Origin: Serratia quinivorans
GTDB lineage: Bacteria > Pseudomonadota > Gammaproteobacteria > Enterobacterales > Enterobacteriaceae
DNA length: 64,000 bases
Assembly (NCBI RefSeq): GCF_946227985.1
Contig: NZ_CAMKGL010000009.1
Span: 62,001 to 126,000, forward strand
Reading direction: 5' to 3'
How positions within the stretch are numbered: the first letter of the stretch is position 1; every line of letters starts with the position of its first letter. Positions 1-64,000 of this stretch are shown here, in pieces. The translations under genes and the position numbers were made by a program. The notes under the pieces were generated by a model, which was given only the letters and a program-made list of their open reading frames with translations, was not told the origin of the DNA and did no database searches.

Positions 1-1
1 T

Positions 2-1006
2 GGTCTGGTTGATAAACCTAATTACCGTAAACGCCATCAGGGGCTGATCCCTCTGGTCGGGGGTATTTCTGTTTATGCCGGGCTGTGCTTTGCTTTCCTT
101 ATCTCTGACCAAACGATTGCGCATGGCAAACTCTACCTCGCCTGTGCGGGGATATTGGTGTTCGTTGGTGCTCTTGACGATCGTTTCGATATCAGCGTTA
201 AAATTCGTGCGCTGGTTCAGGCACTGGTCGGTATCGCGATGATGGTTTTCGCTGGGCTTTACCTGCGCAGTTTTGGTCATGTGCTGGGCGATTGGGAAAT
301 GCTGCTGGGGCCGTTTGGCTATCTGGTCACGCTGTTTGCCGTCTGGGCAGCCATCAACGCCTTTAATATGGTCGACGGCATTGATGGCCTGCTGGGCGGG
401 CTGTCGTGCGTGTCTTTCGGGGCGCTGGGCGTGTTGTTGTATCTGAGCGGTCATTCTGAATTGGCCTTCTGGTGCTTCGCAATGATTGCCGCCATCGTTC
501 CTTATATTCTGCTTAACCTCGGCATTCTTGGCCGCCGGTATAAAGTGTTTATGGGGGATGCCGGCAGCACGCTGATCGGTTTCACCGCCATTTGGCTGTT
601 GCTGCAAAGTTCGCAGGGCAAAGCTCATTCCATCAATCCGGTTACCGCGTTGTGGATTATTGCCATCCCGCTGATGGACATGATTGCGATCATGTACCGC
701 CGTTTACGCAAAGGGATGAGCCCCTTCTCTCCAGACCGCCAACACATTCACCATCTGATTATGCGCGCGGGCTTTACGCCACGGCAGGCTTTCGTGTTGA
801 TTACCCTGGCGGCAGCCTTGCTGGCGGCCGTCGGCGTGCTTGGCGAACGCCTTACTTTTATCCCTGAATGGGTTATGTTGGCATTATTCTTGCTTGCCTT
901 CTTTTTATACGGCTACTGCATTAAACGCGCCTGGCGTGTTGCACGTTACATTAAGCGTATCAAGCGTCGTCTGCGGCGTTCGAACGGCAATAAGCAAGTA
1001 TCTTAA
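2..1006 (+). CDS. wecA: WecA, UDP-GlcNAc:undecaprenyl-phosphate GlcNAc-1-phosphate transferase (5' truncated by window)
   Basis: Integral inner-membrane enzyme that makes lipid I of ECA by moving GlcNAc-1-P from UDP-GlcNAc to undecaprenyl phosphate; in many enterobacteria it also primes O-antigen. The reading frame is open from base 2, so the N-terminus lies outside the window. Visible family motifs are LDDRF (the DDxxD-like acidic motif), NAFNMVDGIDG, MGDAGS and the cytoplasmic HIHH motif in DRQHIHHL. Many hydrophobic segments separate them, and the tail after the last one is strongly basic (KRIKRRLRR). First visible gene of the ECA operon, 20 bases before wzzE. Seen: motifs and frame; role is family knowledge. 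Confidence 0.96.
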   Translation, partial: GLVDKPNYRKRHQGLIPLVGGISVYAGLCFAFLISDQTIAHGKLYLACAGILVFVGALDDRFDISVKIRALVQALVGIAMMVFAGLYLRSFGHVLGDWEMLLGPFGYLVTLFAVWAAINAFNMVDGIDGLLGGLSCVSFGALGVLLYLSGHSELAFWCFAMIAAIVPYILLNLGILGRRYKVFMGDAGSTLIGFTAIWLLLQSSQGKAHSINPVTALWIIAIPLMDMIAIMYRRLRKGMSPFSPDRQHIHHLIMRAGFTPRQAFVLITLAAALLAAVGVLGERLTFIPEWVMLALFLLAFFLYGYCIKRAWRVARYIKRIKRRLRRSNGNKQVS

Positions 1007-1026
1007 CCAGAGGCTTTTGGGCAGTG

Positions 1027-2079
1027 ATGAATCCAGAAACAAGGTCTGACAAGAATATCCCGGCGGTGGATAACGAACTCGATATCCGCGGCCTGTGCTG
1101 CACCCTGTGGCGAGGTAAGCCATGGATTATCGGTATTGCGGTGTTATTCGCCGTGGTTGCACTGATGGTTTCCTACCTGGTGAAACAGGAGTGGAGTGCG
1201 ACGGCGATTACCGATCGGCCAACAGTGAATGCGTTGGGGGGATATTATTCTCAGCAACAATTCCTGCGTAATCTGGATGTGCGGACCATGCCGGCTACCA
1301 GCACCGATCAACCCGGCATTGCTGACGAAGCCTATAATGAATTCATTATGCAGTTGGCGGCCTACGATACGCGTCGCGATTTCTGGCTGCAGAGCGATTA
1401 TTACAAGCAGCGCCAGGAGGGCGATGCTGCTGCCGATGCGGCATTGCTCGACGAACTGATTAACAACATTCAGTTCACGCCGCGTGATGATAAAAAAGTG
1501 CCGAACGACGGCGTGAAGCTGACGGCGGAAACGGCGGCGGATGCCAACCGTCTGTTGCGTCAATATGTGGCGTTCGCCAGTCACCGTGCTGCGCAGCATT
1601 TGAACGAAGAGACCCAGGGTGCCTGGGCGGCCCGTACCACCTCGATGAAGGCGCAGGTCAAGCGTCAGGAAGCGGTGGCGGCGGCAGTGTATAAGCGCGA
1701 ATTGAATACCATTCAACAGGCACTGAAAATTGCCGAGACGCAGGGTATCAGCCGGACTCAGACCGATACGCCGGCAGAGCAACTGCCGGACTCCGACCTG
1801 TTCCTGTTGGGTAAACCTATGCTGCAGGCGCGTTTGGAAGGGTTACAGGCTTCAGGGCCAACCTTCGATCTCGATTACGATCAAAATCGTGCGATGCTGT
1901 CGACATTGAACGTCGGCCCGACGTTGGACGAAAAATTTCAGACTTACCGCTATTTGCGGACCCCGGAAGAACCGGTAAAACGTGATAGCCCACGGCGGAT
2001 ATTCTGGTTGATCATGTGGGGCGCGATGGGTGCTTTGGTTGGCGCAGGTGTTGCCCTGGCGCGTCGGCCGCGTAATTAA
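1027..2079 (+). CDS. wzzE: WzzE, ECA polysaccharide chain-length regulator
   Basis: Polysaccharide co-polymerase (Wzz family) that sets the modal number of ECA trisaccharide repeats with WzyE. About 350 residues. There is a transmembrane segment near residues 35-55 (IIGIAVLFAVVALMVSYLV), a long periplasmic region with coiled-coil character (RTTSMKAQVKRQEAVAAAV), and a second TM close to the C-terminus preceded by the proline-rich stretch RTPEEPVKRDSPRR that is typical of Wzz proteins. GTG at 1024 immediately precedes ATG at 1027; ATG is taken as the start. It lies between wecA and wecB as in other ECA operons. Confidence 0.95.
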   Translation: MNPETRSDKNIPAVDNELDIRGLCCTLWRGKPWIIGIAVLFAVVALMVSYLVKQEWSATAITDRPTVNALGGYYSQQQFLRNLDVRTMPATSTDQPGIADEAYNEFIMQLAAYDTRRDFWLQSDYYKQRQEGDAAADAALLDELINNIQFTPRDDKKVPNDGVKLTAETAADANRLLRQYVAFASHRAAQHLNEETQGAWAARTTSMKAQVKRQEAVAAAVYKRELNTIQQALKIAETQGISRTQTDTPAEQLPDSDLFLLGKPMLQARLEGLQASGPTFDLDYDQNRAMLSTLNVGPTLDEKFQTYRYLRTPEEPVKRDSPRRIFWLIMWGAMGALVGAGVALARRPRN

Positions 2080-2102
2080 AAATAATATAATAATTCGCTG
2101 AA

Positions 2103-2138
2103 GGGCGCATAAGCGCCCAATTCGCAGGTACGCCTGCG
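2103..2138 (+). other. Two consecutive hairpins in the wzzE-wecB gap
   Basis: GGGCGC-ATAA-GCGCCC (2103-2118) is followed five bases later by CGCAGG-TACG-CCTGCG (2123-2138). Neither is followed by a T run, so simple termination is unlikely. They could act as an mRNA processing or stability element that sets expression of the regulatory gene wzzE apart from the enzyme genes. The function is inference. Confidence 0.5.
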
Positions 2139-2163
2139 GTTAACCGACAATAAGAGATTCGCT

Positions 2164-3294
2164 GTGAAAGTGTTGACTGTTTTCGGCACCAGACCTGAAG
2201 CCATCAAAATGGCCCCGCTGGTACATGCCCTGGCTCAGGATGAGGCCTTTGAATCAAGAGTCTGCGTTACGGCACAGCATCGTGAGATGTTGGATCAGGT
2301 ATTGCGGTTATTTGAGATAGTGCCTGATTACGACCTGAACATCATGAAGCCCGGCCAGGGATTGAGTGAGATTACCTGCCGTATTCTGGAAGGCCTGAAA
2401 GGCGTTCTTGAAGAATTCAAACCGGACGTGGTGCTGGTTCATGGTGATACTACCACCACGCTGGCGACCAGTTTGGCGGCGTTTTATCAGCGTATCCCGG
2501 TTGGGCATGTAGAGGCGGGTCTGCGTACCGGCGACCTTTACTCCCCATGGCCGGAAGAGGCTAACCGCAAGCTGACCGGCCATCTGGCGATGTATCATTT
2601 TGCCCCGACGGAAAACTCGCGTCAGAACCTGTTGCGCGAACTGTTACCTGACGATCATATCTTCGTCACCGGTAACACGGTAATTGATGCACTATTCTGG
2701 GTACGCGATCGGGTGATGGGCGATGCTGCATTGCATGACAGCCTGTCACAGCGTTATCCGTTCCTGGATGCCGATAAAAAAATGATCCTGGTGACCGGCC
2801 ACCGTCGTGAGAGTTTTGGCGGCGGGTTTGAGCGGATTTGCAGTGCGCTGGCAGAAATAGCCCGCACTCATCCCGATGTGCAAGTTGTGTACCCGGTCCA
2901 TCTCAATCCCAACGTTAGCGAGCCGGTCAACCGTATTCTGAAAGGGATCGATAACATCATCCTGATCGACCCGCAGGATTACTTGCCCTTTGTGTACCTG
3001 ATGGCCAACGCTTATATGATCCTGACCGACTCGGGTGGTATTCAGGAGGAGGCGCCGTCATTGGGTAAACCGGTGCTGGTCATGCGTGATACCACCGAAC
3101 GGCCTGAAGCGGTCGATTCGGGCACGGTGCGTCTGGTGGGAACCGACGTAGCCAAAATTGTTGATGCGGTTACCCGGTTGCTGATGGACGAAGACGAATA
3201 TCACGCCATGAGCCGGGCGCATAACCCTTACGGTGACGGGCATGCCTGCCAACGTATTCTCGAAGCTTTGAAGAATCATCAGGTGACACTATGA
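2164..3294 (+). CDS. wecB: WecB, UDP-N-acetylglucosamine 2-epimerase (non-hydrolysing)
   Basis: Converts UDP-GlcNAc to UDP-ManNAc in the cytoplasm, the first step towards the ManNAcA residue of ECA. 376 residues, the normal family length, with a GT-B type fold. Recognisable motifs are GTRPEAIK at residues 8-15, [20 protein letters not shown] and the C-terminal UDP-binding [10 protein letters not shown]. The start is GTG at 2164, preceded by an AAGAGA ribosome-binding sequence. The stop overlaps the wecC start (ATGA), so the two pathway enzymes are translationally coupled. Confidence 0.97.
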
Positions 3295-4553
3295 GTTTTA
3301 GCACTATTTCGGTTATCGGCCTGGGTTACATCGGTCTGCCAACGGCGGCGGCGTTTGCCTCCCGCAAGAAAAAAGTGGTGGGCGTAGATGTTAACCAACA
3401 TGCGGTGGATACCATTAATCGCGGCGCGATCCACATCGTTGAACCCGATCTGGATAAAGTGGTGAAAGACGCGGTCGACGGCGGCTATTTGCAGGCGGTG
3501 ACCCAACCCCTGGCGGCAGATGCTTTCCTGATCGCGGTGCCAACGCCGTTTAAAGGTGACCATGAGCCGGATCTGGCCTATGTCGAAGCCGCGGCCAAAT
3601 CACTGGCACCGGTGCTGAAAAAGGGCGATCTGGTTATCCTGGAGTCCACCTCTCCGGTCGGCGCCACCGAGCAGATGGCGCAGTGGCTGGCCGAGGCGCG
3701 CAGCGATCTCAGCTTCCCGCAGCAGGCCGGTGAGGCCGCCGATGTAAACATCGCTTATTGCCCAGAGCGCGTTTTGCCAGGGCAGGTGATGGTTGAGTTG
3801 ATTCAGAATGACCGTGTTATTGGCGGCATGACGCCAAAATGTTCGGAGCGCGCCAGCGCGTTGTACAAGATTTTCCTCGAAGGCGAGTGTGTAATTACCA
3901 ATTCACGCACTGCAGAGATGTGCAAACTCACCGAAAATAGCTTCCGTGATGTGAACATCGCCTTTGCCAACGAACTGTCGCTGATTTGCGCCGATCAGGG
4001 GATCAATGTCTGGGAGCTTATTCGCTTGGCCAACCGCCATCCGCGGGTGAATATCCTGCAGCCAGGCCCTGGCGTCGGCGGCCACTGCATCGCGGTTGAC
4101 CCTTGGTTTATCGTGTCGCAAAACCCGCAGCAGGCGCGTTTGATCCATACTGCGCGTCTGGTGAATGACGGAAAACCTTTGTGGGTAGTCGACCGCGTGA
4201 AAGCGGCCGTTGCAGACTGTCTGGCGGCGACCGACAAACGTGCCTCAGAAGTGAAAATTGCCTGCTTTGGCTTGGCTTTCAAACCGAATATTGACGATCT
4301 GCGCGAAAGTCCGGCGGTGGAAGTTGCACATCTGATTGCCGATTGGCACGTGGGGGAGACGCTGGTCGTTGAGCCCAACGTGGAACAGTTGCCGAAATCG
4401 CTGGCTGGCCACGTGACGCTGAAAGCGTTGCCAGAAGCGTTGCAGCAGGCGGATGTACTTGTGATGCTGGTCGACCATAAGCAATTCAAGGTAATCAAGC
4501 CGGAAGAGATTACGCAGTCCTGGATCGTGGATACCAAAGGGGTTTGGCGTTGA
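3291..4553 (+). CDS. wecC: WecC, UDP-N-acetyl-D-mannosamine dehydrogenase
   Basis: NAD-dependent four-electron oxidation of UDP-ManNAc to UDP-ManNAcA, the acidic sugar donor of ECA. 420 residues. The N-terminal Rossmann motif [10 protein letters not shown] is at residues 10-19. The catalytic cysteine lies in [12 protein letters not shown], and the C-terminal UDP-binding domain contains [15 protein letters not shown]. This is the UDP-glucose/GDP-mannose dehydrogenase family. The start overlaps the wecB stop by four bases. Confidence 0.97.
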
Positions 4554-5617
4554 AACGTATTTTAGTCACTGGAGGCGCCGGCTTTATTGGCTCCGCGGTC
4601 GTGAGGCATATTATCGAAGCCACGCAGGACAGCGTCCTGGTTCTGGATAAGCTCACCTACGCGGGCAATCTGGAGTCGCTTTCGGTGGTTGCCGATAACT
4701 CACGCTATTCGTTTGAGCAGGTGGATATCTGCGATCGCGCGGCGTTGGATCGGGTGTTTGCCGAGTATCAGCCGGACGTTGTCATGCATCTGGCAGCAGA
4801 AAGCCATGTTGACCGTTCTATCGACGGCCCGGCGGCATTTATTGAAACCAACGTGGTGGGCACTTACACCATGCTGGAGGCGGCCCGCCATTATTGGCAG
4901 CCGCTGGACGCGGAGAAAAAGCAAAGCTTCCGCTTCCATCACATTTCCACCGACGAAGTGTATGGCGATTTGCACGGCACGGACGATTTGTTCACCGAAA
5001 CCACACCTTACTCGCCAAGTAGTCCGTATTCGGCCTCGAAGGCCTCCAGCGATCACCTGGTTCGTGCCTGGCTGCGTACTTATGGCCTGCCGACCCTGGT
5101 CACCAACTGTTCCAATAACTACGGCCCCTATCACTTCCCTGAGAAACTGATCCCGTTGGTGATCCTCAATGCCGTTGCCGGTAAACCCTTGCCGGTGTAT
5201 GGCGACGGGGCGCAGGTACGTGATTGGCTGTATGTAGAAGACCACGCTCGTGCGTTGTACCAGGTGGTTACCGAAGGCGTGGTCGGCGAAACCTACAATA
5301 TCGGCGGACACAACGAGCGCAAGAATATTGAGGTGGTACAGACTATCTGCGATCTGCTGGAAGAGCTGGCCCCGAACAAGCCACAGGGCGTTGAGAAATA
5401 CCGCGACCTGATTACTTACGTCAAGGATCGTCCGGGTCATGATATGCGCTACGCGATAGATGCCGGAAAAATTGACCGGGAGCTGGGCTGGCGTCCGCAA
5501 GAAACCTTTGAAAGCGGCATCCGCAAAACGGTTTCCTGGTATCTGAACAATGAAACCTGGTGGCGTCGCGTTCAAGACGGTTCCTATGCGGGTGAACGTT
5601 TAGGTTTATCCGACTAA
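4550..5617 (+). CDS. rffG: RffG, dTDP-glucose 4,6-dehydratase
   Basis: Second step of dTDP-Fuc4NAc synthesis: dTDP-glucose to dTDP-4-keto-6-deoxyglucose. Extended SDR fold with GGAGFIGS at the N-terminus for [14 protein letters not shown], the catalytic THR/ASP-GLU motif in STDEVYG, and [12 protein letters not shown] with the YxxxK pair. I take the TTG at 4550 as start: its TTGA overlaps the wecC stop, it gives MKRILVTGG at the very N-terminus, and it yields 355 residues, the E. coli length. A further in-frame TTG exists at 4544. The rare start codon in an overlap suggests coupling to wecC. Confidence 0.95.
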
Positions 5618-5668
5618 ATTTAACGAGGTCGCCGCTTGAGTGGCGGCCCTGTGGATTCTGGAGTGAGT

Positions 5669-6550
5669 ATGAAAGGTATTATTCTGGCGGGCGGGTCCGG
5701 TACACGCTTACACCCGATTACCCGCGGTGTTTCCAAACAGCTATTACCTATTTACGACAAGCCGATGATTTATTATCCGCTGTCAGTTTTGATGCTGGCG
5801 GGGATCCGCGACATTTTGATCATCTCTACCCCAGAAGATTTACCCTCATTCAAACGCTTATTGGGCAGCGGTGAAGAGTTCGGCATTAGTCTTAGCTATG
5901 CCGAACAACCCAGCCCCGACGGCCTGGCGCAGGCATTTTTGATTGGCGAAGAATTCCTCGCCGGCGAACCGAGCTGCCTGGTGCTGGGTGACAACATTTA
6001 CTTTGGCCAAGGCTTTAGTCCGAAACTGAAGACGGTTGCCGCCCGTACGCAGGGCGCTACGGTGTTCGGTTATCAGGTCATGGATCCCGATCGCTTTGGC
6101 GTGGTGGAGTTTGATGATAATTTCCGCGCGCTGTCGATCGAAGAAAAGCCGAAAGCGCCTAAATCCAATTGGGCGGTGACCGGACTGTATTTCTATGACA
6201 GCCAGGTTGTGGAGTTCGCCAAACAGGTAAAACCTTCGGAGCGCGGCGAGCTGGAGATCACCAGCATTAACCAGATGTACCTGGAGCGTGGCGAACTGAC
6301 GGTTGAACTGCTGGGGCGCGGCTTCGCCTGGCTGGATACCGGTACCCATGACAGCCTGCTGGAAGCCAGCAGCTTTGTGCAAACGGTGGAAAAACGTCAG
6401 GGCTTTAAAATTGCCTGTCTGGAAGAAATTGCCTGGCGTAACGGCTGGCTGGACGATGAGGGCGTGAAACGCGCCGCACAATCGTTGCTCAAAACCGGTT
6501 ATGGAAAATACCTGCTGGATCTGCTGCATGCACGCCCACGCCAGTATTGA
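5669..6550 (+). CDS. rffH: RffH, glucose-1-phosphate thymidylyltransferase
   Basis: Makes dTDP-glucose from dTTP and glucose-1-phosphate, the entry to the Fuc4NAc branch. 293 residues. It has the nucleotidyltransferase signature [13 protein letters not shown] at residues 6-18, then [27 protein letters not shown] and the C-terminal [13 protein letters not shown] 5669 is chosen because the preceding CTGGAGTGAGT carries a good Shine-Dalgarno and MKGIILAGG matches the family N-terminus; an upstream TTG at 5636 would add an unconserved extension. The gene lies 51 bases after rffG and overlaps wecD. Confidence 0.96.
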
Positions 6551-7253
6551 GCCATTAGCCTGGGAAACTGAGTTTTTCGCCCTTAATAGCGCCAAACTCA
6601 ACTTCTCTACGGCGGCTCCGATGCTGAGCGAGGCCGAACTGGATGCCTACGCATTAGTGCAGGCCAAAATTCCTGCGCAGCAAACTGCTTTGGTGGACGG
6701 CTTGACCCGCTTGGGGTTCCAACTGGTTGAGGGGGAAGTTGATCTGGTGCTGAATATCGGCACGGAACGTGCATCACTTGATACCGAGGCTACGCAGGCC
6801 ATTCGCCCGGCGGTGCCGGCCGATATCCCGATGTTGCGCGCAGCGGCAGCCAGCGTGTTCACCGCCAGCCGTTTCCGCGCCCCCTGGTATCACTCCCAGG
6901 ATAGCGGCCGCTTTTATGCTGAATGGATAGAAAAGGCGGTATTGGGGACCTTTGACCATCAGTGTCTGCTGGCATTGGATCCTACCGGACAGCCGGAAGG
7001 CTTTGTCAGCCTGCGTGAACTCGATGGCCAGGAGGCCCGCATCGGCCTGCTGGCGGCGTTCCCCGGCGCGGCAGGCAAAGGAATTGGCTCGCGACTGATG
7101 GCAGCGGCCATGGCTGAGTGCCGCTCATTACAGCGCCTGCGGGTTGCGACCCAGTTCGGTAACATCGCCGCGTTACGGCTCTATCAACGACAGGGTGCTG
7201 TTATTGAAAGCACCTCGTACTGGTTATACAGAGGAAGACATGATTCCATTTAA
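6528..7253 (+). CDS. wecD: WecD (RffC), dTDP-fucosamine acetyltransferase
   Basis: N-acetylates dTDP-4-amino-4,6-dideoxygalactose with acetyl-CoA to give dTDP-Fuc4NAc. GNAT fold; the acetyl-CoA loop is seen as [16 protein letters not shown] near residues 180-195, followed by [14 protein letters not shown], the usual C-terminal GNAT motif. About 241 residues from ATG 6528 ([13 protein letters not shown], matching the E. coli SIEPLTWE region). An upstream ATG at 6501 is possible but less likely. It overlaps the rffH end by 23 bases and the wecE start by 14. Confidence 0.92.
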
Positions 7254-8370
7254 CGCTCCACCGGTTGTTGGCACTGAACTTGACTATATGCAGGCTGCAA
7301 TGAGCAGTGGCAAGCTGTGTGGTGACGGGGGTTTTACCCGTCGTTGCCAGCAGTGGATGGAACAGCGGTTTGGCAGCCCGAAGGTGCTGTTGACGCCGTC
7401 CTGTACCGCCTCGCTGGAGATGGCGGCGATCCTGCTGGATATTCAGCCGGGCGATGAAGTGATCATGCCGAGCTTCACCTTTGTTTCAACCGCCAATGCC
7501 TTTGTGTTGCGTGGTGCCACCGTAGTGTTTGTCGACCTGCGTCCTGACACCATGAACATCGATGAAAGCAAGATTGAAGCGGCCATCACTGATAAGACCC
7601 GTGCCATTGTACCGGTGCATTACGCCGGTGTTGCCTGCGAGATGGACACCATCATGGCGCTGGCAGAAAAGTATAAATTGTTCGTGGTGGAAGATGCCGC
7701 GCAGGGCGTCATGTCAACCTACAAGGGGAAAGCGCTGGGGACCATAGGTCATATTGGCTGCTTTAGCTTTCACGAAACCAAAAACTACACCGCAGGCGGT
7801 GAGGGCGGCGCCACGCTGATCAACGATCCGGCGCTGATTGATCGGGCGGAGGTCATTCGTGAGAAAGGCACCAACCGCAGCCAGTTCTTCCGCGGGCAGG
7901 TGGATAAGTACACCTGGCGTGATATCGGCTCCAGCTATCTGATGTCAGATCTGCAGGCCGCTTATCTGTGGGGGCAACTGGAAGCCGCCGAAGCTATCAA
8001 CCAACGTCGTCTGGCGCTGTGGCAACGGTATTACGACAGCCTGCTGCCGTTAGCCAAGGCGGGCCGTATCGTGCTGCCGAGCATCCCGACGGACTGCGTG
8101 CAGAATGCCCATATGTTCTATATCAAACTGCGCGATGTTGAAGACCGTACGGCGTTTATCGATTACATGAAAGAAGCCGAGATCATGACGGTGTTCCATT
8201 ACATCCCACTGCATGATTGCCCGGCGGGCGATCGCTTTGGCCGCTTTGCCGGCGAAGATCGCTTCACCAGCCAGGAGAGCGCGCGGTTGGTTCGTTTGCC
8301 GCTGTTCTACAATATGACTGATGTCACTCAGCGCACGGTGATCAATACCATTCTCAGCTTCTTCGCCTGA
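7240..8370 (+). CDS. wecE: WecE, dTDP-4-amino-4,6-dideoxygalactose transaminase
   Basis: PLP-dependent sugar aminotransferase of the DegT/DnrJ/EryC1 family; it uses glutamate to aminate dTDP-4-keto-6-deoxyglucose. 376 residues from ATG 7240, which has GAGG seven bases upstream and overlaps wecD. The PLP lysine is in FSFHETKNYTAGGEGG, and VEDAAQG provides the aspartate that contacts the PLP ring nitrogen. In the pathway it acts after RffG and before WecD. Confidence 0.96.
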   Translation: MIPFNAPPVVGTELDYMQAAMSSGKLCGDGGFTRRCQQWMEQRFGSPKVLLTPSCTASLEMAAILLDIQPGDEVIMPSFTFVSTANAFVLRGATVVFVDLRPDTMNIDESKIEAAITDKTRAIVPVHYAGVACEMDTIMALAEKYKLFVVEDAAQGVMSTYKGKALGTIGHIGCFSFHETKNYTAGGEGGATLINDPALIDRAEVIREKGTNRSQFFRGQVDKYTWRDIGSSYLMSDLQAAYLWGQLEAAEAINQRRLALWQRYYDSLLPLAKAGRIVLPSIPTDCVQNAHMFYIKLRDVEDRTAFIDYMKEAEIMTVFHYIPLHDCPAGDRFGRFAGEDRFTSQESARLVRLPLFYNMTDVTQRTVINTILSFFA

Positions 8371-8371
8371 T

Positions 8372-9622
8372 ATGTCGCTGGCAAAAGCATCGATTTGGAC
8401 CGCCGGCTCTACGCTTATCAAGATTGGCGTGGGGCTGTTGGTGGTGAAACTGCTGGCGGTCGCCTTTGGCCCCAGCGGAGTTGGGCAGGCGGGTAACTTC
8501 CGCCAGTTGATTACCGTGCTGGGCGTGCTGTCCGGTGCCGGGATTTTTAACGGCATCACAAAATACGTTGCCGAATATCATCAGGATCCGCAGCGGTTGC
8601 GGCTGGCTGTTGGCACGGCGTCAACTATCGTGCTGGGTTTTTCCACGCTGTTGGCGCTGGTGTTCTTGTTCGCGGCCAAACCTATCAGCATCGGGCTATT
8701 TGGCCATGCTGATTATGTCGGCGTGGTGCGGGCGGTGGCGTTTATTCAGATGGGTATTGCTTACGCCAACCTGTTTATGGCGGTGCTGAAGGGCTACCGC
8801 GATGCGATGGGCAACGCCCTGTCGGTGATTGGCGGCAGCCTGATTGGCGTGGTGGCCTACTATCTGTGCTTCAGGCTGGGCGGTTATGAAGGTGCCCTGG
8901 CGGGGTTGGCGTTGGTACCGGCGTTGGTGGTGTTTCCCGCCGGCTTTATGCTGTGGCGGCGTAAAACCCTGCCGCTGAGCTATTTGGCGCTGGCGTGGGA
9001 CAAGGCGCTGGCCAGCCATCTCGGCAAGTTCACCATTATGGCCCTGATCACCTCAGTAACGCTGCCGGTGGCCTATGTGATGATGCGTAACCTGCTGGCA
9101 AGCCATTACAGCTGGGAAGAGGTGGGGATTTGGCAGGGCGTCAGCAGCATTTCCGACGCGTATCTGCAGTTTATTACCGCCTCGTTTACCGTCTATCTGC
9201 TGCCAACGCTGTCGCGGTTAAAGGAAAAAAGCGCTATCTCGCAGGAGATTGTGCGCTCCCTAAAATTTGTGCTGCCTGCGGTGGCAGCAGCAAGCTTCAC
9301 GGTCTGGTTGCTACGCGATTTCGCTATCTGGTTGCTGTTTACGGACAAGTTTGTCGCGATGCGCGACCTGTTCGCCTGGCAACTGGTGGGAGATGTGCTG
9401 AAGGTGGGCGCTTATGTATTTGGCTACCTGGTTATTGCCAAGGCGTCGCTGCGTTTTTATATCCTGACCGAAGTCAGCCAGTTCCTGCTGTTGACGCTGT
9501 TCTCGCATTGGTTGATCCCTTTGCACGGCGCGCTGGGTGCGGCACAGGCCTACATGGCAACCTACATCGTGTATTTCACGCTCTGTAGCTGCGTATTTAT
9601 TCTTTATCGTAGACGAGTATGA
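8372..9622 (+). CDS. wzxE: WzxE, ECA lipid III flippase
   Basis: Polytopic membrane protein of the MOP/polysaccharide-exporter superfamily that moves the undecaprenyl-PP trisaccharide from the inner to the outer leaflet of the inner membrane. 416 residues with roughly a dozen hydrophobic segments spread evenly along the chain and short basic cytoplasmic loops. Starts one base after the wecE stop and overlaps wecF by ATGA. The assignment rests on similarity to enterobacterial WzxE (N-terminus [19 protein letters not shown]) and on position. Confidence 0.95.
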
Positions 9623-10704
9623 CTACACTGATTCACGTACTGGGATCTGACATCCCGCATCACAATCAGACGGTGCTGCGTTTCTTCAACGACGTGTTGG
9701 CGAAGCGCCTGCCGTCCGATCAGACACGTCATTTCATGGTGGCTGCCAAAGATGCCGCTGCGTTAGGGCCGTTCCCCGAACTGAACCTTGAATATCATCC
9801 GGATAAGAAAAGCCTGGCGACGGCGGTTATAGCCCGTGCTCAGGCCGATCGCGGCCAGCGTTTCTTCTTCCACGGGCAGTTTAACCCTACCTTGTGGTTG
9901 GCATTGCTGAGCGGGAAAATCAAAGCCCATCAGGTCAGCTGGCATATCTGGGGCGCTGACCTGTATGAAGACGCCACCAGTTGGAAATTCCGCCTGTTCT
10001 ATTTGCTGCGCCGCATTGCACAGGGCCGTGTTGGACGGGTGTTCGCCACCCGTGGCGATGTGATCCATTATCAACAGCGGCATGCACGTGTACCTGCCTC
10101 CCTGCTGTATTTCCCGACGCGGATGGATCCGGCATTGACCGGTATCAACGTTGAGAAAAGTCTGGCCGGGCCGATGACCATTCTGGTGGGCAACTCCGGC
10201 GATCGCACCAATCGCCACGTTGAGGCACTGAAAGCGATTCATCAACAGTTTGGCGCGGATGTGCGCGTGATCCTGCCGATGGGCTATCCGGCCAACAACG
10301 AGGCTTATATTGAACAGGTCCGCACTGCCGGGCTGGCGCTGTTCAGTGCCAACAATCTGCAGCTGCTGACGCAGCAGGTGGCGTTCGACGACTACCTGAA
10401 CATTCTGCGCGAGTGCGATCTTGGCTACTTTATCTTTAACCGCCAGCAGGGTATCGGCACGCTTTGCCTGCTGATCCAGTTTGGCGTGCCGTTCGTGCTG
10501 AGCCGTCAGAATCCGTTCTGGCAGGATCTGGCGGAGCAGCACCTGCCGGTGCTGTTCTACGGCGACTCTCTGGATGAGGCGGTGGTGCGTGAAGCGCAGC
10601 GCCAACTGGCGTCGGTGGACAAGCAGACGATTGCCTTCTTTAATCCCAACTACGTTGATGGCTGGCAACAGGCATTAGCCCTGGCGGCAGGGGATAATTC
10701 ATGA
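9619..10704 (+). CDS. wecF: WecF (RffT), TDP-Fuc4NAc:lipid II Fuc4NAc transferase
   Basis: Adds the third sugar, Fuc4NAc, to ECA lipid II at the cytoplasmic face of the inner membrane. 361 residues of glycosyltransferase family 56. Family-typical stretches include [12 protein letters not shown] near the start, [11 protein letters not shown] around residue 110, and [17 protein letters not shown] in the C-terminal half. There is no membrane span, in keeping with a peripheral enzyme. ATGA overlaps link it to wzxE upstream and wzyE downstream. Confidence 0.95.
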
Positions 10705-12077
10705 CGCTGGCGCAATTTGGCGGATTATTTGCCGTCTACCTGATTGGCACGTTGTTTGTTCTGACGCTGACTTATCAGGAGTTTCGGCGCGTCCGTTTTA
10801 ACTTCAACGTCTTCTTTTCGCTGTTGTATTTGCTGACGTTTTACTTCGGCTTCCCGCTGACCTGCCTGCTGGTGTTTCAGTTTGACGTTGAGGTGGTGCC
10901 GGTCGAGTTCTTGCTGTACGCCATTCTCTCGGCCACCGCGTTTTATGCGATTTACTACGTCAGTTATAAAACCCGGCTGCGTAAGCGCAGCGTACAGCCG
11001 CGTAAACCGGTATTCAGCATGAACCGGGTTGAAACCCATCTGACCTGGATTTTACTGGCATTGGTGGCGATGGTTACCGTCGGCATTTTCTTTCTGCAAA
11101 ACGGTTTCCTGCTGTTCAAGCTCAACTCATACAGCCAGATTTTCTCCAGTGACGTGTCGGGCGTAGCGCTCAAACGGTTCTTCTATTTCTTCATTCCGGC
11201 GATGCTGGTGGTGTATTTCCTGAAGCAGGATCTGCGGGCCTGGTTCTTTTTCCTGGCGGCGACGGTGGCTTTTGGCATCCTTACCTATGTGATTGTCGGC
11301 GGCACCCGTGCCAATATCATTATCGCCTTCTCGCTGTTTCTGTTTATCGGTATCGTACGCGGCTGGATCTCGCTGTGGATGCTGGTGGCTGCCGGGGTGT
11401 TCGGCATTGTCGGCATGTTCTGGCTGGCGTTAAAGCGCTATAGCCTGGACGTCAGTGGCCCCGAGGCGTTTTATACCTTCCTCTATCTGACGCGTGACAC
11501 CTTCTCGCCGTGGGAAAATTTGGCGTTGCTGCTGCAAAACTACGACAAGATTGATTTCCAGGGGTTGGCACCGATAGTGCGTGATTTCTACGTGTTTATT
11601 CCGAGCTGGCTGTGGCCGGGCCGACCGGACACGGTGCTCAATACCGCCAACTATTTCACCTGGGAAGTACTGGATAACCATTCGGGCCTGGCAATCTCAC
11701 CGACGCTGATCGGTTCGCTGGTGGTCATGGGCGGCGCGTTGTTCATTCCTGTCGGCGCGGTGCTGGTGGGTATGATCATCAAATGGTTCGACTGGCTGTA
11801 TGAGATGGGCAAAAGCGAATCGAACCCTTATAAAGCCGCCATATTGCAGGGCTTCTGCTTTGGCGCGGTATTCAACATCATCGTATTGGCGCGAGAAGGG
11901 GTGGATTCCTTTGTCTCGCGGGTGGTGTTCTTCTGCCTCATTTTCGGCGCCTGTTTGCTGATGGCAAAATTGCTGTACTGGCTGTTTGATACTGCCGGAT
12001 TGATTAAGGCGCGAGTGCAGCGTTCGCGAACGCTGACACCGCCTGCTTCATCTGTGCGGGCCGACGGCCTTTTGTAA
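10701..12077 (+). CDS. wzyE: WzyE, ECA polymerase
   Basis: Integral membrane polymerase that joins ECA trisaccharide repeats in the periplasm, with WzzE as its length partner. 458 residues, about eleven hydrophobic segments and a large periplasmic region around residues 255-330 that includes [16 protein letters not shown]. Wzy sequences diverge widely, but this one is close to E. coli WzyE across the whole length. The basic tail is typical. It sits between wecF and wecG as expected. Confidence 0.95.
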
Positions 12078-12090
12078 GGGTAATAATAAG

Positions 12091-12831
12091 ATGGAAGCAA
12101 AAATCTCGGTTCCCAAATATGAGCTGCGCGGTTTCAGCCTGTGGGGATTTCGCGATATGGCGCAATGCATGGATTTTCTGTTTGACGGCGGCCGGGTCAA
12201 GCGCGGCACGCTGGTTGCCATGAACGCTGAAAAAATCCTGACTGCAGAGCAGGATACTGAGCTGCATGCCTTGCTGGATGAGGCGGAGTACAAGTATGCC
12301 GACGGCATCAGCATGGTGCGCTCAATCCGCCGTAAATATCCGGGTGCCGACGTGTCTCGGGTAGCGGGAGCCGACCTGTGGGAAGCGCTGATGCAGCGCG
12401 CCGGTCGTGAAGGCACGCCGGTGTTCCTGATTGGCGGCAAGCCATCGGTGCTGGCGGAAACCGAACAGAAGCTGCGCAGCCAGTGGAATGTGAATCTGGT
12501 CGGTAGCCAGGACGGTTATTTCAAGCCGGAGCAACGTGAACCCTTGTTTGAACGTATCCGTGCCAGCGGGGCCGCCATAGTAACGGTTGCCATGGGGTCA
12601 CCGAAACAGGAAATCCTGATGCGTGACTGTCGCAAGGTGCATCCACAAGCGCTGTATATGGGCGTAGGCGGGACCTACGACGTATTTACCGGGCACGTTA
12701 AGCGTGCGCCAAAGGTCTGGCAGAACCTCGGTCTTGAATGGCTCTACCGGCTGCTCAGCCAGCCGAGCCGCATTGGACGTCAACTGCGGTTGCTGAAGTT
12801 CGTAAGTTACTATTATCGCGGCAAGATGTAA
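12091..12831 (+). CDS. wecG: WecG (RffM), UDP-ManNAcA transferase
   Basis: Adds ManNAcA to lipid I to make ECA lipid II. 246 residues of the WecG/TagA/CpsF family (GT26). Visible motifs are the N-terminal [14 protein letters not shown] region, the core [12 protein letters not shown], and [18 protein letters not shown], followed by the basic amphipathic C-terminus [14 protein letters not shown] that probably anchors the enzyme to the membrane. Last gene of the ECA operon, 13 bases after wzyE. Confidence 0.96.
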
Positions 12832-12841
12832 TCAAGGCGTT

Positions 12842-12861
12842 GGGGCAGATTTTTCTGCCCC
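12842..12861 (+). terminator. Hairpin at the end of the ECA operon; no features seen in the rest of the gap
   Basis: GGGGCAGA-TTTT-TCTGCCCC forms a perfect 8-bp stem ten bases after the wecG stop. No T run follows, so it may be a 3'-stabilising stem or a weak terminator. The remaining gap to thrP (12862-13199) holds no convincing ORF; it must contain the thrP promoter, but I do not see a confident -35/-10 pair. Confidence 0.55.
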
Positions 12862-13199
12862 GGCGCAATAAGTTGTTCAATTAACCTGCGTTATGGCCAA
12901 TTATCCAGCCCTCTATAACCTCAGCCGCTAAACTCCTCCATGTTTATGCCATAAAGTTTTAAATTGCGGTTTGCTTATAGCGGCAAAATGCGAAACGATA
13001 CCGCCCTGAAATTATCCCCAGCTGTTGGCGCCAGATGTGGCCGCATTGAACGACGTTTTTCTCCGCCGTAAGACTGCCCCGACTACACGTTGATGTCCGC
13101 CAGAGCGGCGGGAGATGATTTGCGCTATTTTCATTAAAACAATAACGACCGGTAACGGCCGGCATGCAGACACAATCAAAAGAATATCATCGAGGATTT

Positions 13200-14603
13200 A
13201 TGCCACACACTAAAAAACCGCAAGGACTACACCGGGGGCTGGAAGCCCGGCATATCGAGCTGATTGCTCTGGGCGGCACCATTGGCGTTGGCCTGTTTAT
13301 GGGCTCGGCCAGTACGCTGAAATGGGCGGGGCCGTCGGTATTATTGGCTTATATCATCGCCGGGCTGTTCGTGTTCTTTATTATGCGTTCGATGGGCGAG
13401 ATGCTGTTCCTTGAACCGGTCGCAGGCTCCTTTGCCGTTTATGCACATAAATACATGAGTCCTTACTTTGGCTATCTGACGGCCTGGGGCTACTGGTTTA
13501 TGTGGATTGCCGTCGGCATCTCGGAAATTACCGCCATTGGGGTTTACGTGCAGTTCTGGTTCCCGGAGATCCCGCAGTGGCTACCGGCGCTGATCGCGGT
13601 GGCGATGGTAGCGCTGGCTAACGTGGCGGCGGTACGCCTGTACGGCGAGCTGGAGTTTTGGTTTGCCATGATCAAGGTGACCACCATCATTGTGATGATT
13701 TTGGTAGGGCTGGGGGTGATCCTGTTCGGCTTTGGCAATGGGGGGCAGCCTATCGGCTTTGCCAATCTGACCGAGCACGGCGGTTTCTTTGCCGGCGGCT
13801 GGAAGGGCTTCCTGTTTGCGCTGTGTATTGTCGTGGCGTCCTATCAGGGGGTTGAGCTGGTCGGCATTACCGCCGGTGAGGCCAAGAACCCGCAGGTGAC
13901 GCTGAAACGCGCGATTAACAACATCCTGTGGCGCATCCTGATCTTCTACGTCGGCGCCATTTTTGTCATTGTTACTATCTTCCCATGGAACGGTATCGGC
14001 ACCACCGGCAGCCCATTTGTGCTGACCTTTGCCAAAATCGGCATCGTTGCCGCTGCCGGTATCATTAATTTCGTGGTGTTGACCGCTGCACTCTCTGGCT
14101 GCAATAGCGGTATGTATAGCGGGGGGCGCATGCTATACGCGCTGGCTAAGAACCGCCAACTCCCTGCATCACTGACCAAGCTGTCTGCCAGCGGTGTGCC
14201 GGTGAACTGTATTGCCGTGACCATCGCCTGCCTGTTGGTCGGTTCTGGCCTGAATTATCTGATCCCCAATCCGCAGGCGGTATTTGTCTATGTCTACAGT
14301 GCCAGCGTACTGCCGGGTATGGTGCCGTGGTTTGTGGTGCTGATTAGCCAGCTGTATTTCCGCCGTGCCCATAAGGAAGCGATTAAAACCCACAGCTTTA
14401 AGTCGATTATGTTCCCCTATGTGAACTATCTGACCATTGCTTTCCTGGTCTGCGTGCTGATCGGCATGGGAATTAACCCGGATACTCGAATTTCTTTGTT
14501 GGTTGGGGCGATATTCCTGGCGGCGGTCAGTCTGTGCTACTTTGCTTTCGGTATGCACAAGAAACATCATCCGGCTGAAAAACGGACAGAAACCCAGCAA
14601 TAA
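13200..14603 (+). CDS. thrP: ThrP (YifK), threonine/serine:H+ symporter
   Basis: Amino-acid permease of the APC superfamily (AAT family) with 12 predicted membrane spans; the E. coli homologue YifK/ThrP imports threonine and serine. 467 residues. The family start [25 protein letters not shown] with the TM1 glycine-rich break is present, and similarity to E. coli YifK runs to the C-terminus. The ATG at 13200 has CGAGGA six bases upstream; an in-frame ATG at 13164 would add twelve unconserved residues. It sits between the ECA operon and the argX tRNA cluster, the same place as in E. coli. Confidence 0.94.
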
Positions 14604-14611
14604 CCGGTGAA

Positions 14612-14633
14612 AAAGGGCTACGGATAGCCCTTT
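14612..14633 (+). terminator. Rho-independent terminator after thrP
   Basis: AAAGGGCTA-CGGA-TAGCCCTTT, a perfect 9-bp stem with a tetraloop, begins eight bases after the thrP stop. The T run is only the three bases of the stem, so it is modest. Confidence 0.75.
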
Positions 14634-14688
14634 CCTGCGCAGGAGTGAGCAAAGCGTAATCAAACGCAACATTTCTGCGAAAAAGCAC

Positions 14689-14717
14689 TAGACAGGATTG
14701 GGTTAAAACCGTAGTAT
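14689..14717 (+). promoter_or_regulatory. Promoter of the argX-hisR-leuT-proM tRNA operon
   Basis: -35 TAGACA (14689-14694), a 17-base spacer, -10 TAGTAT (14712-14717), then the GC-rich discriminator CCCCTCCCGC typical of stable-RNA promoters under stringent control. The first tRNA begins 22 bases after the -10 hexamer. Confidence 0.8.
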
Positions 14718-14738
14718 CCCCTCCCGCAACGGCGCTAT

Positions 14739-14815
<77 letters not shown>

Positions 14816-14874
14816 TTAAGTTTGTGTGCAAGAGCTGCGGTGGTAGTATTACCGCGTGAAGTTAAGAAGTAATG

Positions 14875-14950
14875 GTGGCTATAGCTCAGTTGGTAGAGCC
14901 CTGGATTGTGATTCCAGTTGTCGTGGGTTCGAGTCCCATTAGCCACCCCA
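14875..14950 (+). tRNA. hisR: tRNA-His (anticodon GTG)
   Basis: Acceptor stem GTGGCTA/TAGCCAC with CCA encoded, anticodon GTG in the loop of ATTGTGATT, and T-arm GGGTTCGAGTCCC. The G at 14874 would provide the -1 G unique to tRNA-His after RNase P cleavage. Confidence 0.98.
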
Positions 14951-14993
14951 CTTCCTAAGAGAAGTGAAGAATTGTAAGCTGTTTTGTGACTGT

Positions 14994-15080
14994 GCGAAGG
15001 TGGCGGAATTGGTAGACGCGCTAGCTTCAGGTGTTAGTGTTCTTACGGACGTGAGGGTTCAAGTCCCTCTCTTCGCACCA
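14994..15080 (+). tRNA. leuT: tRNA-Leu (anticodon CAG)
   Basis: 87 bases with the long variable arm of a class II tRNA (TGTTCTTACGGACG region), acceptor GCGAAGG paired with CTTCGC, anticodon CAG and encoded CCA. Third tRNA of the operon. Confidence 0.98.
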
Positions 15081-15156
15081 CACACAAAATGTCTAATAAA
15101 TTTAATATTTACATAGACATAAGCGATAAAATTCAGTAGTATCTGCAACAAGAAAT

Positions 15157-15233
15157 CGGCGAGTAGCGCAGCTTGGTAGCGCAACTGGTTTGGGACCAGT
15201 GGGTCGGAGGTTCGAATCCTCTCTCGCCGACCA
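15157..15233 (+). tRNA. proM: tRNA-Pro (anticodon TGG)
   Basis: Acceptor CGGCGAG/CTCGCCG, anticodon TGG in TTTGGGA, T-arm GGAGGTTCGAATCCTC and CCA at 15231-15233. Its last 19 bases (15215-15233) recur twice downstream at exact 160-base spacing; see the repeat entry. Confidence 0.98.
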
Positions 15234-15241
15234 CATTCAAG

Positions 15242-15268
15242 AAAACCCGCTTTTTAGCGGGTTTTTTT
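15242..15268 (+). terminator. Rho-independent terminator, repeat unit 1
   Basis: AAAACCCGC / GCGGGTTTT stem with a six-base loop and a T7 tail, nine bases after the proM CCA. A strong terminator for the tRNA operon; the repeat units beyond it would need read-through. Confidence 0.9.
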
Positions 15269-15401
15269 ACGCCTGAAGTTTACAGGATGAGAACCTCCGA
15301 AGGAGGTTTGAGCCGAGCGTAGCGAGACAACGTTGCTTTAGCAACGGCCCGCAGGGCGGCATCGCAGATGCAGTAATCCTCTCTCGCCGACCACATTCAA
15401 G

Positions 15402-15428
15402 AAAACCCGCTTTTTAGCGGGTTTTTTT
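15402..15428 (+). terminator. Rho-independent terminator, repeat unit 2
   Basis: Exact copy of the first terminator, 160 bases further on, inside the second tandem unit. Confidence 0.88.
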
Positions 15429-15560
15429 ACGTCTGAAGTTTACAGGATGAGCACCTCCGAAGGAGGTTTGAGCCGAGCGCAGCGAGACAACGTTGCTTTA
15501 GCAACGGCCCGCAGGGCGGCATCGCAGATGCAGTAATCCTCTCTCGCCGACCAGATTCAG

Positions 15561-15590
15561 AAAGGCCCGTTCAGCAATGAACGGGCCTTT
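15561..15590 (+). terminator. Final terminator of the tRNA/repeat transcript
   Basis: AAAGGCCCGTTCA-GCAA-TGAACGGGCCTTT, a 13-bp perfect stem directly after the third copy of the tRNA-Pro 3' end. The hairpin differs from that of units 1 and 2 and marks the end of the array. Confidence 0.88.
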
Positions 15591-15687
15591 CGCTTTCTGC
15601 CATTCAGTAAACCTCACTTTTAACTTCCTGCTGCCTGCTTTTGGTTTCTGGGGCGTGTTGGCTTTCAGCGACATCGGTATGGCGCAT

Positions 15688-15705
15688 TGTCGCCAGGTTG
15701 AGACA
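15688..15705 (+). promoter_or_regulatory. Candidate GlrR activator site 1 for glmZ
   Basis: TGTC-N10-GACA, the published GlrR (YfhA) consensus, about 220 bases upstream of the glmZ start. This is a normal distance for a sigma-54 enhancer site. Confidence 0.65.
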
Positions 15706-15750
15706 TATAAGATTATGATTTAATACGATAAAAATCACTTTGGCTTAAGT

Positions 15751-15768
15751 CGTCGTTATAAGGCGACA
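15751..15768 (+). promoter_or_regulatory. Candidate GlrR activator site 2 for glmZ
   Basis: CGTC-N10-GACA, one base off the TGTC-N10-GACA consensus, 63 bases from site 1 (six helical turns), so both may lie on the same face. Confidence 0.55.
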
Positions 15769-15847
15769 TATCTGCTGGGGTCAGGGAGAGAGGGGGGAAT
15801 ACCCGGTGGGAGACGATAAATTTAATATGACGTTTAAATTATATTTA

Positions 15848-15860
15848 ATTCAATGGGTTA
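15848..15860 (+). promoter_or_regulatory. Candidate IHF site between GlrR sites and the sigma-54 promoter
   Basis: ATTCAATGGGTTA matches the WATCAANNNNTTR consensus with one mismatch in an AT-rich stretch. IHF bending at this place would bring GlrR to the promoter, as described for enterobacterial glmY/glmZ. Confidence 0.45.
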
Positions 15861-15897
15861 ATTTTTATTACTCAAGCTAAATCGCATTTTTCCAAAG

Positions 15898-15915
15898 TTG
15901 GCACGCCAAGTGCAA
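15898..15915 (+). promoter_or_regulatory. Sigma-54 promoter of glmZ
   Basis: TTGGCACGCCAAGTGCAA contains the invariant GG-N10-GC pair of RpoN promoters. The GC lies 13 bases before the predicted first base of GlmZ, matching the -24/-12 geometry. Confidence 0.82.
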
Positions 15916-15925
15916 TATCTACCCT

Positions 15926-16146
15926 GTAGATGCTCATTCCACCTCTTATGTTTGCTTAGGCTTCATAAACCCTGGGAATGACGCAGAGCCGATTTAAGGT
16001 GCCTATTGCCCACCAGAACGATGTCAGCGTTGCTTGCAGCCGCAGACATCACACTCCGGGCATAACGTTGAGTGAGGCACCGCCCCTGTTGTCCTAGACC
16101 TGATTGCTTTTTTATACACTTGCCTCCGCGGCAAGTGTTTTTTTTT
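15926..16146 (+). ncRNA. glmZ: GlmZ small RNA
   Basis: Hfq-dependent sRNA that base-pairs with the glmS leader to raise glucosamine-6-phosphate synthase. It is cleaved by RNase E with the adaptor RapZ, and GlmY acts as decoy. The first bases GTAGATGCTCATTCC, the block GGAATGACGCAGAGCCG and the 3' block CGTTGAGTGAGGCACC match E. coli GlmZ. The 3' end is the terminator ACACTTGCC-TCCGC-GGCAAGTGT with a nine-T run (16116-16146). It lies between the argX tRNA operon and hemY as in E. coli, on the strand opposite to hemY. Confidence 0.93.
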
Positions 16147-16168
16147 GCCTGAACATAAGCGACAGGCG

Positions 16169-16199
16169 AAAAAAAAGCGCGGCAATCATGCCGCGCTTT
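16169..16199 (-). terminator. Terminator of the hemCDXY operon
   Basis: On the minus strand AAAGCGCGGCA-TGAT-TGCCGCGCTTT followed by a T run (A8 on the plus strand) directly after the hemY stop. It faces the glmZ terminator 22 bases away. Confidence 0.85.
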
Positions 16200-16217
16200 G
16201 ATCTCTCGATAATGCCG

Positions 16218-17414
16218 TTATGAGTCGCCGTTCTGCTTCAGGGTCAACATCAAACCTTCGCGCCGCATTTGGGCCGCTTCGTCCGAGCGGTGCAGCTTAT
16301 CCAGCACGTCCGCCAACCAGGCGTAGTCGTAGGCATCCGGCCGCTGTTTCAGGGCTTCCCTGAATGCATCCGCAGCCTGTTGCCATTCGCCGTGTTTCAT
16401 CAACAGCTGACCCAGCGTGCTGTTCAGCAACGGTGTGGCACCGTGTTGCTTCACCTGCTGACGCAGCGCTTTCTCCAACTGTTGCGGATTGCCGGACTTC
16501 AGGCGCGGGATCAACAGTACCAGACGCTCATCGTACTGACGCTTCAGGCTATCGAGTACGATTTCCTGCGCCAATTCATGGTCATTGCATTCGATCAGGT
16601 GATCCACCATCGCAATTTGCAGCGGAACCTCATGGCGAGTTTTACGGCTCTGATCTTTCCACCAGCGTTTCAGACCCTCGCTGCCTTCATCCGCCATGGC
16701 CTGATTCATCAAGCCAATATAGGCCTGCTGCTGCAAGACCTGCAGTTCAGCCTCGGTATGCAGGTTGATCTTGCTCATCGACGGCAGGATTTCCAGCAAC
16801 GAGGCAAAAGCGCCGGTGCGCAGATAAGCCAGTTCTGCCAGACGCAACACTTCCGGGTGGCGCGGTGCCTGGTTCAGCAGGCGATCAACACCGTGACGTG
16901 CGGCATGGTTTTCGCCCTGCGCCAGTTGGATGCGCACGCGGGTGATATCTACCGGCAACTGGTCGGTGTCGGCGGCTTCAGCGGCGCGTTCCAGGTATTG
17001 GTTGGTGCGGAAATCGTCACCGCGCTGCTGCGCGGCCTCGGCGGCCAGCAGGTAGTTAACCACCGGCTGTTCGGCGTGATCGGCGTTGCGCGTCAGCAGT
17101 TTTTCGACCTGCTTGTAATCACCTTCGGCCAGTTTGATCAGCGCGGCCTTGGTCTGCTTGCGCGCACGGCTACGTTTGCGCCCCAGGAACCAGCCGCGGG
17201 TATGAGCACCGGTGCGGAAGATGCGGCGCAGGATCCATTCGATCACCAGCAGCACGACAAACAGCAGGACGCCCATGATCACCAGGCCGGTGACGCTGGT
17301 TTCGATATTGTAGTTATCGGTCTGAATCAGCACATAGCCCTGATGGCCGGCCAACATCGGCCCGACGACCACGCTGGCGATCAGCACCAGGAACAGAAAT
17401 AGCACGCGTAACAT
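16218..17414 (-). CDS. hemY: HemY, haem-biosynthesis operon protein with TPR repeats
   Basis: Inner-membrane protein of 398 residues with two N-terminal transmembrane segments (about 4-24 and 40-62), a basic loop RKRSRARKQTK, and a helical periplasmic-type region with tetratricopeptide repeats to the end (for example ADAFREALKQRPDAYDYAWLADVL). The family is called HemY_N/TPR and is proposed to interact with the haem pathway; it is not the protoporphyrinogen oxidase HemY of Gram-positive bacteria. Start ATG 17414, three bases after the hemX stop. Confidence 0.92.
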   Translation of the reverse strand: MLRVLFLFLVLIASVVVGPMLAGHQGYVLIQTDNYNIETSVTGLVIMGVLLFVVLLVIEWILRRIFRTGAHTRGWFLGRKRSRARKQTKAALIKLAEGDYKQVEKLLTRNADHAEQPVVNYLLAAEAAQQRGDDFRTNQYLERAAEAADTDQLPVDITRVRIQLAQGENHAARHGVDRLLNQAPRHPEVLRLAELAYLRTGAFASLLEILPSMSKINLHTEAELQVLQQQAYIGLMNQAMADEGSEGLKRWWKDQSRKTRHEVPLQIAMVDHLIECNDHELAQEIVLDSLKRQYDERLVLLIPRLKSGNPQQLEKALRQQVKQHGATPLLNSTLGQLLMKHGEWQQAADAFREALKQRPDAYDYAWLADVLDKLHRSDEAAQMRREGLMLTLKQNGDS

Positions 17415-17417
17415 GGC

Positions 17418-18542
17418 TTATCCCTCCTGATGAGCGGCAGGGGACTGGGTCATCAGATTACGCACCCGGGTCTGCATCAGTTTTTCCAGCAGTGGCTGGC
17501 TTTTCAACTGGTCCGGCACGTCCATGGTGATTGACTGCTGGCTCAGGGCATCCAACTCTTCCAGGAAAGCTTTCGTGGCCGGGTCGGTGGTATCAAAGTA
17601 GGCGCGGATCCAGGTAGAGATGGTTTCCAGCGACTGTTTATACACTTCGTTCTGGTGGCGTGGGATCGCCTGAGCGGCAACCAGCAGGCGCGAACGGATA
17701 TTCTCGCGCAGGTAAATGTCCTGATTCGGCGCCAGCAGCGGTTCCGCACTGCTATCACGGCGGCGAACGGTAATAAAGTCGGCCATAAAGTTGTGCCAGC
17801 TTTTGGTCAGGTTTTGTCGCCACTCGCTGATCGAACTCGATAGCTCACTGCTGTCCTGATCCATCGGCGCTTCATCATTGTCGTTATCGGCCAGGCGCAA
17901 GTTATCAACCTGGTTGGATAACTGGTTGGTCTTGAGAATGATACCGTCGAAATCCACCTGGGTCAGGGTGGACAGCGTGCTGACGTCCTCGGTGATCGCC
18001 CGACGCACCTCGAGCAGGCTCGGATCGTTCATGTCTGCCAGACTGGCATCGGCACTTTTCAGCAGGGCGGCGGCAGTCGTCACGTCCTGATCGCTCCACA
18101 GTTTACGGCCGGCCATTTTCACCAGGAAGTCGGCCTGCGCCAGCAACCAGGTTTTGGCGTCGCTGCCGGAGATGATGGCGACTTTTTCTTGCAGTTCACT
18201 CAGTTGCCGCGTCAGGGTCGCTTGCTCGCGGTCGGCGGCATCCAGCGTTTTTCCCTGTTGCTGCAACAGGCCTTCCAGCGCATTTTTTTCCTGCTGTTGG
18301 CTCTGTTTCAGCGCTTCGAGCTGCTGCTGCAAGTTTTGATTGGCGGTGATCAACTGCTGTGCCTGTCGATGTGTGTGGTAATAGCCACCCGCGCCAAGGG
18401 CAATAACCAGCACGATGGCGATCGCGCCCAAAACCGGGCCGGTATTTTTACCTTTACGCTGGTTAGCGTCTGGTGGCTTGGGGCTATCAGCCACTGGGGT
18501 TGGCTCTTCAACCGGGGCGGAGGGGGTATTTTGTTCCGTCAT
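17418..18542 (-). CDS. hemX: HemX, membrane protein of the haem operon
   Basis: 374 residues: a proline-rich cytoplasmic N-terminus, one transmembrane helix near residues 38-58 ([17 protein letters not shown]), a Gln/Lys-rich coiled coil (about 65-135), then a conserved globular domain with [18 protein letters not shown] and [22 protein letters not shown]. Annotated historically as a uroporphyrinogen-III methyltransferase, but no SAM-binding motif is visible, so that activity is doubtful. ATG 18542 is preferred over ATG 18557 because MTEQNT matches the E. coli N-terminus MTEQEK. Confidence 0.92.
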
Positions 18543-18565
18543 AGTGGCACATCCCATAGTCAGGT

Positions 18566-19306
18566 TTATTGTAGCGCGCGGATCAGCGCGTCATTATCGG
18601 CGTTATCAGCTACCCGAATTGTGCTCCAGCCCAATTCCTGGGCGAGGGTAGCCAGGCGTTCACTCACTACGACCAGGCGGCAACGCAACAGCCACGATGA
18701 ACGGTAGTAATCAGGAACTAAAGTATAGAGCTGTTGTAACATTTCACCGCTGGTGACTACCAGCGTATCAACACCAGCACGTTGCCAGTGGGCGCTTTGC
18801 TCGCTGCCATCATAGTGCACCGGGCTGCGTTGATAACATTCATAATAGCTGACGGCGGCGCCGCGCTCACTCAGGCTGTTGCCGAGCAGTTCACGCCCGC
18901 CGTTGCCGCGCAGGATCAATGCCTGCTTACCGTCCAGCTTCTGCAACGCCGGCAACAGGAGCAGCGTTTCGCTGATTTCCTGCTCGCGCGGATATTCCAC
19001 CGGCAGGCTGCTGATGCGGTGCATCGCCAGTGCGGTGTTACGGCCGATGGCATAATAGGCCAACCTGGCCGGCCATGGCAGCCCAACGCGACCCATCACC
19101 GAGTTGGCGTAGCTGACCGAATGTTGCGACAGGATAAACACCAAATCGCCATCATTGAGTTGCTGCAACGCCTGCGGCAGTTTGGGCAGATCGCCGCCAG
19201 GGGCGAAGTCGATCAGCGGGGCATGATAGGCAACCCGGCCGAGCGCGCGCAGTCGGCTTACCAATTGCTCTCCCGAAGGAGAAGGGCGGGTTACCAGAAT
19301 CGTCAT
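18566..19306 (-). CDS. hemD: HemD, uroporphyrinogen-III synthase
   Basis: Closes and inverts ring D of hydroxymethylbilane to give uroporphyrinogen III. 246 residues in the two-lobed HemD fold; sequence conservation is low across the family, but [19 protein letters not shown] at the N-terminus, [11 protein letters not shown] and TSGEMLQQL are typical. The start overlaps the hemC stop by four bases, giving coupled synthesis of consecutive enzymes. Confidence 0.94.
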
Positions 19307-20244
19307 GCCGGAGGATTTCCCTGATAAACATCCTGTAGAATTTCGCGAGCGCCCTGCGCCAGCAGCTCTTCCGCCAGCTCAATGCCCATTTGTTCCGCTA
19401 GCGCCGCCGGGCCGCGACGTTCGCCGCGCACCATCTGACTACCGTCCGGGGAGCCTACCAATGCACGCAGCCATAGGCTGTCGCCATCGAGTTCGGCATA
19501 GCTGCCGATCGGCACCTGACAACCGCCTTCCAGCCGGGTATTCATCGCACGTTCGGCACGAACGCGGGTTTCGGTGACGGCGTGGTTGAGTGGGGCCAAT
19601 AGCGCACGGGTGGTTTCATCGTCGAGGCGGCATTCAATGCCCACCGCACCCTGACCGACTGCCGGCAGGCACTCCTCCGGGCTCAGTGGGCTGCGGATGC
19701 GTTGTTCCAGTCCCAGGCGCTTGAGCCCGGCGACCGCCAGAATAATGGCGTCGTAATCACCGTTGTCCAGTTTTGACAAGCGGGTGCCAACGTTGCCGCG
19801 CAGATCGCGCACGATCAGATCCGGGCGACGCTCACGTAACTGGCACTGGCGGCGCAGGCTGGAGGTGCCAACCACGCTGCCCTGCGGCAGTTGATCCAGC
19901 GAGGCGAAACGATTGGATACAAATGCGTCGCGTGGATCGTCGCGTTCGCAAATGGTCACCAAACCCAAGCCGGCGGGGAAATCTACCGGGACGTCTTTCA
20001 TCGAATGGACGGCGATATCGGCGCGGCCATCGAGTAACGCCAGCTCAAGTTCCTTAACAAACAGCCCTTTACCACCGACTTTCGCCAGTGGCGTATCCAG
20101 AATAATGTCGCCCTTAGTGACCATTGGCACCAGTTCGACCTGCAGGCCAGGGTGGCTGGCCATCAGGCACTGCTGCACATAATGTGCTTGCCAAAGAGCG
20201 AGTGGGCTTTGTCGGGTGGCAATTCGAATAATTTTGTCTAACAT
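19303..20244 (-). CDS. hemC: HemC, porphobilinogen deaminase (hydroxymethylbilane synthase)
   Basis: Polymerises four porphobilinogens to hydroxymethylbilane. 313 residues. [14 protein letters not shown] is at the N-terminus, the active-site region carries [10 protein letters not shown] with the catalytic aspartate nearby, GTSSLRR supplies substrate-binding arginines, and the dipyrromethane cofactor cysteine is in EGGCQVPIG near residue 240. First gene of the minus-strand hemCDXY operon, divergent from cyaA. Confidence 0.96.
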
Positions 20245-20445
20245 GCTTGTTACCGTTTTTATAATTCGCCGTTCATCCTACCACTGAGTGTGAAAACTGT
20301 CAGTGCAAGAAGCCGCAGGCGAAGAAAGGACAACGGAATCAACGGGACGTGTGATGTGTTTTGGGGCAGTTAACACTGCGGGTAAATCGTTTGGAGTGGC
20401 GCTACAATAATAGTGAAGCGTTACTTCCTTTACGGTCAATCAGCA

Positions 20446-20467
20446 AGGTGTTAGATTGATCACGTTT
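20446..20467 (+). promoter_or_regulatory. CRP site in the cyaA promoter region
   Basis: The 22-mer beginning AGGTGTTAGATTGATCACG and ending at 20467 is nearly identical to the CRP site by which cAMP-CRP represses cyaA P2 in E. coli. It lies 94 bases upstream of the cyaA start in the 316-base hemC-cyaA gap. I see no other confident signals in that gap. Confidence 0.8.
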
Positions 20468-20560
20468 CCAGCAATAAGTTGCCAAATATTCTTCCAACAC
20501 TAACGGCGCTTATGGAATACGGGTTTTTTTCTAAATACCGGGATAATCAGGCGAGACGTC

Positions 20561-23113
20561 TTGTACCTCTACATCGAGACACTGAAGCAGAGACTGGATG
20601 CGATCAATCAATTACGAATCGATCGCGCCCTAGCGGCCATGAAGCCCGCGTTTCAACGGGTATACAGTCTGCTGCCTACCTTATTGCACCACCACCACCC
20701 ACTGATGCCAGGCTATCTGAACGGTAACGTTCCCCATGGCGTTTGTATCTACACGCCTGATGAAACCCAGCAAGATTACCTCAACGATTTAGAAGACAAA
20801 TGGGGCAGCCCGTTTGACAAGCCGGCCAGCGGTGAACTGCCGATTACCGGGGTTTACTCGATGGGCAGCACCTCGTCGATCGGCCAGAGTTGCAGCTCGG
20901 ATCTCGATATCTGGGTGTGCCACCAGTCCTGGCTGGACAATGAAGAGCGTAACCGCCTGCAGCAGAAATGCAGCCTGTTGGAAAAATGGGCGGCGTCGAT
21001 GGGGGTCGAAGTCAGCTTCTTCCTGATCGATGAAAACCGCTTCCGCCATAACGAAAGCGGCAGCCTGGGCGGTGAAGACTGCGGTTCTACCCAACATATC
21101 CTGCTGCTGGACGAATTCTACCGTACCGCGGTGCGCCTGGCCGGGAAACGCATTTTGTGGAACATGGTGCCGGGCGAAGAAGAAGCGCATTACGATGAGT
21201 ATGTGTTGTCACTGTACTCGCAAGGCGCATTAACGCCGAACGAATGGCTGGATCTCGGTGGTTTGGGTACGCTGTCGGCGGAAGAATACTTCGGTGCCAG
21301 CCTGTGGCAGTTGTACAAAAGTATCGACTCGCCTTACAAAGCGGTGCTGAAGACCCTGTTGCTGGAAGCTTATTCCTGGGAATACCCGAATACTCAACTG
21401 TTGGCGATGGACATCAAACAGCGCCTGCATCAGGGTGAAATCGTCTGCTTTGGTCTCGACGCCTACTGTATGATGCTCGAACGCGTCACGCATTATCTGA
21501 ACGCCATCAACGATACCACCCGCCTCGATCTGGTCCGCCGCTGTTTCTACCTAAAAGTCTGTGAAAAACTGTCGCGTGCCAATGCATGCGTCGGCTGGCG
21601 TCGTGAGATCCTCAGCCAGCTGGTCAGCGAATGGGGCTGGGACGAAGAGCGCCTGGCTATCCTGGATAATCGCGCCAACTGGAAAATCGAACGGGTTCGT
21701 GAAGCGCACAACGAACTGTTGGATGCGATGATGCAAAGCTACCGCAACCTGATCCGCTTCGCGCGTCGCAACAACCTCAGCGTCAGCGCCAGCCCGCAGG
21801 ATATCGGCGTGCTGACCCGCAAACTCTACGCCGCGTTTGAAGTGCTGCCCGGCAAGGTGACGCTGGTGAACCCGCAGATTTCGCCGGACCTGTCAGAAGA
21901 CGACTTGACCTTTATTCACGTGCCGGTTGGCCGCGCTAACCGCACCGGCTGGTACCTGTACAACCAGGCACCGGCCATGGACTCGATTGTCAGCCATCAA
22001 CCGCTGGAATATAACCGTTACCTGAACAAGCTGGTGGCCTGGGCTTATTTCAACGGCCTGCTGACGCCGAAGACCCGTTTGCATATCAAGAGCGGCAACC
22101 TGTGTGACACTGCCAAACTGCAGGAGTTGGTGGCCGATGTGTCGCACCACTTCCCGCTGAGGCTGGCGGCACCCACGCCCAAAGCCTTGTACAGCCCGTG
22201 TGAAATTCGCCATTTGGCGATTATCGTCAATCTGGAAAACGATCCGACCGCCGCCTTCCGCAATCAGGTGGTGCATTTCGATTTCCGCAAGCTCGATGTA
22301 TTCAGCTTTGGCCAGCAACAACAGTGCCTGGTGGGCAGTATCGATCTGCTGTACCGCAACTCCTGGAACGAAGTGCGTACCCTGCATTTCAGCGGTGAGC
22401 AATCGGTGTTGGAAGCCTTGAAGACCATTCTCGGCAAAATGCATCAGGACGCCGCCCCACCGGAATCGGTAGAGGTGTTCTGTTACAGCCAGCATCTGCG
22501 CGGTTTGATCCGTACGCGTATTCAGCAGTTGGTGTCAGAGTGCATTGAACTGCGTTTGTCCAGCACCCGACTGGAACCGGGCCGCTTTAAAGCGGTGCGG
22601 GTTGCCGGCCAGACCTGGGGCCTGTTCTTTGAACGGCTGAGCGTGTCGGTGCAAAAGCTGGAAAACGCGGTGGAATTTTACGGGGCGATTTCCAACAACA
22701 AATTGCATGGCCTGTCGATCAAAGTGGAAACCGATCAGGTGCATTTACCGCCGGTAGTGGATGGTTTCGCCAGTGAGGGGATTATTCAATTCTTCTTTGA
22801 AGACACGTCGGACGACAAGGGCTTTAACATCTATATTCTGGATGAGTCGAACCGCGTTGAGGTTTATCACCATTGTGAAGGCAGTAAAGAGGAACTGGTG
22901 CGCGACGTCAGCCGTTTCTACTCGTCCTCGCACGATCGTTTCACCTACGGTTCCAGTTTTATCAACTTCAATTTGCCGCAGTTCTATCAGATAGTGCAGC
23001 TTGATGGCCGCACTCAAGTGATTCCATTCCGCAGTAACGTGTTGTCGAGCCTGTGTGTTCCGCTGGCCGACGGTGCGGCTCAGCCGCTGAAACAGCAGTT
23101 CCAGCTGCACTGA
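20561..23113 (+). CDS. cyaA: CyaA, class I adenylate cyclase
   Basis: Cytoplasmic ATP-to-cAMP cyclase of the enterobacterial class I type, 850 residues. The catalytic half (about 1-540) includes [17 protein letters not shown] near residue 105, the nucleotidyltransferase-like GS...DxD motif, and [17 protein letters not shown]. The C-terminal half is the regulatory region that responds to phosphorylated EIIA-Glc. The start is TTG, as in E. coli cyaA, where the poor codon keeps cAMP synthesis low; [18 protein letters not shown] matches the E. coli N-terminus exactly at this codon. The extreme C-terminus differs from E. coli. Confidence 0.97.
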
Positions 23114-23116
23114 CAT

Positions 23117-23146
23117 CACAGGGGCTCAGTCAACTGAACCCCTGTG
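23117..23146 (+). terminator. Hairpin between cyaA and cyaY
   Basis: CACAGGGG-(CTCAGT..ACTGAA)-CCCCTGTG forms a long stem just after the cyaA stop, between convergent genes; it could serve both strands. No clean T run is present. Confidence 0.55.
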
Positions 23147-23159
23147 AGTGCGGCTATTT

Positions 23160-23480
23160 TCAGGCAAATTTCACTTCTTCGCCGGCCTGTGCGCTGGCGG
23201 CTTCGCTTAGTAACGGATAGAACGCACGATCGCTGCGATCGCAGAGCCATACGCCATCACGGTAGTTAAAGTGATAGCCGCCGGTCTTGGTTGCCAGCCA
23301 AACCTGATGCAGTGGCTCCTGGCGATTGATGACAATTTTGGTGCCATTTTCGAAGCTTAACGTCATTACGCCGCCATTGGTTTCGTAATCGATATCCGCA
23401 TCGCCGTCAAAATCGTCCAGTGTCTCTTCAATATTAAGCATCAGTTGGTCAGCTAACTGGTGAAACTCACTGTCGTTCAT
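23160..23480 (-). CDS. cyaY: CyaY, bacterial frataxin
   Basis: Iron-binding regulator of IscS-dependent iron-sulfur cluster assembly. 106 residues: an acidic first helix ([16 protein letters not shown]) that binds iron, followed by the frataxin beta-sheet with [24 protein letters not shown] 23480 gives [13 protein letters not shown] as in E. coli; a TTG two codons upstream is in frame. Convergent with cyaA, divergent from lptM. Confidence 0.95.
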
Positions 23481-23552
23481 ATTCAATTCCTATTGCTTTT
23501 CATGATCCACCTGCGATTATAGAGACCTTGGACGCATGAATTACAGGCATTA

Positions 23553-23765
23553 ATGCAAATGAAAAAACAACTACGCTATGCGCTGATGGCAGTTCTGCTT
23601 GCCGGGCTCTCCGGCTGTGGTCTGAAAGGCCCGCTGTACTTCCCTCCAGCCGATCCGGCCAGCACTAAGAAACCGGCCACTCAGGTTCAGACCGGCGAAC
23701 AGGTACAGAAAAATCAGCAGGAACTTTCCAGCTCTCAGCAAAAACCGTCGATGAGCGCTCAGTAA
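23553..23765 (+). CDS. lptM: LptM (YifL), outer-membrane lipoprotein
   Basis: Small lipoprotein of 70 residues. The signal peptide ends in the lipobox LSGC (Cys22), followed by the family block GLKGPLYFPPAD and a Gln/Ser-rich low-complexity tail. LptM in E. coli promotes correct disulfide formation and folding of LptD. ATG 23553 has ACAGG upstream; a second ATG at 23559 is in frame. It lies immediately upstream of dapF as in other enterobacteria. Confidence 0.92.
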   Translation: MQMKKQLRYALMAVLLAGLSGCGLKGPLYFPPADPASTKKPATQVQTGEQVQKNQQELSSSQQKPSMSAQ

Positions 23766-23822
23766 CACCTTGTTTGCGGCGGCTCAGGCCACCGCAAACC
23801 AAGACGGATAGCGGAGTATGAT

Positions 23823-24647
23823 ATGCAGTTCTCCAAAATGCACGGTCTGGGCAACGACTTTATGGTGGTCGATGCCGTTACACAGAATGTCTATTTTTCA
23901 CCCGAGCTGATCCGCCGTTTGGCCGATCGGCACCTGGGCGTTGGCTTTGACCAGCTGCTGGTGGTAGAACCGCCTTACGATCCGGAACTGGATTTCCACT
24001 ACCGCATTTTTAACGCCGACGGTAGTGAAGTGGCGCAGTGCGGCAACGGCGCTCGCTGTTTTGCCCGTTTTGTGCGGCTGAAAGGGCTGACCAACAAGCG
24101 CGATATTCGCGTTAGTACCCAGACCGGGCGTATGGTGCTGAGCGTCACCGATGATGATCTGGTGTGTGTGAACATGGGCGAGCCGAACTTCGATCCGCAG
24201 ACGGTGCCCTTTCGCGCGACCAAAGAAGAAAAGACTTACATCATGCGCGCGGCGGAACATACGGTGCTGTGCGGCGTGGTGTCGATGGGCAACCCGCATT
24301 GTGTTTTACAGGTGGATGATGTAAAAACCGCCAAGGTGGAATTGCTCGGGCCGGTATTGGAAGGGCATGAGCGTTTCCCTGAACGAGCCAACATTGGTTT
24401 TATGCAAATTGTCAGCCGTGAGCACATCAAATTGCGCGTGTATGAGCGCGGTGCCGGCGAAACCCAGGCCTGTGGAAGCGGCGCCTGTGCGGCAGTGGCA
24501 GTGGGGATCCAACAGGAATTGCTGTCAGAAGAGGTGCATGTAGAACTGCCGGGCGGCAGCCTGCATATTCGCTGGAAAGGACCGGGCAGCCCGCTGTTTA
24601 TGACCGGTCCGGCAACCCATGTATATGACGGATTTATTCATCTATGA
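23823..24647 (+). CDS. dapF: DapF, diaminopimelate epimerase
   Basis: PLP-independent racemase that turns LL-diaminopimelate into meso-diaminopimelate for lysine and peptidoglycan. 274 residues. The two active-site cysteines are seen in AQCGNGARC (about residue 73) and ACGSGAC (about residue 217), and [12 protein letters not shown] is the usual N-terminus. First gene of the dapF-yigA-xerC-yigB operon, linked by ATGA overlaps. Confidence 0.97.
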
Positions 24648-25348
24648 AGAGTGTTGAGGACCAGGCTGTCGCAGGCATTGAGCTTGACGACGATACCGTG
24701 ATGCAGTTTCTGCTGCAAAACCCGGATTTCTTTATCCGCAATGCGCGGTTGGTGGAACAGATGCGCGTTCCCCATCCCGTTCGCGGTACCGTGTCGCTGG
24801 TCGAGTGGCATCTGGCCCGCCAGCGTAACCATATCAACCGGCTGGAAGAAGAAATCACCCTGCTGATGGAGCAGGCCAGCGCCAACGAGACGCTGTTTGC
24901 CAGCCTGCTGCATTTACAGGCCAATCTGGCCACCGCCGACAGCCTGCAGGATATGCTCAATCGCCTGCAGCGTTGGGCGCGGGGTTTCGGTTTGGCCGGC
25001 GCCAATATTCGCCTGTTTTCTGAAAGCTGGAAAATCGGTGCGCCTTCCGATTTCACCCACCTGGCCCTGACGCGTTCGTCGTTTGAACCGTTGCGCATTC
25101 AGCGTCTGGGTGACCAACAGCATTTCCTCGGCAGCCTGAATGGCCCTGAGTTGCTGCTGCTGCTGCCCCAGGCCAAATTGGTCGGCTCGGTAGCGCTGTC
25201 GATGCTGGGTGAAGACGGCGAACTGGGCATGGTGATTTTCAGCAGCCGCGATACACAACACTACCAGCAGGGTATGGGTACGGTGATGCTCAATCAACTG
25301 GCACGTATGCTGCCGGAACTGCTGGAACGCTGGGTCGAACGCGCATGA
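24644..25348 (+). CDS. yigA: YigA, DUF484 protein
   Basis: 234-residue cytoplasmic protein of the DUF484 family with no established activity; its fold is GAF-like. Conserved opening is [15 protein letters not shown] and [15 protein letters not shown], followed by a coiled coil (about 55-85). Its constant place between dapF and xerC, with overlapping start and stop codons on both sides, suggests a supporting role with one of them, but none is shown. Confidence 0.9.
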
Positions 25349-26256
25349 TTCCGCTGGCGACCAGCCTGCAACAGCCGGTGGACGCTTTTTTGCGCTATCT
25401 GAAGGTCGAGCGCCAGCTCAGCCCGCTCACCCAACTGAGTTATTCGCGTCAACTGCAGGCGCTGATGGCGTTGGCGCAGGACATTGGCGTCACGGAGTGG
25501 CCGTTGCTGGACGCGGCCAAAGTCCGCCAGCTTGCGGCGCGCAGTAAACGTGCCGGATTGCAGTCTTCCAGCCTCGCACTGCGCCTGTCGGCATTGCGCA
25601 GTTTTCTCGACTGGCAGGTCAGCCAGGGTATGCTGATTGCCAACCCCGCCAAAGGGATCCGAACGCCACGTAGCGGCCGTCATCTGCCGAAGAATATCGA
25701 CGTCGATGAAATGAATCAGCTGCTGAATATCGATCTTAACGATCCGTTGGCGGTGCGCGATCGCGCCATGCTTGAAGTCATGTACGGTGCCGGGCTGCGT
25801 CTTTCGGAACTGGTGGGGCTCGATTGCCGCCATGTCGATCTGGCCGCCGGTGAAATTTGGGTGTTGGGTAAGGGCAGCAAGGAACGCAAGCTGCCGGTGG
25901 GTCGCACTGCGGTGACCTGGCTTGAACACTGGCTGGCGATGCGCGATCTGTTCGGGCCATCAGACGATGCCATGTTCCTGTCTAATCAGGGCAAGCGCAT
26001 CTCGACCCGCAACGTGCAAAAGCGTTTTGCCGAGTGGGGCGTCAAGCAGGGCGTTAACAGCCATATCCATCCGCACAAGCTGCGCCACTCGTTTGCCACC
26101 CATATGCTGGAGTCGAGCGGCGATCTGCGTGCGGTGCAGGAACTGCTCGGTCACGCCAATCTGACCACCACCCAAATCTACACCCACCTCGACTTTCAAC
26201 ATCTGGCGAACGTGTACGATGCTGCGCATCCACGTGCCAAACGGGGGAAATCCTGA
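25345..26256 (+). CDS. xerC: XerC, tyrosine recombinase
   Basis: Partner of XerD in resolving chromosome dimers at dif under FtsK control. 303 residues: an N-terminal core-binding domain (about 10-95) and a catalytic domain with the R-H-R-Y set in [38 protein letters not shown] and the tyrosine in YTHLD. Starts within the yigA stop (ATGA). Confidence 0.96.
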
Positions 26257-26972
26257 TGCATTTTTATCGTCCGTTGCGACCGCTGGCGGCGCTGACTTTC
26301 GATCTGGACGACACGCTGTACGACAATCGGCCGGTGATCAAACAGACCGAACTGCAGTCGGTGGCCTTTTTGCAGAACTACCATCCCGGCCTGAACCACT
26401 TCCAGTCGGCAGATTTTCATCGCCTGCGCCAGGAGCTGCGTGAACAGGATCCGGAGATTTATCACGATGTCACCCAGTGGCGCTGGCGCGCTATCCATTT
26501 GGCGCTGAGCCGTCAGGGGCTGCGTGATGCCGAAGCCGCCGACGGTGCCGATGCGGCGATGCAAAACTTCGCGCTGTGGCGCAGTCGCATCGAGGTGCCG
26601 GACGCGACCCATGCCACTCTGAAAGCGCTGGGTGAACGTTTCCCGCTGGTGGCGATCACCAACGGCAATGCCGATCCGGCGCTGTGCGGGCTGGATGGTT
26701 ACTTCCAGTTTGTGCTGCGCTCCGGGCCGGATGGCCGCGCCAAGCCCTATCAGGACATGTATCAACTGGCCGCCGAGCGGTTGGGGGTTGCCCCTGAACG
26801 CATTCTTCACGTGGGTGATGATTTGACCACCGACGTCGCCGGCGCATTGCGTTCCGGTCTGCAGGCCTGTTGGATCAACGACCGCCGACGTAGCCTGATG
26901 CAGGCCGCCGACAGCCGTCTGCTGCCACATATTGAGATCACTCAGTTGGCATCGCTGACAGCATTGCTATAA
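26256..26972 (+). CDS. yigB: YigB, HAD phosphatase (FMN / pyrimidine phosphatase)
   Basis: Haloacid dehalogenase-type phosphatase that in E. coli dephosphorylates FMN and the riboflavin intermediate 5-amino-6-(5-phosphoribitylamino)uracil. 238 residues: motif [13 protein letters not shown] near the N-terminus, motif II ITNGN, the motif III lysine region, and motif [15 protein letters not shown]. Start codon overlaps the xerC stop (TGATG). Last gene of the dapF operon. Confidence 0.93.
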
Positions 26973-27096
26973 CCCCTTCATACTTGAAGCCGCAGCTGTG
27001 TTGGCTACGTGCACTCACCCCAGTCACTTACTTGAGTAAGCTCCTGGGGACTCACACACTCGCCGCCTTGCTGCAACTTCAATTATTTCGGGTATA
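26973..27096 (+). repeat. Palindromic intergenic repeat, copy upstream of uvrD
   Basis: About 124 bases from CCCCTTCATACTTGAAG to ATTATTTCGGGTATA. It folds on itself: the outer arm TTGAAGCCGCAGC pairs with GCTGCAACTTCAA, the inner arm CCCCAG with CTGGGG, and the centre is CTTACTT-GAGTAAG. A second copy in the opposite orientation lies after uvrD (29359-29480). It has the form of a non-autonomous palindromic repeat like those common in Yersinia and Serratia genomes; I cannot name the family. Confidence 0.88.
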
Positions 27097-27110
27097 ATCC
27101 CAAATTGACT

Positions 27111-27126
27111 CTGTATAAATTCACAG
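27111..27126 (+). promoter_or_regulatory. LexA box of uvrD
   Basis: CTGTATAAATTCACAG is a perfect CTGT-N8-ACAG SOS operator 48 bases upstream of the uvrD start, so uvrD is predicted to be SOS-inducible as in E. coli. Confidence 0.9.
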
Positions 27127-27173
27127 TGGAATCGCGTCTCTGACGCGCTTTCCCTTACCAATTAATGGTGCCT

Positions 27174-29336
27174 ATGGACGTTTCCGATCTGCTCGACAGC
27201 CTGAATGAAAAACAACGCGAAGCGGTGGCGGCGCCACGTGGCAACCTGTTGGTACTGGCCGGCGCGGGCAGCGGTAAAACCCGGGTGCTGGTGCATCGCA
27301 TCGCCTGGTTGCTGGCGGTCGAGAACTGCTCGCCGTATTCCATTATGGCGGTGACCTTCACCAACAAGGCGGCGGCGGAAATGCGTCACCGTATCGAACA
27401 CCTGATTGGCACCAGCCAGGGCGGCATGTGGATTGGTACCTTCCATGGCTTGGCTCATCGGCTGCTGCGCGCTCATCATCTGGATGCCAACCTGCCGCAG
27501 GATTTCCAAATTCTCGACAGCGACGACCAGTTCCGCCTGCTCAAGCGCATCGTCAAGGCATTGAATATCGACGAAAAGCAATGGCCGCCGCGTCAGGCAA
27601 TGTGGTACATCAACGGCAAAAAAGATGAGGGCCTGCGTCCACAGCACGTTGAAACCTACAACAACCCGGTGGAAGCGACCTGGCTGCGTATCTACCAGGC
27701 CTACCAGGAAGCCTGCGATCGCGCCGGGCTGGTGGACTTTGCCGAACTGTTGCTGCGGGCCCATGAGCTGTGGCTGAACAAGCCGCATATTCTTAATCAT
27801 TACCGTGAACGTTTCACCAACGTGCTGGTGGACGAGTTTCAGGATACCAACAGCATTCAGTACGCCTGGATCCGCCTGCTGGCCGGCAATAACAGCAACG
27901 TGATGATCGTCGGTGACGATGACCAGTCGATCTACGGCTGGCGCGGCGCTCAGGTAGAGAATATCCAGCGCTTCCTGAAGGATTTCCCCGGCGCGCAAAG
28001 CGTACTTCTGGAACAGAACTACCGTTCGACCAGCAATATCCTGAAATCGGCCAATACCCTGATCGCCAACAACGGCGGGCGCATGGGGAAAAATTTGTGG
28101 ACCGAAGGGGGCGAAGGCGAACCTATCTCAGTCTACTGTGCCTTCAATGAGCTGGATGAATCGCGCTTCGTGGTGGGCCGCATTAAAGCCTGGCAGGAAA
28201 ACGGCGGTGCGCTGAATGACTGCGCCATCCTTTATCGCAGCAACGCCCAGTCACGCGTGCTGGAAGAGGCGCTGCTGCAAACGGCGATGCCTTACCGTAT
28301 CTACGGCGGGCAACGCTTCTTCGAGCGTCAGGAGATCAAGGATGCTCTGGCTTACCTGCGGCTGATCGCCAACCGCAACGATGATGCTGCGTTTGAACGC
28401 GTGGTGAATACGCCGACGCGTGGCATTGGCGACCGGACGCTGGACGAAGTTCGTCGTACGGCCCGCGATCGTCAATTGACCCTGTGGCAGGCCACCCGCG
28501 CACTGTTGCAGGACAAGGTGCTGGCCGGGCGTGCGGCCTCTGCGCTGCAACGCTTTACCGAGCTGGTGGACTCACTGGCGCACGAAACCGCCGATATGCC
28601 ACTGCACGTTCAGACCGATCGGGTGATCCGCGACTCGGGGCTGTTCATCATGTATGAGCAGGAAAAAGGCGAAAAAGGTCAGGCGCGTATCGAAAACCTT
28701 GAGGAACTGGTGACGGCAACGCGCCAGTACAGCTATCAGGATGAAGATCAGGATCTGATGCCGCTGCAGGCGTTTCTGTCCCATGCTGCGCTGGAAGCGG
28801 GTGAGGGGCAGGCCGATGCCTATCAGGATGCGGTGCAGTTGATGACCCTGCACTCAGCCAAGGGGCTGGAGTTCCCACAGGTGTTTATCGTCGGCATGGA
28901 AGAGGGGATGTTCCCGAGCCAGATGTCGCTGGACGAAGGTGGCAGGCTGGAAGAAGAGCGCCGTCTGGCCTACGTTGGGTTGACGCGCGCCATGCAGAAA
29001 CTGACGCTGACTTATGCCGAAACCCGTCGTCTGTACGGTAAAGAGGTTTATCACCGACCTTCACGTTTCATCGGTGAGCTGCCGGAGGAATGTGTGGAAG
29101 AAGTGCGTTTGCGCGCCAGTGTTTCACGGCCGGCGAATCACCGCCGCATGGGCACGCCGATCAGCGAAAATGACACCGGGTACAAGCTGGGCCAGCGAGT
29201 GCGCCACCCCAAATTTGGTGAAGGGACCATCGTCAATCTGGAAGGCAGCGGCGAACACAGTCGGCTGCAGATTGCTTTCCCGGGTGAAGGCATCAAGTGG
29301 CTGGTGGCCGCCTACGCCCGTCTGGAGACGGTGTAA
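27174..29336 (+). CDS. uvrD: UvrD, DNA helicase II
   Basis: SF1A 3'-5' helicase for nucleotide-excision repair, mismatch repair and RecA filament clearance. 720 residues, the E. coli length. Walker A AGAGSGKT near residue 30, TFTNKAA (motif Ia), DEFQDTN (Walker B), GDDDQSIYGWRGA, QNYRST (motif IV), LMTLHSAKGLEF (motif V) and VGLTRA (motif VI) are all present. The C-terminal Tudor-like domain contains RVRHPKFGEGTIV. ATG 27174 (MDVSDLLDSLNEKQREAV) matches E. coli; an ATG-free three-codon extension to 27165 is disregarded. Confidence 0.97.
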   Translation: MDVSDLLDSLNEKQREAVAAPRGNLLVLAGAGSGKTRVLVHRIAWLLAVENCSPYSIMAVTFTNKAAAEMRHRIEHLIGTSQGGMWIGTFHGLAHRLLRAHHLDANLPQDFQILDSDDQFRLLKRIVKALNIDEKQWPPRQAMWYINGKKDEGLRPQHVETYNNPVEATWLRIYQAYQEACDRAGLVDFAELLLRAHELWLNKPHILNHYRERFTNVLVDEFQDTNSIQYAWIRLLAGNNSNVMIVGDDDQSIYGWRGAQVENIQRFLKDFPGAQSVLLEQNYRSTSNILKSANTLIANNGGRMGKNLWTEGGEGEPISVYCAFNELDESRFVVGRIKAWQENGGALNDCAILYRSNAQSRVLEEALLQTAMPYRIYGGQRFFERQEIKDALAYLRLIANRNDDAAFERVVNTPTRGIGDRTLDEVRRTARDRQLTLWQATRALLQDKVLAGRAASALQRFTELVDSLAHETADMPLHVQTDRVIRDSGLFIMYEQEKGEKGQARIENLEELVTATRQYSYQDEDQDLMPLQAFLSHAALEAGEGQADAYQDAVQLMTLHSAKGLEFPQVFIVGMEEGMFPSQMSLDEGGRLEEERRLAYVGLTRAMQKLTLTYAETRRLYGKEVYHRPSRFIGELPEECVEEVRLRASVSRPANHRRMGTPISENDTGYKLGQRVRHPKFGEGTIVNLEGSGEHSRLQIAFPGEGIKWLVAAYARLETV

Positions 29337-29358
29337 GGCGCAGTGAATCGTTAGCGGC

Positions 29359-29480
29359 ATACCCAAAATAATTGGGGTTGCAACTAGGCGGCAAGTCCGC
29401 TCCCTCCAGGAGCTTACTCAAGTAAGTGACTGGAGGGAGTGGGCACAGCCAACAACGCTGCAGCTTCAAGTATGAAGGGG
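29359..29480 (-). repeat. Palindromic intergenic repeat, inverted copy downstream of uvrD
   Basis: Read on the minus strand it begins CCCTTCATACTTGAAGC and ends ATTATTTTGGGTAT, parallel to the copy upstream of uvrD. Central AGTCACTTACTTGAGTAAGC is shared; flanking arms differ mainly by compensated changes (CTCCAG/CTGGAG instead of CCCCAG/CTGGGG), which keeps the stem. It overlaps the last codons and the stop of the cupin gene at 29466. Confidence 0.88.
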
Positions 29481-29945
29481 GTAGCGATCGCCAATCTGCG
29501 CGGTAGCGTACCAACGCATCACGGCTTCGGTACCTTCGGCCCCTTCCTGCGGTGCCCACGGCATGCAGTCTTCTTCCGACAGCGCCTGATAAGGCCCCTG
29601 TTTCACTTCGAATATCACGCCACCCGGATCAACCGACAGCACGGCATGCCAGGTAAACGCCGGCATCTCCAGCACTTTGGTTTCTTCGCCGAGCAGGGTG
29701 CGCTGGGTAACGACGCCGTCCTCGTTAAACTGCAGCACCACAAAGCGGCCGCGCAGCGGTGTCAGCAGCTCCCAGGTTTGCGGATGGCGGTGGGGGCGGA
29801 TATAGGTGCCGGGTTCCATGGCAATCGCCAGTCGCTGCACCGGGTCGCTCAACTCTTCGTGTAACGTACGGTGCGCGCGCAGGCGTGCCACTGTAGCGGC
29901 CTGTTCACTCATGCTGGTCAGGTCGTGGGCAGTAATTTGTTTCAT
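29466..29945 (-). CDS. WbuC-family cupin-fold metalloprotein
   Basis: About 159 residues. Cupin core with metal-binding HRHP in GTYIRPHRHPQTWELL, the following TPLRGRFVVLQFNEDG and a second motif with FTWHAVLSVDPG. WbuC-type cupins occur in some O-antigen clusters and elsewhere; the reaction is unknown. ATG 29945 gives MKQITAHDL; an upstream TTG at 29960 is in frame. The final residues PLHT and the stop are encoded by the palindromic repeat, so insertion of the repeat has probably replaced the original C-terminus. Single gene, convergent with uvrD. Confidence 0.82.
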   Translation of the reverse strand: MKQITAHDLTSMSEQAATVARLRAHRTLHEELSDPVQRLAIAMEPGTYIRPHRHPQTWELLTPLRGRFVVLQFNEDGVVTQRTLLGEETKVLEMPAFTWHAVLSVDPGGVIFEVKQGPYQALSEEDCMPWAPQEGAEGTEAVMRWYATAQIGDRYPLHT

Positions 29946-30105
29946 CGGTAAAGTCCGCAAGCTTATCGTGGCCTAATCTTAGCAACATTCTTGGGCGTGG
30001 TCAGAGATCGTCGCCGCTTTTTCTTTCCCCTTTATCGCAGATTTTGCTGATTTTTCCCCATTGGTTATAGCGATGAATTGTTGCGCAATTATCGAGCCTA
30101 ACCGG

Positions 30106-30135
30106 TTGACAGGCTTTTTCTTCTCGGCGTAACAT
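30106..30135 (+). promoter_or_regulatory. Promoter of corA
   Basis: -35 TTGACA (30106-30111), 18-base spacer, -10 TAACAT (30130-30135). Transcription would begin near 30142 and give a leader of about 250 bases before the corA ATG. The stretch between this promoter and the cupin gene shows nothing else I can support. Confidence 0.65.
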
Positions 30136-30166
30136 GCGCGCACTATTATCAATGAGGACATACGCC

Positions 30167-30226
30167 TTGGACACACCCAGTAGATACTGGCTCACTGACC
30201 TGGACAACAACAGGTGCAACTTCTAA
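30167..30226 (+). CDS. CorL-like leader peptide of corA
   Basis: A 19-codon ORF from TTG 30167 (product LDTPSRYWLTDLDNNRCNF, with Met at the first position), preceded by GAGG nine bases upstream; an in-frame ATG at 30152 would give 24 residues but lacks a Shine-Dalgarno. In Salmonella the corA leader holds the translated ORF corL, whose translation controls Rho-dependent termination before corA. Position and size fit that role here. Identity with corL is inferred from context, not from a remembered alignment. Confidence 0.55.
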   Translation: MDTPSRYWLTDLDNNRCNF

Positions 30227-30252
30227 GGCTATCCCATTGAGCTGATAGCCTT
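30225..30252 (+). promoter_or_regulatory. Leader hairpin after the corL-like ORF
   Basis: AAGGCTATC and GATAGCCTT pair as a perfect 9-bp stem that begins within the stop codon of the small ORF, so a ribosome finishing the ORF would melt it. It is followed by C-rich, G-poor sequence (CATCCCCCTG, TTTACCCCTGTCACCCC), a plausible Rho entry region. Function inferred. Confidence 0.55.
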
Positions 30253-30390
30253 CGTGGTTGTCGGCGACCTCTTCAGTGTCGCTATGAGTCAGATCCTTCA
30301 TGGTCTGAAACAAGCTGGTGATACAACATCCCCCTGTTTCTGTGCTTCCACGCGTTGTTTACCCCTGTCACCCCAAGGGAGTTTTAGCAG

Positions 30391-31341
30391 ATGCTGAGCG
30401 CGTTTAAATTAGATAACAGCCGCCTGTCCCGTCTGGAGTTGGATGACTCCGATGACCTCACTACGTCACTGTGGGTTGACCTGGTTGAGCCGGAAGAGGG
30501 CGAACGTGAGCGCGTGCAAAACGAGCTGGGCCAAAGCCTGGCGACACGCCCGGAGCTGGATGATATCGAAGCCTCCGCGCGTTTCTTCGAAGACGAAGAC
30601 GGTCTGCATATTCACTCCTTCTTCTATTTTGAAGATGCGGAAGACCATGCCGGTAACTCCACCGTGGCTTTCACCATTCGCGATGGTCGCCTGTATACCC
30701 TGCGTGAGCGCGAACTGCCGGCATTTCGCCTGTATCGCATGCGCGCCCGTAACCTGACGATGGTTGACGGCAACGCCTACGAGCTGTTGCTGGATTTGTT
30801 CGAAACCAAGATTGAGCAGTTGGCGGACGAGATCGAAAACGTCTACAGCGATCTGGAAAAGCTCAGCCGGGTAATCATGGAAGGCCATCAGGGCGATGAA
30901 TACGACGAGGCGCTGTCGACGCTGGCCGAACTGGAAGATATCGGCTGGAAAGTCCGCTTGTGCCTGATGGATACCCAACGGGCGCTGAACTTCCTGGTGC
31001 GTAAGGCACGTTTGCCGACGGGTCAACTCGAACAGGCGCGTGAAGTGCTACGCGACATTGAATCCCTGCTGCCGCACAACGAATCCCTGTTCCAGAAAGT
31101 CAACTTCCTGATGCAGGCGGCGATGGGCTTTATCAATATCGAGCAGAACCGCATCATCAAGATCTTCTCGGTGGTTTCGGTGGTGTTCCTGCCGCCAACG
31201 CTGGTGGCTTCAAGCTACGGGATGAACTTTGAGTTTATGCCGGAGCTGAAGTGGTCGTTCGGGTATCCGGGCGCGATCAGCCTGATGATCCTGGCGGGGC
31301 TGGCCCCTTATCTGTATTTCAAGCGCAAGAACTGGCTGTAA
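30391..31341 (+). CDS. corA: CorA, magnesium/cobalt/nickel channel
   Basis: Pentameric inner-membrane Mg2+ channel of 316 residues. It has a large acidic cytoplasmic funnel, two C-terminal transmembrane helices, and the signature [12 protein letters not shown] linking them (GMN selectivity motif and MPEL loop). The chain ends in the basic KRKNWL. ATG 30391 has AAGGGAG 15 bases upstream and nearer GTTTTAGCAG, so initiation may be weak or regulated by the leader. Confidence 0.96.
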
Positions 31342-31346
31342 GCTGA

Positions 31347-31366
31347 CGGGCGAACCTGTTCGCCCG
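31347..31366 (+). terminator. Terminator after corA
   Basis: CGGGCGAA-CCTG-TTCGCCCG, 8-bp perfect stem five bases after the corA stop, followed by ATATTTCT. Confidence 0.75.
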
Positions 31367-31452
31367 ATATTTCTGCCGTTGGCCAACGCTTAGCCTACTA
31401 AATAGGGGTAGAATGCTTCTACGGCTTATCTGTCTGTAAGGCATGCGTTTTG

Positions 31453-32511
31453 ATGGAGAAGTTTCCCCGCGTGATCCAATGGTCAATCCTGCTGCTGGCT
31501 TCGCTGGTACTGGGGTTTGGCCTACAAGCATTCCATATTCCTGCCGCACTGTTGCTGGGTCCGATGATTGTCGGCGTAGCCATGGGGCTGTTGGGCGCCA
31601 CGGTGCGCATTCCCGGTTACCTGTTTATCGCCGCACAGGCGGTGCTGGGCTGCATGATTGCGCAAAGCCTTTCTCCTTCGATTCTCACGCCGTTACTTAA
31701 TGACTGGCCCCTGGTGCTGCTGGTGCTGATCGCTACGCTGCTGGCCAGTGGCATTTCCGGCTGGTGTCTGGTGCGCTTTAGCAGTTTACCGGGGCCGACG
31801 GGTGCCTGGGGGTCATCGCCTGGCGGAGCGTCGGCGATGGTGGCGATGGCCGGCGATTTTGGTGCAGACGTTCGATTGGTGGCATTCATGCAGTATCTGC
31901 GGGTGCTGTTTGTCGCAACGGCGGCAGCGATAGTGGCGCGTATTGGTCTCGGAGATGAGGCGGGTCACGGCAGCGCGGCACTGGAATGGTTCCCGTCGCT
32001 GGATTGGCGCTTCCCGGCGACGCTGGGCGTTGCCATTGTCGGTGCCTGGTTGGGGCCTCGCCTGCGTATTCCTTCGGGTGCCTTGTTGTTACCGATGATC
32101 ATCGGCGCAGCGCTGCATTCCAGCGGTGTGATGGCTTTGCAGGTGCCGGAATGGTTATTGGCGTTAGCCTACACCCTGATTGGCTGGAGCGTCGGGCTGC
32201 GTTTTACCCGACCGATATTTTTGTTGGCGTTGCGTACCCTGCCGCAGATGGTGGTGTCGATAGTCGCGCTGATGTTGCTTTGCGGCCTGCTGGCATGGAT
32301 GCTGACGCATTTTCTGCCGGTAGATTTGATGACCGCCTATCTGGCGACCAGTCCGGGCGGGTTGGATACCGTGGCAATCATTGCGGCGGGCAGCCGGGTA
32401 GATATGTCTTTTGTGATGGCGATGCAGACGCTGCGGTTGTTCACGATCTTGCTGACGGGGCCGGCGATGGCGCGGTTTATTTCCAACCGCGCCGCGCCGG
32501 CATCAACCTGA
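31453..32511 (+). CDS. AbrB-family membrane protein (duplicated AbrB domain)
   Basis: 352-residue membrane protein with about ten hydrophobic segments arranged as two similar halves, each with a glycine-rich LLGPMI-type stretch (LLLGPMIVGVAMG in the first, LLLPMIIGAALHSSG in the second) and a SPGG motif (SSPGGASAMV; TSPGGLDTVA). This is the AbrB-duplication family sometimes mislabelled ammonia monooxygenase; E. coli AbrB is a member. Its substrate is not established. ATG 31453 chosen; a TTG precedes it. Convergent with rarD. Confidence 0.83.
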   Translation: MEKFPRVIQWSILLLASLVLGFGLQAFHIPAALLLGPMIVGVAMGLLGATVRIPGYLFIAAQAVLGCMIAQSLSPSILTPLLNDWPLVLLVLIATLLASGISGWCLVRFSSLPGPTGAWGSSPGGASAMVAMAGDFGADVRLVAFMQYLRVLFVATAAAIVARIGLGDEAGHGSAALEWFPSLDWRFPATLGVAIVGAWLGPRLRIPSGALLLPMIIGAALHSSGVMALQVPEWLLALAYTLIGWSVGLRFTRPIFLLALRTLPQMVVSIVALMLLCGLLAWMLTHFLPVDLMTAYLATSPGGLDTVAIIAAGSRVDMSFVMAMQTLRLFTILLTGPAMARFISNRAAPAST

Positions 32512-32519
32512 CATTGGCA

Positions 32520-33407
32520 TTAACGCAGTTTGCGCTGGGTGTAGAGCGCGTCGAGAATAAACAACAGCAACGCCGCCCAGATAAAGCCGAAGGTCACCAG
32601 CTTGTCCTGACCGACGGTTTCACCGTAAAAGGTGACGGCCAGCAGGAACATCAGCGTGGGGCCGAGGTACTGGAAGAAGCCGAGCGTCGACAGGCGCAGA
32701 CGGGTAGCCGCAGCGGTAAAGAACAGCAGCGGTATGGTAGTGACGATACCGGCCGCCACCAGCAACAGGTTCAGCGACCAGGCATTGGCACCGAGATGGC
32801 TGGTCGGGCTGTCGGCGAACAGGAACAGATAGGCCGCAGCCACCGGCAGCAGCCACAGGGTTTCTATCAGCATGCCGGTTTGCGCGTCGATGGCGATCTT
32901 CTTGCGCAGCAGGCCGTAAAAGGCAAAGCTGAACGCCAGTCCCAGGCCGATAATCGGTAGTGAGCCGAATTGCCATAGTTGGATCAGGACGCCGGCAAAA
33001 GCCAGTATCACCGCCAGCCATTGCATACGACGGAAGCGTTCGCCCAGGAACAACATCCCAAGCAGCACATTCACCAGCGGATTAATGAAATAGCCCAGGC
33101 TGGCTTCCAGCATATGGTGGTTATTCACCGCCCAGATAAACAGCAGCCAGTTGCCACCGATCAACAACGCGGTCACCGCCAGCAACAATAGCCGTTTACG
33201 GTTGTGGCAGGCGGCCCGCACCTGTGACCAGTTACGTCCGAGAGTGATCAGCGCCAGCATAAAGAAGAACGACCAAATCACCCGATGGGTGAGGATCTCA
33301 TCGGCAGGTACCTGCTGGATCAGTTTGAAATAGGCCGGGGCGATACCCCAAATAAAATAGGCGGCCAGAGCAAAGAAGATGCCCTGTCGTGTTTGTTGTG
33401 CGTCCAT
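32520..33407 (-). CDS. rarD: RarD, EamA/DMT-family transporter
   Basis: Drug/metabolite transporter superfamily protein of 295 residues with ten predicted helices in two EamA repeats; opening MDAQQTRQGIFFALAAYFIWGIAP and core EASLGYFINPLVNVLLGM are RarD hallmarks. Chloramphenicol resistance was the historical label, but the physiological substrate is unclear. ATG 33407 is taken; the frame extends upstream to 33476 without family similarity. Confidence 0.92.
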   Translation of the reverse strand: MDAQQTRQGIFFALAAYFIWGIAPAYFKLIQQVPADEILTHRVIWSFFFMLALITLGRNWSQVRAACHNRKRLLLLAVTALLIGGNWLLFIWAVNNHHMLEASLGYFINPLVNVLLGMLFLGERFRRMQWLAVILAFAGVLIQLWQFGSLPIIGLGLAFSFAFYGLLRKKIAIDAQTGMLIETLWLLPVAAAYLFLFADSPTSHLGANAWSLNLLLVAAGIVTTIPLLFFTAAATRLRLSTLGFFQYLGPTLMFLLAVTFYGETVGQDKLVTFGFIWAALLLFILDALYTQRKLR

Positions 33408-33472
33408 AGACGTTACTCGGATGGGGAAAACGGAGATGCGGTGAGTGTACTGAAGACGCTCACCGCACACAA

Positions 33473-33943
33473 TCACCCGACCAGGTAGGTGGCAGTGGCG
33501 CTGGCGATATGCAGGCCATCGTGGTTATGCAGTTCGACGCGGGCGACCGCGACTTTGTTGCCGCTGCGCAATACGCTGGCGGCGGCAACGAAATGCTCGC
33601 CACGGCCAGGGCGCAGATAGTCAACGCGCAGATCGATGGTTCCCATACGGGAAAGACGAGTGGCGACTTCTTCTTCGATCAACGGATCCAGACGCATCAG
33701 TACGCTGCCGGCACATGCCAAACCCGCCGCAACGTCCAGCACCGAGGCGATCACGCCGCCGTGCAGAATTTTCTGGGCGGCATTGCCCACCAGCTTGGGC
33801 TGGTTGGTGAAACTCAGCTCAACGTAGTCGTCGTCAAAGCGGCGCAGTTCCAAGCCCAGCTCGCGGTTAAACGGCATGTGATAAACAAAGATTTCGCCAA
33901 TTTTCTGGCGGGCAGCTTCAAGAGTCAGTGGTGTGGTAGACAT
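33473..33943 (-). CDS. yigI: YigI, hotdog-fold acyl-CoA thioesterase
   Basis: 156-residue PaaI/YigI-type thioesterase with the hotdog motif [18 protein letters not shown] (catalytic aspartate in LDVA) and the strand [15 protein letters not shown]. In E. coli YigI acts on medium and long acyl-CoAs. It lies upstream of rarD on the same strand; its stop overlaps the untranslated region of rarD. Confidence 0.9.
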
Positions 33944-34143
33944 AAATACCCATTCATTTCTGTGTAATAGGGGGAGCTAACTGGTCAGTCCAGGTTAACC
34001 GTTTGTTGATATTATGCCTATATCTTGTTGCTTTCCAGACTAATCCAATAAATACACGCCGCACTGCTGTAAAACTCCCTTTGTGTGTAAAATGGCCTGT
34101 TTTTATTTCAGCGTTTGTCATTTTATGTTGGGGTGAGGAAGTT

Positions 34144-35022
34144 ATGCGCATTTTGACCGGGGTCGTTTTGGCCACGCTGGCGGCAGCACCGCTGGTACAG
34201 GCAGAAGAAGCCAAAGAGCAGCAAATTCATGATAAACCGGCGGTGCGTGGCAGCATTATTGCCAATATGCTGCAGGATCACGACAACCCATTCACGCTGT
34301 ATCCGTATGACACCAACTATGTGCTATATACCGATACCAGCAATATCAACAAAGAGGCTATCAAGTCCTATAACTGGGCTGATAATGCGCGCAAGGATGA
34401 AGTGAAATACCAGCTCAGCCTGGCGTTCCCGCTGTGGCGCGGCATTCTTGGCGACAACTCGGTGCTGGGCGCGTCTTATACTCAGCGCTCCTGGTGGCAA
34501 CTTTCCAACCACAGTGAGTCATCACCGTTTCGTGAGACCAACTACGAACCGCAGGTGTTCCTGGGGTGGGCGACTGATTACAGCTTCGCCGGCTGGACAC
34601 TGCGTGACGTTGAAGTGGGCTTGAATCACCAGTCCAACGGCCGCTCTGATCCCACTTCCCGCAGCTGGAACCGGGGTTACGCCCGCTTTATGGCGCAAAA
34701 CGGCAACTGGCAGGTGGATCTCAAACCCTGGTTCCGCTTCGCGGAAAGCGACAGCAGCGACGATAACCCGGATATCACCAAATATATGGGCTATTACCGC
34801 CTGAAAGTGGGTTATGCCTGGGGTGACAGCGTGTTCAGTGTCGACAGTCACTACAACTGGAACAGCGGCTATGGCGGCGCGGAATTAGGCTGGAGCTATC
34901 CGATCAGCAAGCATGTGCGTTTCTATACCCAGGTGTTCAGCGGCTACGGCGAATCCTTGATTGATTACAACTTCCGGCAGACACGGGTTGGCGTTGGTGT
35001 CATGCTTAACGATATTATGTAA
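34144..35022 (+). CDS. pldA: PldA, outer-membrane phospholipase A1
   Basis: Twelve-stranded outer-membrane beta-barrel that degrades phospholipids mislocalised to the outer leaflet. 292 residues with a signal peptide (MRILTGVVLATLAAAPLVQA). The catalytic His and Ser are in GLNHQSNGR and the third residue Asn in the following SRSWNRGY. Aromatic girdle residues alternate along the strands, and the chain ends GVGVMLNDIM. ATG 34144 has GTGAGGA upstream; the frame is open to 34003 but lacks a signal sequence there. Confidence 0.95.
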   Translation: MRILTGVVLATLAAAPLVQAEEAKEQQIHDKPAVRGSIIANMLQDHDNPFTLYPYDTNYVLYTDTSNINKEAIKSYNWADNARKDEVKYQLSLAFPLWRGILGDNSVLGASYTQRSWWQLSNHSESSPFRETNYEPQVFLGWATDYSFAGWTLRDVEVGLNHQSNGRSDPTSRSWNRGYARFMAQNGNWQVDLKPWFRFAESDSSDDNPDITKYMGYYRLKVGYAWGDSVFSVDSHYNWNSGYGGAELGWSYPISKHVRFYTQVFSGYGESLIDYNFRQTRVGVGVMLNDIM

Positions 35023-35070
35023 TCCGGCCGTCATAAAGGCGGCGTTTTGCTACAAAAAATGGGGAAGTGT

Positions 35071-36903
35071 GTGTCAACCGCAGCAGTGATAAACAAAGAG
35101 TTGCTGGCAGAGCAGGTATTACGCGATACCTTCGGCTACCAGCAATTCCGACCGGGTCAACAAACGATTATCAACACGGCGATCGGCGGGCAGGATTGCC
35201 TGGTGGTGATGCCGACCGGCGGCGGTAAATCGTTGTGCTACCAAATCCCGGCGCTGGTGATGGATGGCCTGACGTTAGTGGTTTCCCCGTTGATCTCATT
35301 GATGAAAGATCAGGTCGATCAGTTGCTGGCCTATGGCGTCTCCGCTGCCTGCTATAACTCGACCCAGACGCGCGAGCAACAGCTTGAGGTGATGGCGGGT
35401 TGCCGCAGCGGCCAGATCAAAATGCTTTATATCGCTCCCGAGCGGCTGATGATGGACAGCTTCCTCGATCAGCTCGGCGGCAACCCTCCCGCCTTGCTGG
35501 CGGTGGATGAAGCGCACTGTATTTCTCAATGGGGTCACGACTTCCGGCCTGAATACCGTGCATTGGGGCTGTTGAAGCAACGCTTCCCGGATATGCCGGT
35601 GATCGCGCTGACCGCGACCGCTGATGAATCGACCCGTGGTGACATAGTCCGTCTGCTGGCACTGCAGGAGCCGCTGGTGCAGGTCAGCAGCTTTGACCGG
35701 CCAAACATCCGCTATACGCTGGTGGAGAAGTTCAAGCCGCTCGACCAATTGTGGCGGTTTGTGCAGGACCAACGCGGCAAAAGCGGCATCATTTACTGCA
35801 ACAGCCGCGCCAAGGTAGAAGACACCACTGCACGCCTGCAAAGCCGTGGGTTGAGCGTGGGTGCCTATCATGCCGGGTTGGACAACGACCGCCGCGCGCA
35901 GGTGCAGGAAGCGTTCCAGCGGGATGATTTACAGGTGGTGGTCGCCACCGTCGCCTTCGGCATGGGCATTAACAAACCCAACGTGCGCTTTGTGGTGCAC
36001 TTTGATATTCCGCGCAATATCGAATCTTATTATCAGGAAACCGGCCGTGCCGGTCGCGATGGCTTACCGGCCGAGGCGATCCTGCTGTATGACCCGGCCG
36101 ATATGGCCTGGCTGCGCCGCTGTCTGGAGGAAAAGCCCGCCGGGCAGCAACTGGATATTGAGCGCCACAAGTTGAACGCCATGGGGGCTTTCGCCGAAGC
36201 GCAAACCTGTCGTCGGTTGGTGCTACTCAACTATTTTGGCGAAGGTAAACATCAGAACTGCGGCAACTGCGATATCTGCCTGGATCCCCCCAAGCGTTAC
36301 GATGGACTGGAAGATGCGCGCAAGGCGTTGTCCTGTGTGTATCGCGTCGGCCAGCGTTTCGGGCTGGGATACATTGTCGAGGTACTGCGCGGTTCCAATA
36401 ACCAGCGTATCCGCGAATACGGGCACGAGAAACTGCCGGTGTACGGCATTGGCCGCGAGCAGACCACCGAACACTGGACCAGCGTGCTGCGTCAGTTGAT
36501 CCACCTGGGCTTTATCACCCAGAACATTGCCATGCACTCGGCGCTGCAACTGACCGAGGCCGCGCGCCCGGTGTTGCGGGGGGAGCTGGAACTGCAACTG
36601 GCGGTACCGCGCATCCAAAGCCTGAAGGCCCGCAGCGGCAGTAACCAAAAGTCCTACGGCGGCAATTACGATCGCAAACTGTTCGCCAAATTGCGCAAGT
36701 TGCGAAAATCGATTGCCGACGAAGAAAATATCCCGCCTTATGTGGTGTTTAACGATGCCACCTTGTTGGAAATGGCGGAACAGATGCCTATCAAGGCCGG
36801 CGACCTGTTGAGCGTTAACGGTGTCGGTCAGCGCAAGCTGGAACGTTTTGGCGCGCCGTTTATGGCGATGATCCGCGATCACCTCGATAATGACGAAGAT
36901 TAA
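35071..36903 (+). CDS. recQ: RecQ, ATP-dependent DNA helicase
   Basis: SF2 3'-5' helicase of the RecF pathway. About 610 residues: motif 0 [10 protein letters not shown], Walker [25 protein letters not shown] (motif II plus aromatic loop), [12 protein letters not shown] (motif VI), a zinc-binding domain with [12 protein letters not shown]...CGNCDIC, a winged helix, and a C-terminal HRDC domain from about residue 530. The start is uncertain: GTG 35071 follows GGGGAAG and gives the E. coli length; ATG 35059 and TTG 35047 are alternatives. Confidence 0.94.
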
Positions 36904-36915
36904 GGGCAATAAATC

Positions 36916-37542
36916 ATGCTGATGCTGTTTCTGACCGTGGCACTGGTGCACCTGATTGCGCTGATGAGCCCGGGGCCGGACTTCTTTTTTGTTTCGCAAA
37001 CCGCTGCCAGCCGCTCGCGCCGTGAGGCGATGATGGGCGTACTGGGCATTTCACTGGGTATCGTGGTGTGGGCGGGCGTAGCCTTGATGGGCCTGCACCT
37101 GATCCTGCAAAAAATGGCCTGGTTGCACCAAATCATCATGGTTGGCGGTGGGATTTACCTGTGCTGGATGGGCTGGCAACTGTTGCGCTCCGCCCGTTCT
37201 CAAAATGCCCGGTCGGTGCCTGCGGCGGAGGTGAAAGTGGCTTTGCCGAAGCCTGGGCGCAGCTTTATCCGTGGCTTTCTGACCAACTTGTCCAACCCGA
37301 AGGCGGTTATCTATTTCGGCAGCGTATTTTCACTGTTTGTGGGTGACGACGTCGGGGCCGGTGCGCGCTGGGGCTTGTTCTTGCTGATCATCGCTGAGAC
37401 ATTTGTCTGGTTCAGCCTGGTGGCGGTGGTGTTTGCATTGCCGACCATGCGCCGTGGCTATCAACGGCTGGCCAAGTGGATAGACGGACTGGCGGGGGTG
37501 CTGTTTACCGGTTTTGGTTTACACCTGATCTTTACCCGCTAA
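36916..37542 (+). CDS. rhtC: RhtC, threonine exporter
   Basis: LysE/RhtB-superfamily inner-membrane efflux protein of 208 residues and about six helices. The N-terminal signature ALMSPGPDFFFVSQTA and the middle motif FLTNLSNPKAVIYFGS are typical. RhtC exports threonine and some homoserine. Twelve bases after recQ and convergent with its paralogue rhtB, the order recQ-rhtC/rhtB-pldB of E. coli. Confidence 0.94.
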   Translation: MLMLFLTVALVHLIALMSPGPDFFFVSQTAASRSRREAMMGVLGISLGIVVWAGVALMGLHLILQKMAWLHQIIMVGGGIYLCWMGWQLLRSARSQNARSVPAAEVKVALPKPGRSFIRGFLTNLSNPKAVIYFGSVFSLFVGDDVGAGARWGLFLLIIAETFVWFSLVAVVFALPTMRRGYQRLAKWIDGLAGVLFTGFGLHLIFTR

Positions 37543-37562
37543 ACACTGCCGTACAGATTTTG

Positions 37563-37591
37563 AGGGCCGAACTGCCATGTTCGGCCCTTTT
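37563..37591 (+). terminator. Bidirectional terminator between rhtC and rhtB
   Basis: AGGGCCGAAC-TGCCAT-GTTCGGCCCTTTT, a 10-bp stem with TTTT on the plus strand, 20 bases after the rhtC stop and 4 before the rhtB stop. Confidence 0.8.
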
Positions 37592-37594
37592 GCT

Positions 37595-38215
37595 TTATGC
37601 CTTCCTGGCCGTAGCCAGCAGCCCGGCCACCAGAATAAACAGTGAACCGAAAATACGGTTTAACAACTGCATCTGGCGAGGCGTCTTCAGCCAACCGGCA
37701 ATGCGGGTGGCCAGCGTGGCGTAGCCAATCATGACAAAAATATCCACAACCACGGTGGTGATACCGAGCACCAGGTACTGCTCGGCCTGCGGTTGGTTGG
37801 GCAAAATAAACTGTGGGAACAGTGCGGCCAGAAACACGATGCTTTTCGGGTTGGTCAGATTCACCAGCACGGCACGGCGGAACAGACGGCGACGCGGCAT
37901 AGTGCCTGCCAGCGTATGCAAGTCCAGCGAACCAGCAGCGCGCCACTGTTGAATGCCAAGCCACACCAGATAGGCGGCACCGAACCACTTCAGCATTTCA
38001 AACGCCAGCAGTGACTGCGATACCAGCGCACCCAGACCAATACCTACCAGTACGATATGCAGGCTCAGCCCGACCTGCAGGCCGGCAATGGACGCCGCTG
38101 CGCCACGATAACCGTGGCTGATACCGGTACTCATGGTGTTAATTGCTCCTGAGCCGGGTGACAGGCTGAGGATAAGAGTAGTCAGCAGATAGGTTAACCA
38201 CCAGTCCAAGGTCAT
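37595..38215 (-). CDS. rhtB: RhtB, homoserine/homoserine-lactone exporter
   Basis: 206-residue LysE/RhtB-superfamily exporter with about six helices. The family start [21 protein letters not shown] and the middle [19 protein letters not shown] are present. ATG 38215 ([11 protein letters not shown]) is chosen; the in-frame extension to 38239 is not conserved. Divergent from pldB. Confidence 0.94.
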
Positions 38216-38350
38216 TGCAGTACTCCCTGAAAGCGCCAATTTGTGCCAAAATGATGCGTTTTTTGTAAGAATTGAATCACAATACGCTAGTATTATTTCT
38301 TGTGCCAGAGGTCACATTTTTGCCACTGGTAGCTCAGGGAAAAGCACTTG

Positions 38351-39388
38351 ATGACGTCGTTTACTCTCAGCACTGATGATTGGTTAACGCGTGAAAGGCA
38401 GTTTGCTGCTTTCGCCACGGGACCGCTGCTGGACTTTTGGCGGCAGCGTGAGGAGGGTGAGTTCAGTGGCGTCGGCGGCGTACCTATCCGTTTTGTGCGT
38501 TTCAGTTCCTCTCGCCATCGGCGGGTGGTGGTGATCAGCCCCGGTCGTATCGAAAGTTATATTAAATATCCCGAGGTTGCCTACGATCTGTTCCATTGCG
38601 GCTATGACGTGATGATTTTGGATCATCGCGGGCAAGGCCGTTCCGGCCGTTTGCTGACTGATACGCACCGTGGTCATGTGATAAACTTTGCCGATTACGT
38701 CGACGACTTCGCCCAGTTTTATCAGCAGGAAGTGGTGCCACTGGGTTACCGGCAACACTTTGCGTTGGCTCACTCGATGGGCGGTGCGATCCTGGCGCAG
38801 TTTCTGGCCCGCCAGCCACAAGCATTTGACGCTGCTGCGTTCTGTGCACCGATGTTCGGCATTTATTTGCCGATGCCAGGCTGGATGGCCAACCGCATTC
38901 TGAACTGGACGGAGAAGCACCCGAGGGTGCGCGATTACTATGCGATAGGGACCGGTCAGTGGCGACCGCTACCCTATGTGGTCAACGTGTTGACCCACAG
39001 CCGTGAGCGCTATCGCCGCTGTTTGCGTTATTACGCCGATTATCCCGAGTTGCAGGTGGGGGGGCCAACCTACCACTGGGTACGGGAAAGCCTGCAGGCC
39101 GGACGAGAAATCATCGCCCAGGCGGCTAAAATCACCACGCCGCTATTATTATTGCAGGCCGGTGAGGAACGGGTGGTCGACAACCGTTCCCATCAGGCTT
39201 TTTGTCAGGCATTGTCAGAAGCGGGGCATCCCTGTGAAGGGGGAAAACCGCAGGTTATCGAAGGCGCACGGCATGAGATCCTGTTTGAGCGGGACGCGAT
39301 GCGCGCCGAAGCATTGAGCGCAATCCTGCGCTTCTTTGCTCAACACTTAGGTGGTACCCCTACCGCCGACCACACCATTAGAGGTTAG
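38351..39388 (+). CDS. pldB: PldB, lysophospholipase L2
   Basis: 345-residue alpha/beta-hydrolase (serine aminopeptidase S33 type). DHRGQGRSGR is near residue 95, the nucleophile elbow is AHSMGG, and the catalytic histidine is in EGARHEILFE near the C-terminus. It hydrolyses lysophospholipids at the inner membrane and can transfer acyl groups to phosphatidylglycerol. TTG 38348 immediately precedes ATG 38351; ATG chosen. Followed twelve bases later by yigL, as in E. coli. Confidence 0.94.
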   Translation: MTSFTLSTDDWLTRERQFAAFATGPLLDFWRQREEGEFSGVGGVPIRFVRFSSSRHRRVVVISPGRIESYIKYPEVAYDLFHCGYDVMILDHRGQGRSGRLLTDTHRGHVINFADYVDDFAQFYQQEVVPLGYRQHFALAHSMGGAILAQFLARQPQAFDAAAFCAPMFGIYLPMPGWMANRILNWTEKHPRVRDYYAIGTGQWRPLPYVVNVLTHSRERYRRCLRYYADYPELQVGGPTYHWVRESLQAGREIIAQAAKITTPLLLLQAGEERVVDNRSHQAFCQALSEAGHPCEGGKPQVIEGARHEILFERDAMRAEALSAILRFFAQHLGGTPTADHTIRG

Positions 39389-39399
39389 AAATTACCGCT

Positions 39400-40200
39400 A
39401 TGTATCACGTCGTCGCTTCCGATTTAGATGGCACGCTGCTGTCACCCGACCATACCCTGTCACCTTACGCCAAAGAGACACTGAAGCTGCTGACCCAGCG
39501 TGGCGTACATTTTGTCTTTGCTACCGGCCGTCATCATATCGACGTTGCGCAGATCCGCGATAACCTCGAGATCAGCGCCTTTATGATCACCTCCAACGGC
39601 GCTCGCGTGCATAACACTGACGGCGAGCTGATTTTCAGCCACAACTTGGCCGAAGACATTGCCCGCGATCTCTACGGTATGCTGCATAACGATCCGGACA
39701 TCACCACTAACGTTTATCGTAATGACGACTGGTTCATTAACCGCGAAAGTCCGGAGCAGGAAGAGTTCTTCCGTGAGTCTATTTTCCAGTACCAACTGTT
39801 CGAGCCGGGCCTGCTGGAAACCGATGGCGTGTGCAAGGTGTACTTCACCTGTGACGATCATGAAAAGCTGTTGCCGCTGGAAGATGCCATCAATGCGCGT
39901 TGGGGCGATCGGGTTAACGTCAGTTTCTCGTTCCCAACCTGTCTGGAAGTGATGGCCGGTGGCGTGTCAAAAGGCCATGCGCTGGAAGAAGTGGCCAAGA
40001 TCATCGGCTATACGTTGAAAGAGTGCATTGCCTTCGGCGATGGTATGAATGACCTGGAAATGCTGTCGATGGCCGGCAAAGGGTGCATCATGCGCGACGC
40101 GCATCAGCGCCTGAAAGACAAGTTGCCGGCGCTGGAAGTGATCGGCTCCAACGTTGATGATGCGGTGCCGCACTACCTGCGCAAGATGTTCCTGGGTTGA
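39400..40200 (+). CDS. yigL: YigL, HAD sugar/pyridoxal phosphatase
   Basis: 266-residue Cof-type (class IIB) HAD phosphatase. Motif I is DLDGTLLSPDH at residue 8, motif II TSNG, motif III GVSKGHAL, and motif IV FGDGMNDLEML. In E. coli YigL dephosphorylates pyridoxal phosphate and sugar phosphates and is induced post-transcriptionally by SgrS during glucose-phosphate stress. Last gene of the pldB-yigL pair, before the accessory sugar cluster. Confidence 0.94.
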   Translation: MYHVVASDLDGTLLSPDHTLSPYAKETLKLLTQRGVHFVFATGRHHIDVAQIRDNLEISAFMITSNGARVHNTDGELIFSHNLAEDIARDLYGMLHNDPDITTNVYRNDDWFINRESPEQEEFFRESIFQYQLFEPGLLETDGVCKVYFTCDDHEKLLPLEDAINARWGDRVNVSFSFPTCLEVMAGGVSKGHALEEVAKIIGYTLKECIAFGDGMNDLEMLSMAGKGCIMRDAHQRLKDKLPALEVIGSNVDDAVPHYLRKMFLG

Positions 40201-40206
40201 TATGAA

Positions 40207-40228
40207 CAGGGCGCCTTACGGCGCCCTG
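40207..40228 (+). terminator. Terminator after yigL
   Basis: CAGGGCGCC-TTAC-GGCGCCCTG, a 9-bp perfect stem. Nineteen bases of it (40209-40227) are identical to the terminator at the far end of the sugar cluster (51339-51357). Confidence 0.75.
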
Positions 40229-40250
40229 TATGTCTGGAGTACATGAAGGT

Positions 40251-41042
40251 TTACCAGCAGACAAAACCGCCATCGACGACCAGATCAACACCGGTACAGA
40301 ACGACGCTGCATCACTGGCGAGGAAGAGTGCCGGGCCTGCCATCTCTTCCACTTTTGCCATCCGCTGAAGCGGCGTCTGGCTTTCAAATTCACGTGTCTG
40401 ATGGACCATCTCAGGGCGTGTGTTCATCGGCGTGGCGGTGTATCCCGGGCTGATGGAGTTGACGCGAATCCCTTTGCTGACCCACTCCATTGCGAGACTT
40501 TTGGATAGGTGAATAACACCCGCTTTGGAGCAGTTGTAATGCGCCTGTTCAAGACCGCGATTAACAATAATGCCGGACATGGAGGCGATATTAATAATCG
40601 AGCCTCCACCTGACTCCTGCATCAGTTCGGCTTGCGCTTTACAGGAGTTCCATACGCCGGTGAGGTTAATATCGATAACCCGCTGCCATTGTTCAGTCTC
40701 CATCTCAAGCGCCGGATTGGCATTGGCGATACCGGCCGCGTTAACGGCGATATTGAGGCGTCCGAAGCGGCTTTTGGCCAAGGCGACGCCGGCACGCAGA
40801 TCGCTGTGTTGACGCACATCCCCGGTATAAAAGCAGGCCTGCCCGCCAATCGCCTCGATATTTTTAACAGTTTCAGTAAGGCCACCGTCTTCGCGCAGAT
40901 CAAAGCAGACTACCCGAGCGCCCGCGCTGGCGAGTCCGTAAGCAATCATCTGACCGATGCCGCTGCCTGCACCAGTCACAAAGGCCACGCGGTCCTGCAG
41001 GTTAAACAGCTGTTGAGCAAAATCTTTTGTGATCATAGCCAT
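40251..41042 (-). CDS. Short-chain dehydrogenase/reductase 1 of the sugar cluster
   Basis: Classical SDR of about 263 residues. Cofactor motif TGAGSGIG is at 23-30. The aspartate ending strand 2 (VCFDLRED) predicts NAD(H). NAAG is followed by the catalytic Ser in IASMSGIIVN and by Tyr/Lys in HYNCSKAG; the C-terminus is DLVVDGGFVCW. It resembles polyol dehydrogenases (arabitol 2-dehydrogenase, threitol dehydrogenase) in general form; the substrate is unknown. Last gene of the minus-strand operon. ATG 41042 or 41036 are both possible starts. Likely oxidises an imported polyol, or interconverts ketose and polyol. Confidence 0.85.
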   Translation of the reverse strand: MAMITKDFAQQLFNLQDRVAFVTGAGSGIGQMIAYGLASAGARVVCFDLREDGGLTETVKNIEAIGGQACFYTGDVRQHSDLRAGVALAKSRFGRLNIAVNAAGIANANPALEMETEQWQRVIDINLTGVWNSCKAQAELMQESGGGSIINIASMSGIIVNRGLEQAHYNCSKAGVIHLSKSLAMEWVSKGIRVNSISPGYTATPMNTRPEMVHQTREFESQTPLQRMAKVEEMAGPALFLASDAASFCTGVDLVVDGGFVCW

Positions 41043-41159
41043 CACTCTCTGAATTAGTACCCCGTGGCACAATATGGCGTAAACCGACGGGGAGGAATGT
41101 CCCGGCTCGCAGCTAACGCCTTCCGGGCTACGAATCTGGTTTGTCGTCCCTGATGGGCA

Positions 41160-41957
41160 TTACGACATAATCAGGCCACCGTCGATGTTGATGGTTTGCC
41201 CGGTAAGATAGCGTGCATCGTCTGAAGCGAGAAAAGCCACCAACCCGGCGACATCTTCGGGTTTACCGGCACGCTTCATCGGGATACCTTCGACCCATTC
41301 CGCCATCAGTTCACCTTTGCCATAGCGTTTTTGTTCGGTGCTCAGGGCTTCACCCCATACACGATCGTTGTAATCCCACATGTCGCTTTCGATAATGCCT
41401 GGGCAGAAGGCGTTGACGGTGATATTCCACGGTGCCAGTTCGTGGGCCAGGCTTTGCGTAATACCGATAACGCCCATTTTGCTGGCAGCGTAATGCGGGG
41501 TGTAGATAAAGCCCTGACGACCCTGACCTGACGACGTATTAATCAGGCTGCCGTGTTTTTGCTTCACCATGTATTTGGCCGCTTCGCGGCAGCAGAGCCA
41601 GACGCCAGTGGTGTTAACCGCCAGCACTTTCTCAAAATCGGCTTTCGGCATGCGGTCGTAATAATCGATGGTGATGACACCAGCGTTCTGGATAGAAACA
41701 TCGATAGTGCCGAAACGGGTGGCGGCTTGCTCGTACAACGATTGCACCTGCGCTTCATCAGTGACATCGACCTGCAATGACAGGATCTCGGTCTGGTAAC
41801 GTTGGCGTAAGGTTTCTGCCGTTTCGTGAACGCGCTCGGCGTTGGAGACCATCACCAGGTTTGCACCATCTCGAGCAAAGCGCTCAGCAATTCCCGCGCC
41901 AATCCCGCGGCATGCGCCGGTGATCACGACCGTTTTATTATGGAAATTTCTTTGCAT
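41160..41957 (-). CDS. Short-chain dehydrogenase/reductase 2 of the sugar cluster
   Basis: Classical SDR of 265 residues, distinct from its neighbour. TGACRGIG is at about residues 13-20, and strand 2 ends VMVSNAERV without an acidic residue, so the NAD/NADP choice is not clear. NAGV, NTSSGQGRQG with the catalytic Ser, and HYAASKMG with Tyr/Lys are intact; the end is TGQTINIDGGLIMS. Resembles sorbitol/galactitol 2-dehydrogenase-like enzymes. Two different SDRs in one operon suggest successive oxidations, an oxidation-reduction epimerisation, or two substrates. Start ATG 41957, with GGGAA upstream. Confidence 0.85.
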   Translation of the reverse strand: MQRNFHNKTVVITGACRGIGAGIAERFARDGANLVMVSNAERVHETAETLRQRYQTEILSLQVDVTDEAQVQSLYEQAATRFGTIDVSIQNAGVITIDYYDRMPKADFEKVLAVNTTGVWLCCREAAKYMVKQKHGSLINTSSGQGRQGFIYTPHYAASKMGVIGITQSLAHELAPWNITVNAFCPGIIESDMWDYNDRVWGEALSTEQKRYGKGELMAEWVEGIPMKRAGKPEDVAGLVAFLASDDARYLTGQTINIDGGLIMS

Positions 41958-42014
41958 GTTTTTTCCCTTTTGTATGCCGGACGCAAACGCGTGCGGCGGG
42001 GTAATGAAAGCGTA

Positions 42015-43070
42015 TTAACTGGCAACCTGAGCCGTGGCATGTTTTTCCTCATGGCGACGCATCAGGATGACTTTGTTCTGTAATTTCTGCTGGAATTGGT
42101 CGACGATGACGGCGGTGACAATAACCACCCCCTTAATGACCATTTGCCAGAAGTCGCTGACACCCATCATCACCATGCCGTCAGCAAGGAAGACGATGAC
42201 GAAAGCACCAATAATTGAGCCCGTGACCCGACCACGCCCACCTGCCAGCGCGGTTCCGCCCAGTACGGTGGCCCCGATGGCGTCCATTTCGAACATATTG
42301 CCGGTCATTGGGTGGGCCGTTTGCAGCTGTGAAGCGACGATCAGGCCAACAAATGCGGAGCACAGGCCAGAGAAGGCGTAAACGAATACTTTTGCTTTAA
42401 CTATGGGGACGCCAGCCAGACGAGCAGCGGATTCGTTACCACCAATAGCGTAGATATAGCGACCAAGTGGTGTTTTTGTCGTCAGCCAGTAGCCCAGCAG
42501 CAGGAACCCGATCATCAGCCAGATAGGCAGATAAATGCCCATTAGCGTACCGGAGCCCAGCGTGGCGAAACCGGTATTACCCAGTGCTTCTATCCCATTG
42601 AGATTGGGGTAGGTGCTGCCGTCATTGAACAGCAAGGCAGAACCCCTGGCGACATACATCATGCCCAGCGTACAGATAAAGGGTGCCACGCCGAAACGGG
42701 TGATCACGGCACCGTTAATAAAGCCGACAAGGATGCCGAAGATGGCCACGCACAGAATAACTTCAGGGACGTTGAAGAAGATGACGTTGCCGTTCCATAA
42801 GGGCAGGCCGTTGGTCAATAATGCCCCTGCGACCATTCCGCAGATCCCGGCGACGGCGCCGACAGAGAGGTCAATCCCTCCAGTCAGGATAACCAGCGTC
42901 ATGCCGATGGCCAGCAGGCCGGTGATGGCCACGTGCTGAGTCATAATCAGCAGGTTAGATGGGGTCAGGAAATTCGGTACCATCACGCTGAAAAACGCGA
43001 TAACCAGCAGCAGAGCGATAAAAGTTCTGGCCTTCAGCAGGTACATATAAATCATATATTTCTGGTTCAT
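42015..43070 (-). CDS. Ribose-type ABC transporter permease
   Basis: 351-residue inner-membrane permease of the RbsC/BPD_transp_2 family with about nine to ten helices. Typical segments are ILTGGIDLSVGAVAGICGM near residue 62 and the coupling region AIGGNESAARLAGVPIVKAKVFVYAF around residue 210. Belongs with the adjacent ATPase (43088) and binding protein (45298). Single permease, so it should act as a homodimer. Confidence 0.92.
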   Translation of the reverse strand: MNQKYMIYMYLLKARTFIALLLVIAFFSVMVPNFLTPSNLLIMTQHVAITGLLAIGMTLVILTGGIDLSVGAVAGICGMVAGALLTNGLPLWNGNVIFFNVPEVILCVAIFGILVGFINGAVITRFGVAPFICTLGMMYVARGSALLFNDGSTYPNLNGIEALGNTGFATLGSGTLMGIYLPIWLMIGFLLLGYWLTTKTPLGRYIYAIGGNESAARLAGVPIVKAKVFVYAFSGLCSAFVGLIVASQLQTAHPMTGNMFEMDAIGATVLGGTALAGGRGRVTGSIIGAFVIVFLADGMVMMGVSDFWQMVIKGVVIVTAVIVDQFQQKLQNKVILMRRHEEKHATAQVAS

Positions 43071-43087
43071 GATGGATTCCAGCCTGA

Positions 43088-44632
43088 TTAATCTTGAGGT
43101 GTTGAAGCCGCGATTAATTTTTCGCGGGTAACCGCATGACGCGGTAAATCAGCGGTAATACGGCCATCGGCCATCACCAAAATTCGATCCGCCAGCGCCA
43201 TGACTTCATCGAGTTCCGATGAAGAGAACATCACTGCCAGTCCCTGTTGGGCCATTTTGCCTATCAGGTGATAAACGTCAGTTTTGGCGCCGACGTCGAT
43301 GCCGCGAGTGGGCTCATCGAGAAAAACAACCTGTGGTTGTGTCATTAGGGCTTTGCCTAACACCACTTTTTGTTGATTGCCACCGCTTAAGGAGGTAATC
43401 GGCAGTTCAGGGTCGCTGACTTTGATAGCGAGCTCGCGAATCATCTCTTTTACCCTGGCGTGTTCTTTTTGTGGGTTCAGCCATTTCCACGCCTGGCGAA
43501 AACCTTTCAGGCTAAAATCCGATAAGGTCATATTCGATTGAATCGACATAATCTGCACCACGCCTTCGCCCTGTCGGTCTTCGGGAACTAACGCCAGCCC
43601 TTTTTTAAGCCGGGTTTGAAACTGGGCTTTGCCAATATTTTCGCCATTAAGATAGACGCTGCCATTCTGGCAAGGCATCAGCCCTATCAGGCCTTTAAAC
43701 AGCTCCGTGCGCCCGGCACCCAGCAGGCCGTAAATACCAATCACTTCCCCTTTACTCAGCGTGAAGCTCACATTGTTGAGCTTATATCCGCCGCTGTGGT
43801 GTAGCGCCGTCAAACCTTCAACAGCCAGCACCGCTTGGCCTTTCGGGGCAGGCTGATAGTCGAAATGTTTTTTCTTATCGCCAACCATCTGTTCGATAAT
43901 CCAGGGAATGCTGGCATCGCTGACATTACGTTCACTGATAAAGCGTCCATCGCGGAAAATGGTAATGTGATCGCCAATTTCCATCAGTTCTTCCAGTCGA
44001 TGGGAAATATAAATAATGGTGACGCCGCGACGTTTAAGCTGCTCAATAACGTTAAACAGAATTTTGACTTCCGACTGGCTCAGCGCAGAAGTAGGTTCAT
44101 CCATGATTAATACACGAGTGTCTTTTGAAAGTGCGCGTGCAATTTCGACCAACTGCTGGTGGCCGATACCTAATTCGCCAAGCTGAGTATAAGGATCGAC
44201 ATTGAGCTCCAGTCTTTCCAGTAATTTTTTTGCTAACTCATATTGATAATTTTCGTTGATCTTCCCTTTCTGAAAGAACTCGTTAGCCATAAATATATTA
44301 TCCATGATGTTCATGTTCGGGAATAAATTTAATTCCTGAAAAATGATGCTGATTCCCTTTTTTTCGGCTTGGTGAGTCGAACTAAGGATAACCGGACTGT
44401 CATCAAGAATAATTTGACCGGAGGAAGGGGTTTCAACGCCAGCAAGCATTTTCATCATGGTGGATTTACCCGCACCATTCTCTCCGATCAGTACGTTTAC
44501 TTTATTTCGATAGACCCGATAATTCACGTTATCCAAGGCCACTACCCCTGGATAGACACGTGACAACTCACGGGTTTCGATAATAACTTCAGATTCGACT
44601 GGTTGGGGAGTGACGAGTTCTTGCTGTTGCAT
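43088..44632 (-). CDS. Ribose-type ABC transporter ATPase (two fused NBDs)
   Basis: 514-residue RbsA/MglA-type protein with two nucleotide-binding domains. The first has Walker A GENGAGKST, a degenerate signature in GIGHQQLVEIARAL, and Walker B VLIMDEPTSAL. The second has the degenerate P-loop GLLGAGRTE usual for this family, signature LSGGNQQKV, and VFLDEPTRGIDVGAK. Such asymmetric ATPases power import of monosaccharides and polyols. Three bases after the DUF2291 lipoprotein gene. Confidence 0.93.
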   Translation of the reverse strand: MQQQELVTPQPVESEVIIETRELSRVYPGVVALDNVNYRVYRNKVNVLIGENGAGKSTMMKMLAGVETPSSGQIILDDSPVILSSTHQAEKKGISIIFQELNLFPNMNIMDNIFMANEFFQKGKINENYQYELAKKLLERLELNVDPYTQLGELGIGHQQLVEIARALSKDTRVLIMDEPTSALSQSEVKILFNVIEQLKRRGVTIIYISHRLEELMEIGDHITIFRDGRFISERNVSDASIPWIIEQMVGDKKKHFDYQPAPKGQAVLAVEGLTALHHSGGYKLNNVSFTLSKGEVIGIYGLLGAGRTELFKGLIGLMPCQNGSVYLNGENIGKAQFQTRLKKGLALVPEDRQGEGVVQIMSIQSNMTLSDFSLKGFRQAWKWLNPQKEHARVKEMIRELAIKVSDPELPITSLSGGNQQKVVLGKALMTQPQVVFLDEPTRGIDVGAKTDVYHLIGKMAQQGLAVMFSSSELDEVMALADRILVMADGRITADLPRHAVTREKLIAASTPQD

Positions 44633-44634
44633 TT

Positions 44635-45255
44635 TTATTTCCCTCCCAAACGAGCAATTTTCGCTGGTGTAATATCAGGAATGGTTTGCGGAATATCCCA
44701 GGCCGAGAATACGCCATACACTTGCGTTATTTCGCCCGTTTTAATTTGTGCCGCTTGAATCATTTTTACCGCATGTTCGTTAATGGCCTGGCCATATTCG
44801 CCAAACAGAACCTGATCGTTAAAGTCTTGATAACTGGTACCCTGGTAGGCGTCGCGTAACAGCGTGCCGCGCAGCGTGGGGCCAATTTGCACCACAACAT
44901 TGCTGCCGTCGGTATCCTGAATCGTCATTTTTCCGCTACGGGAAGTGGAGTCAATATGAGTGATATTGCCTTCAACCTTGACGTAAAAAATGCACGGATT
45001 CTCATCCTGAGCGCGATAGCCCAATGTTTTGCAAGCGCTATCAATATCTTTAGCCGCACGTAGGGCAGCCATTAACTCGGCAACGGGACGGGCCTGAGAA
45101 ACGACCTGTGGAACCACTTTGTCTTGCCACGTCTGATCGATATTCGCCATATGCGGATTGGGCGGGGATTTAAGATCGGCCAGCTCTTGCTGAGAGACAA
45201 TACGACAGCCCCCAAGCGCAAGAACGGCCAGTGCCAGCCAGGTTTTTTTATACAT
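44635..45255 (-). CDS. DUF2291 lipoprotein linked to the ABC importer
   Basis: 206 residues with a lipoprotein signal peptide (MYKKTWLALAVLALGGC, lipobox LGGC, Cys17) and a globular region of the DUF2291 family. DUF2291 genes recur inside ribose-type ABC transporter operons of polyol and apiose type in alpha- and gamma-proteobacteria, but no function is assigned. Its place between binding-protein and ATPase genes suggests an accessory part of the importer, for instance a membrane-tethered partner of the binding protein. That role is inference. Confidence 0.82.
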   Translation of the reverse strand: MYKKTWLALAVLALGGCRIVSQQELADLKSPPNPHMANIDQTWQDKVVPQVVSQARPVAELMAALRAAKDIDSACKTLGYRAQDENPCIFYVKVEGNITHIDSTSRSGKMTIQDTDGSNVVVQIGPTLRGTLLRDAYQGTSYQDFNDQVLFGEYGQAINEHAVKMIQAAQIKTGEITQVYGVFSAWDIPQTIPDITPAKIARLGGK

Positions 45256-45297
45256 AAACTCTCCTATACGCCTCCGAAGAGGCGCAACAACCCGAAC

Positions 45298-46233
45298 TCA
45301 GGATTTGATATTGAAGTCCTGAACTTTGTCTGCATTGTCTTTGGTAATCAGAATGCCGCGGAACATAACGCGTTGTTTCGCTGGATTTTCACCTTTTTGC
45401 AGGTAGTTATCGAGATCGGTAACGCCCTGAGCGGCAATAGCCTGCGCCTGGAGCATCACCGTGGCTTGCAGGGTTCCGGCTTTAACGGCATCGCGTTCAT
45501 CGTTACTGCCATCAATACCAACAACTACAACATCGCTGCGATTCGCGGCTTTCAGCGCGGCAATAACGCCCAGAGCGACAGGGCCGTTGCCGCAAATCAC
45601 GCCTTTCACGTCAGGATGTGCCTGTAAAATACTGTCCATAATGCGTTTGCCGTCGATTAACGTCCCTTTGGCATCTTGCTTCGCGACGCTGATCATATCC
45701 GGGTATTGGTCGATGACCTGATGGAAAGATTTAGAACGGGTAACACAGTTTTTATCTGCCAGGTTACAGGTCAGTTCGGCATATTTTCCTTTTTCCGTCA
45801 TCTTCTCAACAAATACGTTGGCGACTTCAGAGCCGGCCTGAAAGTTATTATGGGTGATTTGTTCAAGAGCGACGTCATCAACAGGGATTTCCCTGTTAAT
45901 TAATATCACAGGAATGCCTGCTTTCTTCGCTTTCTCAATTGCCGCTACGCTGGCGGTTGAGTCGGCATTATCAAGAATAATCCCCTGAACTTTTTTACCT
46001 ATGGCGGTATCAATCAGTTCATTCTGTTTTTTTACATCTTCACCATGTGAAAGAATTGTGGTTTGGTATCCCAGTTCTTTTGCTTTTTCGCTGGCACCTT
46101 TGGCTTCAGAAGCGTAATACGGATTATCCAGCGAATTTACCATGATCATGATGGTGCCTTTTTCCACTGCCTGAGCAGTAAAAGAAAAGGCGGTCAGGGT
46201 AGCAACAGTTAAAAGCGTTAAACGTAATTTCAT
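45298..46233 (-). CDS. Ribose-type periplasmic substrate-binding protein
   Basis: 311 residues of the RbsB/Peripla_BP_4 family. Signal peptide with cleavage after about residue 22 (FTAQA). Features are MVNSLDNPYYASEAKGA, GIILDNADSTASVAAIEKA, VILINREIP and GVICGNGPVALGVIAALKA near the hinge, typical of pentose or polyol binders. Two cysteines in LTCNLADKNCV may form a disulfide. First structural gene of the transporter block, 133 bases after the kinase. The ligand is not predictable from sequence alone. Confidence 0.92.
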   Translation of the reverse strand: MKLRLTLLTVATLTAFSFTAQAVEKGTIMIMVNSLDNPYYASEAKGASEKAKELGYQTTILSHGEDVKKQNELIDTAIGKKVQGIILDNADSTASVAAIEKAKKAGIPVILINREIPVDDVALEQITHNNFQAGSEVANVFVEKMTEKGKYAELTCNLADKNCVTRSKSFHQVIDQYPDMISVAKQDAKGTLIDGKRIMDSILQAHPDVKGVICGNGPVALGVIAALKAANRSDVVVVGIDGSNDERDAVKAGTLQATVMLQAQAIAAQGVTDLDNYLQKGENPAKQRVMFRGILITKDNADKVQDFNIKS

Positions 46234-46366
46234 GACAATGTTCTCTCTTGGTTGTTATTGTCGGGTACGGTGAAACAACGTATGGCCTGAATATCAAATT
46301 TATGGGCGAGGGGCTCCTTTGGTTGATGATTAAGGTTCGTCGCGCACGAAGATTCCCTGGTGGGCG

Positions 46367-47887
46367 TCAGGTGGACGATGCCGGTTTCCATAATGTTCTG
46401 TTCACCGCATGGCGCCACTCCTGCCATCTTTTTTGCAGACGCTGATGGCGGTCCATATCGGGGATAAATTCACTGTGTTCGGTTAAAAAAACCTTCAGGT
46501 CGGTAATCGATCCTGGTGTGAGGGCTTTGCGGGCGAGTAGGGCGGCACCAATCGCCGAAAGTTCGGCAACATCGCTGCGCATTACCGGGCAACCCAGCAG
46601 GTCTGCCTGATACTGCATTAACCAGTCGTTTTTCGTCGGGCCGCCGTCGACCATTAATGCCGTCAAGTGAAAGTCATCCTGCTGGCGCATGGCGGCAACC
46701 ACATCGGCGATTTGATAGGTAATTGACTCCAGTGCCGCGCGAATCAGATGCGCGCGTTTGACACCACGACTCAGGCCACAAATAACGCCGCGAGCGCTGT
46801 CATCCCACCAGGGAGCGCCAAGGCCGGTTAACGCTGGCACAAAATAGACGCCCAATGTAGATCCCACAGAGGCGGGCAGGGTGTTGAGTTCATGTGCCAG
46901 TTCGACATCGGAAAGCTCGCTTAAGCCCGTGCTGTCTGCCATCCATGCAACGGCATCACCGGTATGTGGGATATTGCCCTCCAGCCCATAGGTGATGCGA
47001 TCGCCATCGTGCCAGGCAATGGTGGTGGCCAGTGCGTCAATATCGCATTTTGCCGATTGCACTGGTGCCATCACCGAGGAACCTGTCCCGTAGGTGGCTT
47101 TAACGCAGCCCAATTCGCCGAGGGCGTGGCCGAACAGCGCGGCATGCGAATCCCCTACCATCGCCATCACCGGAATACCATCCGGGATCGCGTTTAACCC
47201 GCAGGTATAACCATAAAATCCGCTGGAAGGTTTAATCTCCGGTAGTGCGGCAAGAGGGATCTGGAACAGCGCCAGCATCTCGTTGTCCCACTGCCCGGTT
47301 TGCAGGTTCAGCAACTGGGTGCGTGCGGCATTTGAGTGATCGCAATAGAACGCCTTACCCTGGGTTAAATTCCACAGCAGCCAGCTATCGATAGTGCCGA
47401 GACAAATTTCACCGCGTTCTGCGAGCCGGTGGCCTTCGGGAACAGATCCCAGCAACCAGCGCATTTTTGATGCAGAGAACAGGGGGGCAATCGGCAGTCC
47501 GGTGGTGGTTTTAATTTGCGCTTCTTTGTTATCGCGACGCAGTTCATCGCAAAAAGCGGCGCTGCGGGTACACTGCCATGAGATGGCTGCGTTAATTGGT
47601 TTACCGCTCTGGCGATACCAGCCAATAGCGGTCTCACGCTGGTTGCTGATAGCTAATGCGGCAATGTTTTCTGCGCCAACGTGTTCGACGGCCTTAGCGA
47701 TAACGTCGAGAGAGGCTTCGACCAATAGCTCGCCCGACTGCTCGACCCAGCCATCGCGCGGCGTTTGAATTGCCAGCGGTTGAGAGAATTTCACCACTAT
47801 GTGGCCGCGGCTATCGAGTACGACGGCTTTGGCGTTAGTGGTGCCTTCGTCCAGTGCAATGATGAACTCTTTACGTGTTGCCTGCAT
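46367..47887 (-). CDS. FGGY-family carbohydrate kinase
   Basis: 506-residue sugar kinase with the ATPase fold. It has the N-terminal phosphate-1 motif ALDEGTTNAKAVVLD, DGWVEQSGEL, ISNQRET and WQCTRS as in glycerol kinase, then MVGDSHAALFGHALGE, YGTGSS, and the C-terminal adenosine motif MVDGGPTKNDWLMQ. Closest in character to glycerol/xylulose/erythritol (EryA) kinases, so the substrate is likely a small polyol or ketose. ATG 47887 is chosen because TAGGAGACAA lies upstream; the frame extends to 47983 without support. First gene of the transporter operon. Confidence 0.9.
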   Translation of the reverse strand: MQATRKEFIIALDEGTTNAKAVVLDSRGHIVVKFSQPLAIQTPRDGWVEQSGELLVEASLDVIAKAVEHVGAENIAALAISNQRETAIGWYRQSGKPINAAISWQCTRSAAFCDELRRDNKEAQIKTTTGLPIAPLFSASKMRWLLGSVPEGHRLAERGEICLGTIDSWLLWNLTQGKAFYCDHSNAARTQLLNLQTGQWDNEMLALFQIPLAALPEIKPSSGFYGYTCGLNAIPDGIPVMAMVGDSHAALFGHALGELGCVKATYGTGSSVMAPVQSAKCDIDALATTIAWHDGDRITYGLEGNIPHTGDAVAWMADSTGLSELSDVELAHELNTLPASVGSTLGVYFVPALTGLGAPWWDDSARGVICGLSRGVKRAHLIRAALESITYQIADVVAAMRQQDDFHLTALMVDGGPTKNDWLMQYQADLLGCPVMRSDVAELSAIGAALLARKALTPGSITDLKVFLTEHSEFIPDMDRHQRLQKRWQEWRHAVNRTLWKPASST

Positions 47888-48004
47888 TAGGTTGTCTCCT
47901 GAGTCACATTTTGTCCTGGCGCGGGGGGAAATGTAGGCATTCCTCTTTCTCGCATTGCTGCCTGGCAGGTCATGTTGTGACAATTCGTTTTCACTGGTTT
48001 AATC

Positions 48005-48029
48005 ACTGAATATATATTCGATAGTGATT
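48005..48029 (+). promoter_or_regulatory. Operator copy 1 (GAATATATATTC element) upstream of the kinase operon
   Basis: A 25-bp element with the palindromic core GAATATATATTC (48008-48019) and, five bases later, GTGATT. It is flanked by AATCACT (48001-48007) and its complement AGTGATT (48023-48029). It matches copy 2 at 49366-49390 in about 21 of 25 positions. On the minus strand a -10-like TAAATA lies just upstream, so a bound repressor would cover the transcription start. Likely operator of the SorC regulator. The rest of the 361-base gap (47888-48248) holds the CRP site and no gene. Confidence 0.72.
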
Positions 48030-48083
48030 ATTTATTTAACACCTTAGCCAGAAACTTCACGTCGGGCTACAGGAAAAATCATC

Positions 48084-48105
48084 AATTGTGCTGGCAATCA
48101 CACTT
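48084..48105 (-). promoter_or_regulatory. CRP site upstream of the kinase-transporter operon
   Basis: TTGTGC-TGGCAA-TCACA is one base from the TGTGA-N6-TCACA consensus. Its centre lies about 80 bases upstream of operator copy 1 in the direction of the kinase, a plausible class I activator position for catabolite control. Confidence 0.65.
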
Positions 48106-48248
48106 ATCCGATCGAGGAAGCTTCCGGATGCGGGTGAAAGAGAGTGAGGCTTGGTATGATTATCACATTGAAATGTATATATTTATTTTCAGTTCCTTTA
48201 CGCTCGGGATAAAGCGTAAAGGTTTTGAGAAAGAGTTGGCTGGGGAAA

Positions 48249-49199
48249 TTAACCGGCGACAAGCAGGCGCGCGGTTGGGTAATCCGTGATTAAAACATCG
48301 ATATAACCACCCGATAGCGCACCTTTGATAGCCGCAACCTTATCGGCCCCACCAGCAAGGGCAACCACATTAGGGCACTTTTTCACTTTCTCCAGCGCCA
48401 TACCGATAACCGGGTCTTCATCATCGCGTAACACAGCCTGGCCGTTTTTATCGTAGTAGTGCAGACAAATGTCGCCGACCGCTCCGCGTTCCGCCAACAC
48501 CTGGAGCATATCTTCGTGGTAGTAGTTTCCTGAGGTTTTGAGCAATTGTGAGGGTTCGAGGATGCCAATCCCGACGATGGCAATGTCGACTTCATCGAAG
48601 CGAGCAATCACATTGGCGACATCTTTACTGGCAACGAGACGATTTTTTTCCTCCGTCGAGCCTTCAATGCTCTGGGACGGCAGCAGCCAGGCATCACAGT
48701 TCAGATGTTGCGCCAGGGTTTGAGTGAGGATGGTTGCTTGCACGTTACCATTAGGCCCTACACCGCCCAGCAGTTGAATAACGCCGTTCGCCTTCAGGTT
48801 CTGGGCGTGAACCTCATCGACCATGGCGCGGATTGTTGAACTCCACGAAGAGACACCAATCAGATCTTTCGGCCGTAATCGAGTTTCCAGATAGTGGGCG
48901 GCGGCGGAACCGATGGCGCGTTTAATCGTGTGATCACTGGCGTCCTCTTCGGTATCCACCACGATGGCTTGTTTAATTCCGTAGCGATCTTCCAGGCCTT
49001 TTTCAAGATTCAGGAAAATATTCGATGGCTGAACAACGCTAATTTTGACCACGCCCTCCTTTTGGCAACGCGTAATCGCTCGGGAGATAAATGACTGAGA
49101 AAGCGAGAGAATTTGAGCAATATCGGACTGCTTTCGTCCTTCAAGATAGTAAAGCGTGGCAATCTTAACTAATAGCCGTTGTTCATCCTGCTTAGCCAT
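48249..49199 (-). CDS. SorC-family sugar-binding transcriptional regulator
   Basis: 316 residues. N-terminal helix-turn-helix at about 8-55 (YLEGRKQSDIAQILSLSQ then SFISRAITRCQKEG), followed by a SorC/DeoR-type effector-binding domain (about 60-316) with GVSSWSSTIRAMVDE, LLGGVGPNGNVQ and VALAGGADKVAAIKGALSGG. The family includes SorC, LsrR and the erythritol regulator EryD; ligands are usually phosphorylated sugars made in the pathway. It lies between two copies of the GAATATATATTC element and is read towards the kinase operon. Predicted repressor of both units, relieved by a kinase product. Confidence 0.9.
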   Translation of the reverse strand: MAKQDEQRLLVKIATLYYLEGRKQSDIAQILSLSQSFISRAITRCQKEGVVKISVVQPSNIFLNLEKGLEDRYGIKQAIVVDTEEDASDHTIKRAIGSAAAHYLETRLRPKDLIGVSSWSSTIRAMVDEVHAQNLKANGVIQLLGGVGPNGNVQATILTQTLAQHLNCDAWLLPSQSIEGSTEEKNRLVASKDVANVIARFDEVDIAIVGIGILEPSQLLKTSGNYYHEDMLQVLAERGAVGDICLHYYDKNGQAVLRDDEDPVIGMALEKVKKCPNVVALAGGADKVAAIKGALSGGYIDVLITDYPTARLLVAG

Positions 49200-49272
49200 A
49201 TATTTCCCCGAAAATCATTTACGTGCAGCCATTATGTTAGAGCTATTTATCATACGCGAAATGAACAGACAT

Positions 49273-49297
49273 TTAAGTGTGATGGATATCTAACTTT
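49273..49297 (+). promoter_or_regulatory. Weak CRP-like site in the regulator-transketolase gap
   Basis: AGTGTGATGGATATCTAAC carries a perfect left half TGTGA but a poor right half. The 366-base gap (49200-49565) between the divergent regulator and transketolase genes has this, operator copy 2, and no ORF. Confidence 0.3.
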
Positions 49298-49365
49298 CAC
49301 CAATACTCAAAATCAGCTATGGACAAAAACAGAACAGCGATCGCATAATTGAATAAAGAATCGTT

Positions 49366-49390
49366 ATTGAATATATATTCATTGGTGATT
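49366..49390 (+). promoter_or_regulatory. Operator copy 2 (GAATATATATTC element) upstream of the transketolase genes
   Basis: Core GAATATATATTC (49369-49380) with GTGATT five bases later, same spacing and orientation as copy 1. Located about 175 bases upstream of the transketolase start. Sharing of this element by both units ties the divergent transketolase genes to the transport/kinase operon. Confidence 0.72.
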
Positions 49391-49565
49391 CCAGGTCAAC
49401 TCAAACAGTATCCAGGCGCAGATAAGTCTGGTGGTAAGGAGGCTGAATGTTCCTGAGTATGATGCAGCGGCGGAAGCCTTGCGATGCCTTGTCTGGGGAT
49501 GTCTGGTTTTTTTAGTCCCTGTCGGAATAAATATTCCAAGTTGAAAATAAATTCAGAGGTATTAA

Positions 49566-50396
49566 ATGAATCCCTATAGCTATGATGTCCAGGCACTTGA
49601 GCGTAAAGCCCGCGCCATACGTCGCCATATCGTCAGATTGAATGCCAACAGCCCTGCCGGTGGGCATACCGGAGCCGACTTGTCTCAGGTTGAACTGATC
49701 ACCGCACTCTATTTTCGCATTCTGAATGTTGCGCCAGATCGTATCGCTGACGACCAGCGCGACATTTACATCCAGTCCAAAGGCCACGCGGTGGGCTGCT
49801 ATTACTGCGTACTGGCCGAAGCGGGTTTCTTCCCCGTTGACTGGCTGGAGACTTATCAGCATGCAAACTCCCATCTTCCTGGCCACCCGGTGCGGCAGAA
49901 AACCCCGGGTATAGAACTCAACACCGGAGCGCTGGGTCACGGCTTGCCCGTTGCCGTGGGGTTGGCGCTTGCTGCCAAAAAAAGCAATAGCGCCCGCCGC
50001 ATCTTTCTAATTACCGGCGATGGCGAACTGACAGAAGGCAGTAACTGGGAAGCTGCGTTGGCTGCAGCGCACTACGGGCTAGATAATCTCGTCATCATTA
50101 ATGACAAGAACAACCTCCAGTTGGCAGGGCCGACCCACGAAATTATGAACACCGATCCGCTGGCCGATAAATGGAAAGCCTTCGGCATGACGGTGACCGA
50201 GTGCCAGGGAAATGACATGGCGTCGGTGGTTGCGACGCTGGAAGGGCTGAAACAGGAAGGTAAACCGAACGTTATTATCGCCAATACCACGAAAGGTGCC
50301 GGTATTTCCTTTATCCAGGGGCGTCCGGAATGGCATCACCGGGTACCGAAAGGCGAAGAAATTGCACTGGCACTGGAGGAACTGAAAGATGAGTAA
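49566..50396 (+). CDS. Transketolase, N-terminal (ThDP-binding) subunit
   Basis: 276-residue first half of a split transketolase. GGHTGADLS near residue 33, SKGHAVGCYY near 75 and NTGALGHGLPVAVGLALAA near 118 belong to the active site. The thiamine-diphosphate motif runs from GDGELTEGSNWEA (about 155) to NDKNN, binding Mg2+ and diphosphate. Two-gene transketolases occur in dedicated pathways such as AptA/AptB of D-apiose use, where they cleave a branched ketose phosphate. Overlaps the C-subunit gene by eight bases. Confidence 0.93.
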   Translation: MNPYSYDVQALERKARAIRRHIVRLNANSPAGGHTGADLSQVELITALYFRILNVAPDRIADDQRDIYIQSKGHAVGCYYCVLAEAGFFPVDWLETYQHANSHLPGHPVRQKTPGIELNTGALGHGLPVAVGLALAAKKSNSARRIFLITGDGELTEGSNWEAALAAAHYGLDNLVIINDKNNLQLAGPTHEIMNTDPLADKWKAFGMTVTECQGNDMASVVATLEGLKQEGKPNVIIANTTKGAGISFIQGRPEWHHRVPKGEEIALALEELKDE

Positions 50397-51324
50397 TGCA
50401 GAACACCTGGCGAGCGTAATGGTTCAAGCGTTTATTGATGCAGTTGAAAGCGGGGTTGATCTGGTGCCGGTGGTGGCTGACTCAACGTCGACGGCAAAAA
50501 TTGCCCCCTTTATTAAACAATTCCCAGGTCGCCTGGTTAACGTAGGCATCGCCGAGCAAAGCATGGTTGGAACGGCTGCCGGTCTGGCGCTGGGCGGGAA
50601 AGTGGCGGTGACCTGTAACGCTGCTCCCTTCCTGATCTCCCGTGCCAATGAGCAAATTAAAGTCGACGTTTGCTACAACAATACCAACGTCAAACTGTTC
50701 GGTCTCAATGCAGGGGCCAGCTATGGCCCACTGGCTAGCACCCACCATGCGATCGATGATCTGGCAGTGATGCGCGGCTTCGGCAATATTCAGATTTATG
50801 CGCCCTCTTCACCGCGAGAATGTCGGCAGATTATCGATTATGCCATTGGTTATCAGGGGCCGGTTTATATTCGCCTCGATGGCAAGGCGCTGCCGGAACT
50901 CTATGATGAAAGCTATCAGTTTGTACCGGGGGCGGTGGTGACGCTGCGCGAAGGTGAAGACATTGCGCTGGTAGCAACCGGGTCGACGGTACATGAAGTT
51001 GTCGATGCTGCGCAAAGGCTGGTCGACGCAGGGATCCAGGCCAAAGTGGTCAGCGTCCCTTCAATTCGTCCATGCGATACTGCAGCCTTGCTGGTGGCGC
51101 TGAAGTCATGCAAAGCGGTGATAACGGTTGAAGAACATAACGTGAATGGCGGGTTGGGGAGCCTGGTCGCGGAAGTGCTGGCCGAAGCGGGTGTCGGCAT
51201 TCCGCTCAGGCGTCTGGGTATTCCTGATGGAGAATATGCGGCGGCGGCCGATCGCAGCTGGCTGCGTCAGCACCACGGTTTTGACGCGGTGTCTATTGCT
51301 GCGCTGGCGCAGAAGATGCGTTAG
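50389..51324 (+). CDS. Transketolase, C-terminal (pyrimidine-binding) subunit
   Basis: 311-residue second half with the PYR domain and the C-terminal transketolase domain. The catalytic glutamate that activates ThDP is in VNVGIAEQSMVGTAAGLA (about 55). ASYGPLASTHHAIDDLAVMRGF contributes the substrate-binding histidine, and the C-terminal domain has VEEHNVNGGLGSLVAEVLAE. With the adjacent N-subunit it forms a full heteromeric enzyme; length and motifs are intact, so both halves are functional rather than a broken gene. A household transketolase should exist elsewhere. Confidence 0.93.
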   Translation: MSNAEHLASVMVQAFIDAVESGVDLVPVVADSTSTAKIAPFIKQFPGRLVNVGIAEQSMVGTAAGLALGGKVAVTCNAAPFLISRANEQIKVDVCYNNTNVKLFGLNAGASYGPLASTHHAIDDLAVMRGFGNIQIYAPSSPRECRQIIDYAIGYQGPVYIRLDGKALPELYDESYQFVPGAVVTLREGEDIALVATGSTVHEVVDAAQRLVDAGIQAKVVSVPSIRPCDTAALLVALKSCKAVITVEEHNVNGGLGSLVAEVLAEAGVGIPLRRLGIPDGEYAAAADRSWLRQHHGFDAVSIAALAQKMR

Positions 51325-51336
51325 CCGTGGGTGAAG

Positions 51337-51358
51337 GGGGGCGCCTTACGGCGCCCTC
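51337..51358 (+). terminator. Terminator after the transketolase genes
   Basis: GGGCGCC-TTAC-GGCGCCC stem between the convergent transketolase and glpQ genes; same stem and loop as the yigL terminator at 40207. Confidence 0.75.
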
Positions 51359-51365
51359 ATTCGAA

Positions 51366-52445
51366 TTACTTGTGCTGGTTCTGCTTTTGCAGGAATTGCA
51401 CGCCCTTATCAGGGAAGTCGGTGAACACGCCGTCAACGCCTGCCTGGTTGTAAATCACGTCATACAGCTGATTTACGTCGGTGACATAGTCCGGCAATGC
51501 GTCTGCACGGATGGTGAAGGGGTGTACCGCCAGCTTGTTGGCATGGGCTTCTTTCACCATATCGGTCAGTACCACCTTGCCCGGTTTGGATTTCTCAGCC
51601 ACCACCAGCATGTGGTAGTCCGGCCCAATGCCATCGGCATACTGGGCGATTTGTTTCATCGCACCCGGCTTGAACATCCAGTCATAGTCATATTCCACCC
51701 ATTTGCCGTCGGCCTTCTGCTCATAGGTTTCCTGCCATTTGTTATAGGCAATCAGTTGGATCAGCTTCAGATCCATGCCCATTTTCGGCTCCAGGTCGGT
51801 TTTAATCCGTTTCAGCTCGTTGGCGTCGAAGCATTGCAGATAGACATTGTCACCCTTGCCGGTATAACCGTACTGCTTCAGCACCGCCAGCACTTTGCTG
51901 GAAATATCCTTGCCTTCCTGCTTGTGGAACCATGGCGCTTTGATTTCCGGATAAATGCCGATGTTCTTGCCGGTTGAATGGTTCAGACCCTGTACAAACT
52001 CGATCTCTTCCTGGAAGGTATGGACGCGGAAATCGGATTTGCCCATCGGGAAACGGCCAGGATAACCCTGCACTTTTTTACCGTTCTCAATCTCGAAGCC
52101 TTCGGTGAACTTCAACGATTTGATTTCCGGCAAGGTAAAGTCGATGGCGTAATAGCGGCCGTCTTTACGTGCGCGGTCCGGGAAACGTTCGGCTACGTCG
52201 GTGACGCGATCGAGGTAGTGGTCATGCAACACCACCAGCTCGTTGTCCTTGGTCATCACCAGATCCTGCTCGAGGAAGTCTGCACCCTGCGCGTAGGCCA
52301 TAGCCTTCGCCGGCAGCGTGTGTTCCGGCAGATAGCCACTGGCGCCACGGTGGGCGATCACCACCTTGTCGGCAGCCTGTGCGGCGCTGACCATTGAGGT
52401 GGCCAGGATAATCCCTGTCAGCAGGGCTTTGACTTGAGTCCGCAT
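51366..52445 (-). CDS. glpQ: GlpQ, periplasmic glycerophosphodiester phosphodiesterase
   Basis: Hydrolyses deacylated phospholipids to glycerol-3-phosphate, which GlpT imports. About 359 residues with a signal peptide (LLTGIILATSMVSAAQA). The GDPD motif IAHRGASGYLPEHT, metal ligands in FLEQDLVMTKDNELVVLHDHYLDR, and NIGIYPEIKAP are intact. Start ATG 52445 is preferred over ATG 52460 because TGGAGA lies at good distance before the former only. Downstream of glpT on the same strand, with a 244-base gap containing hairpins. Confidence 0.94.
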   Translation of the reverse strand: MRTQVKALLTGIILATSMVSAAQAADKVVIAHRGASGYLPEHTLPAKAMAYAQGADFLEQDLVMTKDNELVVLHDHYLDRVTDVAERFPDRARKDGRYYAIDFTLPEIKSLKFTEGFEIENGKKVQGYPGRFPMGKSDFRVHTFQEEIEFVQGLNHSTGKNIGIYPEIKAPWFHKQEGKDISSKVLAVLKQYGYTGKGDNVYLQCFDANELKRIKTDLEPKMGMDLKLIQLIAYNKWQETYEQKADGKWVEYDYDWMFKPGAMKQIAQYADGIGPDYHMLVVAEKSKPGKVVLTDMVKEAHANKLAVHPFTIRADALPDYVTDVNQLYDVIYNQAGVDGVFTDFPDKGVQFLQKQNQHK

Positions 52446-52482
52446 TCTGTTGTTCTCCATATTCTAGGGGCAGGGGTAGTAA

Positions 52483-52503
52483 AAAGGCCGCAGTGCGGCC
52501 TTT
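52483..52503 (-). terminator. Terminator hairpin just upstream of glpQ
   Basis: AAAGGCCGC-AGT-GCGGCCTTT; on the minus strand it is followed by a T run, i.e. a complete intrinsic terminator 38 bases before the glpQ start. The same stem sequence occurs at 52645-52663. Confidence 0.7.
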
Positions 52504-52514
52504 AAAGTTGCTGA

Positions 52515-52548
52515 CAAAGCAGGAAAAAGCGTGGTTTTTCCTGCTTTG
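52515..52548 (-). other. Long hairpin in the glpT-glpQ gap
   Basis: CAAAGCAGGAAAAA-GCGTGG-TTTTTCCTGCTTTG, 14-bp perfect stem. A further AT-rich hairpin AAAATCAAT-AA-ATTGATTTT lies at 52562-52581. Together with the duplicated GGCCGC stems they make four hairpins in 180 bases. Confidence 0.75.
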
Positions 52549-52644
52549 TGGTGGTTGGCCGAAAATCAATAAATTGATTTTCCTGATTTTTTGTTTATCA
52601 ACCTCTACTTGCTCTGGGCAGGAATGAGGTTTGTCTTCAGTCTG

Positions 52645-52663
52645 AAGGCCGCAGTGCGGCCTT
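52645..52663 (-). terminator. Hairpin after glpT
   Basis: AAGGCCGC-AGT-GCGGCCTT, 27 bases after the glpT stop, sharing its stem with the hairpin at 52483 but lacking a T run on the minus strand (CAGACTG follows). Confidence 0.6.
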
Positions 52664-52689
52664 TAAATAATGCGAAAGTTGTATGACGC

Positions 52690-54045
52690 TTAACCGCGTT
52701 TGTTGGCAGCGATTTCCGCGTGGTGTTTTTTCTCGCTCAGCATGGTCAACAGCAGCAACAATACTGCACCGACGCTGCCGCCAATCATCACCATAAAGCC
52801 GCCGTCCCAACCGAAGTAGTCAACGGTGTAGCCGACGATGGCGCTGGCTGCGACTGAACCGCCCAGATAACCGAACAGGCCGGTGAAGCCCGCCGCGGTA
52901 CCTGCCGCTTTCTTCGGTGCCAGTTCCAGTGCGTGCAGACCGATCAGCATCACCGGCCCGTAAATCAGGAAGCCGATGGTGATCATGCAGGCCATGTCGA
53001 TGCCAGGGTTACCGACCGGGTTGAGCCAGTAAACGACGGTGGCGATGGTGACCAGGGTCATGAAGAACACGCCGGTGGCGCCACGGTTGCCCTTGAACAC
53101 CTTGTCCGACATCCAGCCGCACAGCAGGGTGCCCGGAATACCGGCGTATTCGTACAGGAAGTAGGCCCAGGAAGATTTATCCAGCGTGAAGTGCTTCACT
53201 TCTTTCAGGTAGGTCGGTGACCAGTCCAGGATGCCGTAACGCAGCAGGTAAACGAACACGTTGGCCACGGCGATGTACCACAGCAATTTGTTCGGCAGGA
53301 TGTACTGCATGAAGATTTGCTTGGCGGTCAGTTCTTCTTCTGCTTTCTCGCTGTAGTCGTCCGGATAATCGTTTTTGTATTCTTCGATCGGCGGCAGGCC
53401 GCAGGATTGCGGGGTGTCACGCATCAGGGCGAAGGCGATCAGGGCCACCAGGATGGCACCGAAGGCCGGCATATACAGCGCTGCATGCCAGTCGTTGAAC
53501 CAGGCCATGCCCAGCAGGAACAGCAGTGGCGGCAGACCGCCACCCACGTTATGGGCACAGTTCCAGACCGAAACGATGCTGCCGCGCTCTTTCTGCGACC
53601 ACCAGTGCACCATGGTACGGCCACATGGCGGCCAGCCCATCCCCTGGAACCAACCGCACAGGAACAGCAGCACGAACATGACCGCGATGCTCGAAGTCGC
53701 CCATGGCACGAAGCCCATGAACAGCATTACCGCGGCAGCCAGGATCAGGCCGGCGGGCAGGAACACGCGGGGGTTGGAGCGGTCAGAAACCGACCCCATG
53801 ATGAATTTGGAAAAACCGTAGGCGATGGAAATACCGGACAGCGCGAAACCGAGGTCACCGCGGCTGAAGCCCTGGTCGATCAGGTAAGGCATGGCCAGGG
53901 TGAAGTTCTTGCGCACCAGGTAGTAGGCGGCATAACCGAAGAAAATCCCCATAAAAATTTGCCAGCGCAATTTACGGTACAGCGGGTCGACTTTGTCGAC
54001 CGGCACACGGGAAATGTGTGCTGCCGGCTTAAAAATACTCAACAT
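52690..54045 (-). CDS. glpT: GlpT, glycerol-3-phosphate:phosphate antiporter
   Basis: MFS organophosphate:Pi antiporter with 12 helices, 451 residues. [24 protein letters not shown] at the N-terminus contains the phosphate-binding arginine, matching E. coli Arg45; [22 protein letters not shown] and [16 protein letters not shown] are family signatures. It also carries fosfomycin into cells. Divergent from glpABC, with a CRP site and GlpR-like sequences in the 365-base gap. Confidence 0.96.
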
Positions 54046-54135
54046 GAGCGCCTCCGATGGCTTTATCTAGTTATCACATCAATATGACCTTTTACGTTCA
54101 TTTGATGATTGAGCGGATATCGAATGTGGTGTTTT

Positions 54136-54155
54136 TTTGTTCCATAACGAGCGTC
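54136..54155 (+). promoter_or_regulatory. Candidate GlpR operator in the glpT-glpA gap
   Basis: TTTGTTCCATAACGAGCGTC resembles the GlpR consensus ATGTTCGATAACGAACAT. Further half-site-like TTCGTT motifs occur at 54319-54336. The exact occupied sites cannot be settled by eye. Confidence 0.45.
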
Positions 54156-54272
54156 ATCCTAGTCAAATCAGCCTGGCGTCGCTGTGATGAATGGCGCAAT
54201 TGTTACACTTTTATGAAACACCGGCGGATTTTGAGCGATTCGTTAACGTTATGAAATAGAAAAACGCCTAAA

Positions 54273-54294
54273 AATCGTGATTATGATCACATTC
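54273..54294 (+). promoter_or_regulatory. CRP site in the glpT-glpA gap
   Basis: CGTGA-TTATGA-TCACA with flanking AAT and TTC is one base from consensus. It is positioned between the divergent glp operons, so cAMP-CRP probably activates both. The gap (54046-54410) has no ORF. Confidence 0.78.
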
Positions 54295-54410
54295 ATGGTT
54301 TTTTGTGGACATTTGGTTTTCGTTTTAAGTTCGTTATTGTTCCTTATCAAACAAAGCCCCCAATAACTGTGGCTCAATAGGCTAATAATCACGGATCCTG
54401 AGAGAGCCTC

Positions 54411-56054
54411 ATGAGCAGCCATTCATCGGATAACGAAACGGATGTGATCATTATTGGCGGCGGTGCGACCGGTGCGGGCATTGCTCGTGACTGCGCGCGC
54501 CGTGGCCTGCGTTGCATACTGCTGGAGCGTCACGATATTGCCACCGGTGCCACTGGCCGTAACCACGGCCTGCTGCACAGTGGAGCACGCTATGCGGTGA
54601 CCGACGGCGAGTCGGCGCGTGAATGCATAGAAGAAAACCACATCCTCAAGCGTATTGCGCACCACTGCATCGAGCGTACCGATGGGCTGTTTATTACGCT
54701 GCCGCAGGATTCACTGGCCTATCAACAACAGTTTATTGCCTCCTGCCACAGCGCCGGTATCAACGCCGAAGCGATTGACCCACAGCTGGCGCTGCGTCTG
54801 GAGCCGGCGGCCAATCCGGCGCTGATCGGCGCGGTTCGCGTGCCGGACGGCACTGTCGATCCTTTCCGTCTGACCGCCGCCAATATGCTCGATGCCCGGG
54901 AGCACGGTGCGCAGATCCTCACCTATCATCAGGTGGTCGGTTTACTTCGTGCTGGCGATCGCGTAACCGGAGTGCGCGTTTTCGACCATCAATCTGCGCA
55001 GCGCTACGATATTCATGCCGAAGTGGTCGTCAATGCCGCCGGCATCTGGGGCCAGCAGATTGCGGAATATGCCGATCTGCGCATTCGCATGTTCCCGGCC
55101 AAGGGCGCGCTGCTGATCCTCGGCCACCGCATCAACAACATGGTGATCAACCGCTGCCGCAAACCGGCGGATGCCGACATTTTGGTGCCGGGCGACACCA
55201 TCTCGGTGATTGGCACCACCTCCACCCATATTGACTATGACCAGATCGACAACATGCTGGTGACGCCGCAGGAGGTGGACATTCTGATCCGCGAGGGGGC
55301 GCTGTTGGCACCGGAGCTGGCGCAGACGCGTATTCTGCGCGCCTATGCCGGTGTGCGCCCACTGGTAGCCAGTGACGACGACCCCAGCGGCCGCAACGTC
55401 AGCCGCGGTATCGTGCTGCTCGATCATGCCAGCCGCGACGGCCTGGAAGGCTTTATCACCATTACCGGCGGCAAGTTGATGACCTACCGGCTGATGGCGC
55501 AGTGGGCGACCGATAAAGTGTGTGAAAAACTCCGGTTGGACAGCCCTTGTACCACCGCGCAGGAAGCCTTGCCCGGCTCACGGCAGTCGGCGGAAGAAAC
55601 GGTGCGCAGCGTGGTTTCTCTGCCCGCCAGCATTCGCGGCTCGGCGGTTTATCGCCACGGCGACAGGGCCAGTCAGGTACCGGCCGGCGATCGGCTGGAT
55701 AACAGTCTGGTGTGCGAATGCGAAGCGGTAACCGCCGGAGAGGTGCGTTATGCGGTGAACTCCCTCACCGTCAATAACCTGGTCGATTTGCGCCGCCGTA
55801 CCCGCGTTGGTATGGGTACCTGTCAGGGGGAACTCTGCGCCTGCCGTGCCGCCGGTCTGTTGACGCGGTTTAACGTCACTAGCCCGCAGCAGTCTATCGA
55901 TCAGCTATCGCATTTCCTTAACGAGCGTTGGAAAGGGGTGAGACCGATCGCCTGGGGCGATGCGTTACGTGAAAGTGAGTTTACCAGCTGGGTTTATCAG
56001 GGATTGTGCGGGCTTGATGCCCGAGGGGAACAGGGGGCCGATGATGCGATTTGA
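54411..56054 (+). CDS. glpA: GlpA, anaerobic glycerol-3-phosphate dehydrogenase, catalytic subunit
   Basis: FAD enzyme that oxidises sn-glycerol-3-phosphate to dihydroxyacetone phosphate during anaerobic respiration. 547 residues: the N-terminal dinucleotide fold VIIIGGGATGAGIARDCARRG with GATGRNHGLLHSGARYAV, and a C-terminal BFD-like [2Fe-2S] domain with cysteines in LVCECEAVTAGEV and GMGTCQGELCACRAAG. Complexes with GlpB and GlpC. The stop overlaps the start of glpB. Confidence 0.96.
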   Translation: MSSHSSDNETDVIIIGGGATGAGIARDCARRGLRCILLERHDIATGATGRNHGLLHSGARYAVTDGESARECIEENHILKRIAHHCIERTDGLFITLPQDSLAYQQQFIASCHSAGINAEAIDPQLALRLEPAANPALIGAVRVPDGTVDPFRLTAANMLDAREHGAQILTYHQVVGLLRAGDRVTGVRVFDHQSAQRYDIHAEVVVNAAGIWGQQIAEYADLRIRMFPAKGALLILGHRINNMVINRCRKPADADILVPGDTISVIGTTSTHIDYDQIDNMLVTPQEVDILIREGALLAPELAQTRILRAYAGVRPLVASDDDPSGRNVSRGIVLLDHASRDGLEGFITITGGKLMTYRLMAQWATDKVCEKLRLDSPCTTAQEALPGSRQSAEETVRSVVSLPASIRGSAVYRHGDRASQVPAGDRLDNSLVCECEAVTAGEVRYAVNSLTVNNLVDLRRRTRVGMGTCQGELCACRAAGLLTRFNVTSPQQSIDQLSHFLNERWKGVRPIAWGDALRESEFTSWVYQGLCGLDARGEQGADDAI

Positions 56055-57315
56055 CGTAGTGGTGATTGGCGGTGGCCTGGCAGGCATGAGCTGCGCCATT
56101 CGACTGGCGGAACAGGGCAAGCGTTGTGCCGTGGTCAGTTCTGGCCAAAGCGCACTCTATTTTTCATCCGGATCGCTTGATCTGCTGGCGCAGTTGCCCG
56201 ATGGCACCCGGGTGGAATCACCGTTGATGGCGCTACCGGCTCTTGCGCTGCAGGCGCCACGGCATCCTTATTCGCTGATGGGCGCTGAACGGGTAGCCGC
56301 ACTGTCGGATGACGCGGCCCAGCTACTGCAACGCTGTGGTTTGAGCCTGCAGGGCAGCAGTACACGTAATCATTTGCGGGTGACTCCGTTGGGTACGCGC
56401 CGGGCCACCTGGCTTAGCCCTCAGGCTATTCCGGTCACGCCGTTGGACGGCGAGTTGCCGTGGAAAAATATTGCAGTGATCGGCATTGAAGGATTTTTGG
56501 ATTTTCAGCCACAGCTGGCCGCCAGTTCCCTGGTACAGGCGCTGGGCATCAAGGCTGAAGTCGCTTATATGCACTTGCCGGCGCTGGATCGGCTGCGTAA
56601 CAACCCCAGTGAGTTCCGGGCGGTGAATATCGCCAGAGTGCTGGATCTGCCGGAAAACCTGGCGCCGATGGCGGAAGAAATGCGCCGGTTGGCCGGTGAT
56701 GCGGAGGCGATTTTCCTGCCTGCCTGTCTGGGGCTGGAAGATGATACCTCACTGGCCGCATTGCAGGCGGCGGTGGGTAAACCGATTCTGCTGTTACCGA
56801 CGTTGCCGCCTTCGGTACTGGGTATGCGCCTGCATCAGGCGCTGCGTTCGCGTCTGCAGCAACTGGGCGGCGTTTTTATGCCGGGTGACAGCGTACTGCG
56901 GGCAGATATCGAAGCCGGGCGGGTCACTGGCCTTTATACCCGCAACCATACCGATATTCCGTTGCTGGCGCAGCAGGTGGTGCTGGCCAGCGGCAGCTTC
57001 TTCAGCAACGGGCTGGTGGCGGACTTCGACGGAATACGTGAACCGGTGTTTGGGCTGGATGTCGACAGCCGCGCAGATCGCGCAGACTGGAGCTGCCGCA
57101 ATCTGTTTGCTCCACAGCCCTATTTGCAATTTGGCGTACGTACCGATAACCGGCTGCGTGCCTTAAGGCAGGGGGAGCCATTGAGCAACCTGTATGCCAT
57201 CGGCGCAGTGACCGGTGGCTATGATCCCCTGCAGCAGGGCTGCGGTGCGGGTGTTTCGCTGATCGGGGCGCTGTACGTCGCGCAACAGATTGCGGCACAG
57301 GAGGAGCGTCCATGA
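56044..57315 (+). CDS. glpB: GlpB, anaerobic glycerol-3-phosphate dehydrogenase subunit B
   Basis: FAD-binding-type subunit that links GlpA to the membrane subunit. 423 residues, starting MRFDVVVIGGGLAGMSCA with the Rossmann GxGxxG, then QSALYFSSGSLDLLAQLPDG, RVTPLGTRRATWLS and the C-terminal GAVTGGYDPLQQGCGAGVS. Adjacent ATGs at 56041 and 56044; the second matches E. coli, and GGGGG lies upstream. Overlaps glpA by 11 bases and glpC by ATGA. Confidence 0.95.
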   Translation: MRFDVVVIGGGLAGMSCAIRLAEQGKRCAVVSSGQSALYFSSGSLDLLAQLPDGTRVESPLMALPALALQAPRHPYSLMGAERVAALSDDAAQLLQRCGLSLQGSSTRNHLRVTPLGTRRATWLSPQAIPVTPLDGELPWKNIAVIGIEGFLDFQPQLAASSLVQALGIKAEVAYMHLPALDRLRNNPSEFRAVNIARVLDLPENLAPMAEEMRRLAGDAEAIFLPACLGLEDDTSLAALQAAVGKPILLLPTLPPSVLGMRLHQALRSRLQQLGGVFMPGDSVLRADIEAGRVTGLYTRNHTDIPLLAQQVVLASGSFFSNGLVADFDGIREPVFGLDVDSRADRADWSCRNLFAPQPYLQFGVRTDNRLRALRQGEPLSNLYAIGAVTGGYDPLQQGCGAGVSLIGALYVAQQIAAQEERP

Positions 57316-58511
57316 GCCTGCACAAAGATAATAGCTTTGAAAACTGCATCAAATGCACCGTCTGCACCACCTATTGTCCGGTGGCCAAGGTGAATCCGCT
57401 CTATCCGGGGCCAAAACAGGCGGGGCCGGACGGCGAGCGCCTGCGACTGAAGGATCCTGCGCTGTATGATGAGGCGCTGAAGTATTGCACCAACTGCAAA
57501 CGCTGTGAGGTGGCCTGCCCGTCCGACGTCAAAATCGGCGACATCATTCAGCGTGCCCGTGCCGACTTTGCCCAGAGCAAGCCCACGCTGCGTGACGCTA
57601 TCCTCAGCCATACCGATATCATGGGCTCGCTGTCGACGCCGTTTGCGCCGATTGTTAATGCCGCTACCGGGCTGAGACCGGTACGCGCTTTACTGGATAA
57701 AGCGCTCAAAATTGATCATCGTCGCGAGCTGCCAAAATATTCGTTTGGCACCTTCCGCCGCTGGTATCGCCAACAAGCGCAGGCTCAACGGCGTTACACC
57801 GAGCAGGTGGCGTTCTTCCATGGTTGCTTCGTCAATTACAACCATCCGCAGTTGGGGAAGGATCTGATCAAGGTCTTTAATGCGATGGATATCGGCGTGC
57901 AGTTGCTCAAGCGGGAGAAATGCTGCGGCGTACCGCTGATCGCCAACGGCTTTATCGCCCAGGCCAGAAAACAGGCCCAAGTTAACGCCGAATCGCTGCA
58001 TGAGGCGGTGTTGGAGCGGGGTATCCCCGTCGTGGCGACTTCATCGAGCTGTACTTTTACCCTGCGGGATGAATACCCGCACCTGCTGGACGTAGACACC
58101 TCGGCGGTACGTGAACGGGTGGAGTTGGCGACGCGCTATCTGTATCGCCTGATCAATCAAGGGCGCCAGTTACCGCTGAAGCACACGCCGCTGCGGGTGG
58201 CCTATCATACGCCATGCCATATGGAAAAAATGGGCTGGACCGCCTATACGCTGGAGCTGTTGCGGCAGATACCGGGGCTGGAACTGGTGGTGCTGGATTC
58301 GCAGTGCTGCGGTATTGCCGGCACCTATGGTTTTAAATCGGAGAACTATGAAACTTCGCAGGGCATTGGGGCGTCGCTGTTCCGCCAGATAGAGCAGAGC
58401 GGGGTCGATTTGGTGGTGACCGACTGCGAAACCTGCAAATGGCAAATCGAAATGTCGACCAGCAAGCGCTGTGAACATCCGATCACCCTGCTGGCGCAGG
58501 CATTGGCTTAA
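57312..58511 (+). CDS. glpC: GlpC, anaerobic glycerol-3-phosphate dehydrogenase iron-sulfur subunit
   Basis: Membrane-associated electron-transfer subunit that passes electrons from GlpAB to quinone. 399 residues. Two [4Fe-4S] motifs are CIKCTVCTTYCPVAK (residue 12 on) and CTNCKRCEVACPSD (about 59), followed by two CCG domains (CFVNYNHPQ...KCCGVPL; HTPCHMEKMG...QCCGIAGTYG). All cysteines are present. Last gene of glpABC. Confidence 0.96.
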   Translation: MSLHKDNSFENCIKCTVCTTYCPVAKVNPLYPGPKQAGPDGERLRLKDPALYDEALKYCTNCKRCEVACPSDVKIGDIIQRARADFAQSKPTLRDAILSHTDIMGSLSTPFAPIVNAATGLRPVRALLDKALKIDHRRELPKYSFGTFRRWYRQQAQAQRRYTEQVAFFHGCFVNYNHPQLGKDLIKVFNAMDIGVQLLKREKCCGVPLIANGFIAQARKQAQVNAESLHEAVLERGIPVVATSSSCTFTLRDEYPHLLDVDTSAVRERVELATRYLYRLINQGRQLPLKHTPLRVAYHTPCHMEKMGWTAYTLELLRQIPGLELVVLDSQCCGIAGTYGFKSENYETSQGIGASLFRQIEQSGVDLVVTDCETCKWQIEMSTSKRCEHPITLLAQALA

Positions 58512-58537
58512 GGGCGCAGCAGTTGTGAACTGCGCCC
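58512..58537 (+). terminator. Terminator between glpC and dcrB
   Basis: GGGCGC...AGTT-GTG-AACT-GCGCCC stem with a small bulge starting right after the glpC stop; it can serve the convergent dcrB too. Confidence 0.65.
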
Positions 58538-58545
58538 GGAAAAGT

Positions 58546-59109
58546 TTATTGCTTCAGTTTCAGCGTGTTGATGATGCCTTCGGCCTCGCTCTGCGCCTGC
58601 TGCTGGTTATCCGCCGGCAGCGTCACCTGAATGGTCAGCATGTTGTTGTCCAGCGTGCCGATCAGAATAGAGGAGTAGGCTTTCTCGCCGCCGCTGGTGA
58701 TGATGCTGTCCAACTGACGCAGCGGAACACCGTTAACGTCGATGGCTTTGTTGGTGATCACCTGCAGGTTGGCGTCGCGCGAGCGCTGGGTATCTTCCAG
58801 ACGCTTGCTCAGGGTTTCCAGGCTGTCGGCAGTTTTGTCGCCGAGGATCACGATCAGCGCGCGCTGGCCGGTACTGTCGGCGTAAACATGCATGTTGTTC
58901 GCCTGATTACCCAGCTTGCCGCTTTGGTCCGCCATGCCCGCCGGCAGGGTGAACGCCAGCTTGCCATCCAGCAGGCTTACCTGTTGCCCGGCTGGGGCGC
59001 TGGCTGCTGCATCGCCTGCCGATGCCTTGGTGTCTTTGGTGTCGCCGTCACAGGCCGCGAGGCCAAGCACTAACAGGCTGATACCCATCAATTTTGCTAC
59101 TTTACGCAT
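58546..59109 (-). CDS. dcrB: DcrB, lipoprotein of the cell envelope
   Basis: 187-residue lipoprotein: signal peptide with lipobox LAAC (Cys20), low-complexity linker ([21 protein letters not shown]), then the DcrB domain with [26 protein letters not shown] and [18 protein letters not shown]. DcrB of E. coli is needed for phage C1 and C6 entry and for envelope lipoprotein maturation under stress. It is followed by a GNAT gene and yhhQ; in E. coli dcrB and yhhQ are also neighbours. Confidence 0.92.
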
Positions 59110-59189
59110 TGGGCTTCCTTTTTCCTTTCAGGTAGGGTTTCACTGCCTTATCGCACCCTATTCAAAGGTGAAATGCAAGGCAGATGTTG

Positions 59190-59624
59190 TCACAAGGTTT
59201 TCTCAAGTAATAGCCGATAATCAGCCACTTCGCCTTTCTTTTCCAGCTGAACAATCTGATAGTGATGACTGACGAGCATCATCAGCATTGCACGGAAATG
59301 ATTGCGCGTTTTTACCGCCAACAATCGATAACCCTGAGTCCGCGCCCAATGCTCTTGCTCAACGAGTAAAGCCTGTGCGACGCCATAGCGGCGAAACGCC
59401 GGCAATACACCGCCCAGCCAACTGTAGAACACCTTTTCTTGTTGTTGATAACCGAGTTTGAAACCAGCGGGCTGACCGTCGACCTCGGCGATCAGTGCGT
59501 TAGCTGGGGCGGATCCAATACGTTGTTGTAAATCAGCCAGACTGTGCAAGTTACCGAACTCAGGGATTTGTTGGTACAGACGATGAATTTCTTCGAGGGT
59601 GGCGTGGCGGATGGTGACGGTCAT
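59190..59624 (-). CDS. GNAT-family N-acetyltransferase
   Basis: 144 residues with the acetyl-CoA site LGGVLPAFRRYGVAQALLVEQE (R-x-x-G-x-A form) in the middle and VKTRNHFRAMLMMLVSHHYQIV after it. The sequence does not point to a particular substrate; members act on small amines or protein termini. ATG 59624 gives MTVTIRHATLEEIHRLYQ, a normal GNAT opening; the frame runs on to 59663. It is not part of the E. coli dcrB-yhhQ interval, so it is an addition here. Confidence 0.82.
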   Translation of the reverse strand: MTVTIRHATLEEIHRLYQQIPEFGNLHSLADLQQRIGSAPANALIAEVDGQPAGFKLGYQQQEKVFYSWLGGVLPAFRRYGVAQALLVEQEHWARTQGYRLLAVKTRNHFRAMLMMLVSHHYQIVQLEKKGEVADYRLLLEKTL

Positions 59625-59666
59625 GGCGGCCTCAGGGTGGGTGCAGGCCGCCAATAATAGCACGGG

Positions 59667-60332
59667 TCAGCTCGCTTGCAGGCTGCCGTCGTTCTGCCGA
59701 GCAGAGATACGCTTAAGCAGCATGTTCAGCAGTACACCGTACATTGGAAGGAAGAACAACATGCAGATCAGCACTTTGAAGCTGTAATCCACCAGCGCGA
59801 TTTCAACCCAGTTGTTAGCCATAAAGGCGTCGCTGCTCTTGTAGAACGCAATAAAGAAGAACGACAGGGTATCGCTGATGTTACCGAGGAACATGGCTGC
59901 TGCGGGGGCGACCCACCAGGCGCTGCGCTGACGCAGGCGATTGAATACGTGGACATCAAGGATCTGACCCAGCACATAAGCCATAAAGCTGGCGACGGCG
60001 ATACGCGCGACAAACAGATTAAAGCTGCCCAGTGCGGCAAAGCCCTGCCACTCGCCCTGATAGGTCACGGTGGAGATCACGTACGAGATGAACAACGCCG
60101 GCACCATCACCGAAAGAATGATGCGTCGCGCCAGCGGAGCGCCGAAAATACGCACCGTCAGATCGGTCGCCAGGAAGATAAACGGAAAGGTAAAAGCGCC
60201 CCAGGTGGTATGAAAGCCGAAAATGGACATCGGCAACTGCACCAGGTAGTTACTGGAGGTAATGATGACAATATGGAACAGCGATAGCCAGACCAACGCG
60301 GTAAGGCGCTGCCGAGCAGTAAACGAATACAT
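59667..60332 (-). CDS. yhhQ: YhhQ (QueP), queuosine precursor transporter
   Basis: 221-residue inner-membrane protein of the VUT family (DUF165) with about six helices, importing preQ0/preQ1 for queuosine tRNA modification. The conserved stretch FHTTWGAFTFPFIFLATDLTVRIFG and the C-terminal GNISDTLSFFFIAF are typical. Start ATG 60332. Divergent from tusA, with an unusually long gap between them. Confidence 0.93.
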   Translation of the reverse strand: MYSFTARQRLTALVWLSLFHIVIITSSNYLVQLPMSIFGFHTTWGAFTFPFIFLATDLTVRIFGAPLARRIILSVMVPALFISYVISTVTYQGEWQGFAALGSFNLFVARIAVASFMAYVLGQILDVHVFNRLRQRSAWWVAPAAAMFLGNISDTLSFFFIAFYKSSDAFMANNWVEIALVDYSFKVLICMLFFLPMYGVLLNMLLKRISARQNDGSLQAS

Positions 60333-60478
60333 GTTGTAGCCTTTTTAATAGTGGGGTGAGGGAACCCAGAATGTCTTGTCTGCGCCGAGAAATAAGCGTC
60401 GCGGCCGCATGATACGCGTTTGCGCAACCAATGCAATGGTTAGGCTGTGCCTCCCTATGAAACGTGAGGGCCGCTGGA

Positions 60479-60566
60479 GGTCAAATCACAGTGCAGCAAG
60501 GCGTGAGTCGTGAGGTTTGGTGGGCCAAATAAGCGGCGAATAACGCAGCTGCACTGTGATTTGGCC
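60479..60566 (+). repeat. 19-bp inverted repeat and other stems in the yhhQ-tusA gap
   Basis: AAATCACAGTGCAGC (60483-60497) and GCTGCACTGTGATTT (60548-60562) are perfect complements, extendable to 19 bp with one mismatch, around a 50-base loop. Further stems follow: CCCATAG-GCCCA-CTATGGG, GCCGT-GATA-ACGGC and GTGGT...ACCAC within 60619-60688. The 486-base gap (60333-60818) has no credible ORF and must hold the yhhQ and tusA promoters. It may be a repeat element or a structured RNA; not identified. Confidence 0.75.
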
Positions 60567-60818
60567 CCAGCCTGAAAGGTCACGCACCCAACGACCGTTC
60601 TCTGTGTTGTCAGGTTTGCCCATAGGCCCACTATGGGCTGCACCCTCCGCCGTGATAACGGCAGTTGTGGTCAGTGACGGCACCACATTTCATAGGGAGA
60701 CGCAGCCTCTTTTAACGCAAACGTTAACGCATCTTGCACAGAAAAACTACCGGCGTAAACTATGCGCTAATGAGATGTGGCGAGCGTTCGCCGATCGTTT
60801 TCGACCGAGAAAAATTGC

Positions 60819-61064
60819 ATGACTGACTTATTTGCCCAGGCCGACCAGACGCTTGATGCGCTGGGGCTGCGTTGTCCGGAACCGGTAATGATGGTGCGCA
60901 AAACCGTGCGGCATATGGATAACGGTGAAACGCTGCTGATTATCGCTGACGATCCGGCTACCACCCGCGACATTCCCGGTTTCTGCCGTTTTATGGAACA
61001 CACGCTGGTGGCGCAGGAAACCGACACCGCGCCTTACCGCTATTTGTTGCGTAAGGGCGTCTAA
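60819..61064 (+). CDS. tusA: TusA, sulfur carrier protein
   Basis: 81-residue sulfur carrier that takes sulfane sulfur from IscS for 2-thiouridine modification of tRNA. The acceptor cysteine is in [20 protein letters not shown] near residue 19. ATG 60819 gives [10 protein letters not shown] and the E. coli length. Convergent with zntA. Confidence 0.95.
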
Positions 61065-61129
61065 GTACCGTAGCCATATTATGACACCCCAGAGGCAAGT
61101 CATTCGGTGCCTCTGGGGTGTGTTATGAC

Positions 61130-63445
61130 TTAGTCGCGCTTCTTCAGCAGTCGCAGGGCATTGGCGGTGACCAGCGCGGTGGCGCCGGAGTCTGCCAGCA
61201 CCGCCAGCCACAGTCCGGTCAGCCCCAGCAGGGTGGTGATCAGGAATACCCCTTTCAGCCCCAATGCAATGGTGATGTTCTGCCGGATATTGGCGTGTGT
61301 CGCGCGCGATATGCGGATCATTTCCGCCACGCCCACCAGCCGATTATGGGTCAGCGCCGCGTCGGCGGTTTCCAGCGCCACGTCGGTGCCGCTGCCCATC
61401 GCGATACCGATACTGGAGGCCTTCATCGCCGGTGCATCATTGATGCCGTCGCCGATCATCGCCGTTGGGCGCAGTTCACTCAGTTCGGTTACCGCCTTCA
61501 CTTTGTCCTCCGGTAACAGCCCGGCACGGTAATCCAGACCCAGCTCAGAGGCGATCGCTGCCGCCGCGCGTGGGTTGTCACCGGTTAGCATGACCCCGTT
61601 GATCCCCAATGCATGAAGTTCGGCAATCGCCTGTTTGGCGTCGCTGCGCAATGTGTCGCGCAATGCCAGCAGGCCGATAGGGGCACCGTCTTCCAGGACT
61701 ACCACCGCTGTCTTACCGGCATCTTCCAGCCGTTCCACTTGCTGGGCGGCCTGTTGTTTCAGTAAACCTGCAGTCAGCTTGGCTGGCGCGCTGATCAGCA
61801 CGGTTTTACCGTCGACAATACCTTCCACTCCTACGCCAGCTAACGCACGACGGCCCTGTGCCAATGGCAGAGGCACGCCATACTGTTCGGCGCGGTTGAT
61901 AATCGCTTGCGCCAGCGGATGATGGGAACCGGCCTCTACGGCGGCGGCCAGGGTCAGCAGTTGCTGTTCGCTGATGCCGTTGAGTGGCAGGACATCAGTT
62001 ACCGTTGGTTTGCCTTCCGTCAGCGTACCGGTTTTGTCAAAGGCGATGGTTTGCACCTGGCCCAACTGCTCCAGCGCGGCACCGCCTTTAATCAGCGCAC
62101 CGCGGCGGGTGGCTGCTGCCAGCCCGGAGGTGATCGCCGCCGGGGTGGAGATCACCAGCGCACAGGGACAACCGATCAGCAGCAGGGTCAGACCGCGATA
62201 AATCCAGGTGTCCCAGGGTTGTGAATACAGTAATGGCGGTACCAGAATCACCGCGATGGCCAGCAACATGATGGCCGGGGTGTAGTAGCGGCTGAAACGG
62301 TCGAGGAAGCGCTCAATTGGCGCACGACGCTCTTCGGCTTCTTCAATCAATTGCAGAATGCGGTCGATAGCATTTTTACCTGGCTCAGAAACCACTTTCA
62401 TCTGGGCGGCCTGATCGACTGACAAACTGCCCGCCGCGACTTTCTGGCCTTGCTGACGTTCGACCGGCACCGATTCGCCGGTCAGGGCACTTTCGTCGAA
62501 GCTGGCGAACGCATTGATCAGCTCGGCATCTGCTGGCAGGCGACCACCGGGGGCAATTTCAATCACATCGCCGGGACGTAGGCTGGAGACCGGTACACGC
62601 TTGCGCTGCGTGCCTTGAAGCAGCAAGGCATCTTCCGGCACCAATTCCATCAGTGCTTTTACGCCGCGGCGCGCGCGGTTAGCGGCATAGGATTCCAGCA
62701 TTTCGCCGACCATAAACAGCAGCAGCACCATCGCCGCTTCGGCAGTTGCACCGATAAACAGTGCGCCGATGGCAGCCACACTCATCAGCGTTTCAATGGC
62801 AAACGGTGTACCAGAGCGGATCAGTCGAACCGCTTTGGTCGCGACGGGTGCCAGACCTACCAATGTGGTGGCGATAAAGGCAATGCGGCTGAGCTCAGGG
62901 TTGACCATGCTGAGCGCCCAGCTGACGATCATCAGCGTGGTGAGCAGCAGCAGTGGGCCGTACTCCCCGAGGCGTGACGGTTTTGGCTGTTCAGCTTTGG
63001 TTGTTTGGGTACCGAGCAGGGTAAAACCGGCTTGTTTCACCGCGTCCTGAATACGCAGGCTGATATCGGATTGAGCATCGACCACCAGTTTTTCGGTGGC
63101 GAACAGCACGCGAGCGTTGTCGACACCCGGGAGCGCCGTCACCGCATTTTCAATTTTCTTGGCGCAGCTTGGGCAGTCCATGCCGGTGACTTTCCAGCTG
63201 TAGCGTTGGCTACCGGAGAGAGGGGCGGCAGCTAATCTGTCGCTTTCCTCATCCGGATCCTCATGATCGTCAGTGCTGCACCCGCCGGCACCGTGATCGT
63301 GCGTATGGGCATGTCCGCCATGGCTGGCGTCACTTTGCTTTTCACTGCTGCAACCGTGCTGGGTTTTGCTGTGGCTGTGGTTGCAACCGCAGCCGCCTTC
63401 CGCATGGTGATGTTCCTGATGATTATGCTTTTCATGGTGAGTCAT
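61130..63445 (-). CDS. zntA: ZntA, Zn/Cd/Pb-exporting P1B-type ATPase
   Basis: Inner-membrane heavy-metal export ATPase, 771 residues. A Cys/His-rich tail of about 80 residues (HNHQEHHHAEGGCGCNHSHS and on) precedes a heavy-metal-associated domain with GMDCPSCAKK. Eight helices carry the CPC motif in GCPCALVISTPAA; DKTGTLTEGKP holds the phosphorylated Asp, HPLAQA the HP motif, and VGDGIND equivalent reads IGDGINDAPAMK. The N-terminus is clearly longer and more His-rich than in E. coli ZntA (732 residues). ATG 63445 has GGAGGGGG upstream. Confidence 0.96.
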   Translation of the reverse strand: MTHHEKHNHQEHHHAEGGCGCNHSHSKTQHGCSSEKQSDASHGGHAHTHDHGAGGCSTDDHEDPDEESDRLAAAPLSGSQRYSWKVTGMDCPSCAKKIENAVTALPGVDNARVLFATEKLVVDAQSDISLRIQDAVKQAGFTLLGTQTTKAEQPKPSRLGEYGPLLLLTTLMIVSWALSMVNPELSRIAFIATTLVGLAPVATKAVRLIRSGTPFAIETLMSVAAIGALFIGATAEAAMVLLLFMVGEMLESYAANRARRGVKALMELVPEDALLLQGTQRKRVPVSSLRPGDVIEIAPGGRLPADAELINAFASFDESALTGESVPVERQQGQKVAAGSLSVDQAAQMKVVSEPGKNAIDRILQLIEEAEERRAPIERFLDRFSRYYTPAIMLLAIAVILVPPLLYSQPWDTWIYRGLTLLLIGCPCALVISTPAAITSGLAAATRRGALIKGGAALEQLGQVQTIAFDKTGTLTEGKPTVTDVLPLNGISEQQLLTLAAAVEAGSHHPLAQAIINRAEQYGVPLPLAQGRRALAGVGVEGIVDGKTVLISAPAKLTAGLLKQQAAQQVERLEDAGKTAVVVLEDGAPIGLLALRDTLRSDAKQAIAELHALGINGVMLTGDNPRAAAAIASELGLDYRAGLLPEDKVKAVTELSELRPTAMIGDGINDAPAMKASSIGIAMGSGTDVALETADAALTHNRLVGVAEMIRISRATHANIRQNITIALGLKGVFLITTLLGLTGLWLAVLADSGATALVTANALRLLKKRD

Positions 63446-63485
63446 AGCGTCCCCCTCCGGGCCGTTAATGAAGTTCATTGGGCAG

Positions 63486-63517
63486 ACTCTACACCCTGGA
63501 GTCAACTCCAGAGTCAA
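63486..63517 (-). promoter_or_regulatory. ZntR-type promoter of zntA
   Basis: On the minus strand -35 TTGACT (63517-63512), a 20-base spacer and -10 TAGAGT (63491-63486). The spacer contains the dyad CTGGAGTTGACTCCAG. The overlong spacer with a dyad is the mark of MerR-family activation; the sequence closely matches the E. coli zntA promoter bound by ZntR. Confidence 0.9.
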
Positions 63518-64000
63518 GTGGCGGGATGAGAATTATTGCTAACTGTGAGGCGGGCGTTATCGTGGGTGACGTAAGGCCGTTAGACGAAAAAAGAAAAGGA
63601 TATTCCCTTAGAAACTTAAAAGTCCCGGCGGCTAATAATAAAGAGTTATTAATCTATAACTCTTTAGCTAAATTTAACTTTTCGTCACTTAAAAGCCAGC
63701 ACGATCCGCTTGTTCCTGCAGGCCGCATTTTTGTTGAAGTTTGTTGCCAACTTGTGACCGTAAGGTTTCATTTAGATTCTAAGTATCGCCAAAAACCAGC
63801 ACAACTCTCCTTCGTTATGAAAATATATAGCTGATTATTTTATGTTCAGTTTTGCACGCCTGCCTATAATTGGAATCGATTACCATTTATGGCGGTAATC
63901 TTATTTGCTGATATATATGCATTAATTCTATCTAACACACTGCCGGTCACGGCGCATAAGTCCCTTCCGGTTAATCGGCGGATCCTTCCCGCGGCTGACC
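63518..64000 (+). other. AT-rich stretch upstream of zntA, no assured gene
   Basis: An open frame from ATG 63526 (after GGCGGG) to 63834 would encode about 102 residues ending FVMKIYS. It has no recognisable domain, a mixed composition, and lower G+C than neighbouring genes, so it may be chance or a small orphan gene. After it the sequence to the window edge is AT-rich with no terminator or promoter that I can defend. Confidence 0.3.

Follow-up and report, generated by a model that had tools for sequence, protein, structure and literature searches.

The transketolase route for D-apiose, a rare plant sugar with a branched chain, that enters through the isomerase ApsI was reportedly described by Carter et al. 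in 2018. ApsI clusters and the locus analysed here, which lies in a 64,000-nucleotide stretch of DNA (the window), have in common an FGGY kinase, a split transketolase, a SorC regulator, a DUF2291-type importer and a palindrome. The former carry ApsI, whereas the window carries two short-chain dehydrogenases (SDR1 and SDR2), and their binding protein belongs to a different class. Another relative is the D-apiose cluster of Escherichia coli ST131/STc14, also present in E. fergusonii (Royer et al. 2026; PMC13001218), which matches the window in all ten genes and in their order, with two SDRs and no ApsI. In the available portion of that paper, four carrier strains grew on 10 mM D-apiose and K-12 did not, the two SDRs were guessed to replace the missing ApsI, the cluster was proposed as a niche-defining trait of pandemic E. 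coli lineages, and the MetaCyc pathway PWY-8089 was named for the D-apiose transketolase route; the results given there are growth tests, with neither knockouts nor enzyme assays (PMC13001218). A literature term search matched no paper for 'apulose' or 'DUF2291', and the accessible part of a paper on the FGGY family (PMC3245297) does not mention apulose, apiose or transketolase.

An earlier note on this DNA had called the locus uncharacterised and held that its established relatives share only parts of it. Neither statement survived comparison with E. coli, where the available account describes all ten genes, both SDRs included, and assigns the set to D-apiose by growth (PMC13001218). The note had made its novelty depend on the same gene set not already being tied to a substrate; in that account the set is tied to D-apiose in E. 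coli, and the novelty claim therefore fails (PMC13001218). Its proposal of a branched C5 compound of the apiose family as the substrate was kept as right, and its interpretation as a whole was partly supported.

Gene content and genomic site

The ten genes form a single locus of intact open frames at the positions that the note had given, and all of them matched the expected Pfam families. On the minus strand lie SDR1 (40251..41036; adh_short_C2), a short-chain dehydrogenase with an NAD-type signature and a proposed alditol 2-dehydrogenase (apiitol to apulose); SDR2 (41160..41957; Pfam), a FabG-like short-chain dehydrogenase, the constant partner and a proposed reductase (aldose to alditol); the ABC importer permease (42015..43070; PF02653, BPD_transp_2); the importer ATPase with two ATPase halves (43088..44632; PF00005, two stretches); a DUF2291 periplasmic lipoprotein as importer accessory (44635..45255; PF10054); the periplasmic binding protein, whose pocket we term class A (45298..46233; PF13407, Peripla_BP_4); the FGGY kinase, a proposed apulose kinase (46367..47887; PF00370/PF02782); and the SorC-family regulator (48249..49199; PF04198, Sugar-bind). 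The AptA-like N-terminal (49566..50396; PF00456, Transketolase_N) and AptB-like C-terminal (50389..51324; PF02779/PF02780, Transket_pyr and Transketolase_C) subunits of the split transketolase are encoded on the plus strand. For the kinase, the start at 47887 (1521 bp, the length of the annotated E. coli ortholog) was preferred over the TTG at 47983 that gives the longest frame.

The locus is an 11.2-kb insert flanked by yigL and glpQ. We searched 30 genomes of the genus and found both flanking genes in 26; the gap between them measured 38-222 bp in 24 of these and 11.2 kb in the genome of the window and in one other (G297). The G+C content was 51.5% within the locus and 56.0% across the remainder of the window, and the numbers of sigma-70 promoters and terminators predicted at the locus were about those in shuffled sequence. 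The identical ten-gene order also occurs in E. coli ST131 and other Enterobacterales, which is beyond chance. The E. coli ST131 proteins are 81-95% identical to those of the window, and the cluster there lies next to entD rather than between yigL and glpQ. The ten-gene set was matched in 629 of 5426 E. coli genomes, and the cluster is present in Klebsiella, Raoultella, Citrobacter and other Enterobacterales.

Kinase, transketolase and palindrome in common with ApsI clusters

The view that the locus is a self-contained regulon was borne out by its palindromes. Sites of the type GAATATATATTC with at most one mismatch numbered three in the window, against 0.04 expected. Two are exact and are the only exact copies in the genome, one upstream of the kinase operon (48008..48019), a candidate SorC operator, and one upstream of the transketolase operon (49369..49380); the third, GAATAAATATTC (49525..49536), has one mismatch and lies immediately upstream of the transketolase start. 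In all 32 SDR1 loci with a class-A binding protein, an exact palindrome preceded a cluster gene by no more than 450 bp, and a relaxed match stood at the position of GAATAAATATTC in 27 of the 32 listed loci of this type. Among 40 hand-picked loci of the ApsI/class-B type (39 distinct, since L094 equals L040), the exact form was within 450 bp upstream of a cluster gene in 35 and anywhere in the stretch in 36, and the relaxed form was within the 450 bp in all 40.

The kinase belongs to a proposed apulose-kinase clade: 24 of the 37 kinases of ApsI-type clusters (one counted twice, as L094 repeats L040) fall within the clade formed by the kinases of SDR clusters, while the remaining 13 form a separate sister clade, which counts against our preferred explanation. 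The two transketolase genes have as their best PDB matches the N-terminal and the C-terminal chain, respectively, of the split transketolase of Carboxydothermus, in agreement with the note's call of a split enzyme, and the two-subunit AptA/AptB transketolase of a PWY-8089-type pathway is thus present. In ApsI loci with intact frames, the N and C subunits were 72-82% and 67-79% identical to those of the window. The kinase, split transketolase, SorC regulator and GAATATATATTC also occur in ApsI clusters, and apulose phosphate is therefore the expected end point of the route.

This core bears directly on a tetritol or linear pentitol (erythritol, threitol, ribitol) as substrate, whose route would converge on another ketose and which the earlier note had kept as an alternative. 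Some relatives of the binding protein, among the matches listed, are named 'erythritol transport system' by JGI, and erythritol loci are likewise served by DUF2291 importers. However, identity to the erythritol locus is only 25% for the kinase and 29% for the regulator, none of the ten genes resembles EryB or EryC, and the kinase, transketolase and palindrome recur in ApsI clusters. We consider this reading very improbable and discarded it on the distance of the kinase and regulator together with the common core.

SDR and ApsI entries

As the note had claimed, an isomerase is missing, here one of the ApsI type: the genome of the window has no ApsI homolog at E<=1e-80. We think it probable that the locus is an isomerase-free variant of the D-apiose-type transketolase route in which the SDR pair leads to apulose, with the imported ligand left open. 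The dedicated ABC importer would take up a branched C5 compound of the apiose family, and SDR2 and SDR1 would reach apulose in two redox steps, replacing the one-step isomerase ApsI. SDR2 would most likely reduce the aldehyde to the alditol apiitol, and SDR1 would most likely oxidise C2 of apiitol to the ketone, apulose. The FGGY kinase would then form apulose 4-phosphate, and the two-subunit transketolase would transfer the two-carbon end to glyceraldehyde 3-phosphate, yielding xylulose 5-phosphate and dihydroxyacetone phosphate. The SorC regulator may control both divergent operons by binding the one palindrome. The orthologous E. coli set, the common kinase clade, transketolase and palindrome, the genomes with a shared core and the constant pairing of SDR2 speak for this explanation; the switch of binding-protein class, coexistence with ApsI and the 10 mM dose of the growth tests, as given in the available text (PMC13001218), speak against it.

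In 44 locus rows with SDR2 (43 genes, the SDR2 of Vibrio salinus appearing in both L047 and L063), the partner was SDR1 in 37 and an SDR of the GolD/DthD family in five, never both; the rows without a partner were L047, which is incomplete and has its SDR1 in the overlapping L063, and L085, which is broken. SDR1 scored 504 bits against NCBIfam PRK06114 (cut-off 360), a model that carries no named function. An Asp at the end of beta-2 was present in 37/37 SDR1 orthologs, and an Arg or Lys in the Gly-rich motif in 40/44 SDR2 orthologs, from which we infer the reaction directions. A strict NADPH (SDR2)/NAD (SDR1) pair as proof of direction was weakened by exceptions that also count against the preferred explanation: Asp occupied the NAD-enzyme position in 6 of the 42 SDR2 rows read and was missing in the five GolD-type partners. 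The rhizobial SDR operons L076 and L077 include a triose-phosphate isomerase, which fits dihydroxyacetone phosphate as a product, and L075 does not.

The SDRs might be dispensable for growth on D-apiose, a housekeeping isomerase serving the E. coli carriers and the SDR and importer part handling an unrelated compound. The published results, in the portion available, include no knockouts, and because the K-12 control is without the entire cluster, growth there cannot be traced to the SDRs in particular (PMC13001218). SDR2 nevertheless occurs together with the FGGY kinase and split transketolase in Gamma-, Beta- and Alphaproteobacteria, and we judge this reading improbable.

To compare the two entries, we searched 295 genomes of the family, scoring eight SDR2 candidates per genome and three ApsI candidates at E<=1e-80. 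SDR2 alone was found in 31 genomes, ApsI alone in 25 and both in seven. Mutual exclusion of the entries was rejected, with 7 co-occurrences against 4.1 expected under independence. Five of the seven double-entry genomes have a single kinase/transketolase set left to serve both entries. In three of them, which belong to one genus and are not independent (G076, G197 and G271), a cluster of importer, ApsI and SorC has no kinase or transketolase, and the genome's one transketolase and one kinase of the clade sit in the SDR cluster, where the palindrome is present and SorC was not seen. Two others (G068 and G141) show the reverse arrangement, and G068 additionally encodes a second protein distantly related (35%) to the transketolase N subunit. 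G096 retains SDR-type remnants only (the class-A binding protein is absent and SDR2 contains a stop) and so does not hold two live entries; in G146 the kinase contains a stop, and ApsI has no other cluster gene within 19 kb. In Vibrio salinus the two types of cluster are direct neighbours.

These counts weigh on a simpler reading, in which D-apiose is the sole substrate of the importer and SDRs, class A is an alternative binding solution, perhaps for another ring form, and the two-step scheme stands. Growth of the four carrier strains on D-apiose, in the available results (PMC13001218), the suitability of two SDRs for converting an aldose to a ketose, and the single entry type of most carriers favour it. 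Yet ApsI genomes keep the SDR entry in 7 of 295 cases, and a mere substitute would not need both; the presence of both entries in one genome with a common kinase and a pocket switch at 9 of 16 positions also count against it. We find this reading possible but rather unlikely.

Importer class and comparison with other systems

The class-A binding protein was present in 36 of the 38 SDR2-bearing genomes of the family, indicating that the two travel together. Its nearest solved relatives are 5ibq and 4ry0, and the ligand of 5ibq is, we presume, alpha-D-apiose. Class B is the binding-protein class of ApsI and ApnL/OiaX operons; the window therefore does not have the importer class of D-apiose operons, its class-A protein differing from class B at 9 of 16 pocket positions. 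A structure predicted for the binding protein from its sequence alone was poor (mean pLDDT 44.8) and served only to obtain structure-entry titles. The DUF2291 gene accompanies apiose and erythritol importers as well.

The class-A pocket was identical at all 16 positions in 37/37 loci, and among the 109 aligned of the best 120 of 3001 matches it varied, gaps aside, only at position 132. It lacks the ring-stacking aromatics of class B (W164 to G, F214 to I) and has N9, Y15 and N89 in common with the erythritol binder EryG. Five of the six EryG rows have an FGGY kinase, a gene resembling glycerol-3-phosphate dehydrogenase and DUF2291 as annotated neighbours, and the sixth (L109) is unannotated. 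The imported compound may be other than D-apiose itself. The importer might take up apiitol, an open-chain polyol, with one SDR forming apulose, the second handling D-apiose or the other enantiomer, and growth on D-apiose being a side ability. The invariant pocket, its missing aromatics and the residues it has in common with EryG, the co-occurrence of ApsI and SDR2, their adjacency in V. salinus and the substitution of SDR1 by GolD/DthD-family SDRs argue for such an entry. However, a single oxidation needs a single SDR, yet SDR2 is constant; the resemblance to EryG shows no enrichment at pocket positions (Fisher p 0.67), and EryG matches class B at four other pocket residues; and a third binding-protein class, in rhizobial, Marinomonas and Vibrio SDR operons, retains ribose-binder-like residues, aromatics among them (F15, F16, D89, W164, F214 and Q235). 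An EryG-like pocket as proof of a polyol was rejected as not significant. Overall, an alditol rather than an aldose as the entry compound is partly favoured, and this fuller scheme is in our view doubtful. Its probability and that of the D-apiose-only reading overlap with that of the isomerase-free route, because the latter leaves the ligand open.

The gene set and the growth of its carriers on D-apiose were already known from E. coli, as far as the available text goes (PMC13001218). New are the core and palindrome common to ApsI clusters, the co-inheritance of the binding protein with SDR2 together with the pocket switch, and the genomes with both SDR2 and ApsI. Better-known versions of the route use a single isomerase, whereas this locus carries a dedicated importer and a pair of dehydrogenases. 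One explanation, a serious possibility that falls somewhat short of an even chance, is that the SDR branch, rather than standing in for ApsI, is a separate second entry to apulose metabolism, with its own importer class and a two-SDR redox isomerisation, for a natural substrate so far unrecognised, apiitol or a non-furanose relative of apiose, and that entries are gained and lost independently around a common kinase-transketolase-SorC core. If so, a branched alditol or masked apiose would be a genuine nutrient for bacteria of the gut and of plants, including E. coli ST131; and should the importer serve a compound other than D-apiose, the nutrient underlying the E. coli trait would be misnamed or incomplete.

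Two further systems share parts of the locus. The Rhizobium ery locus has an FGGY kinase, a SorC-type regulator and a DUF2291-type importer, as in the window, but in the part of its description available it uses EryB/EryC enzymes (PMC3599248). The stretch viewed has no split transketolase, and its kinase and regulator are only distantly related to those of the window; an EryA-type kinase, an EryD regulator and EryB/EryC are missing from the ten genes. Rhizobial D-apiose oxidation operons (Gfo/Idh dehydrogenase, ApnL and OiaX) also have a DUF2291-type importer. The ApnL lactonase and OiaX are absent among the ten genes of the window, and both scored above the cut-off in Shinella (L080). Unlike the window, these operons showed neither an FGGY kinase nor a split transketolase in the stretches viewed, and their binding proteins, the crystallised one of R. 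etli among them, are class B, whereas that of the window is class A.

The locus and its published E. coli counterpart

Inspection of the reading frames and a domain search confirmed the ten-gene locus (40251..51324), with all ten genes intact and of the families named in the earlier note. The genes form two divergent blocks with the SorC regulator in between. The leftward block comprises, in order, the kinase, binding protein (45298..46233), DUF2291 protein, ATPase, permease, SDR2 (41160..41957) and SDR1 (40251..41036), and the rightward block contains the two transketolase subunits. SDR1 was the only one of the ten to pass NCBIfam cut-offs, with two generic models (PRK06114 and the broad "glucose 1-dehydrogenase" subfamily). 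The locus occupies the gap between yigL and glpQ as an 11.2-kb insert. Thirty genomes of the genus were searched and both flanking genes were found in 26; their spacing was 38-222 bp in 24 of these and 11.2 kb in the window's genome and one other (G297), and SDR2 was present in 9 of the 30. The G+C content of the locus was 51.5%, that of the remaining window 56.0%. The locus was probably gained as one block.

Among 5426 E. coli genomes, 629 matched the ten-gene set, 625 of them with a query coverage of 80% or more. In the E. coli ST131 record examined, the set adjoins entD, and its proteins share 81-95% identity with those of the window. Royer et al. 2026 (PMC13001218) named this set a D-apiose degradation cluster and reported growth on 10 mM D-apiose for four carrier strains and Pectobacterium, but not for K-12. 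They noted that apsI is missing, hypothesised that the cluster's two oxidoreductases replace it and called for biochemistry; the D-apiose results section of that paper describes neither knockouts nor enzyme assays (PMC13001218). Because the set is in print as a D-apiose cluster with growth, the earlier description of the locus as uncharacterised and of its substrate as unknown no longer stands (PMC13001218).

Two cluster types around one core

We compared 67 loci with relatives of the first transketolase subunit, together with further loci. Type A (SDR1, SDR2 and a class-A binding protein) was found with all marker genes at 27 loci, and its hosts include Klebsiella, Raoultella, Citrobacter, Trabulsiella, Samsonia and E. 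coli. Type B, found in Kosakonia, Phytobacter, Leclercia, C. freundii, Pantoea and others, is without the SDRs and carries a class-B binding protein and a 472-aa protein with an L-fucose isomerase C-terminal domain. We take the latter, putatively, to be the D-apiose isomerase ApsI. Two records appear to be labelling or binning errors: a 5.37-Mb K. pneumoniae record labelled as a plasmid (CP125156.1, H22) and a "Sporobacter" MAG contig with a Klebsiella-like cluster (L016).

In the kinase tree, 24 of 37 type-B kinases (a number that includes one locus counted twice) nested inside the type-A kinases, and 13 formed a sister clade. In all 32 SDR1 loci with a class-A binding protein and, in exact form, in 35 of 40 type-B loci (39 distinct), the palindrome GAATATATATTC precedes a cluster gene by no more than 450 bp; a relaxed form does so in 40/40. 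Copies in the window lie at 48008-48019, 49369-49380 and 49525-49536, the third with one mismatch, and the two exact copies in the 5.33-Mb genome are both at the locus. The palindrome is a candidate SorC operator of an apulose regulon family, and we infer that SorC binds it. The kinase, transketolase, regulator and palindrome thus constitute one core, which should handle apulose.

Importer classes and the two dehydrogenases

The importer goes with the first enzyme, not with the core. The class-A binding protein and SDR2 occurred together in 36 of 295 family genomes (SDR2 in 38, class A in 37). Class-B binding proteins are also carried by rhizobial D-apiose operons: in the Shinella class-B operon both ApnL and OiaX were above cut-offs, and PDB entries 4ry0 and 5ibq show an R. 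etli protein that likewise belongs to class B, its gene lying within an OiaX operon on p42f. Binding-protein identity was 39.9-48.6% between classes A and B and at least 61.9% inside a class. As pocket positions we used 16 that we take to be the ligand contacts of ribose-binding protein, mapped onto RbsB of the window's genome. All 16 were invariant in 37/37 class-A sequences and 14 in 38/38 class-B sequences. The classes differed at nine (A/B: N/P9, Y/F15, Y/F16, N/D89, H/S103, N/R132, G/W164, I/F214 and L/Q235), with position 132 variable within class B and the aromatics at 164 and 214 lost in class A. N9, Y15 and N89 of class A were also present in the erythritol binder EryG (6/6 sequences), which matched class B at four other pocket positions; the pocket was not enriched for residues shared by class A and EryG (Fisher p 0.67). 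In a tree that did not resolve their branching order, each of the three groups (class A, class B and EryG) was a single clade, with weak support (0.69) for class A. Our reading of these sequences is that class A may bind something other than furanose D-apiose, or may bind D-apiose quite differently.

SDR2 is the constant partner. Of its 44 locus rows, which represent 43 genes, 37 also hold SDR1 and 5 hold a GolD/DthD-family SDR (31-35% identity to SDR1); the two others are cut (L047, with its SDR1 visible in the overlapping L063) or broken (L085). NAD enzymes of this kind carry a characteristic Asp, and NADP enzymes a basic residue (Arg or Lys) in their glycine-rich motif. The Asp was present in 37/37 SDR1 proteins. 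SDR2 had Arg or Lys in 40/44 rows and His in 2, the motif being unread in 2, and Asp at the NAD-enzyme place in 6 of 42 rows read. The best solved relatives of SDR2 were FabG-type reductases, and those of SDR1 at ranks 7 and 8 were galactitol and another polyol dehydrogenase. The simplest scheme has two steps: SDR2 would reduce the substrate to apiitol, and SDR1 would oxidise apiitol to apulose. This would account for D-apiose growth without the isomerase and for retention of two SDRs; alone, it leaves the different importer unexplained. The transketolase, with a reaction presumably like that of the D-apiose route with ApsI, would convert apulose 4-phosphate and glyceraldehyde 3-phosphate to xylulose 5-phosphate and dihydroxyacetone phosphate. 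The triose-phosphate isomerase inside 2 of 3 rhizobial SDR operons examined fits this step.

Rhizobial plasmids carry SDR1, SDR2, FGGY kinase, split transketolase and SorC together with a third binding-protein class, the kinase, transketolase and regulator sharing 38-47% identity with those of the window. Some of these organisms, such as R. tropici CIAT 899 and Rhizobium sp. AB2/73, have on the same or another plasmid a binding-protein match of about 50% identity, as seen for typed class-B proteins. These putative class-B matches would again argue against plain redundancy. In three such third-class loci (L075-L077; Agrobacterium, Rhizobium and Sinorhizobium plasmids), ribB adjoins in 3/3. A further type, in the window's genus (L090, from G025) and Caballeronia (L078), combines a class-A importer, a GolD-type SDR and SDR2 with a more distant split transketolase (44-52% identity).

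Two entries in one genome

Among the 295 family genomes, SDR2 was present in 38, ApsI in 32 and both in 7 (4.1 expected if independent). Three of one genus (G076, G197 and G271) have an SDR cluster without SorC and with three palindromes. In each of these genomes the SDR cluster holds the sole transketolase N subunit of this family as well as the sole kinase of this clade; a further kinase match (42-43%) is presumably GlpK. The second cluster, fetched for G076 and G271, has ApsI beside its own class-B importer and SorC, without kinase or transketolase. G068 and G141 have a small cluster made up of the class-A importer, a GolD/DthD-family SDR and SDR2; the 19 kb fetched contained neither kinase nor transketolase, and each genome carries a complete ApsI cluster at another site. 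G146 resembles this pattern, its kinase carrying a stop, and in G096 the SDR type is reduced to remnants. In Vibrio salinus the SDR cluster neighbours the ApsI cluster, with one kinase within the two overlapping loci. Cases of the G076/G197/G271, G068/G141 and Vibrio salinus type say that both entries converge on apulose and that neither is just a replacement for the other.

The SDR-type cluster of G096 (L085) is decaying, with a stop in SDR2 and SDR1 absent from the stretch; no class-A binding protein was found in that genome, and its ApsI cluster (L094) lies elsewhere. The mini-clusters at L083:4123-9979, L086:9438-15585 and L087:4224-10094 consist of class-A importer, GolD/DthD-family SDR and SDR2, with kinase, transketolase and palindrome absent within the 19 kb fetched; they appear to be peripheral additions to an ApsI cluster at another genomic site.

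The literature searched, with most subscription journals outside its scope and absence therefore unproven, contained no statement of a separately imported two-SDR entry. The gene set itself is already known, and in E. coli it has been assigned to D-apiose; what this analysis adds is the comparative case, drawn from sequence, for a variant in which such an entry would lead into the common apulose core.
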